Assembly: GCA_028874195.1 (NCBI GenBank)
Contig: JAPPLM010000071.1
Span: 1-42,539 of the forward strand
Source: Chloroflexota bacterium
Lineage (GTDB): Bacteria; Chloroflexota; UBA11872; VXOZ01
DNA: 42,539 nucleotides
Direction: 5' to 3'
The notes under the pieces are model-generated. The model was given only the letters and a program-made list of their open reading frames with translations, made no database searches and was not told the DNA's origin. Below are positions 1 to 42,539 of the stretch, one piece after another (positions within the stretch are counted from its first letter, which is position 1; every line of letters begins with the position of its first letter). A program made the position numbers and the translations under genes.

Positions 1-47
1 CTGTCACCTTGCGGAGCAAAGCGCGAGAGAATCCCGAACAAACGCTT

Positions 48-76
48 GAGATTCCTCGCTCGCACTCGGAATGACA
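48..76. repeat. CATTCCGAG-type repeat, copy 1
   Basis: A short element reading GAGATTCCTCGCTCGCACTC and then GGAATGACA. Its reverse complement matches the element at 25748-25778, which reads CGTCATTCCGAG, GCGAGGAATCT. It lies just before thiE, so the ATG at 81 sits next to repeat DNA rather than a ribosome binding site. This kind of dispersed repeat is common in environmental genomes. No function can be read from it. Confidence 0.55.
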
Positions 77-167
77 TTGAATGTCCACAGAACCTAGAGG
101 AGCATCGTCTTCTGCACCAATCCGACGTGAGAGTGTCGGTAACTCTAATGCACCAAACCCTCCGCCA

Positions 168-797
168 ATGAGTACCAAGCGGGCCCTTGATCTCCGTCTC
201 TACGTTGTGCTTGATCCGGCGATAGCCGGGGGGCGCTCCGTGGTGGAAATCGCCCGCCAAACCATTGCCGGCGGCGTGACAATGCTCCAATTGCGCGACA
301 AGCGCTCGCCTGACCGTAACATCCTGGACGCAGCGACGGCTATCGCTCAACTCTGTCGGGCTGCGAGCATCCCCTTTATCGTGAATGACCGCGTGGACAT
401 TGCCTGGGCGTCCGGCGCGGATGGCGTGCATCTCGGGCACGATGACCTGCCGCCTGCCGCCGCCCGCAGGTTGTTGGGGGACGATGCCATCATCGGCATG
501 TCGGCCGGCAATCTCACTGAACTGGCGGCAGCCTTGCCCGCGCTGCCCGACTATCTGGGCGTTGGCCCAATGTATGCGACGCATACGAAGCGCGATGCCG
601 GCGCGCCGGTCGGTCCTGCAATGATCCGCACGCTGCGGGAGGCCGCGCCGACGATCCCGCTCGTGGGCATCGGCGGCATTACGGCCGAGAACGCGGCGGC
701 AGTGCTGGCGGCGGGCGCCGCTGGCATTGCCGTGGTCTCGGCAGTGGTCGCGGCCCGCGACGTGGAGGCCGCCACTCGCGCGTTGCGCTGCCTCTAG
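168..797 (+). CDS. thiE: Thiamine-phosphate synthase
   Basis: ThiE joins hydroxymethylpyrimidine diphosphate to hydroxyethylthiazole phosphate, giving thiamine monophosphate and pyrophosphate in the cytosol. The TIM-barrel motifs appear in order: GGVTMLQLRDK with the Q, R and K of the diphosphate site, FIVNDR, GVHLGHDDLP, GVGPMYATHTK with its lysine, and the phosphate-binding GIGGI followed by AAGIAVVSAV. The frame is open from an ATG at 81, but its first 29 residues are low-complexity and unlike the family. The ATG at 168 gives 209 residues, the usual family length, although neither start has a clear Shine-Dalgarno. No other thiamine gene is nearby, so it is isolated from its pathway here. 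Family assignment is secure; the start is the uncertain part. Confidence 0.93.
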   Translation: MSTKRALDLRLYVVLDPAIAGGRSVVEIARQTIAGGVTMLQLRDKRSPDRNILDAATAIAQLCRAASIPFIVNDRVDIAWASGADGVHLGHDDLPPAAARRLLGDDAIIGMSAGNLTELAAALPALPDYLGVGPMYATHTKRDAGAPVGPAMIRTLREAAPTIPLVGIGGITAENAAAVLAAGAAGIAVVSAVVAARDVEAATRALRCL

Positions 798-889
798 CGC
801 AATCGTTACGCGCGCACGAGCAGATCACGCGCGTCCCTCTTGCAGGCTCTGTTGACGATACCGTTCCTCGGTTTGCTCTGGCGGCCGGC

Positions 890-919
890 TTGTTTCTCAC
901 TTGGCGTGTCGTATATGCT
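890..919 (+). promoter_or_regulatory. Possible mnmG promoter
   Basis: TTGTTT at 890-895 and TATGCT at 914-919 are separated by 18 bases, about 85 bases before the mnmG start. The -35 match is poor, so this is only a candidate. Confidence 0.25.
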
Positions 920-1003
920 CGTAACAGAAGGTTTATACGCTCGATCCCCGGCTCTCAGTTTTCTTTTCCTCGGCTGAAACAGCGACAGTGCAAATTGGCT
1001 TCT

Positions 1004-2971
1004 ATGGCGGAAACTCAGCAGACACATTACGACGTAATCGTGGTAGGCGCGGGCCATGCCGGCTGTGAGGCGGCGCTGGCGGCGGCGCGTATGGGTTGCG
1101 CGACGCTGGTTGTGACGGGTGACCGCGACCGCATCGCGTTCATGCCCTGCAACCCCTCGATTGGCGGCCCGGCCAAGGGCCATCTCGTGCGCGAGATCGA
1201 CGCCCTGGGCGGCGAAATGGGCAAGAACACCGACCGCACCTTAATTCAGATCCGCTTGCTCAACAGCAGCAAGGGTCCCGCGGTGCAGGCGCTGCGCGCC
1301 CAGAGTGACAAGCACTTCTATGCCCAAGCGCTGCGCCAGGTGCTGGAAGACCAAGCAAATCTGACCATCCACAACGGCTTGGTGGAGGACCTGCTCACGA
1401 GCGAGACGCCCGAGGGCAGCCGACGCGTTAGCGGTGTGCAGACCCAGGCCGGACACACGTTCCAAGCGCAGGCTGTGGTGCTGACGACCGGCACCTTCCT
1501 GGAGGGCATGCTGATTACGGGAGAGAAGCGCGTGGGTGGGGGGCGCGCCGGCGAAGCCCCGGCGCAGGGTCTATCCCATGCGTTGCGACGCCTCGGCTTT
1601 CGGCTGCGCCGTCTCAAGACCGGCACTCCGCCGCGCGTGCTGGCGGAAAGCATCGACTTTTCCCTCACAACGCCGCAGCCCGGTTCGCTGCACCCGTTGC
1701 GTTTTTCTTTCACGCCCTTGCGGGAAGAAGAAATCCGGCGTGATAAGCCGGATCCTGTGTATCCCTTTCAGGTTGAGACGCCTTGGCGTCAGCAGATGGT
1801 CTGCTACTTAGCGCATACAAATCCGGCGACCCACGACGTCATTCGCGCCAACCTCCACCGCGCGCCTATGTTCAACGGCGCCATCAGCGGTGTGGGGCCC
1901 CGTTACTGCCCGTCTATTGAAGACAAGATCGTACGCTTCGCGCATAAGGATTCCCACCAACTCTTCCTCGAACCGGAGGGATTCACGACGCATGAGGTGT
2001 ACGTGCAGGGCGCGAATACGAGCTTGCCGGAAGACGTGCAAGCGGACATGCTGCGCACCGTTCCCGCGCTCCGCCGCGCTGAGATCGCGCGGCATGGCTA
2101 CGCTGTGGAATACGATCACGTCGTTACGGACCAGACGAGCGTCACGTTGGAGGCCAAGTCGGTGGCCGGGCTCTTCTTTGCGGGGCAGATCAACGGTACC
2201 TCCGGCTACGAAGAGGCCGCGGCCCAGGGCCTCATCGCCGGTATCAACGCTGCCCGCCGCGTGCAGGGCAATCCGGCTATCGTGCTGGGACGCGATCAGG
2301 CGTACATCGGGGTGATGCTGGATGACCTCGTGAGCCAGGAGCATCAGGAACCCTACCGCCTGTTCACCTCGCGCGCTGAGTATCGGCTGCTGCTGCGTCA
2401 CGACACTGCCGACGTGCGCCTTACGCCGCTTGGCTATGAAATCGGACTGATTGGCGGCGAATGTTATGCGCGTGTCGCAGCGAAGCGTGACCAGATCGAG
2501 CGAACGATGGAGCGCCTCCGCCGGTACTGGATTACGCCGTCACCAAGCACGAACACAGCGCTGGCGGCAGCCGGCGTGCAGCCAATCCGCAGCCAGACCA
2601 AGGCCCTGAGTCTCTTGCAACGTCCGCACGCGCGGTACACGGTCGTTGCCGCGCTCATGGACGACGAGCAGGAGGATGAGCTCGATGCGGAGGTAGTCGC
2701 GCAAATCGAGCTTGAAGCGCGCTATGCGGGGTACGTGGAACGGCAGCAGTCCCAGGTGCGTAAGATGGCGCGCATGGAGGCCATGGCGCTGCCGGAGGAC
2801 TTTGACTACGTACAGCTACCGTCCCTGAGGGTGGAAGCGCGCCAGAAGCTCAGGCAGTTTCAGCCGCGCACCATCGGACAGGCGGCCCGCATCGCGGGCG
2901 TCACACCGGCGGACATTGCCGTGCTCATGGTGCACGTCCACCGCGGTTCGGAAAAAGCAGCGGTACGGTGA
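1004..2971 (+). CDS. mnmG: tRNA uridine-5-carboxymethylaminomethyl modification enzyme MnmG (GidA)
   Basis: MnmG is the FAD-binding partner of MnmE. Together they build the carboxymethylaminomethyl group on wobble U34 of certain tRNAs. The protein opens with the dinucleotide-binding GAGHAGCEAALAAARMG (from residue 15). It then has MPCNPSIGGPAKG with a cysteine at residue 49, the family signature GPRYCPSIEDK with the second conserved cysteine near residue 302, and the second signature GQINGTSGYEEAAAQG. The C-terminal helical part that binds MnmE and tRNA follows, ending IGQAARIAGVTPADIAVL. The frame is open back to 890, but the ATG at 1004 puts the Rossmann strand ten residues from the N terminus, as in the family, and gives 655 residues. 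The DUF3105 gene begins inside its stop codon, so the two are co-transcribed. Confidence 0.96.
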   Translation: MAETQQTHYDVIVVGAGHAGCEAALAAARMGCATLVVTGDRDRIAFMPCNPSIGGPAKGHLVREIDALGGEMGKNTDRTLIQIRLLNSSKGPAVQALRAQSDKHFYAQALRQVLEDQANLTIHNGLVEDLLTSETPEGSRRVSGVQTQAGHTFQAQAVVLTTGTFLEGMLITGEKRVGGGRAGEAPAQGLSHALRRLGFRLRRLKTGTPPRVLAESIDFSLTTPQPGSLHPLRFSFTPLREEEIRRDKPDPVYPFQVETPWRQQMVCYLAHTNPATHDVIRANLHRAPMFNGAISGVGPRYCPSIEDKIVRFAHKDSHQLFLEPEGFTTHEVYVQGANTSLPEDVQADMLRTVPALRRAEIARHGYAVEYDHVVTDQTSVTLEAKSVAGLFFAGQINGTSGYEEAAAQGLIAGINAARRVQGNPAIVLGRDQAYIGVMLDDLVSQEHQEPYRLFTSRAEYRLLLRHDTADVRLTPLGYEIGLIGGECYARVAAKRDQIERTMERLRRYWITPSPSTNTALAAAGVQPIRSQTKALSLLQRPHARYTVVAALMDDEQEDELDAEVVAQIELEARYAGYVERQQSQVRKMARMEAMALPEDFDYVQLPSLRVEARQKLRQFQPRTIGQAARIAGVTPADIAVLMVHVHRGSEKAAVR

Positions 2972-3555
2972 GCGATGAATCTACCAAACGCGGCCGGCGC
3001 TTGAAGCAAAGGGCGGTCCAGGCCCGTAAACGCTCCCGCGACCGCCTGCGACGGCACGTGCACACGCTGATCTTTGCCGTAGGCGTGATTCTTTTGCTCC
3101 TGCTCATAGGCCGCGCGGCCTATCGCAGCGGTGTCCTCCGCAGTCTCCCCGGAACGCCCGTACCGATTCAGAGCAACGAACACATCGCCTCGGTGGACAC
3201 GCCGCACCCGCCGTACAATAGCGTGCCGCCTACGTCCGGTTGGCATGTTGCGACGTTAGCGCCTTGGGGCGTGCACAAGACACCGATTCCGGATGAGCGG
3301 CAGGTGCACAATCTGGAGGACGGCGGTGTGCTGGTGCAGTACAATTGCCTGGATTGCACGGCCTTGATCGCGCAACTCGAGGCATTGGCATCCCGCCACG
3401 AGTACGTGATCGTAGCGCCCTATCCGGAGATGCCCCACCGTATTGCCTTGACCGCCTGGGGCCGCATTCAGACGTTTGACGCCTTTGACGAAGAGCAGAT
3501 CGCAGCCTTCATCGCTGCCTACGCCGGTCTCGACCACCACCCTCGCGGCCTATAG
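2968..3555 (+). CDS. DUF3105 domain membrane protein
   Basis: A 195-residue protein with a very basic N terminus (about 30 residues), one membrane segment at about residues 33-50 (IFAVGVILLLLLIG) and an extracytoplasmic DUF3105 domain. Conserved features of that domain are VPPTSGWH, the V-Q-Y-N-C-L-D-C segment, and IVAPYPEMPHRIALTAWGR. The histidine and two cysteines look like a possible metal or disulfide site, but no biochemical role is established for the family. The GTG start overlaps the mnmG stop (GTGA), indicating translational coupling. The topology suggests a membrane-anchored domain outside the cytoplasm. The family assignment is firm; the function is unknown. Confidence 0.85.
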   Translation: MSDESTKRGRRLKQRAVQARKRSRDRLRRHVHTLIFAVGVILLLLLIGRAAYRSGVLRSLPGTPVPIQSNEHIASVDTPHPPYNSVPPTSGWHVATLAPWGVHKTPIPDERQVHNLEDGGVLVQYNCLDCTALIAQLEALASRHEYVIVAPYPEMPHRIALTAWGRIQTFDAFDEEQIAAFIAAYAGLDHHPRGL

Positions 3556-3702
3556 CTCGGACGACGTGTCTGGACAACTTGCCGGACTGAGTCTCTCGCG
3601 GCATGATAGCCCGAGGGAGGCCGAACGTCGGCTTTCGGATTGCACCCACTTGCCCTGAGCATAATGAGGTTTCAATAGTCGAAGTGGTGTCTCCGCGCAT
3701 TT

Positions 3703-3737
3703 AAAAGAAAACAAGCGCGAGGCGTGACTCCGCGCTT
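3703..3737 (-). terminator. Strong leftward intrinsic terminator
   Basis: Read on the minus strand, the arm AAGCGCG (3737-3731) pairs with CGCGCTT (3719-3713) around an 11-base loop whose edge can extend the stem by two pairs with one bulged G. It is followed at once by GTTTTCTTTT (3712-3703). On the plus strand no T-tract follows the hairpin, so it acts mainly on leftward transcripts. No leftward protein gene ends nearby: the closest upstream on that strand stops at 5194. Confidence 0.75.
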
Positions 3738-4137
3738 CAACTCATGAATAGTATCCGGATCAGGTTCTGTGATCGTGTCAGGAAGGAGACGCTTCGCGAT
3801 ATTGGCACATTCGGGAAGCAATCACAGTCTTGGCAAGACCTTTAGCGCGCGGAGCGACACGGGCGAATTCCCGGAGTTCCTTGGTTTTCGCAGCGGGAAT
3901 GCGAGGATGATCCGAGAAGGTACCGCTGCACTCAAGTGAGCGTGTCACTCTGGATTGCTAGCGTACTCTTGGCTGTCCCACTAGCGCAATCGGCGCAGGA
4001 TTGGTAGCCAACAGCACCGGCATCAGTCTGGATCTCGCACAGAAAACAAAGGGTTCACTGCTGTACACTTCTCCTTATGCCACGTGGCTACCTTGACGGT
4101 AATGACCGTACCGCAAAGGTTCAGTTTCTCGTTGCGG
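3703..4137 (-). ncRNA. Candidate non-coding transcript between promoter unit 1 and the terminator
   Basis: The span from the start expected for the promoter at 4144-4173 to the terminator T-tract is about 435 bases and has no credible reading frame. I looked for landmarks of RNase P RNA, tmRNA, SRP RNA and 6S RNA. Only isolated short matches appear (an ACAGAA and a GGTGCTGTT), so none of these is supported. The evidence is positional: a promoter-like element at one end and an intrinsic terminator at the other. Confidence 0.3.
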
Positions 4138-4143
4138 TTTCCT

Positions 4144-4173
4144 AGTTAACCACACTGCCTCTCAGCGTGTCAA
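4144..4173 (-). promoter_or_regulatory. Leftward promoter-like element, unit 1
   Basis: On the minus strand TTGACA (4173-4168), an 18-base spacer ending in TGTGG, then TTAACT (4149-4144). The -35 box is perfect and the -10 is weak but preceded by TG. The same arrangement recurs at units 2 and 3. Confidence 0.5.
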
Positions 4174-4526
4174 CCGCCCATTTTGCCCTATTTAGAACTC
4201 ACTTCTTTCGTCACCGCGCGATGATGCGCCGCGTGTTCAGGGCGTTCTTCTTTGCGCAAAACGAACGGGGTGGTTCCGTCTCCCGCAATGGCATTTACTC
4301 GCAACTCCGAACTCTGCTAAGTCGCTGCTGGGAAGAGAGCCGGCAAATGCCAAACTGTACGAAACACAGCTTGCTACCGGCTCGATCTCCCATTGAGACG
4401 AGAGGCATCACCCCGTATGCTGTGTGAGATTCTCCTTAGGGCTTCGCTACCAAATGACCGCAATTGGTCACACCACCTCGCGACACCTATCTCACTGCGG
4501 AGCACAGCTTCCAATTTTGCGTTCCA

Positions 4527-4556
4527 AGTTAACCACAGAGCCGTTTGGCGTGTCAA
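4527..4556 (-). promoter_or_regulatory. Leftward promoter-like element, unit 2
   Basis: TTGACA (4556-4551), an 18-base spacer ending TGTGG, and TTAACT (4532-4527). The -35 box lies in a small inverted repeat, GGCGT-TTGAC-ACGCC, which could be an operator. Confidence 0.5.
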
Positions 4557-4836
4557 ACGCCCCCTGCACTCCCCATGACTGCTCACCCCAGCGGTTTCGG
4601 TACACGGGAATGTACCGTATTCCGCGCGATCTCCCTTAAGAACTGCTGTGTAGAGGTCGCTGGGCACAGAGAGCGCGGATAGCTTTTGCACGTTCCAGAT
4701 AATTAGGAGGCACCGGTGAGCAGCGCTCCTGACGCAGCGTAGTCCCTCTCGATTGCTCGAACCCGCAACGGTTGCGCCGGCTGTGCATTACAGCAGTGGC
4801 TTAGCTCACGAAGCTTTGCTGCTCAACCACCGCCCT

Positions 4837-4866
4837 AGTAAACCACACCTTTGTTCCAAGTGTCAA
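4837..4866 (-). promoter_or_regulatory. Leftward promoter-like element, unit 3
   Basis: TTGACA (4866-4861), an 18-base spacer ending TGTGG, and TTTACT (4842-4837). The -35 is again inside a small inverted repeat, AGTGT-TTG-ACACT, with arm sequence different from unit 2. Confidence 0.5.
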
Positions 4867-5193
4867 ACACTCATTGCTGCCAGACAAGCCGCGCCGCCAT
4901 GCCGGCAGAATCCGATGTGCTTGGAGTAGTGCAGGCGTTATGCTCGGATTGTATTTGAGGCCACTACTCAAGCGCAGCACCTCGTAGCACACGTGTAGCT
5001 ATCGCGTCCCCGGTTCATGACACTATCTTGTCAAGCCTAAACCTTGGATTGCGTCCGTACCTGGGAATCTCACGCTGCAACGAGTGTATGTAAGCGGTCT
5101 TAGCTAGGGGATAGTGAGGCGGCTTTTCTTTGAATCGAGCAAGGAACTACCGCCAACGCACAAGGCGGCGGGAATACGTGCGCGTGATACCGT

Positions 5194-6453
5194 CTAGGTG
5201 GCGTGGCGTATGGCTAGCCAAAGACGGCGCAGGCTCATGCGCTGGCCGTAGATGAGGATGCCGGCGCGGAAGACCCGGGCCGAGAGCCATAAGAGCGCCA
5301 GTCCGCTGCCAAAGGTCACGACCAGGCAAAGCGCGATTTCCCAAAGCGCCACGTCGGTTACCCCAAGCCGGATCATCATGGTGGGGGAAGCGGTAAAGGG
5401 AATGAAGGTAAGGATGCGCGCGAATACGCCGTTGGGCGCGAGCGAGATGAACGAGGCGAGGATGAGCGGCGCCAATGCGGGGAGAAGGATGATGCTGGAG
5501 AGGGAAGACGCCTCGCGCGCTGAAACCGTGGCGGCGCTGAGGCCCGCCATGATGACGGCAAAGACGAAGTACCCGGCGAGGAAGAAGACAACGATCGCCG
5601 CCGCCAACCCCGGTGAAAGCGCCAGATCGCCGATATTCGGAAAGGCGCTCACGATGCGCGGCACGAGCGCCGCCAATGAGACCAGCCAGATGCCGACTTG
5701 CAAGAGCCCGGTGGCGCCCAAGCCCAGCACCTTGCCTGCCATCAAGGCCAGCGGCGAAACCGACGTGATGAGCAGCTCGACAACGCGATTTTCCTTCTCC
5801 TCTGACACGCTTTGTAAGAGAGTGCCGCTCACCATGTAGATCACCATGATCATGATCCACGCCGACAGGAACGGTACCGTAAAGAACGTGAGGATTTGCC
5901 CTTCTTCTTCCGCCACTACGTCGCCGTTGGGGGTAACCTCGAAACGCGTAAGGTTCAGAGGGTCTTGCAGGCGCTCCATCCGATCGGCGGAGAATTCGGC
6001 GGACGTCAGCGCTTGCAACACAAGTGCGCGCATGCGGTCTTCGCTCTCATCCCCCGCTATGACGCTGCTCAAGCCGCTATCCGTGTGCAGCCACTCGATG
6101 CGGCCGGTCTGGACGTAGTCCGCCGGAATGATGAAGAGGTCGTCCGCGTCTCCCGCTTGCAACGCGGCAATGCCGGTCTCGCGACCGGCGAACACCTTGA
6201 TTTCGGCAGAATCTCGCTGTTCAAAGGTAAAGTCCGGGGAGAGGTTGACCACGGCAATGACCCTTCCGCTTGCTGAAGTGTCAGCGTTGGAGCCGTCGCC
6301 GCTAAAGAAGCCGCGTACGAGCGGCACGGTCAACGCCAAGACAAGCAGAATGACCACCGGCGTGAAGGTGACGATGAGGTACTGCTTGCGGCGGATGCTC
6401 CGCCGCACTTCCTCCGAGAAGACGACCCTGATTTCTGACAAGAGTCTTTGCAT
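5194..6453 (-). CDS. ABC-2 type exporter permease (NatB-like), second permease of the operon
   Basis: A 419-residue ABC-2 permease. It has an N-terminal membrane segment (TPVVILLVLALTVPLV), a large extracytoplasmic domain of about 150 residues, then five or six membrane segments. The conserved SEEKENRVVELLITSVSPLALMAGK loop between membrane segments and the C-terminal FRAGILIYGQRMSLRRLW are typical of the NatB/YhaP group. The same blocks occur in the other permease of the operon (7006-8286), so the two are paralogues and may form a heterodimer on the single ATPase. The frame extends upstream to 6555, but the ATG at 6453 (MQRLLSEIRVVFSEE) gives the usual short cytoplasmic N terminus. The exported substrate cannot be read from the sequence. 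Confidence 0.88.
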   Translation of the reverse strand: MQRLLSEIRVVFSEEVRRSIRRKQYLIVTFTPVVILLVLALTVPLVRGFFSGDGSNADTSASGRVIAVVNLSPDFTFEQRDSAEIKVFAGRETGIAALQAGDADDLFIIPADYVQTGRIEWLHTDSGLSSVIAGDESEDRMRALVLQALTSAEFSADRMERLQDPLNLTRFEVTPNGDVVAEEEGQILTFFTVPFLSAWIMIMVIYMVSGTLLQSVSEEKENRVVELLITSVSPLALMAGKVLGLGATGLLQVGIWLVSLAALVPRIVSAFPNIGDLALSPGLAAAIVVFFLAGYFVFAVIMAGLSAATVSAREASSLSSIILLPALAPLILASFISLAPNGVFARILTFIPFTASPTMMIRLGVTDVALWEIALCLVVTFGSGLALLWLSARVFRAGILIYGQRMSLRRLWLAIRHAT

Positions 6454-6633
6454 GCGATTATGAGTGAGCCGATTGTCTGGGAAAGAGTACCCTCTGTTTG
6501 CACCCGCATCTTCCCTTAGTCGGGTAGGGGGCTGTCTGAAGGCACTTGCCGGCACACGTAGGTTCTTGGAATGCCCGCCAACTCAGGCGCGGGACTTCTA
6601 TGCATTCTCAACTGCGTGACAGATCAAGACAAC

Positions 6634-6907
6634 TTACCGGGACAGCAACTCCAGCGCGGCGAGGATTGCTACACCCGCCGCGACCATACCGCCCATGCGC
6701 AGCGTCAGACGCAACTCCACCTCTCGCAGGCGCGCTTCTAGATCGGTCTTTGTCGCCTGTTCCAAGGTCTTCAGGTCTGCTTTGGTCGCCAGCGCGCCGT
6801 AGCCTTCGCTCCCAACGTCTAGCAAGGCTTGAGCTTGACGATCCGTGAATCCAGCCTCAATCAACGTCGTGAACGCCTTGTGCGTGTCGAATACTGCTGT
6901 GGGTCAT
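6634..6907 (-). pseudogene. Small DUF1640-like coiled-coil membrane protein, frameshifted at codon 3
   Basis: The readable part, from a TTG at 6864, is 76 residues: LIEAG, a Q-rich helix, the coiled-coil segment ATKADLKTLEQATKTDLEAR, and one C-terminal membrane helix (VAAGVAILAALELL). This is the layout of the DUF1640/CCDC90-like family. Upstream in the same frame the sequence reads AVFDTHKAFTTL, the family's normal N terminus, but it meets a stop before any ATG. The ATG at 6907 is followed by ACCCACAGCA. Removing one C gives an in-frame start, M-T-T-A-V-F-D-T-H-K, of about 91 residues. So either one base was gained in the CCC run (6901-6903) or it is a sequence error. It lies between the two ABC permease genes on the same strand. 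Confidence 0.6.
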
Positions 6908-7005
6908 GCTTTCTCACGTTCTCTGTAGGTTCATCCTGCCTGCGGCTGCATCTCACCTAAAGGTATTGTAACGGTATGGCAAACCCTACGTGTTGCCTAC
7001 AGCGC

Positions 7006-8286
7006 TCACCCACCATGACGCAGCGCCGTCCATGCCGCCCGCAGGCTCATGCGCTGGCCGTACAGCAACAGACCGGCGCGGAAGATGCGGCTCGCCAGCC
7101 AGAGCAGGAGCGCCGCGGTCACGATCATCAGGCCGAGACTGAGCGCAATCTCTCCGGGCGCCACGCTGCTGGTCGCAAGACGCAACATCATCGATGTCGC
7201 CGCCGTTATGGGGAGCAGCGAGAGAAAACGCGTAAGCCAGTGGCCTGCGTCGGATAGGAATAACGGCATAGCGTAGAAGGGCACAGCCAGCGGGATGATG
7301 ACCAGTGCGGTAAGCGGTCCCGCTTCCGTAACCGAGGTGGTAGCGGCGCCGATGCCCGCCATGAGCGCGGCCGCAATTGCGTAACCGGCGAGGTAGAACG
7401 CCAGCACAAGGAACAGGAACCCAAAGTCAATGGGGATGGTACCAATATCCGGGATCACGCCCGCAAAGCGGGGCACAACGAGGATGACTGAGGCAATCCA
7501 GACCGACATCTGTATGAGGCCGGCCAGGCCCAACGCCAGCACCTTGCCCGTCATGATGGCCAGCGGGGAGGCAGAGGTCAGCAGCACCTCTACCATACGG
7601 TTCTCTTTCTCTTCCGATACGGTCTGGAGCAGAATCGTGCCGTAGGCAATCAGGGTAAAGATCAGAGCGATGGCGAATCCCTGCCCCACCAGGAACGAGA
7701 CGGCAACGGCGACACCGCTCTCCGCGGCTACCTCGCCATCGTCTGCTACCGTGAAGCGCGCGAACTGCGGTCGGGCGAGTGCCCGCTGCCTGAGTTCAGG
7801 CGACTGGGTCTGGCCTAAGAGCGCATCCCTCAGAGTGGCGCGAAGTTGCTGCCGGCCCTCACCCGTGTCGTCGGTGTAGTAGTACTCAACGTGGCCGGTA
7901 GCGACATACTCGGGCAAGATCACGAAGAGTTCCTTGATCGCACCGGACCGCAGATCGTCTAAGCCTGCCGCTGTCTCCGCGAAGACCTTATACTTGGGGA
8001 ACTGGCTGAAGTCTACGCCTAGGTCAGTCGTCTGTATGACGATGCCAATGGGTTTAGCGGCGGCAGCGTTGTCCGAGTCTTCAACCGATGTGCTCGTGGC
8101 GCTGTCGGCAGTGGCGCTATCCCCGGCGTCATCTGCCACTATCCCTCTGACCAGCGGTATGGCGATCCAGAGAACGACGAGTATGACCGGAATCGTCAAG
8201 GTAGCGATAAGGAAGCCCTTGCCGCCGATCTGTTTGCGAAACTCATGCGCAAACACGATGCGGGTGCCGTCAAGCGCTGCGGGCAC
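7006..8286 (-). CDS. ABC-2 type exporter permease (NatB-like), first permease
   Basis: A 426-residue permease with one N-terminal membrane segment (FLIATLTIPVILVVLWIAIPLV), an extracytoplasmic domain of about 140 residues rich in A, D, S and T at its start, and about six C-terminal membrane segments. The family loop SEEKENRMVEVLLTSASPLAIMTGKVLALG and the C-terminal FRAGLLLYGQRMSLRAAW match the second permease. Its start lies 17 bases inside the end of the ATPase gene, so the two are translationally coupled. Together with the NatA-like ATPase it should form an exporter in the cytoplasmic membrane. Substrate unknown. Confidence 0.9.
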   Translation of the reverse strand: MPAALDGTRIVFAHEFRKQIGGKGFLIATLTIPVILVVLWIAIPLVRGIVADDAGDSATADSATSTSVEDSDNAAAAKPIGIVIQTTDLGVDFSQFPKYKVFAETAAGLDDLRSGAIKELFVILPEYVATGHVEYYYTDDTGEGRQQLRATLRDALLGQTQSPELRQRALARPQFARFTVADDGEVAAESGVAVAVSFLVGQGFAIALIFTLIAYGTILLQTVSEEKENRMVEVLLTSASPLAIMTGKVLALGLAGLIQMSVWIASVILVVPRFAGVIPDIGTIPIDFGFLFLVLAFYLAGYAIAAALMAGIGAATTSVTEAGPLTALVIIPLAVPFYAMPLFLSDAGHWLTRFLSLLPITAATSMMLRLATSSVAPGEIALSLGLMIVTAALLLWLASRIFRAGLLLYGQRMSLRAAWTALRHGG

Positions 8287-9172
8287 GGCTCACCTCTTCG
8301 ATGAACATGTCGCGCAAGGAGGGTAGGGCGACTTCGAACCGTTCCACCGGAATGCCGCTATCCAGGAAGGACCGGAGCACGGCGTTCGGATCGGCTCCCT
8401 CGACGAGAAGATACTCGAACTGTCCGTCCTCGACCGTGGTGTGCGTGACGCCGGGCACGTCCGCCGGTTGCTGCGGCGCGGCTACCCGGATGTTCTGTAT
8501 GCCGCGCGCCCGCTTCAACTCGTCGAGCCCGCCGTAGAGCAAGACGTTGCCGCCGCTGACGAGCACCACCCGCTCGCACATCTCCTCCACGTCTTCCATG
8601 TTGTGAGAACTGAAGATGATGGCTGCGCCGCGCTGCTGCTGTTCGCTGATGATTTCCTTCATCACCTGCACGTTGAGGGGGTCGAGCCCGGAGAACGGTT
8701 CGTCGAGGATCACAAGATCGGGCTGGTGCAGGAGCGCGCTGGCAAATTGCGCAAGCTGGTTCATGCCGCGTGAGAGCGCTTGCACCTTCTTGGCGCGGTG
8801 CTCGTAGAGGCCGACGCGTTGCAGCATGGCGTCGGACCGGGACTGGGCTGCCTTGGCGCTCAGGCCCTTGAGCCGCCCCAGGTAACGCAATACGTCGCTC
8901 AAGGCTGACTTCTGGTAGAGTCCGCGCTCCTCGGGCAGATAACCGACCCGCTGCAACGCCTGCCGGTTCGGCGCGCTGCCAAACAATGCGACCGAGCCGG
9001 CATCAGGGCGGATGATGTCCAGCGCCATGCGGATGGTGGTGGTCTTGCCGGCCCCGTTGGGCCCCACGAGACCCATAATCTCTTGCGGCTCCACCGTGAA
9101 GGAAACACCATCCACGACCGTGTTGTGGCCGAAGATCTTCTTCACGCCGTCGACGTTCAGGGCGCTCGCCAC
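8270..9172 (-). CDS. ABC exporter ATPase, NatA-like
   Basis: This nucleotide-binding subunit has every canonical element: Walker A GPNGAGKTT, the Q-loop region VGYLPEERGLY, the degenerate signature LSRGMNQLAQ, Walker B LVILDEPFSGLDP and the H-loop SSHNMEDVEE. The C-terminal 70 residues match the DUF4162 extension found on NatA-type ATPases. Its start is GTG with GGAAAGAGAG about eight bases upstream, giving 300 residues. It is the first gene of the leftward exporter operon. The AT-rich stretch at about 9240-9290 contains TATAAG and TATAGA strings that could hold the promoter, though I cannot fix the boxes. Confidence 0.93.
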   Translation of the reverse strand: MASALNVDGVKKIFGHNTVVDGVSFTVEPQEIMGLVGPNGAGKTTTIRMALDIIRPDAGSVALFGSAPNRQALQRVGYLPEERGLYQKSALSDVLRYLGRLKGLSAKAAQSRSDAMLQRVGLYEHRAKKVQALSRGMNQLAQFASALLHQPDLVILDEPFSGLDPLNVQVMKEIISEQQQRGAAIIFSSHNMEDVEEMCERVVLVSGGNVLLYGGLDELKRARGIQNIRVAAPQQPADVPGVTHTTVEDGQFEYLLVEGADPNAVLRSFLDSGIPVERFEVALPSLRDMFIEEVSRARSA

Positions 9173-9579
9173 GGGTACGCTCTCTTTCCTAGTGGACTAC
9201 CAACGAGATCATTGGGACGAAGGCAAACGGTATTGCGTTCAAACAGGTTACTTATATTAAACAGAATACTCTATACTCTGACTCTTGGCAGCAGTCCACC
9301 GTCGGGCATCCCGCGCAAGATGGTAGCGCGAGCAAGGCAGCGAAGCACCCGGATCTCGCGGCGACGGGTGAAGCGCCGGACTCCATCTGCGGCGGCCTTT
9401 ACCGCCTCGTCGGTTGCCTCTTTGACGCGTCGTGCCCCCACAAGCAGTTGACCAATTGGTTGTGCACCAGGCACTGTACGGGCAGTGTGCCGCAGCGAGC
9501 GCCCTGTGTTTCCGGGCGAGGAACACCGGATTGCCACATCCGATGGGAAACTGCTCGGTGTTCTGCTAGTCTTGCGGAC
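9173..9579. other. Intergenic region between divergent ABC operon and HTTM gene
   Basis: The left third is AT-rich and probably contains the exporter promoter. The rest is GC-rich. A leftward frame ending at 9271 looks mildly protein-like in its last 65 residues, but it runs on into the antisense of the HTTM gene and matches nothing I know. No repeat or RNA gene is seen. Confidence 0.4.
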
Positions 9580-11001
9580 ATGGTGGTAAGAAAAGTCAAC
9601 CAACCACGCAGAAGCCTTGCACTTTCCAGCCCGCCCGGTCTTGACTCTGTCTTTCTGCACAGCCAGCGGCCGGTAGGCGCGGCCTCGGCGGCGGCGTTTC
9701 GGATCATGTTTGGCCTGCTGGGATTCGCGGCAGTCATTCGATTTGCCGCGAAAGGGTGGATCAACGAACTCTACGTGGAACCGGCGCATCACTTCACGTA
9801 CGTAGGGTTTGGTTGGGTGCAACCCTGGCCGGTGTGGGGTATGTACCTGCACTTCGCCTTGCTTGCGTTGGCGAGCTTGGGCGTAGCGCTGGGGTACCGA
9901 TACCGTCTCTCAATTACTGCTTTCTTCCTGCTGTTCACCTACATAGAACTCATCGATAAGACTACCTACCTAAATCACTATTACTGGGTGAGTCTGGTCA
10001 GCTTCTTGATGATCTTCCTGCCCCTGCAGCGGAGGTTCTCGTTGGACGCTTGGCGCAAGTTATCATTGCGCAGCGAGACGATTCCAGTTTGGGTGCTGTG
10101 GGTGCTCTGCGCACAGGTGGGAGTAGTCTACGTCTTCGGAGGACTGGCAAAGCTGAATCCCGACTGGCTCTTCCATGCCCAGCCGCTGCGCATCTGGCTC
10201 TACAACAGCGGTGACGTACCCATAATCGGATTGCTGCTAAAGGAAGCATGGGTTGCGTACGCCATGAGTTGGGCCGGCGCCGCTTTCGACCTGACAATTG
10301 TCGGCTGGCTGCTGTGGCGGCGGAGCCGGCCGATCGCTTACGCAATTCTGGTGGTGTTCCACGTAATGACGTGGCTGCTCTTTCCCATCGGCATGTTTCC
10401 CTGGATAATGATTGCCGCTACCTTGATTTTCTTCCCGCCGGATTGGCCTGTCCGGCTGTACACATTGCTGGGCGGGCGTCGTCTTGCGCTAACTCGCTAC
10501 ACTGCGCCCGCTGCATTCACACCAGAGGCTGGGAACTTCCCAGTCCGTTGGCGTGTTGGAGCCGTTGGACTGGCTCTCTTTGCTCTGCTGCAGGTAGTGA
10601 TGCCGCTCCGCCACTTCGCGTATCCCGGCAACGTGCGTTGGAACGAGGAAGGCTATCGCTTTGCCTGGCGGGTGATGCTAACAGAAAAGGTTGGGTACGT
10701 CCGGTTCCGGGTTACCGATGCGGCGACGGGCGAACAGTGGCTGAGGTATCCGGAAGAGTTTCTCACCGCTCTGCAAACGGAGCGCATAGCCTACCAGCCG
10801 GACATGATTCTCGCCACCGCGCATATCATCGCGCAAGATGAACGCCGCAAGGGTCGCAATGTTGAGGTGCAGGCAGACGCGTTCGTTACATTCAATGGCC
10901 GGCGCGCAGCACAGTTAATAGACCCTACGGTAGACCTCGCGCGCGTCAATCAAGGGATATTACCGAAAGCGTGGGTGCTTCCTGCGCCAACGGGCCCGTA
11001 G
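9580..11001 (+). CDS. HTTM-domain membrane protein, vitamin-K-dependent gamma-carboxylase homologue
   Basis: A 473-residue protein with several membrane segments in its first 290 residues and a soluble C-terminal domain. Key strings match the animal gamma-glutamyl carboxylase. DKTTYLNHYYW (residues 126-136) corresponds to DKTSWNNHSYLYG, with H133 at the position of human H160. GGLAKLNPDW (187-196) corresponds to VKKLDADW, with K191 at the position of the proposed catalytic base K218. FHVMTWLLFPIGMFPW corresponds to FHIMNSQLFSIGMFSY. The frame is open to 9448, but the ATG at 9580 fits the family N terminus better. No clear Shine-Dalgarno. Bacterial homologues are common and mostly of unknown function; whether this one carboxylates glutamate or uses a quinol is inference. 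Confidence 0.85.
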   Translation: MVVRKVNQPRRSLALSSPPGLDSVFLHSQRPVGAASAAAFRIMFGLLGFAAVIRFAAKGWINELYVEPAHHFTYVGFGWVQPWPVWGMYLHFALLALASLGVALGYRYRLSITAFFLLFTYIELIDKTTYLNHYYWVSLVSFLMIFLPLQRRFSLDAWRKLSLRSETIPVWVLWVLCAQVGVVYVFGGLAKLNPDWLFHAQPLRIWLYNSGDVPIIGLLLKEAWVAYAMSWAGAAFDLTIVGWLLWRRSRPIAYAILVVFHVMTWLLFPIGMFPWIMIAATLIFFPPDWPVRLYTLLGGRRLALTRYTAPAAFTPEAGNFPVRWRVGAVGLALFALLQVVMPLRHFAYPGNVRWNEEGYRFAWRVMLTEKVGYVRFRVTDAATGEQWLRYPEEFLTALQTERIAYQPDMILATAHIIAQDERRKGRNVEVQADAFVTFNGRRAAQLIDPTVDLARVNQGILPKAWVLPAPTGP

Positions 11002-11041
11002 GTCAAGAGGGCGCCATTGATATTGGCAGAGGCTGTTGCCT

Positions 11042-12150
11042 CTAACGCGTGCTGTCGCCGTCTGTGTCGCTGAAGCCGACGGCAACATCTAAGAGACTGA
11101 CCACCTCGGTGTTCAGGGTACGCCTCAGTTCTGCCAGACTCTCATGCACCGCCTTCACCTTATTGGGTTCTGCCTGCAATGCCGAGTGCAACGGTACAGT
11201 AACAGCGTCGATGGCGGCGAGGGCTTCATCGAAGTGGGCGCGCATGCGGTCGTCGGTCTCGCTGGATAGGTCGCGCACGAGGTCGGAAATCCCAAGCCCG
11301 CCCTCGCCATCAGAGCCCACATAGACGTCTCGCATGCCTACAATCTCATTGCGCAGGTCGGCGAGGGCGTTTTCACCGTTTCCGCCCGGGATCGCGCTAG
11401 GATCCGCTCCGCCTTCACGCAGGCCCAGGCCGTTGCCAACCGCATGTCGACGACCGTGCGAATGAGGAAGACTTGCGTTCGCACAACGTCCGCTACCGCT
11501 TGACCGGTGATCAACGAACTGGAGGAACGACCGGTGAAGAAGTCTTGATACGGCGGACTACCATCCACTTCCGTTGTCCAAACTGCATAGATGGCGGCGG
11601 TTTCGTTCGCGACAACGTGACCGAGGGCGGCTAAGAATCCACAGCGCGGCGAGTCTTGCTGGGAGAGAAGGTCCAAAGCATTCTTGGCGAAGAGGAGGTA
11701 TTCCACGGCGCCAAGACCCCGTTGGGTCGAGGCCAGTCGATTGCGCACGTCATCCGCGGACGTTGCGGGGTTGTCCGCCAGCATGGCCTCGATGCGCTCG
11801 GGGTCCACTTTCGGCCAGTCTATGAGGCCAACGGCGCGCCGGTCCATGACTGGACCGAACCACATGGCCTCCATGCGCATCCAGGGTTCGCGAGCATCTC
11901 GCCACGCTTGCTGCGCGTTGCTCAGTGCCTGCTCCGACGGCTGAGCGCAAAGGGCATCCAACGCCTCGCTTAAGTCACGCGCCTCCGTCGCTACGGCTTC
12001 ATAGCCAGGTACGATTACATGGTCGGTTAGGCTTATGAGAACCTCACTCTCGTCCGGCCCGCTGGAACCGCAACCGAGCGCCAAAACCAGAAGCAGCATG
12101 ACGCCAATTGTGCGCAACAGGCTTACTGGTCGCACCCTACATTCTCCCAT
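11042..12150 (-). pseudogene. Imelysin-family (M75-like) lipoprotein, split by a one-base frameshift
   Basis: The N-terminal part (12150-11338) starts with a lipoprotein signal ending LALGC (C27) and an imelysin domain: AWRDAREPWMRMEAMWFGP, DWPKVDPERIEAML and GLGAVEYLLF. It runs out of frame in its last 25 residues. The next frame reads GNGLGLREGGADPSAIPGGN and then continues directly into the second part (11335-11042), which carries the imelysin C terminus. Adding one G in the TTGGCAAC run at about 11436 joins both halves as VDMRL-GNGLGLREGG, giving roughly 370 residues. GLGAVE lacks the histidine of the classical GxHxxE motif; many relatives have GLPALE instead. A GTG at 12135 behind GGGAGAAT may be the true start. 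Imelysin proteins are periplasmic or surface proteins often linked to iron. The break may be decay or a sequencing error. Confidence 0.8.
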
Positions 12151-12736
12151 CGTGTCACTTGCACTTTTCTTAGGTAGCCGGTCTCAACTGCGGAAGGTTT
12201 CTTAATCGCACCACTGTTTCGAGCGGGCCACTCTTGGTTGCTTAGCAAGTGATCGATTCACCAACAAAGCCCGCGCAATGCAGCGGTCGAAATCGCTCCA
12301 TGAGCCTGCAATGGGGCGGCTAATTGCTGCCTGTGAACAGAGACCGGCCATTCGTAAGCTACGTCCGCTATCCAATGCAAGAGGAATTACGCGCAGTTAA
12401 GTAAGATTAATTACCTTATATCACGCTGAACAGTATACTGGAAAGTGGGAAAGTGAGTATCAGGCGAGAGCCGGGGTAGGCGCCCTCGCTGTCGTCTGCT
12501 GAGACTAGCCGGTTTGGAACAGGGCTAGGCGACCGGCTAAATCAACATGGCCTGGCGACCGTGGCGCCAAGCGTTCCTCGAACGCGAAGAAAAGTGCCGG
12601 ATTGCCAATTGCGGCAATCTTTGGCTACGGCCCAGGGAATCGACGCGTAGGGAGTCTGGCGGCTGCCGAATGCAGCGGCGCTTACGGGAAGGGGTTACAG
12701 TGCTGAATGGCACCCACGCGAAGAATTCGGTGACGC
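12151..12736. other. Intergenic region between imelysin and rplY
   Basis: No protein gene seen. A rightward promoter-like pair (12411-12439) and an inverted repeat TAGCCGGT...ACCGGCTA (12506-12539, 18-base loop, no T-tract) are the only structures. Confidence 0.4.
12411..12439 (+). promoter_or_regulatory. Orphan rightward promoter-like pair
   Basis: TTACCT (12411-12416), a 17-base spacer and TATACT (12434-12439). No rightward gene follows; a transcript would enter rplY in antisense. The -35 is weak. Confidence 0.25.
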
Positions 12737-13399
12737 TTACTCTTCGCTCTCGTCCTCCGCGGCGCCCTCTTCGCCCTCTTCGCCTTCGCCTTCCTCGCCC
12801 TCTAGCTCCTCGTCCTCTTCCGGCGTCTCTTCCTCGATCACGCGCGGCCGTTCAGCCCGCACCAGGAGATCGTCGGCTTCGGTCAGGATGGTGACCTCTG
12901 CCGGTGTAGCCAAGTCGCTTACGTGCAAGGCATCGTCAATATCCAAGAGCGGAGTGACGTCTACTTCGAAACTCTCCGGAATGTCATCCGGCAAGGCCGA
13001 GACCGAAATCTCGTTGATATGCTGGATGATGATGGCGCCTTGCTCCAGCGCCGGGGAATCGCCATAGACGTACACCGGCACCATGGCGTTTACGGGCTTC
13101 GTCAAGTCGACTTGCACGAAACTCACGTGCAACACGCGACTAGTGGGTGGATCGTGCTGTACTTCCTGCACGAGCACCGGCAACGCATCCGCACCGTTGA
13201 CCGCGAGGTCAATCACGCCGGTGCTGCCCGCGCGTTGATGAACGGCGATGAATTCCCGCCCATTAATTGTGAGGGGGATCGGCTCCATAGCGAGGCCGTA
13301 GACGTTCCCCGGCACCATGCCGTCGCGCCGGAGCCGCTTTACTTTCTTGCCAAAGGAATCGCGCCTGTCTGCCTGTAGCTGTTCATGTTTTCTCGCCAT
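12737..13399 (-). CDS. rplY: Large ribosomal subunit protein bL25, CTC (TL5) form
   Basis: bL25 binds 5S rRNA in the large subunit. The N-terminal domain starts MARKHEQLQADRRDSFGKKVKRLRRDGMVPGNVYG, with the R-x-G-x-VPGNVYG loop of the family. The C-terminal CTC domain follows (DLTKPVNAMVPVYVYGDSPALEQGAII, then LPDDIPESFEVDVTPL, an E/D-rich region and a long acidic tail). The last 30 residues are almost only E, G and D, a common tail in Chloroflexota and actinobacterial copies. The frame is open upstream to 13636 but the ATG at 13399 has AGGAGA ten bases before it and gives 220 residues. Usually paired with pth; here it stands alone, leftward. Confidence 0.95.
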   Translation of the reverse strand: MARKHEQLQADRRDSFGKKVKRLRRDGMVPGNVYGLAMEPIPLTINGREFIAVHQRAGSTGVIDLAVNGADALPVLVQEVQHDPPTSRVLHVSFVQVDLTKPVNAMVPVYVYGDSPALEQGAIIIQHINEISVSALPDDIPESFEVDVTPLLDIDDALHVSDLATPAEVTILTEADDLLVRAERPRVIEEETPEEDEELEGEEGEGEEGEEGAAEDESEE

Positions 13400-13679
13400 G
13401 CGCCCGTCAATCTCCTGCGTCGCCTCGCGGGCAACCGCTGTTCTAGCTTCTATCCAGATTAAGTCTCGTCCGATTGCGAAAAGAAAAGCACGCTGCTCGT
13501 CGCGCCCAACCCATGGTCGGATAGCGTGCCACCTACCTACTTTACACGCTTGGCAGACGCACGCCAAGTGCAGCGAGTCATGCCTCTTACGAGGATTAAC
13601 ATGTGGCGAGCCAAAAAAAAGATCGAAGGACTGCACTTACATTACGAGCGCGGTGCGGTATGGCCTAGAGAAAATTCGC

Positions 13680-13685
13680 TAAAAT
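13680..13685 (+). promoter_or_regulatory. Possible -10 box of the unknown gene at 13710
   Basis: TAAAAT lies 25 bases before the ATG at 13710. No good -35 is seen at the right distance. A transcript starting near 13692 would have a very short leader. Confidence 0.25.
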
Positions 13686-13709
13686 GAGAAGGTGTAGTTG
13701 TGTTGGCGC

Positions 13710-14645
13710 ATGCAAATGGCTTCGGCGATGGCAAACTCAATCAAGAAAGCTTTCTTGCAAGAGTTGATTGCGCGGTTTGGCTCACTAGAAAGACTGCATC
13801 GCAGCCAATCCCTCTTTACGGTTGGCGACGATGCGGCACGCGTCTATGTTCGTTACTCGAAGCGCCACGGGGACAAGAAGACATTCTACGGGTTAAGAGA
13901 GGAAGATCTGCGGGAGTTAGCGGGTCATCGTGCAGTGATCTGCTTTCTGTGGGACGATCAGGCTGAACCGCTCTTCGTGCCCTTTGCCGAATATGAGGAT
14001 GTGTTTGGTGCGGTTTCACCGGCGCGAGACGGTCAGTACAAAGTGATGATTCATCTCGAGGAGAGCGGCGCAGAACTATATATTGCCGGGGCAGGTAGGT
14101 TTAGCGTCGCTGGCCACAGTGGCTGGAATAGGTTGCACAACTTGATTGATGCAGGTAGGTTGCGTTATCAGCCCGATCTCTCACATCCTCAGGTGCAAAC
14201 ACTGCTCGGCGCTATCGGCAGCGCGAAAGGGTTCGACGTTTGGGTTCCGCAAAGTGACCGGCCAAATCTGGATTGGTCATTGACTGCGCCGTTTGAATTC
14301 CGGGTGAGTCTTCCGCTTGGGTTTGATCTGGTGGCCAGTACTTTGGCAGAGGTGGATGTCATATGGTTAAACAGAGGAGCAAACTCGCTGCAGGCGCTTT
14401 TCGAAGTGGAACACTCAACGCCAATCTACTCCGGCCTATTGCGCTTCAATGATGTACACCTAGCTGCACCCAGTTCATTTCCTCGATTTAGTGTGGTTTC
14501 GAATGACACGCGACGTGATCTCTTTGCGCGTCAGTTAAACCGCCCGACTTTTCAAGCTAGCGGCTTGCATAAGCTATGTAGATTCCTCGACTATAGCAAC
14601 GTGATTGAGTGGCACGACCGTATTACTCGACAAGAGACTAGGTAG
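13710..14645 (+). CDS. Unrecognised protein, possible PD-(D/E)XK nuclease-like core
   Basis: A soluble protein of 311 residues from this ATG; TTG 13698 and ATG 13716 or 13728 are alternative starts. The N-terminal half holds mixed alpha/beta segments ([20 protein letters not shown], then [11 protein letters not shown]). The C-terminal third has the string EVDVIWLN, then [19 protein letters not shown], then arginine-rich [12 protein letters not shown]. An acidic residue followed about 15 residues later by a beta strand with E-x-E and a helix is the pattern of the restriction-endonuclease fold, and similar strings occur in solitary nuclease-like proteins. That is a pattern guess; the canonical lysine is replaced. 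It ends five bases before purE but differs from it in style, so it may be an insertion upstream of the purine operon. Confidence 0.6.
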
Positions 14646-14650
14646 AGAAC

Positions 14651-15163
14651 GTGACACAGGAAAAGTCTGCTCGGCCGCTTGTAGGTATTATTATGGGCTC
14701 CAAATCCGACTGGGAGACCATGCGCCACGTGGCGGAGACGCTCGAGGAATTGGGCGTGCCGCATGAGGTGCGGGTCGTCTCCGCGCATCGGACTCCTGAT
14801 CGAATGTTCGAATACGCCGAGACGGCGGCGCAGCGGGGCATCGAGGTCATAATCGCTGGCGCGGGAGGCGCGGCCCACTTGCCGGGCATGACGGCAGCCA
14901 AGACGAGTTTGCCCGTACTCGGCGTGCCGGTGCAGTCTCGCGCCCTCAATGGCATGGACTCGCTCCTCTCCATCGCGCAGATGCCTGCCGGCGTGCCGGT
15001 AGGTACCTTGGCAATTGGCCGCGCCGGAGCGGTCAATGCGGCACTGCTTGCGACAGCCATCCTTGGCGCCAAGCATCCACAATTTCGTGCGGCTTATGAA
15101 AAATTCCGCGAGCGACAGACCGGCGATGTGCTCGCCCAGCCCGATCCGAGGGAATCGGAATGA
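14651..15163 (+). CDS. purE: N5-carboxyaminoimidazole ribonucleotide mutase, class I
   Basis: PurE converts N5-CAIR to CAIR in de novo purine synthesis. The flavodoxin-like protein of 170 residues contains every family motif: [19 protein letters not shown] with the catalytic histidine, [11 protein letters not shown] and PVLGVPV, then the helix ending in ATAILG. The start is a GTG at 14651 with AGAGAA just upstream. Its last four bases overlap the purK start (ATGA), the standard operon arrangement. The presence of purK shows the class I, ATP-dependent two-step route. Confidence 0.96.
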
Positions 15164-16248
15164 CTGTAGGTATTTTGGGCGGCGGGCAGCTTGGCCGCAT
15201 GCTTGCCTTGGCGGGATATCCGCTGGGAGTGCGTTTCCGCATATTCGACACATACGACGATGCGCCGGCCGGCGAAATGGCCGAGCTCGTTGTTGGCCGG
15301 AGTTTCGACGACCGCGAGGCACTCGCCCGCTTCTCTGAGGGCCTCTCGCTTATCACCTATGAGTTTGAGAACGTGCCGGTAGACACGTCGCGCTTTCTCG
15401 AGGCACGCGTGCCGGTGTTCCCGCCCCCCGCTGCGCTCGAAGTCTCCCAGGACCGCCTGACTGAGAAGTCGTTCTTTCGCGAGCTTGACATCCCCACGCC
15501 AAAATTCATCGCGATCGACTCTCGCGCATCCCTCGATGCCGCCTTGGAAGCGCTCGGCACACTGGCCGTGGTCAAGACCCGGCGGCTGGGCTATGACGGT
15601 AAAGGCCAGCGCATCATTCAGCAGGCGACGGATGTTCAGGCCGCCTGGAATACGTTGCAAGGACAACCACTGATTTTGGAGTCATTTGTGCCCTTCGACC
15701 GCGAAGTGTCGTTGCTCTCCGTGCGGGGACGGGACGGCAGTACGGCATTCTACCCATTGATGGAGAACTACCACCACAGGGGCATCCTGCGCCGTTCTAT
15801 TGCGCCGGCGCCAGCAACCTCGCCTGAACTGCAGGCGCAAGCGGAGGCATACGGCAAGCGCGTGCTGGAGGCGCTGGACTACGTGGGCGTGCTGGCAATC
15901 GAATTCTTCCAGCAAGACGGCCGGCTGCTCGCCAACGAGATGGCGCCCCGCGTTCATAACTCCGGCCATTGGACCATCGAAGGGGCGGAGACCAGCCAGT
16001 TTGAGAATCATCTGCGCGCCGTGCTCGGCCTACCCTTAGGCTCTACCGCGCCGCGCGGCCACGCGGTGATGCTCAACCTCATCGGCACGATACCTGATAG
16101 CGCCGCTGTTCTCGCCGCGGCCAACGCCCATCTGCATCTCTATGCCAAAGAGCCGCGTCCGGGGCGCAAGCTCGGTCACATTACCCTGCGGGACGACGAC
16201 GCACACGCTGTTCAATCGCAGGCTGACGCGCTGGAGAAACTGCTTTAG
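15160..16248 (+). CDS. purK: N5-carboxyaminoimidazole ribonucleotide synthase
   Basis: PurK uses ATP and bicarbonate to carboxylate AIR to N5-CAIR, the substrate of the adjacent PurE. The 362-residue ATP-grasp protein opens with [12 protein letters not shown]. It has the ATP-binding loop [12 protein letters not shown] in the middle domain, the metal-binding [15 protein letters not shown], and the family signature [28 protein letters not shown]. Length is normal. ATG overlaps the purE stop by four bases, so the pair is translationally coupled. No other purine gene is nearby. Confidence 0.96.
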
Positions 16249-16393
16249 TCGGCGCTAGGTCTTGGTCCGCCGTCCCAGAATCTGATGCCTGACCCCCTTC
16301 CATTCCAGCACAAATAAGGCTGCTGCGCCGCGCGCTGGTATATAGTGGAATTAAGGTAAGTCCGCATATTTCGCTTTTTGGGAGTAATCGCAA

Positions 16394-16831
16394 ATGGACA
16401 TTCAGGTATACGGCGTCAATCACGTCGGCATCGAGGTAGACGATGTCGAGAAAGCGGTCGCCTTTTACGAAGACGTTTTCAATCTAGAAATGTTGCGCGG
16501 CGGAGAAGGCGCGGCGTGGTGTCAGTTGGGAAACCACCAGTTTCTCGCCATCTTCGAGGTTAATGAGTTGCAGCCGGAGCGCTCGCGCCACTTCGGCATC
16601 ATGGTGCGCGACGAGGAGCAACTCGCGAGCGTGCGCGACAAGCTGCGCACGAAGTACAAGCTCGATGTCATGTCCAACGACTACATTCGCTGCGACTTTC
16701 GCGATCCGTGGGGAAACCGCATCCAGGTGGTAGACCTGCATGACGAATCTCTAGTGTGGCTGCTTCCTTACCAGGAAGTGCAGGAAGCGGGGATCGTCTT
16801 CCCAGCGCCGGCCGACGCGGCGACCGATTAG
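16394..16831 (+). CDS. VOC-family (glyoxalase/dioxygenase-like) protein
   Basis: A 145-residue protein with two beta-alpha-beta-beta-beta modules. The first begins VNHVGIEVDDVEKAVAFYEDVF, typical of the vicinal oxygen chelate fold. The second has RHFGIMVRD and ends CDFRDPWGNRIQVVDL. Two histidines (NHVGI and RHFGI) are at metal-ligand positions, but the last ligand position is Q (RIQVVDL) rather than the usual E. Metal binding or catalysis may differ from glyoxalase I or the ring-cleaving dioxygenases. The start is preceded by GGAGTAATCGCAA, a good ribosome binding site. Fold assignment is solid; substrate unknown. Confidence 0.85.
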   Translation: MDIQVYGVNHVGIEVDDVEKAVAFYEDVFNLEMLRGGEGAAWCQLGNHQFLAIFEVNELQPERSRHFGIMVRDEEQLASVRDKLRTKYKLDVMSNDYIRCDFRDPWGNRIQVVDLHDESLVWLLPYQEVQEAGIVFPAPADAATD

Positions 16832-16852
16832 GGCGCAGGATTACTGAATGAG

Positions 16853-16876
16853 TAGCGTGGGGGCTTGTCCTCCGCT
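16853..16876. repeat. GTAG-headed REP, family A (diverged copy)
   Basis: Reads GTAGCGTGGGGGCTTGTCC and then TCCGCT: a diverged copy of the family A hairpin, lying just past the VOC gene stop. It sits 55 bases before the aminotransferase start. Confidence 0.55.
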
Positions 16877-16930
16877 TGGGCGCTCAGGAGAGTACAATGG
16901 GGTTTCACCTGCTACGGATTAGGAGCATCC

Positions 16931-18052
16931 ATGACACCGGCTGAGGTTCGAGACCTCTTTCCAATACTGCAAGAGCGCGCCTATCTCTTCAGCGGCGGCA
17001 TGGCGCCGGCTTCCGCGCCTATGCTGACGGCAGTGGAGCACCATCTCGCCGCGCTTGCCCATCGCACCGGCGACCTCTATCCCAGTTTCATGGAGCAATC
17101 TCGCGCGCTGCGGGAACGCCTTGCGGCACTCATGGGCGCTGAAGCAGAAGAGATCGTCGTGAACGACAGCACCTCGGCGGGGTCCAGCCTCGCCGTGAGC
17201 TTGGTTGCGCCCAAACCCGGCGGTAACGTGGTCTTCGACGGCTTTCCCTATCCTTCCAGCGTCTATCCCTGGATGCTGCCGCCGCGGGACGTGCTGGAAC
17301 GCCGTTTCGTTGCGCCGCGAGATGGTGTGATTCATCTAGAGGACATGGAACGCGCAATCGACGCCCAGACCGTCGCCGTAAGCGTCTCGCACGTCACGCC
17401 TGCGCAAGGCTTCCGCCACGACCTCACCGCACTAGCTGAAATCGTCCATGCTCACGGCGCGTTGCTTCTGGTGGATGGCGCGCAGTCGGCGGGCGCGCTC
17501 AACATCGACCTTCACGCCACCGGCGTTGACTTCTTCGCTACCACTGCCATGAAGTGGCTGCTGGGCACAGCCGGCGTGGGCTATCTCTACGTGGCGAAGC
17601 GCCATCTGGAGCGGCAACCGCCGACGGCCGGCTGGGTGAGCACGACCCGCACAGACATGGAGCAACTGCGTCTGCTGCCCAACGCTGAGCGCTTCCAGCT
17701 TGGCATGCCGAACCTGATGGGCGTCGCCGCATGCTTGCCGGGGATTGAAATCCTGCTGGAAACCGGCATGGCGACCGTGGAAGCACACGTGCTTGAACTC
17801 ACCGGCTATTGCATCGAGGGCTTGCAGGAACGCGGGATTACCGTGCGCACGTCGCTGGCTCCCACGCGGCGCGGGGGCGTGATAGCCGCTGAAATCGACG
17901 AGGCGGAGGCATTGCAGGCTTTCCTCACCGCCCGCGGTGTGGACACGTACTGCCTCCGCAATCTCTTCCGCGTGGACCCACACGTTTTTAACGACCGCAC
18001 GGATATAGATCGCTTGCTGGCGGGAATTGACGCCTTCCGCGCCAGCCAATAG
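16931..18052 (+). CDS. Aminotransferase class V (PLP) family protein
   Basis: A 373-residue fold-type I PLP enzyme. The core reads VDGAQSAGALNIDLHATGVDFF, with the cofactor-contacting D and Q. The Schiff-base lysine is in TTAMKWLLGTAGVGYLYV. The N-terminal segment LFSGGMAPASAPMLTAVEHH is typical of the class V group that includes cysteine desulfurases and isopenicillin-N-epimerase-like enzymes. No conserved cysteine loop of a desulfurase is obvious, so a specific reaction is not claimed. The frame is open to 16865, but AGGAG lies five bases before the ATG at 16931, which also gives the family N terminus. It lies between a VOC protein and a Gfo/Idh/MocA oxidoreductase; a linked pathway is possible but unproven. 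Confidence 0.9.
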   Translation: MTPAEVRDLFPILQERAYLFSGGMAPASAPMLTAVEHHLAALAHRTGDLYPSFMEQSRALRERLAALMGAEAEEIVVNDSTSAGSSLAVSLVAPKPGGNVVFDGFPYPSSVYPWMLPPRDVLERRFVAPRDGVIHLEDMERAIDAQTVAVSVSHVTPAQGFRHDLTALAEIVHAHGALLLVDGAQSAGALNIDLHATGVDFFATTAMKWLLGTAGVGYLYVAKRHLERQPPTAGWVSTTRTDMEQLRLLPNAERFQLGMPNLMGVAACLPGIEILLETGMATVEAHVLELTGYCIEGLQERGITVRTSLAPTRRGGVIAAEIDEAEALQAFLTARGVDTYCLRNLFRVDPHVFNDRTDIDRLLAGIDAFRASQ

Positions 18053-18466
18053 TGCACTGATGCGTCTGTCTGGTTGAGCGAGAGTAGTAATGGCACGAGA
18101 CGAAGAGGCGGGGGACAAGCCCCCGCGCTACGTTGCGACAGGCGGTGTGGTGGCGCGTGACGAGAAAAGGAGCGACGATGACATCATTCCGGTTGCGCAG
18201 GCCCTTCGACAGGCTCAGGACACGTCTGTAACCTGCGCCGGTTCGTAGTGCTGTCGGAGTATCGCGCCAGTCTGGTTACTCCTCGATCCGAATGTGGTAC
18301 GCCGCTAGAATTCCTGTTTCGCACATAATTCCAGTCTCTTGGCGACTATGCTCTTGTCTGCTTCTCGGGAGAATCTCCACAGCCCACAGAGCACCTTGGC
18401 GTTGCAGTCCACTAGAATAGTGAACGTACTAACGTAGAAGATGTATCGGTACATAAGGAAGAGAAA
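18053..18466. other. Intergenic region with a family A REP and a second dispersed repeat
   Basis: Contains a family A hairpin (18108-18130) and the dispersed string CCCTTCGACAGGCTCAGGAC (18202-18221). No gene or promoter stands out, although the last 60 bases before 18467 are AT-richer and may carry the promoter of the oxidoreductase gene. Confidence 0.4.
18108..18130. repeat. GTAG-headed REP, family A
   Basis: GCGGGGGACAAGCCCCCGC followed by GCTA and then C: the reverse complement starts with GTAGC. The arms are perfectly complementary over seven bases. Confidence 0.75.
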
Positions 18467-19492
18467 ATGCGAGTCGGACTTGTCGGCGCAGGCGGCATGA
18501 CGCAGATAACGCATCTGCCGTCGCTGCTACAAATTGCAGACGTAGAACTGGTCGCGGTAGCGGAGTTGGACCGCGCCCGCGCGGAAGCGTTGGCGGCTGC
18601 GTACGGGATACCGCGTATTCTTGGTAGCGCGGAAGAGCTCGCCGCACATGCGGAACTGCTCGACTGCGCCGTAGTCGTGACGCTAAAGGAACACCATGCA
18701 GCCGCCGTCATCCCCCTCCTCGAAGCCGGTGTTCCCGTATTCACCGAAAAGCCGTTGGCAGGCTCGCGGGCAGACGCGGAGCGAATACACGCGGCAAGCA
18801 TAAGCACCGGCACACCGGTCATGGTGGGCTACATGCGCCAATTCGATCCCGCCGTGCAGCGCGCCAAAGAGCTGCTTGCAAAGGGTAGCATCGGCGACAT
18901 ACGCTTTGCCCAATTCCGCGACTTTGGCGGCAACTGGCAAATGGGCGCGGCGGCGCTTCATTCCTTGCCCATTAATCTGCAACCGGCTAAACTCCCGGCA
19001 GCCTTTACCGCGTCTCCCTCCCCGCCAGAGTCTATTGAACGCGCATTGACTGAGTGGATCGAAGTCTGGGTGCACGACCTCAACCTCATGCGGCACCTGC
19101 TGGGCGATCCGGCAGGCGTGCGTTATGCCTCGTTGGGACCGCCCCGATTGGCCATACTCGACTATGGAATGTACGAGACCGTACTTGAGGTCGGGAGCTT
19201 ATCGTACACCAATGCACCCTGGGACCAAGCAGCCACCATCTACGGCACCGCGGGGCGCATCGAGATCGTACACGCGCCACCGCTGCTCTTCCGCCAGCCG
19301 TCCATCCTCACCCTACACACGCCGAGCGGTTCCACGCGCCTCGACGTGCCCGCGCGGGAAGGCTTCACCGAGGAAATCCGTTACTTCCTGCACTGTGTGC
19401 AGCAGGGTATTACTCCAACTCCCGACGCGGCGGAAGGCGTCGCCGACATCGCGCTCTGTGAGCAGATTGTTGCCGTCTCAGACCAAGTGTGA
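18467..19492 (+). CDS. Gfo/Idh/MocA family oxidoreductase
   Basis: A 341-residue NAD(P)-dependent sugar or inositol dehydrogenase-like protein. The Rossmann N terminus is MRVGLVGAGGMTQITHLPSL. The signature EKPLAGSRADAERI carries the catalytic-site lysine near residue 95, and the substrate domain follows, with GYMRQFDPAVQ and RFRDFG-like strings. The start has AAGGAAGAGAAA directly before ATG. Substrates of this family vary (glucose, inositol, UDP-sugars, biliverdin) and none can be assigned. It stands alone. Confidence 0.9.
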   Translation: MRVGLVGAGGMTQITHLPSLLQIADVELVAVAELDRARAEALAAAYGIPRILGSAEELAAHAELLDCAVVVTLKEHHAAAVIPLLEAGVPVFTEKPLAGSRADAERIHAASISTGTPVMVGYMRQFDPAVQRAKELLAKGSIGDIRFAQFRDFGGNWQMGAAALHSLPINLQPAKLPAAFTASPSPPESIERALTEWIEVWVHDLNLMRHLLGDPAGVRYASLGPPRLAILDYGMYETVLEVGSLSYTNAPWDQAATIYGTAGRIEIVHAPPLLFRQPSILTLHTPSGSTRLDVPAREGFTEEIRYFLHCVQQGITPTPDAAEGVADIALCEQIVAVSDQV

Positions 19493-19588
19493 ATAGGTTG
19501 GCACCAGCAGCCGCACGAATTTGGTGGCTAGTCTTAAAACTGACCGCCAAACAAACAGAGGCTCTACGTCTGACCGCAAGCGCAGATC

Positions 19589-20167
19589 GTGTTGCGCACC
19601 CAATTCAGAAGACTAGGACGGCATTTGGCACCGGCAGACGAGACTAGCGCGAACGTAAACCGAATCATCCTGGAAGCGGTAAGGGGCAAGCAACTCCTTG
19701 CCGCTGATGAGTTATGGGAGATTCAGGAGCACGTAGCGAACGCGTGGTATAATCTTAGTCGGGAACAGCGTATTCCAGGGGAGTTAGTCGGTACTCCATG
19801 GAGAGGTCGAGTTCTCCAACCCAATGACATGCTCCCGACTGACGTGGTGCACTACCTGAAGCATGTTGTGGTGCGGCAAGAGTGGCCGCTCGGCATGACG
19901 TTTGGTGGGTACCGTGAGAGTCTACGCGGAGTGATATGCGACCCTGCTAGCGGTCTCATGACAAGCATATACCGCGACAAAGGCTGCCACCTCAGCATTG
20001 TGCGGCGGTCGGGAGAGTTGCAGGGTCCCGGCGGTTACGAGTGGCTACTTGTAGAGTATCGGGTGTCAACCGGGAACATTGCTACCGCCTTCCAGCTTGA
20101 AGATGGTCTTGGGTACTTAGATCGGCCCGGTCGGAGAGAGAAGCGATGGCTACGCAGGCCACGATAA
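19589..20167 (+). CDS. Unrecognised basic protein, possible toxin of a two-gene module
   Basis: A 192-residue protein, arginine-rich at both ends, with no family I can name. The centre reads TFGGYRESLRGVICDPASG, then SIYRDKGCHLSIVRRSG, then GGYEWLLVEYRVSTGNIATAFQ. A strand-rich C terminus ending in a V-E-Y-R...I-x-T-A-F pattern recalls the BECR fold shared by RelE-like and DUF4258 toxins. That is a pattern impression, not a match. It overlaps the next gene by 22 bases in another frame. Its start is a GTG without a clear ribosome binding site, so the exact N terminus is uncertain. Confidence 0.6.
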   Translation: MLRTQFRRLGRHLAPADETSANVNRIILEAVRGKQLLAADELWEIQEHVANAWYNLSREQRIPGELVGTPWRGRVLQPNDMLPTDVVHYLKHVVVRQEWPLGMTFGGYRESLRGVICDPASGLMTSIYRDKGCHLSIVRRSGELQGPGGYEWLLVEYRVSTGNIATAFQLEDGLGYLDRPGRREKRWLRRPR

Positions 20168-20454
20168 ATGAGCGGATTGACCTTAAGCTGAGCGCAATTG
20201 CAGCAGAGATTGACAATCTTCCCGCTATTGAAGAAGATTGGCCGCACATGCTCGATGACCATCAGGCTGCGTTCCTCCTCGAGTGGGATGAGTTGGTGAC
20301 ACGCATGGAAAGTTTAGACAGCGCCGCCCGCTCCTATCAAATGACTGCAACACAGCAGGCCCATTACCGCGACCTACTTCACAAGCTCGCAGAGGCTATG
20401 CCTATCGTCGTAAGGCTTGGCCTTTCGAGACCGCAAATAACCCATACGCTTTAG
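20146..20454 (+). CDS. Unrecognised small acidic helical protein, possible antitoxin
   Basis: A 102-residue, acidic, mostly helical protein: IDLKLSAIAAEIDNLP, then IEEDWPHMLDDHQAAFLLEWDELVTRM, then a C-terminal helix with many A and L. No membrane segment, signal or DNA-binding motif is visible. Its start lies 22 bases inside the upstream gene, so the two are co-translated. A basic first protein with an acidic helical second protein fits a toxin-antitoxin pair of HigBA-like order, but nothing in the sequence proves this. Confidence 0.55.
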   Translation: MATQATINERIDLKLSAIAAEIDNLPAIEEDWPHMLDDHQAAFLLEWDELVTRMESLDSAARSYQMTATQQAHYRDLLHKLAEAMPIVVRLGLSRPQITHTL

Positions 20455-20812
20455 GACGAAGTGCCATCCGGACGCTCTTCCTACTGACCGTTCGACGTTG
20501 GAATCCTACCTCTGTCCAGCATATTCAGTACTTCTTTCTCTCCGCCTCCTCTTAGCAATCCACGCTGGGTCGTTATTTTTGTAGCGCACACTTAGATTCC
20601 GAACGGTGCAGTGCTAAGAAACCGCCATCTACCCCACGCACGTATTGCTATGCACTCTCTACATCCGAGTATTCAGCCCGCACTCCACGTTTGCCGCCGA
20701 ACCGTAGCTTGACACGTGTGCAATTGAAACGCACTTGGTATACTAGACCAAGTATTTGGCGTCTATGACGAAGTCGGCGCATGCAGATACGCTTTGCTAG
20801 GGGGATAGACGT
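20455..20812. other. Upstream region of the molybdenum hydroxylase cassette
   Basis: No gene in 358 bases. The right end carries an inverted repeat (20733-20753) and a ribosome binding site AGGGGGA seven bases before the coxS-like start. The left part is unremarkable. Confidence 0.4.
20733..20753. promoter_or_regulatory. Possible operator of the molybdenum hydroxylase genes
   Basis: ACTTGGT-N7-ACCAAGT is a perfect 7-base inverted repeat that contains TATACT (20739-20744), a plausible -10 box. TTGGTATAC resembles GntR-family half-sites. A TTGACA lies at 20709, but 24 bases from the TATACT, so no standard promoter can be assigned. Confidence 0.4.
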
Positions 20813-21283
20813 ATGCCCAACGAAATCTCGGTTACCGTAAACGGCACACGCCATACGAGCAGTGTCGAGCCACGCACGTTGCTCGTGCACTACCTGCGTG
20901 ACGAGCTGGGCCTCACCGGCACGCACGTGGGGTGCGACACCAGTCAATGCGGCGCGTGCACGGTGGTAGTGGATGGGTCCGCGGTCAAGAGTTGCACGGT
21001 GCTGGCCGTGCAGGCCGACGGCAGTGAGGTGACGACGATTGAGGGCCTGGCCCAAGATGGCGAACTGCACCCGGTGCAGGAAGGTTTCTGGGAAGAGCAC
21101 GGGTTGCAGTGCGGCTTCTGCACGCCGGGCATCATTATGACCCTGCATCAGGTCCTGGACGAACAGCCGGACCCAAGCGAGGAGGAAATCCGTCACTCGC
21201 TGGCCGGTAACATCTGCCGCTGCACCGGCTATCAGAACATCGTGAAGGCGGCCCAGTTTGCCGCGCAGCGGATGCAGGAATAA
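20813..21283 (+). CDS. 2Fe-2S subunit of a molybdenum hydroxylase (CoxS-like)
   Basis: A 156-residue electron-transfer subunit with two [2Fe-2S] clusters. The plant-ferredoxin-type cluster is bound by C41, C46, C49 and C61 ([16 protein letters not shown]). The C-terminal helical cluster is bound by C100, C103, C135 and C137 (QCGFCTPG and CRCTGY). It passes electrons from the molybdopterin subunit to FAD in xanthine dehydrogenase-family enzymes. The ribosome binding site AGGGGGA is well placed. The cassette order here is S-L-M; the classical carboxydotroph order is M-S-L. Confidence 0.95.
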
Positions 21284-21517
21284 GCGCTTGCAGGGCAACG
21301 TGGCGTAGGTGCAGAGCGCGAGTTTGCTATGTGCGAACTGCATACCCGAAAGCCATGCACACCGCTGCGCCGACAGGCAGTCCTATAGTTACAATTGAGG
21401 CCTCTTGCCCTACCAGGATTGCAGACTTCGGCGGCGAGTCATTTTCAAACGGGTCACGTGTAGGACAATCTTGGCGGAGATGGCAGAGGCGAGGTGCGAA
21501 AGTAAAGGAGCGAGGCG

Positions 21518-23896
21518 ATGATCGCGGGCCAGGTATCGAAATTGATCGGTTCGCGCGTGAAGCGCAAGGAGGACCCTCGTCTCATTACCGGCGAGGGCAA
21601 GTACACCGATGACGTCATCCTGCCGGGCATGGCGTTCTTTGCGGTGCTGCGTAGTCCGTATGCGCACGCGCGGATCAATAGCATTGATACGGCGGCGGCG
21701 GCGCACCCTGACGTGTTGGGTGTGATGACCGGCGCGGAAATCAACGACCGCTGCGCAGAACCATTCCCATTGTTTGCCATCTTGGAGGGTATGCAATATC
21801 CGGAGCGCTGGCCGATGGCGGCGACGAAAGCCAACTACGTTGGCGAGCCGATAGCTGCCGTGGCTGCCTCGTCGCGGGCGGCCGCGCGGGACGCGCTCGA
21901 TCTCATCGAAGTTGACTATGATCCCCTCCCTGTCGTAACGGACATGGAGACGGCGGCGGATGCCGACACGCCCGTCATCTTCGAGGAAATGGGTTCCAAC
22001 CTGTGCTACGAAGCCACCGACCAGGCGGGCGATCCCGACCGCGCTTTCGCCGAGGCCGACGGTGTGGTTTCGGCTCGGCTGGAGCAGCCCCGCCTCATTC
22101 CCAATCCCATGGAGCCGCGGGCGGCGGTGGCGGAGTACGAACGCAGTACCGGTAACGCCACACTGTGGGTGACCACGCAGAACCCCCACATCGAGCGCAT
22201 GGTCGCGGCCAAGATGCTTGGCATGCCGGAAAACAAGCTGCGCGTGATCGCCATCGACGTGGGCGGCGGGTTTGGGTGCAAGATCAATACGTACTCCGAA
22301 TCCATCATCGCCATTGCTTTGGCGGAGCATATCGGCCGGCCGGTGAAGTGGGCGGAAGACCGCACGGAGCACTTCGTTGCCACGAGCCACGGCCGGGGGC
22401 AGGCGCAATATGTGGAAGCCGCCTACAAGAAGGACGGCACACTGCTCGGCATGAAGCTGAAGATCTACGCCGACTTAGGCGCTTACGCTCAGGTCATTTC
22501 CCACGTTATTCCCACGCTTACGCCTTCATTGTCGCCGGGCGTCTACGGCATTCGCGACATTGGCTGGACCACCATCGGCGTCTTTACCAACAAGATTCCG
22601 TATGACGCCTATCGCGGCGCCGGCAGGCCGGAAGCGGCGTACATCATCGAACGGGTGATGGACTTGATCGCCGACGCCACGGGCAAAGACCCGGTAGCCG
22701 TGCGGCGCAAGAACTTCATCCCGGATGACGCCTTCCCCTATGAAACGCCCACCGGCATGATCTACGATTCCGCCGACTACAATGCGGCGCTGGACAAAGC
22801 GCTGGATATCGCGGGATACGACGACCTGCGCGCCGAGCAGAAAGCCGCGCGCAAGGACGGCAAGCTCATGGGCATTGGCGTGACCGTGACCACCGAGGTC
22901 TGCGGGTTCGGTCCCGCTGCCGCCATGGGCGGTTTAGGCGGTTTCGAAAGCGCTACCGTGCGTGTTGACCCCATGGGCAAAGTGACGGTGCTCACCGGCG
23001 CGTCGCCCCACGGCCAGGGCGAGGAAACGTCGTTTGCGCAGATTGTGGCCGACGACCTCGGCGTACCCTTCGAGGATGTGGAAATCATTCACGGCGATAC
23101 AAGCATCGTTGCCCGCGGCGTCGGCACCTTTGGCAGCCGTACGCTGGTGGTTGGCGGCACCGCGATCCTCAAGGCCAATGAGCAAATCAAGGATAAGGCC
23201 ACGCGCATCGCCACAGCGCTCTTGGAAAACAAGATTGAAGATACCCTAGACCCACAACTCGTCACGCTGGAAGACGGCTTGTTCTCCATTCAAGACATGC
23301 CGGACCAGTATGTGACCTGGGCCGAGGTAGGTTCCGAAGCCTACGACGGCCAGTTGCTGCCGGAAGATGAGCAACCCGGTCTGGAGGCGGTATCCTTCTG
23401 GGAGCCGCCGGGGCTGACGTTCCCCTTCAGCGCGCACATTGCCGTGATTGAGATCGACCAGGATACCGGCGAGGTTTCTTTGAAACGCTATGTTTCCGTC
23501 GATGACTGCGGTACCGTGATCAACCCCACCCTCGTGGAAGGGCAGATCCATGGCGGCTTGGCGCAAGGCATCGGCCAAGCGCTCCTGGAGCAGGCAGTCT
23601 GGGACGACGAGGGCCAGCTTGTGTCCGGTTCGCTCATGGACTACGCTATGCCGTTCGCCCAGGAATTTCCCATGTTCGAGCTTGACCGCACGGTGACGCC
23701 GAGCCCGGTCAACCCGTTGGGCGCGAAAGGTATCGGCGAGATGGCGACCATTTCCGCCACGCCGACCGTTGCCAACGCGGTCATCGACGCGCTCTCGCAC
23801 CTGGGCGTGACCCACGTGGACATACCCATGACGGCGGAACGAATCTGGAGGGTGCTGCAGAATCATGGCAGTAGACGGAGAGGAGGCCGCTCATGA
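21518..23896 (+). CDS. Molybdopterin-binding large subunit, form II CO-dehydrogenase/xanthine-dehydrogenase-like
   Basis: A 792-residue catalytic subunit. It has the N-terminal GSRVKRKEDPRLITGEGKYTDD and the cofactor motif DVGGGFGCKINTYSE. The active-site loop is AYRGAGR (residues 364-370). The catalytic glutamate is in GAKGIGEMATISATP (E741). True CO-oxidising form I CoxL has AYxCSFR in that loop; AYRGAGR marks the form II group, whose substrates are mostly unknown and need not be CO. The gene starts 234 bases after the small subunit, with GGAGCGAGGCG before the ATG, and overlaps the FAD subunit by four bases. I see no molybdenum cofactor gene in the window. Confidence 0.94.
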   Translation: MIAGQVSKLIGSRVKRKEDPRLITGEGKYTDDVILPGMAFFAVLRSPYAHARINSIDTAAAAHPDVLGVMTGAEINDRCAEPFPLFAILEGMQYPERWPMAATKANYVGEPIAAVAASSRAAARDALDLIEVDYDPLPVVTDMETAADADTPVIFEEMGSNLCYEATDQAGDPDRAFAEADGVVSARLEQPRLIPNPMEPRAAVAEYERSTGNATLWVTTQNPHIERMVAAKMLGMPENKLRVIAIDVGGGFGCKINTYSESIIAIALAEHIGRPVKWAEDRTEHFVATSHGRGQAQYVEAAYKKDGTLLGMKLKIYADLGAYAQVISHVIPTLTPSLSPGVYGIRDIGWTTIGVFTNKIPYDAYRGAGRPEAAYIIERVMDLIADATGKDPVAVRRKNFIPDDAFPYETPTGMIYDSADYNAALDKALDIAGYDDLRAEQKAARKDGKLMGIGVTVTTEVCGFGPAAAMGGLGGFESATVRVDPMGKVTVLTGASPHGQGEETSFAQIVADDLGVPFEDVEIIHGDTSIVARGVGTFGSRTLVVGGTAILKANEQIKDKATRIATALLENKIEDTLDPQLVTLEDGLFSIQDMPDQYVTWAEVGSEAYDGQLLPEDEQPGLEAVSFWEPPGLTFPFSAHIAVIEIDQDTGEVSLKRYVSVDDCGTVINPTLVEGQIHGGLAQGIGQALLEQAVWDDEGQLVSGSLMDYAMPFAQEFPMFELDRTVTPSPVNPLGAKGIGEMATISATPTVANAVIDALSHLGVTHVDIPMTAERIWRVLQNHGSRRRGGRS

Positions 23897-24765
23897 TCCC
23901 GCAAGCGTTTGATTACTACGCACCGACATCCGTTACCGACGCCCTGCGGCTGCTACGGCAGCACGGGGACGACGCGAAATTGCTGGCGGGCGGCCACAGT
24001 CTGCTGCCCATCATGAAGCTGCGGCTCAGCACGCCGCAGTGCCTGATAGACCTTGGCAGGATTTCCGATCTGCGTTTCATCAGCGAGTCCGACGACGGCA
24101 GTCTGGCGATTGGCGCCATGTCGACCTATCACGACATCAAGAATTCGGCGCTCGTGCAGGCGCGGGTGCCCGCGCTGGCGGAGGCCGCCGGTGAGGTGGG
24201 CGACGTGCAGGTGCAGAACAAGGGCACCATCGGCGGCAGCTTGGCTCACGCCGATCCGGCGGGCGACTTTCCCGCCTTGGCGCTGGCGCTGAACTTCGAG
24301 CTGGTCACGGCGACGACACGTTCCGGCCGCACTATCGCCATCGACCGCTTCTTCCGCGACTTGCTGACGACGGCATTGCGGCCCAACGAGATTCTGACCG
24401 AAGTCCACATTCCGGCGTTGCCGGCTGGTACCGGCGTTTCCTACCAGAAGCTGCCGAATAAGGCCTCCCACTACGCCGTGGTGGGCGTGGCGGCGGCAAT
24501 TACGGTGGGTGACGACGGCGTGTGTACGGAAGCGCGCATCGGCGTGACCGGCGCCGGCCCCACGGCCGTCCGGGCGCGCAACACGGAGCGCATCCTCAAG
24601 GGCAAGCACGTAGACGCGGCGGTTATTCGCCGCGCCGCCAAACGCGCCGGCGCGAACGTCGAGGACCTCAACGACGACCTCCACGCCTCGGCGGAGTACC
24701 GCGAGCACCTGACGACGGTATTCGCCGCGCGGGCGATTGAGGAGGCGCTGTCGCGGGCTGGATAA
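23893..24765 (+). CDS. FAD subunit of a molybdenum hydroxylase (CoxM-like)
   Basis: A 290-residue flavoprotein subunit. It carries the two FAD-binding motifs of the family: AGGHSLLPIMKLRL (residues 32-45) and TIGGSLAHADPAGD (near residue 111). The C-terminal cap domain starts around residue 180. ATG overlaps the large-subunit stop by four bases (ATGA). It takes electrons from the 2Fe-2S subunit and passes them to an external acceptor or the respiratory chain. Together the three subunits form a cytoplasmic (LMS)2-type enzyme. Confidence 0.95.
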   Translation: MIPQAFDYYAPTSVTDALRLLRQHGDDAKLLAGGHSLLPIMKLRLSTPQCLIDLGRISDLRFISESDDGSLAIGAMSTYHDIKNSALVQARVPALAEAAGEVGDVQVQNKGTIGGSLAHADPAGDFPALALALNFELVTATTRSGRTIAIDRFFRDLLTTALRPNEILTEVHIPALPAGTGVSYQKLPNKASHYAVVGVAAAITVGDDGVCTEARIGVTGAGPTAVRARNTERILKGKHVDAAVIRRAAKRAGANVEDLNDDLHASAEYREHLTTVFAARAIEEALSRAG

Positions 24766-24861
24766 GTGAGGTTGAGCCTGAATGTTGCGGTCTCCGGCAG
24801 CCTGTTCGCGCTGGAGATAAGTAGCAAGCAGTGTGCTCAACATGTTTAGACAAGAGGGTAG

Positions 24862-24881
24862 GGGCACGATATATCGTGCCC
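24862..24881. repeat. GTAG-headed REP, family D
   Basis: GGGCACGATATATCGTGCCC is a perfect 20-base palindrome preceded by GTAG. It lies between the FAD subunit gene and the DUF71 gene. A second copy is at 25911-25930. Confidence 0.75.
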
Positions 24882-24900
24882 TTACGTTTGTGAATGTGCT

Positions 24901-25626
24901 ATGTCAGCGAAGCCAGTGCTCGTTTCCTGGTCGTCGGGGAAAGACTCGGCGTGGGCGTTGCACGTGCTGCGGCAGCAGCCGGAGCAGTACGACGTGCGGG
25001 GCATCTTTACGACGGTGACGCCGCACTTCAACCGCGTGGCAATTCAGGCGACGCCGGTGCCGGTGCTGCGCGTGCAGGCGGAGCGGCTGGGTCTGCCGCT
25101 GTACGAGATTCCTATTCCCTATCCCTGCTCAAATGAAGAGTATGAGGCGGCGATGGCGCAATTCCTCGACCTAGTGCGTGGTTTGCCGCCCGATCAGGCC
25201 GCCGACACATTCGCTTTTGGCGACCTCTTTTTGGAGGACATTCGCGCGTACCGGGAAGCCAAGCTCGCGGGAACGGGTTTCGAGGCAATCTTTCCAGTCT
25301 GGGGCATGCCCACTGCAGAGCTAGCGCAGACCATGCTGAGGTCCGGATTGAAGGCAATTGTGACGGCGGTGAGTCCGACCTCCAAGCTTGACCGCAGCTT
25401 TGCCGGGCGCTGGTTCGACCAGTCGTTTCTGGACGACCTGCCGGCAGGCACCGATCCGCTCGGCGAGAACGGCGAGTTTCACACCTGCGTTGTGGCCGGG
25501 CCAATGTTCAGCCGTCCAATACCCGCGCAACGTGGTGAGATTGTCGGAAGGCCGGTCAGCCGCCACCACGACGGTACCGGCGGCATAGTGACGGCGTGGT
25601 ACGCGGACGTGGAGTTGCTAAAATAA
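24901..25626 (+). CDS. ATP-binding DUF71 (diphthine-ammonia ligase-like) protein
   Basis: A 241-residue PP-loop ATPase. The N-terminal SWSSGKDSAWALHVL carries the SGKDS pyrophosphate loop. The second block VWGMPTAELAQTMLRSGLKAIVTAVSP and the conserved GENGEFHTCVVAGP are the hallmarks of the ATP_bind_4 (DUF71) family. The eukaryotic and archaeal member is diphthamide synthetase, Dph6. Bacteria have no diphthamide, so a different amidation or thiolation is likely here. Its start has no strong ribosome binding site. It has no functionally related neighbour. Confidence 0.88.
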   Translation: MSAKPVLVSWSSGKDSAWALHVLRQQPEQYDVRGIFTTVTPHFNRVAIQATPVPVLRVQAERLGLPLYEIPIPYPCSNEEYEAAMAQFLDLVRGLPPDQAADTFAFGDLFLEDIRAYREAKLAGTGFEAIFPVWGMPTAELAQTMLRSGLKAIVTAVSPTSKLDRSFAGRWFDQSFLDDLPAGTDPLGENGEFHTCVVAGPMFSRPIPAQRGEIVGRPVSRHHDGTGGIVTAWYADVELLK

Positions 25627-25747
25627 CTGGGCGCACCCTTTAAGCGCGGCTAGGTTCGGGCGGTGGGGTAGGCACTTGGGGGAACTACAGACCCTCGCCT
25701 ATTTCTTCGGTGGCAGCGCTTCACATCTCTCGTTCGCTGCTCGCGAC

Positions 25748-25778
25748 CGTCATTCCGAGCGGAGCGAGGAATCTAGGG
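25748..25778. repeat. CATTCCGAG-type repeat, copy 2
   Basis: Reads CGTCATTCCGAGCGGAGCGA, then GGAATCTAGGG. Matches the element at 48-76 in reverse orientation. Confidence 0.6.
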
Positions 25779-25827
25779 TTTGAGCTAAGCAACCCTCCAA
25801 TTCAGTGTTCAAAATTTACAAGAAATG

Positions 25828-25850
25828 GCGGGGGACAAGCCCCCGCGCTA
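25828..25850. repeat. GTAG-headed REP, family A
   Basis: GCGGGGGACAAGCCCCCGC plus GCTA, then C. Same sequence as 18108-18130. Confidence 0.75.
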
Positions 25851-25910
25851 CTCTCGGATGGTACTCTTTTCCGCTCCGATGTGGTTTCGACTGCTTAGCC
25901 TGACACGAAA

Positions 25911-25930
25911 GGGCACGATATATCGTGCCC
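25911..25930. repeat. GTAG-headed REP, family D
   Basis: GGGCACGATATATCGTGCCC followed by CTAC; on the minus strand it is headed by GTAG. Identical palindrome to 24862-24881. Confidence 0.75.
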
Positions 25931-26026
25931 CTACACCCCTTAAGCTAGCCGTGGAGATACCGTTAAGGCCCCGCTACCCAGTCCGTTAAAGAGGGCAACA
26001 CCAGGCAACCGTTCGCCGCTTTCCAC

Positions 26027-26887
26027 TCACACCGGCGCCAGCGGCAAATCGAGAAACTCCGCAAACACTTCCAGGTAGGGTTCGCCGCCGGCGTAGTGGA
26101 CATCGTTGTGGTCCGCGCCGCGGACTATATAGAGCTGCTTAGGCTCGTTGGCGGCCGCGTGCAATTCGTCGGCATGACGCGTCGGCACGGTCCGGTCGCG
26201 ATCCCCGTGAATGATCAGAACCGGCGAATTGACCGCGGCGAGGTGCTCGCGGCTGCTATACCGCGTGTAGAGCAGGGGGCCCAGCGGCAGGAACGGGAAT
26301 TGCACGCGCGCCATGTCCGGCGTCGAGGTGAAGGAGGACTCCAGGATCAGCCGGTAGGGCGCATTTTCAGTAGCAAGGTGCGACGCCACCGCGCCGCCCA
26401 GCGACCTGCCGTAGTAGACGATACGGTCGGAGTTCACGTCGTCGCGGCTGTGCAGATATGCCAGCGCGTCGCGCGCGTCCTGGTAAAGGCCCTCCTCAGA
26501 GGGCTTGCCGGAGCTCTGCCCGTACCCCCGGTAGTCGAAAATGAAGAAGCTGACCCCCATCCGGTCGTGCAAAAGCTTGATGAACTCCACCCGCCCGGGA
26601 TGCGATAGGTTGCTGGCGTTGCCGTGGAACCAGAGGATGGTGACATCAGTGCGACCGGGGACGAACCACCCGTGCAGCCGCCCCTCTTCCCCAAACCGGA
26701 CCTCATCATAAGCGAGCCCGAGGTCTGCCGGCGTCATGTAGATCTCGTGATCGGGAAAGTAGATGAAGACGTCTTCCAGCCGCATGACGCGCGCCAGCAC
26801 AACCAGACCGGCAAGTACAGCTATTACGATAAGAAAACCTGTGCCCATATCCCGTATGAGTCTGCTGAATGCAACAAGGATTGGCAT
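26027..26887 (-). CDS. Alpha/beta hydrolase, BEM46/ABHD13-like
   Basis: A 286-residue protein with an N-terminal membrane anchor (about residues 17-34, GFLIVIAVLAGLVVLARV) and an alpha/beta hydrolase domain facing either side. The oxyanion and nucleophile region reads WFHGNASNLS, then YYGRSLGGAVASHLA with the nucleophile serine, HGDRDRTVP with the acid and GADHNDV with the histidine. Bitopic hydrolases of this group are poorly characterised; acyl thioesterase or esterase roles are known for eukaryotic relatives. The start is uncertain, since ATGs at 26887 and 26848 both lack a clear ribosome binding site. Confidence 0.88.
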   Translation of the reverse strand: MPILVAFSRLIRDMGTGFLIVIAVLAGLVVLARVMRLEDVFIYFPDHEIYMTPADLGLAYDEVRFGEEGRLHGWFVPGRTDVTILWFHGNASNLSHPGRVEFIKLLHDRMGVSFFIFDYRGYGQSSGKPSEEGLYQDARDALAYLHSRDDVNSDRIVYYGRSLGGAVASHLATENAPYRLILESSFTSTPDMARVQFPFLPLGPLLYTRYSSREHLAAVNSPVLIIHGDRDRTVPTRHADELHAAANEPKQLYIVRGADHNDVHYAGGEPYLEVFAEFLDLPLAPV

Positions 26888-27010
26888 ATAGCTACAAATT
26901 CATCATACTAGAGGAGGGCAAACGTGGAGATCTTAGACGTCGAATTGTGCGTTTGAGTTTCACGACCATCGCTATTAGACTCCCGCCACTGTTCGAAAGG
27001 CTGCACAGGA

Positions 27011-27706
27011 ATGGTGCCCAGTTTAGATACACACTCCGATGCCTGGCGAACCCTGCCAGCCTACACGGTGAGCGAAGCGGCAAGGCTAGCGGGTACGACT
27101 GCCCCTACCGTGCGCCGGTGGGTTTGGGGCAACGAAATCGCACCAGTGTTTGGCAAGCAGTCCAGCCCTTCCGACCAACCTGTGACAGTATCATTTCTCA
27201 TGTTGGCTGAAATCGTAGTAGCTGTGAACTTCCGCCGCAGCAATGTTAAGCTGGACACTGTGCGCAAAGCGCATGCATTTGCGCGTGAATTCCTAAAAGT
27301 TTCGCACCCATTTGCATTTAGTGAATTTGAGATGCTCGGCGGCCACATCATGCATGAGTTTTCCCTAGAGAGTGGGGAACCGCCTCTATACCGAGCATTG
27401 GACACCGAAGGCAAGCAGGTGGCATTACCGATGAAAGTATTGAAGCGTGTTCGACAGCTGGAGTTTGTTGAAGAGCAGGGGTTTGCAGCGCGCTGGTTTC
27501 CTCTTGGACGCGAAGTGCCGGTTGTGGTGGACCCACGTTTTGCCGCCGGCCGACCTTCAGTAGCGGGCAGAGGCATTCGAGCCGAGACTATTCTTACACG
27601 GTTCTTTAAGGGGCGTGAAAGCATCAGCGCCCTCGCTGAGGACTTTGATCTAGACACTAAAGTTGTAGAAATTATAATTCAAAACGAGAAGGCCCTTGCG
27701 GCGTGA
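27011..27706 (+). CDS. VapB45-like antitoxin with helix-turn-helix and DUF433 domains
   Basis: A 231-residue protein. The N terminus has a MerR-like helix-turn-helix (YTVSEAARLAGTTAPTVRRWV, residues 18-38). The C terminus has a DUF433 domain (FPLGREVPVVVDPRFAAGRPSVAGRGIRAETI and then a helix with SISALAEDFDLD). This two-domain layout is that of the antitoxin of the M. tuberculosis VapBC45 pair (Rv2018/Rv2019), as I recall it. Its stop overlaps the toxin start by four bases. The antitoxin probably binds its own promoter, but I can show no operator. Confidence 0.82.
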   Translation: MVPSLDTHSDAWRTLPAYTVSEAARLAGTTAPTVRRWVWGNEIAPVFGKQSSPSDQPVTVSFLMLAEIVVAVNFRRSNVKLDTVRKAHAFAREFLKVSHPFAFSEFEMLGGHIMHEFSLESGEPPLYRALDTEGKQVALPMKVLKRVRQLEFVEEQGFAARWFPLGREVPVVVDPRFAAGRPSVAGRGIRAETILTRFFKGRESISALAEDFDLDTKVVEIIIQNEKALAA

Positions 27707-28098
27707 TCCTTTTCTTCGATGAGGATATGGGTACGACTATTCCCAAGTTCCTCAGTGAAGCCGACAGAGACGTAGAAATAAAGTGGCTCCTTGACCTCTA
27801 TTCCAATGAAAACGACCCACGTCGCCAGGATGTTGGGTGGCTAGAAGAGGCAGGCCGAAATGGCTGGCTGGTGATTTCCTGCAACAAGAAAATTCTTAGT
27901 GTGGAGTTCGAGCGTCAGGCCATTCTTGAACACAAAGTGGGCATAGTTTTCTTTGCAAGCGGCCAGATCAGTCGCCTAACGATGATGCGTACGATCCTCA
28001 ATAAGTGGGATTGGCTCAAATCGGTAAACTCGACCTTGCCTCGACCGTTTGCCCAGTACATTTATGCCCGTGGTGGGACAAGGCAGGTTAGCCTGTAG
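27703..28098 (+). CDS. VapC45-like PIN-domain toxin
   Basis: A 131-residue PIN-like protein. It begins MILFFDEDMGTTIPKFL with the first acidic residues at positions 6-8, then has DVGWLEEAGRNGWLVIS, the segment that usually leads to the second conserved acid. Here the motif reads SCNKK where relatives have a T/S-x-D-x-x pattern, so an asparagine replaces the acid. The toxin could be weakened or use another residue. GTG start overlaps the antitoxin stop (GTGA). Confidence 0.75.
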   Translation: MILFFDEDMGTTIPKFLSEADRDVEIKWLLDLYSNENDPRRQDVGWLEEAGRNGWLVISCNKKILSVEFERQAILEHKVGIVFFASGQISRLTMMRTILNKWDWLKSVNSTLPRPFAQYIYARGGTRQVSL

Positions 28099-28154
28099 TT
28101 CAATACATGCTTCTCTACTCCCCGCGTATCAGACCAGGGTAACACTTGGCAAGT

Positions 28155-29048
28155 CTACCCTCGGTCGGGGATGTGCTGGTTGGCGTGCCAGAAGGAATCT
28201 TCCGGCAGCGGGTCCGGGGACTGCTGCATCGAGTTGAAATTTCTCAACGCCGGGCGCACGTCTTCTTCCCAGATGTCCTCGATGTCCGCAAAGGTCAGTC
28301 GCGTGCGCGCGGGTTGCACGCGGTCGTATTCCGCTAGCAGTTCCTTGGCGCTTGCGCCGAGGCTGGCCACGATGTCGGCGTGCATGCGTTCACCGGCGCG
28401 GCGGTCGGATTCTGTGGCATCGTCGCCCATGGCAAAGTGCGGGCCGGGCGTGCCTGCAGGCGGAATGCGGGTCAGGTCCACGCCGCCCGGTGTCACCGAC
28501 CACAACAGCGACGTTTCGCCGCGGCCGGCGTGACCGCCTATGCCTCCGTCATCTTCAAAACGCGGCTCATCCGTGCCCATGCCAATCGGCATGTGGCAGT
28601 GCAGCCGGGTCGCCACGTGCCGTTGCATGATCTCCAGGAAAACGGGTATGTCCGGACTGTGGGGTCCGGCGTGACCGGAGAAGATAATGGCGCCGTGAAA
28701 CCCGTGGGCGTCTACGGCGCGGATGTGGTAGCTCATGTTCTTGAAGAACATCCACGGCGGGATGGAAGTGAGCCACGTGCGGTTATTGCCAATGGTGCGG
28801 GCTCCCCAATTCGCGGACGTTCCCGCCTCGTGATTGTGCCAGTACGTGGTCGGCATCACGATGCCGCCGAATTGTTCCGCCGCCTGGCGCATGTGGCCCT
28901 CAGGCCGCAACGCGTCACACCCCACCACGTTCTGCGGCCCATGCGGCTCGCACAACCCATAGGGCATGTACACCACCGGAAACGCCGCAATCGCCGCTTC
29001 CAACTCATCCCGGAACATCAGTTCCCAACGCACTTCTCGCTGTTGCAT
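28155..29048 (-). CDS. Creatininase-family amidohydrolase
   Basis: A 297-residue protein. It has the metal-binding pattern of creatininases: CEPHGPQNVVGCDAL (E, H, D), SGHAG, and GGHAGRGETSLLW with its conserved histidine and glutamate. Members hydrolyse cyclic amides or act in mycofactocin or riboflavin-like pathways; this one has none of those neighbours. Length is slightly above the 240-260 usual, with the extra residues at the C-terminal end. The ATG at 29048 is the first of the frame. It opens a cluster of small-molecule genes. Confidence 0.85.
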   Translation of the reverse strand: MQQREVRWELMFRDELEAAIAAFPVVYMPYGLCEPHGPQNVVGCDALRPEGHMRQAAEQFGGIVMPTTYWHNHEAGTSANWGARTIGNNRTWLTSIPPWMFFKNMSYHIRAVDAHGFHGAIIFSGHAGPHSPDIPVFLEIMQRHVATRLHCHMPIGMGTDEPRFEDDGGIGGHAGRGETSLLWSVTPGGVDLTRIPPAGTPGPHFAMGDDATESDRRAGERMHADIVASLGASAKELLAEYDRVQPARTRLTFADIEDIWEEDVRPALRNFNSMQQSPDPLPEDSFWHANQHIPDRG

Positions 29049-29151
29049 GGTTCAAGACTCCTCGGGCGTGCCAATATGCCCTGTATTCATGGCTCTTTAG
29101 TTTGTATTTCCACTATGAGTGTAATGGCTTGGTTAGACACAGAACAGCGAT

Positions 29152-29880
29152 TCAGTCCAGTATGCTCGCCTTTACAAGGTCTGACAGTTGCCTGATGGTC
29201 ATGTCCGGGCGAACTGTAGAGCCATCCGGTGGACCGTTTCCCTGGGCATCTACCCAAACGGCGTAGATGCCCACCTGTTGCGCGCCGCGTATGTCGGCAT
29301 CCAGATTGTCGCCGACCATCCAGGCATCGGCAGGCTCCACACTTAGAGCATCAAGAGCGTGTTGGAAGACTCGCGCGTCCGGCTTGCCAATGCCAAATTC
29401 CCCCTCGATTTGAATGTGGTCGAAGAATGGCGCCAGGGAGAATCTTTCGATCTTCGCTCGCTGCCCCTCGGAGCTGCCATTCGTGAGCATCCCTAGGCGG
29501 CTATCCATATCCTTCAGTCGCTGCAGCGTTTCAATGGCACCCGGCAGCGGACTCACCGCTGCCTCTCTGATGTGATTGTACCGAGCGGCCATGCGGTGCA
29601 CGAGCGGCGTGTCCGTAATATCGAACCGAGCAAGGGCGCGCAGCACAATTTCGCGTGGAGCCAGACTGAAATGGAGACGGCCCCAACGGACGCGCTCCAT
29701 TTCACGCCAAAACCAGTCCCGTGAGTCCAAGAATGCAGCATGGAGCTCATGCAGGGGCACTGCTCCGAAATGGTCGGCAAACTCGCGGCTAATTTGCAGC
29801 CATTCGCCATCAGAGTCGCTGTTCAAGCTTAGGATGGTGTCGTCGAGATCGAGAAGGAGCGCTTTGGGGAGACTGTTCAT
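29152..29880 (-). CDS. HAD-superfamily hydrolase, YjjG/phosphoglycolate phosphatase-like
   Basis: A 242-residue HAD phosphatase. Motif I is LLLDLDDT (D11 nucleophile, D13 general acid), motif II is LTNGS, motif III is the lysine in GIGKPDARVF, and motif IV is GDNLDADIRGAQQVG. The helical cap sits between motif I and II (subfamily I). This layout fits YjjG-type nucleotidases and phosphoglycolate phosphatases; the substrate cannot be set. The start is ATG at 29880. Confidence 0.9.
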   Translation of the reverse strand: MNSLPKALLLDLDDTILSLNSDSDGEWLQISREFADHFGAVPLHELHAAFLDSRDWFWREMERVRWGRLHFSLAPREIVLRALARFDITDTPLVHRMAARYNHIREAAVSPLPGAIETLQRLKDMDSRLGMLTNGSSEGQRAKIERFSLAPFFDHIQIEGEFGIGKPDARVFQHALDALSVEPADAWMVGDNLDADIRGAQQVGIYAVWVDAQGNGPPDGSTVRPDMTIRQLSDLVKASILD

Positions 29881-30139
29881 GTGGGTAATTATAGTTGTGC
29901 AGACAGAGTGAAACCAAGGGGATTGTCATGTAGATGAGAATTGAGGACGGGATGACACGCTACCGCGCCGTTCGGCTATACTGCACAGAACAGCGCCACT
30001 CCCAGCAAAGACGTCTATGCAGCAAGTTAGTGTGTTACGCAATTGTCATAGCTAGCGTCTTGCAGCGAATTGAGGCATGGAGTCACGCGGTCTGCCTGTT
30101 AAAGGCAACTAGCAGTGAAGAAAATGAGGACAATCGAAT

Positions 30140-31048
30140 ATGGCAACCCTTACGTACGACGCCGAGAACAGCGTTTACGATTTTGAAACTTCCGAGTTGA
30201 AAGGCTCCCTGCGGGCGCATTCGCGGGACCCGCAGGTGGATATTCGGCATGGCATTAGCGATTTAGTGCATAAGCCGAGCGGGGTGTCAATCATCCATCC
30301 CAAGTACTCGGCGCTCAATCTCTTTCGGTTGTTTGCGACGCACTCGGGATTGGGCGAACCGCGTCTCTTTGAGAGGACGGCGAGCGCCGACGGCGACACG
30401 CTGACGGTGAATTGGGGACCGGCTGACGAGCACTTTGCCAGCATCGAGGCGGTGTATCAGATTAAGGAGCCTAACCTCATCGATCTGACGATCACGGTAA
30501 CCGCCGAGGCGACGTACGAGAGCTACGAGATCTTCCTTTCGAACTACTTCGATCCGCCGCTGCTGGCGCACGTCTACCTGGCGACGGAGCGTTATACCAA
30601 GGAACCCGATGAAGTGGAACTCGTCGCGCCTGTAGAGAACCCGGTCTTCAAGGGCGTGGGCCTGGTGTATACGCGGGACGCACACGCGGCGCGGCGCTGC
30701 GTGGACGGCCGCTGGGAACGCAAGGAAATGGGGCATCCCACCGCGCAATTCCGGCCCCAGCGCGAATACGCCGTGCCCGTGGCGTTTCAGGCCGATTTGG
30801 AGCGGCGCGTGGCAGCGGTGCTGATGTCGCGGCCCGAGGACTGCTTCGCCGTCACCAGCGGCTACAACACCGACGATCCCGAAGACGCCTGGAAGGTGCA
30901 GAATCCGCTCTATCTGTCGCTGTTTGGCAGTGATTTCGTGCCGGGCACGGAGCGTACAGCGCACGTGCGGCTGGCGATTACGGCGCTGGATGACGCAATG
31001 TCACAGCCGCTGGCGCTGTACCGGCAGTTTCTGGCGGACGTGGGGTGA
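30140..31048 (+). CDS. Conserved protein of unknown function, beta-rich
   Basis: A 302-residue soluble protein with no signal or membrane segment. It is rich in strand-forming segments (TLTYDAENSVYDFE, SGVSIIHPKYSALNLF, NLIDLTITVTAEATYESYEIFLSNYF). No catalytic motif stands out. Its place next to a Gfo/Idh/MocA oxidoreductase (31429) suggests a link to sugar or cyclitol breakdown. GAGGACAATC precedes the ATG. Confidence 0.75.
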   Translation: MATLTYDAENSVYDFETSELKGSLRAHSRDPQVDIRHGISDLVHKPSGVSIIHPKYSALNLFRLFATHSGLGEPRLFERTASADGDTLTVNWGPADEHFASIEAVYQIKEPNLIDLTITVTAEATYESYEIFLSNYFDPPLLAHVYLATERYTKEPDEVELVAPVENPVFKGVGLVYTRDAHAARRCVDGRWERKEMGHPTAQFRPQREYAVPVAFQADLERRVAAVLMSRPEDCFAVTSGYNTDDPEDAWKVQNPLYLSLFGSDFVPGTERTAHVRLAITALDDAMSQPLALYRQFLADVG

Positions 31049-31175
31049 TAGGCCGAGGGGAGAAAGGAACTTATCACGGGTTCTCCCCGGCTGTTTTGCA
31101 GAATGAAGTTGGTATCCCACTTCCCAATTGTCATTCTTAGTATGGTAGAGGGCTGGGACAAGCAGAGAAGATGGG

Positions 31176-31199
31176 TTCCCGTTTTCACGGGAATGACGG
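31176..31199. repeat. CGTCATTCC-type hairpin repeat, family B
   Basis: TTCCCGTTTTCACGGGAATG and then ACGG: arms TTCCCGT/ACGGGAA. Same family at 31351, 32719, 37723, 39025, 40103 and 42487. Confidence 0.7.
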
Positions 31200-31240
31200 A
31201 GGTAAGGACGCGACAATGACCACTGGTAGACACCTTCTTT

Positions 31241-31268
31241 GTAGCGCGGGGGCTTGTCCCACGCTCTT
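31241..31268. repeat. GTAG-headed REP, family A
   Basis: GTAGCGCGGGGGCTTGTCCC then ACGCTCTT: same hairpin as the other family A copies, with one change in the right arm. Confidence 0.65.
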
Positions 31269-31350
31269 GGGTGCGGCTATCGCCTGCGTCGAGGGAAGGG
31301 GTCTGGGTGTTGGCAGAATGCGGTTGAACCCGCGATGAAGAGCAGATGGA

Positions 31351-31377
31351 TTCCCGTTTTTACGGGAATGACGGATG
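31351..31377. repeat. CGTCATTCC-type hairpin repeat, family B
   Basis: TTCCCGTTTTTACGGGAATG, then ACGGATG. Near-identical to the copy at 31176. Confidence 0.7.
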
Positions 31378-31428
31378 AAGGTTTTACTACTTTAGTAATT
31401 GAACATCATTGACTAAGGATTAGACAGC

Positions 31429-32637
31429 ATGAAGAAGCTACGTATCGCCGTCATAGGCGCGGGATCGGAGCCCGGTGCGCGGGCGCGCGGATGGATTGAG
31501 ACCGTGGCCAGGCTCACCGACCACTTTGATCTCTGTGCCATCTGCGACATCAACCCGGTGGTAGCGAAAGAGATATCGGCGAAACACGGCGTGAAGCAGT
31601 CGTTTACCAATGTCGCCGCCACGCTGGACGAGGCCAATCCCGATCTGGCGCTCATTCTGGTGCCCACCGACGGGCAGTCGGCGGTGGCCGTGGAAGCGGC
31701 CAAGCGCGGCATCAACATCATTACTGAGATTCCCTATGGCATCACCCTGGAAGTCGGCGACGCTATCCGCGACGTCTGCCAGGAACACGGCGTGGTGTGG
31801 GAGATCGCCGAGCAGGTCTGGCTGTGGCCGCAGGAACAGCTCAAGGCCAAGATCGTCGAGTCCGGCTACATCGGAGAGGTCTCCATGAGCCGGCTCTGGT
31901 ACGCGAGCGGCGCGTACCACGGCTTCAACGCCGTGCGCATGATCCTGCAGGATTCGGTGCGGCGGGTGCTGGCCTACGTCACAGAATCGCCCACCGATCA
32001 GTACCTGACCTACGGCGGGGAACAGTCCACGTCGGTAGTCTGGGAAGCGATGTGGATCGAATACCTGCGGGGTACGATGTGCCTCTACGAGCGGGCGCCG
32101 CGGCCATTTTCCAAACACTCCCATCCCAATCTCTGGGAGATCGAAGGCGCCAGCGGGCACCTCGCCGGCCGCGACGTGGTGCTACTGGCAGGCGAACCCG
32201 ATCAGCCGCAGACAATTCGCGAACAGTACCTCAGTACCGGTGGCGAGCAGGTGCTGGACTACGTGTATCTGGACGGCGTGCCCGACTTACGATGGGAAAA
32301 CCCGTATAAGGCCTACGGCATCGGCAATCTGGACGACGTGGCAAAGTCGGAAATTCTTACAAGCACCCACCGCTCCATTACGGAAGGCACGCCGGTGCAA
32401 TACGGCCCGGCAGGCGCCCGCGCCGACTTGGAACTCTCGTTTGCTATGGCCGAAAGCCAGCGGCTGGGGAACACCTGGGTTGACGTGCCGCTGCCGGGTC
32501 CGACGGAACTCTCGGAGCGCATCGAGCGCATGTTCGTGGAGACCTACGGGCACGATCCCATTGCCGGTAGCCGTGAGTTGCTTGAGGTGCCGATCAGCCG
32601 TTTGGGCGTCTGGTGGCCGGCGGCGCAGTGGCTGTGA
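31429..32637 (+). CDS. Gfo/Idh/MocA family protein with an EIP replacing the EKP motif
   Basis: A 402-residue Rossmann-fold protein: MKKLRIAVIGAGSEPGARARGW, then LILVPTDGQSAVAVEAAKRG, then NIITEIPYGITLEVGDAI. The usual EKP motif of the family reads E-I-P here, so the conserved lysine is missing. A change of that lysine often goes with altered activity. AAGGATTAGACAGC precedes the ATG. It follows an unknown protein (30140) and precedes a C45-type hydrolase on the opposite strand. Confidence 0.85.
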   Translation: MKKLRIAVIGAGSEPGARARGWIETVARLTDHFDLCAICDINPVVAKEISAKHGVKQSFTNVAATLDEANPDLALILVPTDGQSAVAVEAAKRGINIITEIPYGITLEVGDAIRDVCQEHGVVWEIAEQVWLWPQEQLKAKIVESGYIGEVSMSRLWYASGAYHGFNAVRMILQDSVRRVLAYVTESPTDQYLTYGGEQSTSVVWEAMWIEYLRGTMCLYERAPRPFSKHSHPNLWEIEGASGHLAGRDVVLLAGEPDQPQTIREQYLSTGGEQVLDYVYLDGVPDLRWENPYKAYGIGNLDDVAKSEILTSTHRSITEGTPVQYGPAGARADLELSFAMAESQRLGNTWVDVPLPGPTELSERIERMFVETYGHDPIAGSRELLEVPISRLGVWWPAAQWL

Positions 32638-32639
32638 TA

Positions 32640-32658
32640 CGCAGGTTGGAAACCTGCG
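32640..32658. repeat. GTAG-headed REP, family F
   Basis: CGCAGGTTGGAAACCTGCG and then CTAC: a different hairpin from family A but with the same GTAG head on the minus strand. Confidence 0.65.
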
Positions 32659-32718
32659 CTACCGGAGGGCATAGCCGAGTCAGACGGACCTCATCACCAG
32701 TGAAAGTGGACTCCGTGT

Positions 32719-32750
32719 CCGTCATTCCCGCTCAAGCGGGAATCCATCTG
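32719..32750. repeat. CGTCATTCC-type hairpin repeat, family B
   Basis: TCCGTCATTCCCGCTCAAGC then GGGAATCCATCTG. Arms TTCCCGC/GCGGGAA, perfectly complementary. Confidence 0.7.
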
Positions 32751-32798
32751 CGCCACGCACACCCTTGATTCTCGCGGCAACCGGCATTTCTTGTCGGG

Positions 32799-33845
32799 CT
32801 ATACGCCGCTTGAGACATGCGCGGACTCAGCCGCGAAGGCGTACTCTTCGAACTCATTCTCGCACGGGCGCCCGTAGGCAATGAGCATGCGGCGCTCTGC
32901 GGGAATCATCACGTAGCCAATCACGGTGTGCATGTACGGCCCGTGCTGGCACATGGACGTGGGGTCGGCGTGGGCCCGCGCAATTGCAATCACTTGATTC
33001 AGTGAGTGGGGCTGCTCGGCGGTCAGCTTCTCCAACAAGCCGTAGCGGCCGTGGCTGTTGGCCATGAAGGACTCGTTGTTCGCGCGGAGCATGGGTTTCA
33101 CGTCTTCGACTAGGCAGTGGTTTGATGCCCAGATAGCGTGATCGTCGAGGCGGCGAATGCCCATGGCGGTCGGCGTGCGCTCGACGACCGCGCCGTTGCC
33201 GGCGGGATCGGTGAACACCATGTTGTGGCCGTGAGACATAATGGGCGTGCGCGCGACCAGCGCCAGAGCGTCGTCCACGTCATTGGGGTACTGCAGAAAA
33301 TAGCGCAGCACCACGTTGGCGGGCAGGCCGTGGTCCCAGTCGCTATCGGTATTGGGCAGGCTGCCGCCGCCGTAGGTGAGGCCCGCCTCGTTTATACCGG
33401 AATTCATCCACACGGTACCGGCCCACGTGACGCCAATGAAGTCGTGACCGGAGTCGGGATGAGCCTCCAGATAGACGTGAAACTTCAGGGCTTCGCGGCT
33501 TACGTCGTTGGACTTGTAGTGGATGATGCCGTGTTCGGGGGTGACGAGCACGAAATTCGTGCACGCCTGTTGCATGCGCCCCAACTCTTGGCAGGAATTG
33601 TAGGCGAGCAAATCGTCGTAACGCACGCCCGCGCCGTCGGCAATACCGTGGAGTTCTGCGAGCGCTTCCGGGAATACCCGCTCCATGTTGCGTTCGACTT
33701 GCCCGAGCACTCGCGCTTTGTGAGCGTCGGCGTATCTCCCCTCGGGGACTACAAACTGAATGGCATCCGCGACAAGGTCGGCGAACGCCTCACCCTGCTG
33801 GCGACCCATGTCATACGGAGTCCCAGTCAGAACTACCTTACGCAT
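32799..33845 (-). CDS. C45-family Ntn-hydrolase (acyl-CoA:6-APA acyltransferase-like)
   Basis: A 348-residue protein of the acyltransferase/C45 peptidase type. It has a pro-region with the family's QGEAFADLV and AELHGIADGAGVRYDDLLAYN. The predicted autocleavage-generated nucleophile is C95 in QQACTNFVLV. The beta-core follows, with EAGLTYGGGSLP, and ends with the conserved MHTVIGYVMIPAERRMLIAYG. Fungal relatives make penicillins; bacterial members are typically amidases or peptidases of unknown substrate. There is no signal peptide, so it acts in the cytosol. It starts at ATG 33845 and lies alone on the minus strand, next to a Gfo/Idh/MocA gene. Confidence 0.87.
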   Translation of the reverse strand: MRKVVLTGTPYDMGRQQGEAFADLVADAIQFVVPEGRYADAHKARVLGQVERNMERVFPEALAELHGIADGAGVRYDDLLAYNSCQELGRMQQACTNFVLVTPEHGIIHYKSNDVSREALKFHVYLEAHPDSGHDFIGVTWAGTVWMNSGINEAGLTYGGGSLPNTDSDWDHGLPANVVLRYFLQYPNDVDDALALVARTPIMSHGHNMVFTDPAGNGAVVERTPTAMGIRRLDDHAIWASNHCLVEDVKPMLRANNESFMANSHGRYGLLEKLTAEQPHSLNQVIAIARAHADPTSMCQHGPYMHTVIGYVMIPAERRMLIAYGRPCENEFEEYAFAAESAHVSSGV

Positions 33846-33991
33846 TGCTCTGTCCTCCTCGGCTGCAAACTGCCAGAGTTTATTCCACTACGGCCTTCAA
33901 TAGGAATATTGGCTGGGCCCAAGCTGCTTGAATTACCGGCATCCTCAGATGCCAGTGTAGACGCATCCGCGCGGGGTAGCTACTCTGGCGG

Positions 33992-35200
33992 TTACGCGAT
34001 GGCGAGATGCGGCGCCAAAACGTCGCCGAGCAGCTCTTCCAGATAGGGCGTCACGCTCCAGAACTGCTTCAAGCGCACGTATTCCTGCGCGGCGGTGCTG
34101 TCGCCGGGCGCCTGTATCTTGACGGCGCGAATGAGGAGATTTCTCGACGTGTGCTCCGGCGAGACGAATTCGACGACATCTGTCTTGTAGCCCATGATGC
34201 GCAACACGAGTGCTCGAAACGCATCTGTGAGAATGTCCGCAGTGCGCTGCTTCAGGATGCCGTGGCGCAAGACGGCTTGAAAGTCTGGGTGTTGCACCTG
34301 GTCGTGCAATTCGTGCTGACAACACGGCGCCGCCAAGATCACATTGCCCTGCAAGTGGATGCCTTGCGCAATGGCTTCGTCCGTAGCCGTGTCGCACGCG
34401 TGGAGACTCAACACCACGTCAGGTTGGGTTTCCGGTTGGAAATCCGCAATCCTGGACTCGTGGAATTCTAAATCTTCCCACTGCAGGGACTCTTGCAGCC
34501 GCCGGCACTTGGCGATGATTTCAGTATCGGAATCCACGCCGACTACCTGCGTGGGCCGTCCTTGCACGTGGCTGGAGTAGTAGTAGGCGGCGAAGGTGAG
34601 ATACGCACTGCCACAGCCATAATCGATGATGTTGAGCGGGCGCTCTGGATCTTCCGCAGTGGGCAGAGCGTGCCAGAAGTGCTCCAAGAACGTGTTCACT
34701 TGGCGAAACTTGCCGCGCATCGAGGGACGGACATTGCCCGCACGGTCGGTTATGCCGGTCGTCCACAAGAACGTATCCGGTTGTCCCACAGGCAACGGAT
34801 GCTGCTTTGTGCGGTTATGACCCAGCTCGGGATGGGATTGCCGACGCGAGGGCTTGCCCCGAGAGATTAGCGCCTTCCCTTTCTTCGAAAGACGTACGTG
34901 AAGGTCGCCGGTGGTGGCTTGCAGGTGAAAATTACTGAAAGGGGCGGTGAGAACGTCATCCAGCGCTGCATGCGAGTCGCCGTTGGCGTAGTTCTTGGTG
35001 ATTGCTTTCTTGCCGTCGAAATAGGTGAACTGCATGCGTCGTGCGGCTCTTACAACGACCGGACGCACCGTCACTTTCTGCCACTGTGGGGTGCCGCTGC
35101 GCATTTGTCCGCTTGCGGTCAACTGCAGGAAGGTCTCTTCCCGGCGCACCGCAGCGTGTAGCATCGCGCGGTAGTCTTTCGCTTGTGGATCGGCAGACAT
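33992..35200 (-). CDS. SAM-dependent methyltransferase, GSTCD/Methyltransf_32 type
   Basis: A 402-residue class I methyltransferase. The N-terminal half is an RNA-binding-like region, with SQTPQWQKVTVRPV-like strings and HPLPVGQPDTFLWTTGI. The SAM motif IIDYGCGSAYLTFAAYYY follows, then LSLHACDTATDEAI and AAPCCQHEL, which define the Methyltransf_32 group related to human GSTCD. An RNA substrate is plausible but unproven. The frame is open to 35359, but the ATG at 35200 (MSADPQAKDYRAM) fits the family. It follows pyrE by 37 bases on the same strand. Confidence 0.85.
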   Translation of the reverse strand: MSADPQAKDYRAMLHAAVRREETFLQLTASGQMRSGTPQWQKVTVRPVVVRAARRMQFTYFDGKKAITKNYANGDSHAALDDVLTAPFSNFHLQATTGDLHVRLSKKGKALISRGKPSRRQSHPELGHNRTKQHPLPVGQPDTFLWTTGITDRAGNVRPSMRGKFRQVNTFLEHFWHALPTAEDPERPLNIIDYGCGSAYLTFAAYYYSSHVQGRPTQVVGVDSDTEIIAKCRRLQESLQWEDLEFHESRIADFQPETQPDVVLSLHACDTATDEAIAQGIHLQGNVILAAPCCQHELHDQVQHPDFQAVLRHGILKQRTADILTDAFRALVLRIMGYKTDVVEFVSPEHTSRNLLIRAVKIQAPGDSTAAQEYVRLKQFWSVTPYLEELLGDVLAPHLAIA

Positions 35201-35237
35201 GGGTAAAAGGGAACCAGCCGTTTGCGCCGCTCCAACG

Positions 35238-35894
35238 CTACGAGGAAGTTTCTTCGAGCGCTTCCGGCGTGCGGTGCGTGCGGATGTACTCGAGGCTACG
35301 GCGGTACTGATCTTCATCGATGAGTTGCTTGGACATGTAGAGGTTGAGCATAACTTCAAGCCGCAGGATGGGATAGAGATTATAGCCGTGACGCTTCAGG
35401 CGCGCCGCGCCACCTTGATCGCGGTCCACGAGGACGATGGCATCGCGCACGACGAGCCCGGTTTCCTCCAGAATAGCTGCGGTCTGCAGGATACTGCCGC
35501 CGGACGTTATCAAGTCGTCAATGATGAGTACGGTTTCGCCGGGTTCATAGCGTCCCTCGATCCGGTGCTGTCCGCTCTCGCTGCGCGCGTAGATCATAGG
35601 GACATCCGTAGCCAGGGAAAAGGCGGTAGCCAAGTGTAGCCCGCCAAAAGGCACGCCCGCTACGAGGGTAAAGGGGTGGATCTTCGGATGCCGCATGGCT
35701 TGACCGGAACTCGTCTCCTGCGCGATGAGTTGCGCCGCGGCGCGCAGCGAATGCGGATTGCTTACCAAGACCCGGGGGTCGATGTAGATTGGCGAATGCA
35801 CGGTCGTGCGGCCAAGGGTGTAATCACCGAACCGCACGCCGCCAAGCCGGAAGATGTCTTCAGCAAGCCACAAATTCGAGACGGGCTGCTCCAC
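35238..35894 (-). CDS. pyrE: Orotate phosphoribosyltransferase
   Basis: PyrE transfers phosphoribose to orotate in pyrimidine synthesis. It contains the PRPP-binding loop VLIIDDLITSGGS with its two acids, the preceding YAR segment, the H-R-I-E-G loop and the family N terminus DIFRLGGVRFGDYTLG. Two GTG starts are possible, 35918 and 35894. I prefer 35894 because GGGAAAGGGAG lies four bases before it, while the one at 35918 leaves a leader of only about 12 bases behind the promoter. Length is then 218 residues. It probably heads an operon with the methyltransferase gene downstream. Confidence 0.93.
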   Translation of the reverse strand: MEQPVSNLWLAEDIFRLGGVRFGDYTLGRTTVHSPIYIDPRVLVSNPHSLRAAAQLIAQETSSGQAMRHPKIHPFTLVAGVPFGGLHLATAFSLATDVPMIYARSESGQHRIEGRYEPGETVLIIDDLITSGGSILQTAAILEETGLVVRDAIVLVDRDQGGAARLKRHGYNLYPILRLEVMLNLYMSKQLIDEDQYRRSLEYIRTHRTPEALEETSS

Positions 35895-35918
35895 GTCGCT
35901 CCCTTTCCCAAGGGACAC

Positions 35919-36220
35919 ACTAAGTAGTCAGACATACCATTATCCGCCGCAAGCAAGGCGGATGTCAATGGGGTCGCTGGGCACTGGGGGAGGGGTCTTT
36001 TCGGCTGCCGCTCCGGGGTGTGCGCGGTCCGGATTGTGCAAGTGTCTTGCTTGGTTTTGTCATTCAGTGCTAGACTTCGCTTTCGCTGTGCGGTACTCGC
36101 TGTGTGGCACTCGCACTGTAGAGCGCTACCGGTCCTTCACCCTAGCCGCTTGTTGGGTGCGGGGTGATGTGGTAGCATGAATCCACTCTCCTATTGCTTG
36201 CCCCAAGCGTAAGGATCTGT
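35919..36220. other. Divergent promoter region between pyrE and the membrane protein gene
   Basis: Contains the leftward pyrE promoter (35939-35968). No gene. The remainder is G-rich and otherwise unremarkable. Confidence 0.5.
35939..35968 (-). promoter_or_regulatory. pyrE promoter with a hairpin in the spacer
   Basis: On the minus strand TTGACA (35968-35963), an 18-base spacer and GATAAT (35944-35939). The spacer, with flanking bases, forms ATCCGCC...GGCGGAT, a 7-base inverted repeat between the -35 and -10 boxes, which may be an operator. Start of transcription should be near 35931. Confidence 0.65.
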
Positions 36221-36811
36221 ATGGCCTCCCCGTTAGAGCAGCGCCAGTCGCGGCGCGTGGGCATCCGCAAGACACCTTCGAAGGCCTCTGCCGAACTGAC
36301 AACTCCGCGTCTTGAATCCATCCTTTCTTCCAAAAAAGGGGGCTCTGCGGAGGTTATAAAGTGGCCAACCTCCACGGCAGGGCCACGACGCCCGCGGCAG
36401 CGCGTTCCCAAAAAGGTACGCTCATTCTCGCTGCGCGCGCTTGTGCCCGGATGGCTGGTGAAATCGCTCGTTGTGGCTGCTGTGATCTGCGCAAGCTGGC
36501 TCGCGCTGCTCTGGGTGATGGTTACCCAAGATCCAGCCCAAAGCAGCAGCCGCGTGATCTTCGTGATTAGCGTCTTCATCGCCGTTTTCGTCACAAGCCT
36601 GCCCATTATGCATCGCATCTTCTCGCGCTTTGCGCCGTCGCGGCTACAGCAGGGAAACCCCGTGCTGGTAGGTGGTCACTCCTTTCTGCTCGCGAGCTTT
36701 CTCGTGGCAAACTTGAGCCTCATGCTGGTGGGAAGCTGGAACGTGACGATGTTCATCTTGATCGCCGCCATTACTGTTGTCGTGGAATCCCTCTTCCTGG
36801 CACGCAAGTGA
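36221..36811 (+). CDS. Unrecognised membrane protein
   Basis: A 196-residue protein. The first 75 residues are basic, hydrophilic and probably cytosolic. Then come about four membrane segments: LVVAAVICASWLALLWVMV, VIFVISVFIAVFVTSLPIM, SFLLASFLVANLSLMLV, and MFILIAAITVVVESLFL. AAGGATCTGT before ATG 36221 is a good ribosome binding site. The C-terminal half resembles the small membrane domains found in Chloroflexota, but I cannot name a family. A methyltransferase gene follows 29 bases later. Confidence 0.75.
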   Translation: MASPLEQRQSRRVGIRKTPSKASAELTTPRLESILSSKKGGSAEVIKWPTSTAGPRRPRQRVPKKVRSFSLRALVPGWLVKSLVVAAVICASWLALLWVMVTQDPAQSSSRVIFVISVFIAVFVTSLPIMHRIFSRFAPSRLQQGNPVLVGGHSFLLASFLVANLSLMLVGSWNVTMFILIAAITVVVESLFLARK

Positions 36812-36840
36812 GTTCGTGAAAGAGTGTCCTGGCGGAAACC

Positions 36841-37608
36841 ATGCTTGAGTCGGATGAACTCGCCCAACTTTATGATCTGGAATACGACGACTGGGACGAG
36901 GATAGCGCGTTCTGGCAGAGTTTCGCGGCACGTACGGGTGGCCCCATCGTCGAGCTCGGTTGCGGTACGGCCCGCGCCCTGGCGCCTCTCGCACAACGCG
37001 GCTATGTAGTCAGCGGCGTCGATTCCTCAGAAGCCATGCTGGCACGAGCGCGGGAACGGTTCCTAGCCTACGGCGTGCCTGCTGAGCGCTTCCAGCTTCT
37101 GCGCCAACCCATGGAGTCCGCCGCGGTCCCGGAACGAGCGCGTCTTGTCTTCTCCGCGCTCAACACCTTTGCCCACCTGACGACACCGCTCAGGCAAACA
37201 CAGGCGCTCGCAGCCGCCCACCGCATGCTCGACCCTGAAGGACTGCTGATTCTCGACCTCTTCAACCCGCTGACGCAGGAGTATGACGAGCGCGACCGCA
37301 TGGTGACGCTGCGCAACGTCCTGGCGGACCCGCGGACCGGCGCGCCCATTCAGCAGTTTGAGATTTGGGAAGTGGACCGCGAGACGCAGGTGGTGCAAAC
37401 GACCTATCTCTACGATTGCTTGCAGGCTGACGGCAGCATTCGGCGGATTACTACTACGTTCCCCATGCGTTACTCCTACCGCTATGAGATCGAGGCGCGG
37501 CTGGCGCAAGCGAACTTCGCTATCGAGAATGTCCTGGGCTCGTATGAGGCCGACCCCTTTACGGGCAGCGAGGAGAAGATGATCTTCGTGGCCCGGCCGC
37601 AGCGCTAG
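36841..37608 (+). CDS. Class I SAM-dependent methyltransferase
   Basis: A 255-residue methyltransferase. Motif I is IVELGCGTARALAPLA, with motif II VDSSEAMLARARERF; it also has SALNTFAHL and a LLILDLFNPL strand. The N-terminal ELAQLYDLEYDDW is common to small-molecule methyltransferases of the YcgJ/UbiE-like groups. Substrate unknown. It starts 29 bases after the membrane protein gene and may share its transcript. A related enzyme is encoded at 39322-40071. Confidence 0.88.
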   Translation: MLESDELAQLYDLEYDDWDEDSAFWQSFAARTGGPIVELGCGTARALAPLAQRGYVVSGVDSSEAMLARARERFLAYGVPAERFQLLRQPMESAAVPERARLVFSALNTFAHLTTPLRQTQALAAAHRMLDPEGLLILDLFNPLTQEYDERDRMVTLRNVLADPRTGAPIQQFEIWEVDRETQVVQTTYLYDCLQADGSIRRITTTFPMRYSYRYEIEARLAQANFAIENVLGSYEADPFTGSEEKMIFVARPQR

Positions 37609-37722
37609 GATGGGCCAGTGGCGCATAGCATCTAGCTCAGACGTGAAACCCATGTGCGCAGGCTCATTGGTCGATAGACCATGACGTTCGGACGACGGTG
37701 TCGGTGCTAGGAGCTTTCAGTG

Positions 37723-37749
37723 TCCGTCATTCCCGCGAAAGCGGGAATC
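37723..37749. repeat. CGTCATTCC-type hairpin repeat, family B
   Basis: TCCGTCATTCCCGCGAAAGC then GGGAATC. Arms TTCCCGC/GCGGGAA. Confidence 0.7.
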
Positions 37750-37768
37750 TATCTTCTCTTTATCCTTG

Positions 37769-37795
37769 GACTCCGGCGAAAGCCGGAGTGACGAG
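37769..37795. repeat. Family B-like hairpin with a different arm
   Basis: GACTCCGGCGAAAGCCGGAG and then TGACGAG. Arms ACTCCGGC/GCCGGAGT, perfectly paired with the GTGACG tail that the other copies also have. Confidence 0.65.
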
Positions 37796-37943
37796 TGGTG
37801 CGCCGTTCTAAAGGCGTAAGTAAGCGAAACGATTACACACGTGGCTATACGCCGTCACAAATAGGAAGAAGAACACCGAACGTGCTATTCTGAGGTTGAG
37901 ATCGAGCAAGTATGTAGCAGTTTGCAAACTAGACTTATCCCGC

Positions 37944-38822
37944 ATGGCCACGACATTAGAACGAAAGCCGGAGTGGATCCGCGTCCGCTGGAAAGAAGGC
38001 GAGCAGTACCGCGAGCTCAAGCAGATCATGCGCGGGCTGGATCTGCACACCGTCTGCGAGGAGGCGCGCTGCCCGAACATCAGCGAATGCTGGAACTCCC
38101 GCACTGCCACATTCATGATCCTGGGGGATACCTGCACCCGCGCGTGCAGCTTCTGCGCGGTCAAGAGCGGGCGTCCCGCCGGATTGGACAAGATCGAGCC
38201 TATTCGCGTCGCCTGGGCGGTGAAGCAAATGGGCCTGCGTCACGCCGTGATCACCTCCGTGGCGCGCGACGACCTGGAGGACGGCGGCGCGCAGATTTTC
38301 GCCGAGACCATCCGCAAGGTGCGGGAACTCAACCCGGAATGCTCCATCGAGGTACTGATTCCCGATCTGGGCGGCAGACACGACGCCCTTAAAGAGGTGG
38401 TGGGCGCCAAGCCGGAAATCCTCAACCACAACGTGGAGACCGTGCCGCGCCTGCAACGCCGCGTGCGGCCCAAGGCCCGCTACGAGCGCAGCCACTGGGT
38501 GCTGCGCACCACCAAGCAACTCGCCCCGGACGTCCTCACCAAGTCCGGCATGATGCTGGGCCTGGGCGAGACCTGGGACGAGATTCTCCAGACGCTGACC
38601 GACATGGCCGAGACCGGGGTGGATATCTTCACCATCGGCCAGTACCTGCGTCCCTCCAAGAAGCACCAGAAGCTGGAACGCTACTACCGCCCCGAGGAGT
38701 TTGCCGAACTCAAAGAGATCGGCGAGTCCCTCGGCATCCGCCACGTCGAATCCGGCCCCCTTGTCCGCTCCTCCTACCACGCCCGCGACCAGGTGGAGAC
38801 GCTGCAGGACAAGGCTGAGTAG
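37944..38822 (+). CDS. lipA: Lipoyl synthase
   Basis: LipA inserts two sulfurs into the octanoyl chain of lipoyl domains. It is a radical SAM enzyme with two 4Fe-4S clusters. The auxiliary cluster is bound by C38, C43 and C49 ([12 protein letters not shown]) plus the C-terminal RSSY serine ([10 protein letters not shown]). The radical SAM cluster is bound by C64, C68 and C71 (CTRACSFC). Other hallmarks are [15 protein letters not shown]-like and [15 protein letters not shown]. The frame is open upstream to 37896, but ATG 37944 gives a normal 292 residues. It works with the LipB encoded 2.8 kb downstream. Confidence 0.96.
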
Positions 38823-38849
38823 GATACCGTCAAGCAGCTATAATTCATG

Positions 38850-38883
38850 TAGCGCGGGGGACAAGCCCCCGCTCTTTGTTGCG
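38850..38883. repeat. GTAG-headed REP, family A
   Basis: TAGCGCGGGGGACAAGCCCC then CGCTCTTTGTTGC, headed by GTAG. First member of the duplicated composite. Confidence 0.7.
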
Positions 38884-38963
38884 CTGACGTGGCTATCGAG
38901 GCAGATTGGATTGATTGCCGCTTTCGCGGGGACGACGGATTGCGACTTTCCATTTTCTTTGAA

Positions 38964-38994
38964 GCCCGGGGGCTTGTCCCCCGCTCTTTGTTGC
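38964..38994. repeat. REP, family A, head diverged
   Basis: GCCCGGGGGCTTGTCCCCCG, then CTCTTTGTTGC; the head reads GAAG instead of GTAG. Confidence 0.6.
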
Positions 38995-39024
38995 ACCAGC
39001 GTGGCCATCGAGGCAGATAAGATG

Positions 39025-39050
39025 GATTCCCGTTTTCACGGGAATGACGG
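39025..39050. repeat. CGTCATTCC-type hairpin repeat, family B
   Basis: GATTCCCGTTTTCACGGGAA and then TGACGG, second half of the duplicated composite. Confidence 0.7.
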
Positions 39051-39134
39051 CGTCCGTCACGCCGTTCCTCTCGGTGAAACCTCGCAGTTTTTTGCTTGCG
39101 TAGGACGGGCGGAATGTGCGCCGCATCATCTTTC

Positions 39135-39163
39135 GTAGCGCGGGGGCTTGTCCCCCGCTCTTG
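39135..39163. repeat. GTAG-headed REP, family A
   Basis: GTAGCGCGGGGGCTTGTCCC then CCGCTCTTG. Intact hairpin, GTAG head. Confidence 0.75.
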
Positions 39164-39321
39164 GATTGGTAGACCCGGCTTATTGACTAAGACTGAGCAA
39201 CCCGCACCATTCGGAGAATTGGCAGCTAGCGGGAATAGCGCGCCGGACAGCGTTAGGTCTCGTAGCGACGGCAGGATTACACTACGCTTCGTACTAACAA
39301 GAGATCGACTGGCAGGGCACC

Positions 39322-40071
39322 ATGACACAATGGTTCGAGGACGAGTCGCTCTGGGTTGACACATATCCTTACATGTTCTCGCCCGCGCGCATTGCCGCTG
39401 CGGAGGCCGAGGTTGAACCACTGCTGCGGCTTGTTGGCGGGGAGCCGCAGTCGGTTCTCGATCTCTGCTGTGGTCCGGGACGCTTTGCGGTGCCTCTGGC
39501 ACAGCGCGGGTTTCAGGTCACCGGTGTGGATAGAACGGCGTTCTTTCTCGATAAAGCGCAGGAACGGGCGGCTGCAGAAGACGTGGAGGTCGAGTGGGTG
39601 CAAGCGGATATGCGTACGTTCGCGCGGTCCGGCACCTACGACCTCGCCCTCAGCATGTTCACGTCGTTCGGCTATTTCGACAATAAAGATGAAGACCTGA
39701 AGGTGCTGCGCAACATCCACAGAAGCCTGCGGCCGGGCGGCGCGCTGGTTATGGACGTGGTGGGCAAGGAACTGGTGGCCGCAAAGTTCGAATCCGCGAG
39801 ATCGCGGAAGCATGCCGATGGTTCCGTAGTCATCGATAGGCGCGAAGTCTTCGATGACTGGACGCGGGTGCGCATGGAGTGGACGATCATCAAAGGCGAC
39901 GCGATTCGCGTCTACTCCATTGACCACACCATCTACTCCGGACAGGAACTCAGGGACCGCTTCACCGCCGCCGGTTTTGCGGACGTGAAGCTCTACGGTA
40001 GCATTGACGGCGCCCCATATAACCGCGAGGCCGAGCGTCTGATTGTCGTGGGGCGAAAGCCTGCTCTCTAA
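39322..40071 (+). CDS. Class I SAM-dependent methyltransferase
   Basis: A 249-residue methyltransferase. Motif I is VLDLCCGPGRFAVPLAQRG, followed by GVDRTAFFLDKAQERA, then MFTSFGYFDN and SLRPGGALVMDVVGKE. The C-terminal domain has YSGQELRDRFTAAGFADVKLYGS, the SxxELxxLLxxAGF pattern typical of small-molecule methyltransferases. Related in layout to the enzyme encoded at 36841-37608. Substrate unknown. Confidence 0.9.
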   Translation: MTQWFEDESLWVDTYPYMFSPARIAAAEAEVEPLLRLVGGEPQSVLDLCCGPGRFAVPLAQRGFQVTGVDRTAFFLDKAQERAAAEDVEVEWVQADMRTFARSGTYDLALSMFTSFGYFDNKDEDLKVLRNIHRSLRPGGALVMDVVGKELVAAKFESARSRKHADGSVVIDRREVFDDWTRVRMEWTIIKGDAIRVYSIDHTIYSGQELRDRFTAAGFADVKLYGSIDGAPYNREAERLIVVGRKPAL

Positions 40072-40102
40072 GCTAATAAGCGTTTCGCCCTGTGTGCAGT
40101 CT

Positions 40103-40136
40103 GTCTTTCCGGCTCAAGCCGGAATCTATCTTCGCC
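40103..40136. repeat. CGTCATTCC-type hairpin repeat, family B
   Basis: CTTTCCGGCTCAAGCCGGAA and then TCTATCTTCGCC. Arms TTCCGGC/GCCGGAA. Confidence 0.65.
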
Positions 40137-40159
40137 GCGCTCCGTGCATGTTGTCCCAA

Positions 40160-40186
40160 GCGGGGGACAAGCCCCCGCGCTACGCT
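40160..40186. repeat. GTAG-headed REP, family A
   Basis: GCGGGGGACAAGCCCCCGC plus GCTACGCT. GTAG head on the minus strand. Confidence 0.75.
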
Positions 40187-40314
40187 CTAGTTTCCGCGTC
40201 TTTGACGAAGTCAGCGAACCTTGTTCGATGCTCGCGCCCGGAATGACAATCACATACAAATGACATGAAATGTCAGCATTGCCTGGATGCCCGTAGCAAG
40301 GATTAGCGGAACAC

Positions 40315-40791
40315 TCAGCCAATGAAGTCTTCCCAACACTGCGGCAGAGTCTTGCCCATTGCGCGCAGATAGATACTGACCTTGCCGTAGAAGATTAGCA
40401 ACGCCTCTTTGTAGACATCGAGGTGAATCTGCGGCGGCAGGCTAAAGTGACCGCGATCTATCTGGCGATTTCTGATGTCGTCTTCGGAGAGACTCTCTAT
40501 GGCGGCCCGCAGTTCCCGATCGAGTCCAGCGTACCACGCAGAGAGCAGCGCTACGCTGGACTCCAACCCCGGTTGCTCATTGTGGTAAGAGAAATCCAGC
40601 CTGAACGTCTTGAAAGAATCTATGTAGGCCTGCTCTACTTCACCAATCTCGCGGCAGAGCTCGCCCAGAGTGGGATTTTGCGCGGTCAGCCGATAGCCGA
40701 GGTCCTCATCTCCCAGAGTTTCCATGAGTACGTCACGCAGCCCTTGGTACGTCTGAAAGATCGGGTAGTAGTGCGTAATGATGCTGTTCAT
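40315..40791 (-). CDS. DinB-like (YfiT/DinB four-helix) protein
   Basis: A 158-residue four-helix protein with the DinB features THYYPIFQTYQGLRDVLMETL, then TLGELCREIGEVEQAYIDSF and HLDVYKEALLIFYGKVSIYLRAM. DinB-fold proteins bind a metal with three histidines; I see the E-x-E and H-L-D helices but no complete H-H-H triad, so metal binding is uncertain. ATG 40791 has AAGGTGAG five bases before it. The frame is open further upstream. Possibly a thiol-dependent transferase; not proven. Confidence 0.75.
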   Translation of the reverse strand: MNSIITHYYPIFQTYQGLRDVLMETLGDEDLGYRLTAQNPTLGELCREIGEVEQAYIDSFKTFRLDFSYHNEQPGLESSVALLSAWYAGLDRELRAAIESLSEDDIRNRQIDRGHFSLPPQIHLDVYKEALLIFYGKVSIYLRAMGKTLPQCWEDFIG

Positions 40792-40985
40792 CGGTCTCAC
40801 CTTCGCAGCGTAGCCGAGTTCGGCACTGATGGCTCTCTCTATACTGTGCACCATGCGATAATGAGATGGAACACTGAAGTCTAGCCCGAACTGGTGCTAT
40901 TCTGAAAGACGAGCGTACGTTTGCCGCTTGAGGCTGTCCTTGGAAATGCGACGAGCGGTCTTCACTGCAGATAGGCGAAAGCATA

Positions 40986-41309
40986 GTGGCGAAACAGGTC
41001 CGGGCCACACCACAGATTCCGGTACCGCAGGAACAGATTGCCGCAGTCTGTCAGCGGTATCACATCCGCACGCTGGCGCTCTTTGGCTCCGTGTTGCGCG
41101 AGGATTTCGCGGCCGACAGCGATGTTGACGTGCTGGTCGAGTTCGAGCCGGGGCGGACGCCGGGCTACTTCACCCTTGCGCGCATTGCGCGGGAGCTTTC
41201 GGCGCTGCTTGGTGGACGCGAGATAGACATACGCACTCCCCAGGACCTATCCCGATACTTCCGTGATGAAGTAGTGAATACGGCATTTACGGTCTATGGA
41301 AAAGTCTGA
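40986..41309 (+). CDS. mntA: MntA-like nucleotidyltransferase (antitoxin)
   Basis: A 107-residue minimal nucleotidyltransferase. The motif is GSVLREDFAADSDVD (G34, S35, then ten residues, D46, V47, D48). It matches the GSX10DXD motif of MntA. The third acid lies in GREIDIRT (near residue 80). In characterised MntA/HepT systems the antitoxin inactivates the toxin by adding AMP to a tyrosine. GTG start. The HepT gene begins 14 bases before its end. Confidence 0.9.
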   Translation: MAKQVRATPQIPVPQEQIAAVCQRYHIRTLALFGSVLREDFAADSDVDVLVEFEPGRTPGYFTLARIARELSALLGGREIDIRTPQDLSRYFRDEVVNTAFTVYGKV

Positions 41310-41628
41310 TCAACTGCGACTTCAGCATATGCTGGAGGCGGCACAGGAAGCGCTCGAGTTCGCCCACGACGCCACGCGCGAGGACCTAGAAACGAACCGT
41401 ATGTTGGCGCATGCCCTTGTCGGGTGCTTGAGCCTTGTTGGTGAGGCGGCTCGGCAAGTCTCTCCGGAGACTCGCGAGAAACACCCTGCAATCCCGTGGC
41501 AAGACATCATAGGCATGCGCAACAGACTCGTGCACGCCTATTACGACATCAACTATGACGTGGTTTGGCAGACGGTGAAAGAAGACTTGCCCTCGCTGGT
41601 TGAGACGCTGGAGCAACAGGAATTGTGA
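41296..41628 (+). CDS. hepT: HepT-like HEPN ribonuclease (toxin)
   Basis: A 110-residue all-helical HEPN protein (DUF86). The motif RNRLVHAY (R75, then four residues, H80, A, Y82) is the RX4HXY ribonuclease motif, and Y82 is the tyrosine that MntA AMPylates in studied systems. Together with MntA this is a type VII toxin-antitoxin module. It overlaps the upstream mntA by 14 bases and its stop overlaps the lipB GTG start. Confidence 0.9.
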   Translation: MEKSDQLRLQHMLEAAQEALEFAHDATREDLETNRMLAHALVGCLSLVGEAARQVSPETREKHPAIPWQDIIGMRNRLVHAYYDINYDVVWQTVKEDLPSLVETLEQQEL

Positions 41629-42404
41629 CAACAGGACAGGATCACAGTTGCGCCTTCGTAGACCTGGGCACCGTGCCGTATCGCGAGGCATGGGACTTGC
41701 AGCGGAGGGTGGTTGCGGCGCGGCATGCCGGTGCCATCCCCGACGTGCTGCTGCTGCTGGAGCATCCCCACACGTTCACCATCGGGCGCAGGGGCGACGA
41801 CAGTGAAGTGCTCGCCTCGCCGGCGCATCTGGAAATGCTGGGCGCGACCGTTATAGAGGTAGACCGCGGCGGTCTGGCGACGTATCACGGGCCGGGGCAA
41901 CTGGTAGGGTATCCCATTCTCGATTTGCGGCCGCGGGGCCGTGAAGTCCACAGCTATCTGCGCAACCTTGAAGAGGCGCTCATCAATGCGCTGGGGGAGA
42001 CCGGCATTCCGGCGCAGCGCGTCACACAGAAAACGGGCGTGTGGGTGGAGGACCGCAAAATTGCCTCCATCGGCGTGCGCTTCAGCCGCTGGATCAGCAG
42101 CCACGGCTTTGCCCTGAACGTCACCACCGACCTCAGCTACTTCAATCACATCGTGCCGTGCGGCATGCCGGCGGTGACGATGACATCGGTGGCCCAAGAA
42201 TTCTCTGCGCTTCGGGAAATGCGTTCCAAGCCGGACGAAACGTCTGCCACCGCCATTGGCATTCCCGACATGGCGCTGCTCCGCTCGCGCGTGGCCCACC
42301 ACCTCGCGCAGGTTTTCGCGCTGCAATACCTTGATGAGTACCCTCCTGCTTTGGACGACATCCTAGGCGTGGAGCGAGAAGCAGCGGCGGAAGCGGTCCG
42401 ATAG
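41625..42404 (+). CDS. lipB: Octanoyl-[acyl-carrier-protein]:protein octanoyltransferase
   Basis: LipB moves octanoyl from ACP to lipoyl domains, the step before LipA. Active-site motifs are RGGLATYHGPGQLVGYP, K145 in KIASIGVR (E. coli K135) and C179 in HIVPCGMP (E. coli C169). GTG start overlaps the hepT stop (GTGA). At 259 residues it is longer than E. coli LipB (213), because of its C-terminal extension. Confidence 0.95.
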   Translation: MTTGQDHSCAFVDLGTVPYREAWDLQRRVVAARHAGAIPDVLLLLEHPHTFTIGRRGDDSEVLASPAHLEMLGATVIEVDRGGLATYHGPGQLVGYPILDLRPRGREVHSYLRNLEEALINALGETGIPAQRVTQKTGVWVEDRKIASIGVRFSRWISSHGFALNVTTDLSYFNHIVPCGMPAVTMTSVAQEFSALREMRSKPDETSATAIGIPDMALLRSRVAHHLAQVFALQYLDEYPPALDDILGVEREAAAEAVR

Positions 42405-42486
42405 CGGCCAGGCGACGAGCGCTTGTTCGCGGCTGATCTTGCTGCTCCACCCTCACCCGTCAGCGAAGAAGTGCCGCGCCTCTTTC

Positions 42487-42518
42487 CGTCATTCCGGCGG
42501 AAGCCGGAAGGTGGATTC
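42487..42518. repeat. CGTCATTCC-type hairpin repeat, family B
   Basis: CGTCATTCCGGCGGAAGCCG, then GAAGGTGGATTC. Arms TTCCGGC/GCCGGAA. Confidence 0.65.
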
Positions 42519-42539
42519 ACATTTCAAGTGCAACACTTG

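Follow-up and report, generated by a model that had tools for sequence, protein, structure and literature searches.

What do three evenly built promoter-like sites mean when they stand in a row in an intergenic gap? The gap lies in a 42,539-nucleotide contig from a Chloroflexota bacterium, analysed as a whole and here called the window, and the initial annotation had proposed that its three leftward units were related RNA genes or, failing that, duplicated leaders. Relatives of the source group are mostly known from metagenomes and, to our knowledge, the noncoding RNAs of the Chloroflexota, themselves mainly metagenome-known, are almost undescribed; a literature search on Chloroflexi noncoding RNA, intergenic regions and metatranscriptomes returned nothing beyond a general survey. 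We compared the window's genome (G000) within a set of six species of its genus (G000–G005) and with 35 further genomes of the class. The gap carries three conserved promoter-like elements and a conserved terminator, units 1 and 2 also keep their 5′ segments, and no reading frame is conserved. We favor, at a probability of roughly 0.58, a genus-specific locus in which three co-regulated leftward noncoding units would each be driven by a dedicated extended −10 promoter, share one terminator and carry 5′ segments acting in trans. The predicted transcripts are probably small regulatory RNAs.

Promoter-like sites and their distribution

A pattern search located all three minus-strand sites where they had originally been reported, each with the form TTGACAC-N12-TRTGGTTWACTWGG and an 18-base spacer. 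The predicted promoter of unit 3 (TTGACA-N18-TTTACT, the spacer ending in TGTGG; 4837–4866) is conserved in G002, and those of unit 2 (4527–4556) and unit 1 (4144–4173), both TTGACA-N18-TTAACT, were supported by the pattern search and by the relatives; predicted starts fall at ~4830, ~4520 and ~4137, respectively, and the spacings first given for the sites, 383 and 310 bases, were correct. Within the window, TTGACA-N13-TGTGGTTWACT matched exactly at three positions, and allowing up to three mismatches added none; 100 shuffles gave a mean of 0.07 and never reached three. This comparison is partly circular because the pattern was taken from the window itself, such that the relatives provide the independent test. 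A generic promoter scan missed all three sites because it demands an A at −10 position 2.

Four of the six species (G000, G002, G004 and G005) contained exactly three sites each and no near-match (≤2 mismatches) elsewhere in the genome, while at the same threshold no site was found in G001, G003 or any of the 35 other members of the class. Absence of the units from the corresponding position in related genomes had been set beforehand as a result that would count against the proposal, and it is at that position that the units of these four species were found. A BLAST search of 61 genomes, with the entire gap as query, recovered the locus in the same genus only, and a scan of ~85,000 genomes, which may leave out records near the window's own genome, returned only two records with three sites each (contigs of 16,149 and 31,613 bases, equal in length to those of G005 and G004). 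The distribution across other Chloroflexota envisaged at the outset was therefore too wide, as the locus was limited to one genus in everything searched.

Site order, strand and the 18-base spacer were the same in all 12 copies from the four species, as were TTGACAC, TRTGG, TTWACT and, one base on, GG. The middle of the spacer varied freely between units, while for a given unit it differed little from one species to the next, which indicates that the triplication predates the four species and that the order was maintained. Distances between promoters were 383/310 in the window and 383/244, 383/243 and 374/514 in the other three species. Around promoter 3, 40 of 40 bases (4834–4873) were identical in G004 and G005, compared with ~80% nearby. 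Against G002, the most distant of the four, blastn matches in the gap were restricted to 4061–4177 (84%), 4472–4577 (78%) and 4834–4876 (81%), corresponding to promoters 1 and 2 with the sequence downstream of them and to promoter 3 alone, and the rest of the gap was unalignable.

The element has the −35 hexamer TTGACA, a spacer within 16–18 bases and TRTG before the −10, as in extended −10 promoters of the sigma-A type, in 12/12 copies. Its −10 is TTAACT or TTTACT in 12/12 copies and does not approach TATAAT with an A at position 2, a base usually needed for melting; the E. coli trp promoter also has TTGACA and TTAACT. Consensus TTGACA-N16-18-TATAAT sites numbered 12 in the genus genomes against 0 for a reversed-pattern control, which indicates that such spacing is in use in the genus. 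Outside the locus, TTGACA-N16-19-TTWACT was no commoner than its control, and on this basis we rejected a promoter type in general use by the organism. Among the consensus promoters, TTGACATGCAACCT(C/T)ATGGTTGCGTATAAT is near-identical at G000:C18:44306-44335, G004:C12:132379-132408 and G003:C34:11390-11419, and G002, G003 and G004 share TTGACACCCCTATATGTTGTTTCCTATAAT without a difference.

The variable R of TRTG and the free spacer would be compatible with an extended −10 promoter of the sigma-A type. We read the dedicated signature as suggesting either a special factor or one ancestral promoter that was triplicated and kept. A more specific model seems doubtful, namely that a dedicated sigma factor or activator has these three promoters as its whole regulon and that the three noncoding RNAs under its control form a lineage-specific cluster, with function in the 5′ parts and not in the bodies.

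Binding sites for a dedicated DNA-binding protein, such as a replication-fork barrier or a chromosome-organising site in a convergent gap, could also account for invariant boxes of this kind. All three boxes have the same orientation, TTWACT does not drift as a −10 would, each genome is without near-copies elsewhere (≤2 mismatches), and the TRTGGTTAACTA half of the box is faintly like enterobacterial Ter sites, a likeness that we take to count for such a protein. We nevertheless consider protein sites unlikely given the exact −35 consensus at promoter spacing with a TRTG extended element, the conservation that lies downstream of the boxes with little upstream, and the conserved terminator in the matching direction. 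Moreover, an unrelated phage contig holds a single copy of the 33-base element (L040, 6824–6856), in the interval separating a terminase-like gene from the next gene and directly upstream of the latter, and no clear GC-skew switch was found at the locus within the window.

Predicted transcribed segments and terminator

Sequence of ~75–95 nt downstream of the promoter was conserved in units 1 and 2. The conserved 5′ part of predicted transcript 1 (4061–4140, minus strand), defined by the block shared with G002 and the alignment, comprises a hairpin with the invariant loop CGGTCAT followed by invariant CATAAGGAGAAGTGTACAG, and its exact 19-mer was found at the locus only. In the alignment of this hairpin, 95% of cells were paired and one double change occurred; 265 of 500 shuffles reached that covariation, which is weak and suggestive at most. 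The corresponding part of transcript 2 (4428–4523, minus strand), supported by the alignment, the G002 block and a covariance model match, ends in TAAGGAG. The conserved core of unit 3 (4834–4876, minus strand) had nothing conserved downstream of it in G002.

The GGTAGC and TAAGGAGAA initially noticed after the promoters of units 1 and 2 were confirmed in both, with AAGGAG found in unit 1 in 4/4 species and in unit 2 in 3/4 (GAGGAG in G005). The weaker TTAAGGGAGA ascribed to unit 3 was not conserved, with G004 and G005 reading TTCACGGGAGA and G002 differing, and is better discarded. Beyond the promoter, the unit bodies shared only TAAGGAGAA, in units 1 and 2 (p ~0.07), and pairwise alignments of the predicted transcribed parts against shuffles gave p = 0.069 for units 1 and 2, 0.13 for units 1 and 3 and 0.74 for units 2 and 3. 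A covariance model built from units 1 and 2 matched those two units alone, in four species of one genus. Three conserved leftward units are present as proposed, but kinship among their RNAs beyond the promoters is not supported, with alignments at or near chance. As for duplicated leaders, no gene lies beyond the units for them to serve; the terminator comes next, and after it the convergent DUF3105 gene. Lengths also differed among species, with ~66 nt of unit 3 (window ~4742–4811) missing from G004 and G005 and ~60 nt extra in unit 1 of G004. In G002, several 21-bp tandem repeats (L012, 4906–5052; for example TGCCGACATCTTCCGGCACTG) lie inside the predicted unit 3 transcript.

The intrinsic terminator that had been placed after the last unit, at 3703–3737 on the minus strand, is present and conserved, with the stem AAGCGCG(g)AG/CTCGCGCTT followed by TTGTTTTCTTTT (hairpin at 3713–3737, U-tract down to 3703). 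In three species all nine stem pairs persist, including two in which both bases changed in compensation; with three sequences the shuffle control (117 of 500) is not strong. The U-tract is weaker in G002, whose terminator was missed by the terminator scan. Promoter 1 and the terminator lie ~430 nt apart in the window, ~480 in G004 and ~450 in G002, with the middle unalignable to G002. No terminator was predicted between the units or between the permease gene and unit 3, leaving one predicted terminator for three promoters and not one for each unit.

The absence of a credible protein gene, claimed at the outset, was upheld. Every open reading frame of at least 60 aa was frameshifted in G004 or G005, close relatives, and coding genes in the gap were rejected for this reason; the shorter intact frames fall outside the conserved parts of the units, around the terminator and on the DUF3105 side, apart from one at 3958–4068 that is broken in G004. 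One could still suppose that units 1 and 2 each lead into a tiny, rapidly evolving peptide, such as a type I toxin or a regulatory peptide, and that AAGGAG is where the ribosome binds, since this motif closes the conserved block of both units at a fixed position in nearly all species and short open reading frames follow it. We regard this as improbable, because no normally spaced start with a conserved frame follows, the peptides after AAGGAG vary in length and sequence among G000, G004 and G002, and the conserved AAGGAG is absent from unit 3. Inspection by eye likewise found no conserved open reading frame after AAGGAG in units 1 and 2.

Membership in a known RNA family and a tRNA or tmRNA identity were rejected, as the Rfam search gave no family at gathering score and one spurious eukaryotic snoRNA match (E 2.6), and the tRNA/tmRNA search gave nothing credible. 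Strong RNA structure was rejected as well, with fold z-scores (+0.35 to −1.7) not clearly better than those of shuffles.

Genomic setting and a model for the locus

The description of the gap as lying between convergent operons was borne out by its flanking genes, with mnmG and the DUF3105 gene (rightward) on one side and an ABC-2 permease gene (leftward) on the other. The DUF3105 gene (window 2968–3555) looks unstable in the genus, with interrupted pieces in G002, only a C-terminal piece in place in G004 and a short remnant in G001. Because the permease gene, on the same minus strand as the units, ends at 5194 with no predicted terminator before unit 3, the region could belong to the leftward ABC-transporter operon as its long 3′ UTR, with internal promoters that yield 3′-UTR-derived RNAs. 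This has a small chance of being correct, as G001 and G003 keep the same permease gene without the three-unit region, and it would in any case be compatible with the RNA-gene reading and not exclusive of it.

G001 and G003 lack the promoter units and have two genes in this gap instead (L045 3809–6535 and L046 1778–4475). One encodes a membrane protein, which has a PMT_2 domain in G001, and the other encodes a protein of 436 or 479 aa on the mnmG strand that has no Pfam family. The gap is a site of turnover, since its contents differ between species of the genus, and the three-unit locus was, as sampled, gained or lost inside the genus. The possibility that the gap is a leftover of this gene pair was rejected, as tblastn found no trace of the pair in the window and the PMT_2-type protein, which in a separate search aligns between G001 and G003, had no match in the four unit-bearing genomes. 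A phage or plasmid origin was also rejected, with no similar phage or plasmid DNA found. The low conservation between boxes and the differing occupancy of the gap by species would suit a functionless remnant, left by duplicated genes that decayed or by an inserted element. Purifying selection, however, is concentrated on the three boxes and the leaders in all four unit-bearing species, and this, together with the lack of a tblastn trace of the G001/G003 pair and of any phage or plasmid match, makes such a remnant very improbable.

In the favored model of three noncoding units, the promoter design would consist of the −35 TTGACA, an 18-base spacer, the TRTG extended −10, TTWACT and GG before the start, and RNA polymerase would initiate near 4830, 4520 and 4137. 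Transcripts from promoters 3 and 2 could run on to 3703 and produce nested RNAs, because no terminator is predicted between units, and the three units would respond together because of their common promoter. The conserved 5′ segments, with a hairpin and the purine-rich AAGGAG, may act in trans through base pairing or protein binding; this step is a guess and the least certain of the model.

Comparison with known small RNA systems

Small RNA loci recognized by an orphan promoter and terminator, and tandem sets of such RNAs, are kinds already known (PMC4211561). Within the searches made, the locus described here is new and restricted to a single genus, a sound candidate more than a surprise. Selection has kept three promoters and short leaders amid turnover, which makes the locus a concrete, testable candidate, and conserved orphan promoters can mark RNA genes without strong structure that covariance-based searches would otherwise miss.

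With respect to the core element, extended −10 promoters recognized by sigma-70 or sigma-A and the E. coli trp promoter between them have the same −35 and −10 hexamers with TRTG just upstream, whereas here the spacer is 18 and not 17 bases and the element is present in three copies with essentially none elsewhere in the genome. The CiaR-dependent csRNAs of Streptococcus are small RNAs that a single response regulator controls as a set, and they are highly similar to each other (PMC4507080). One regulator for a set is comparable to the common promoter signature here, but the signature in common at this locus is the core promoter itself.

The closest parallels are tandem sibling small RNAs, including OmrA/OmrB, PrrF1/PrrF2 with the read-through PrrH, and AbcR1/AbcR2, which are in tandem in some Rhizobiales (PMC4211561). 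As in those systems, short, predicted noncoding units stand side by side without a conserved reading frame, at an orthologous locus in four of the six species, and PrrH-like read-through between units may be possible. The locus differs from sibling RNAs in that its bodies are not clearly alike (p = 0.07, 0.13 and 0.74 against shuffles) and in that one predicted terminator serves three promoters. Some tandem siblings were themselves found through orphan promoters and terminators, as was the locus described here.
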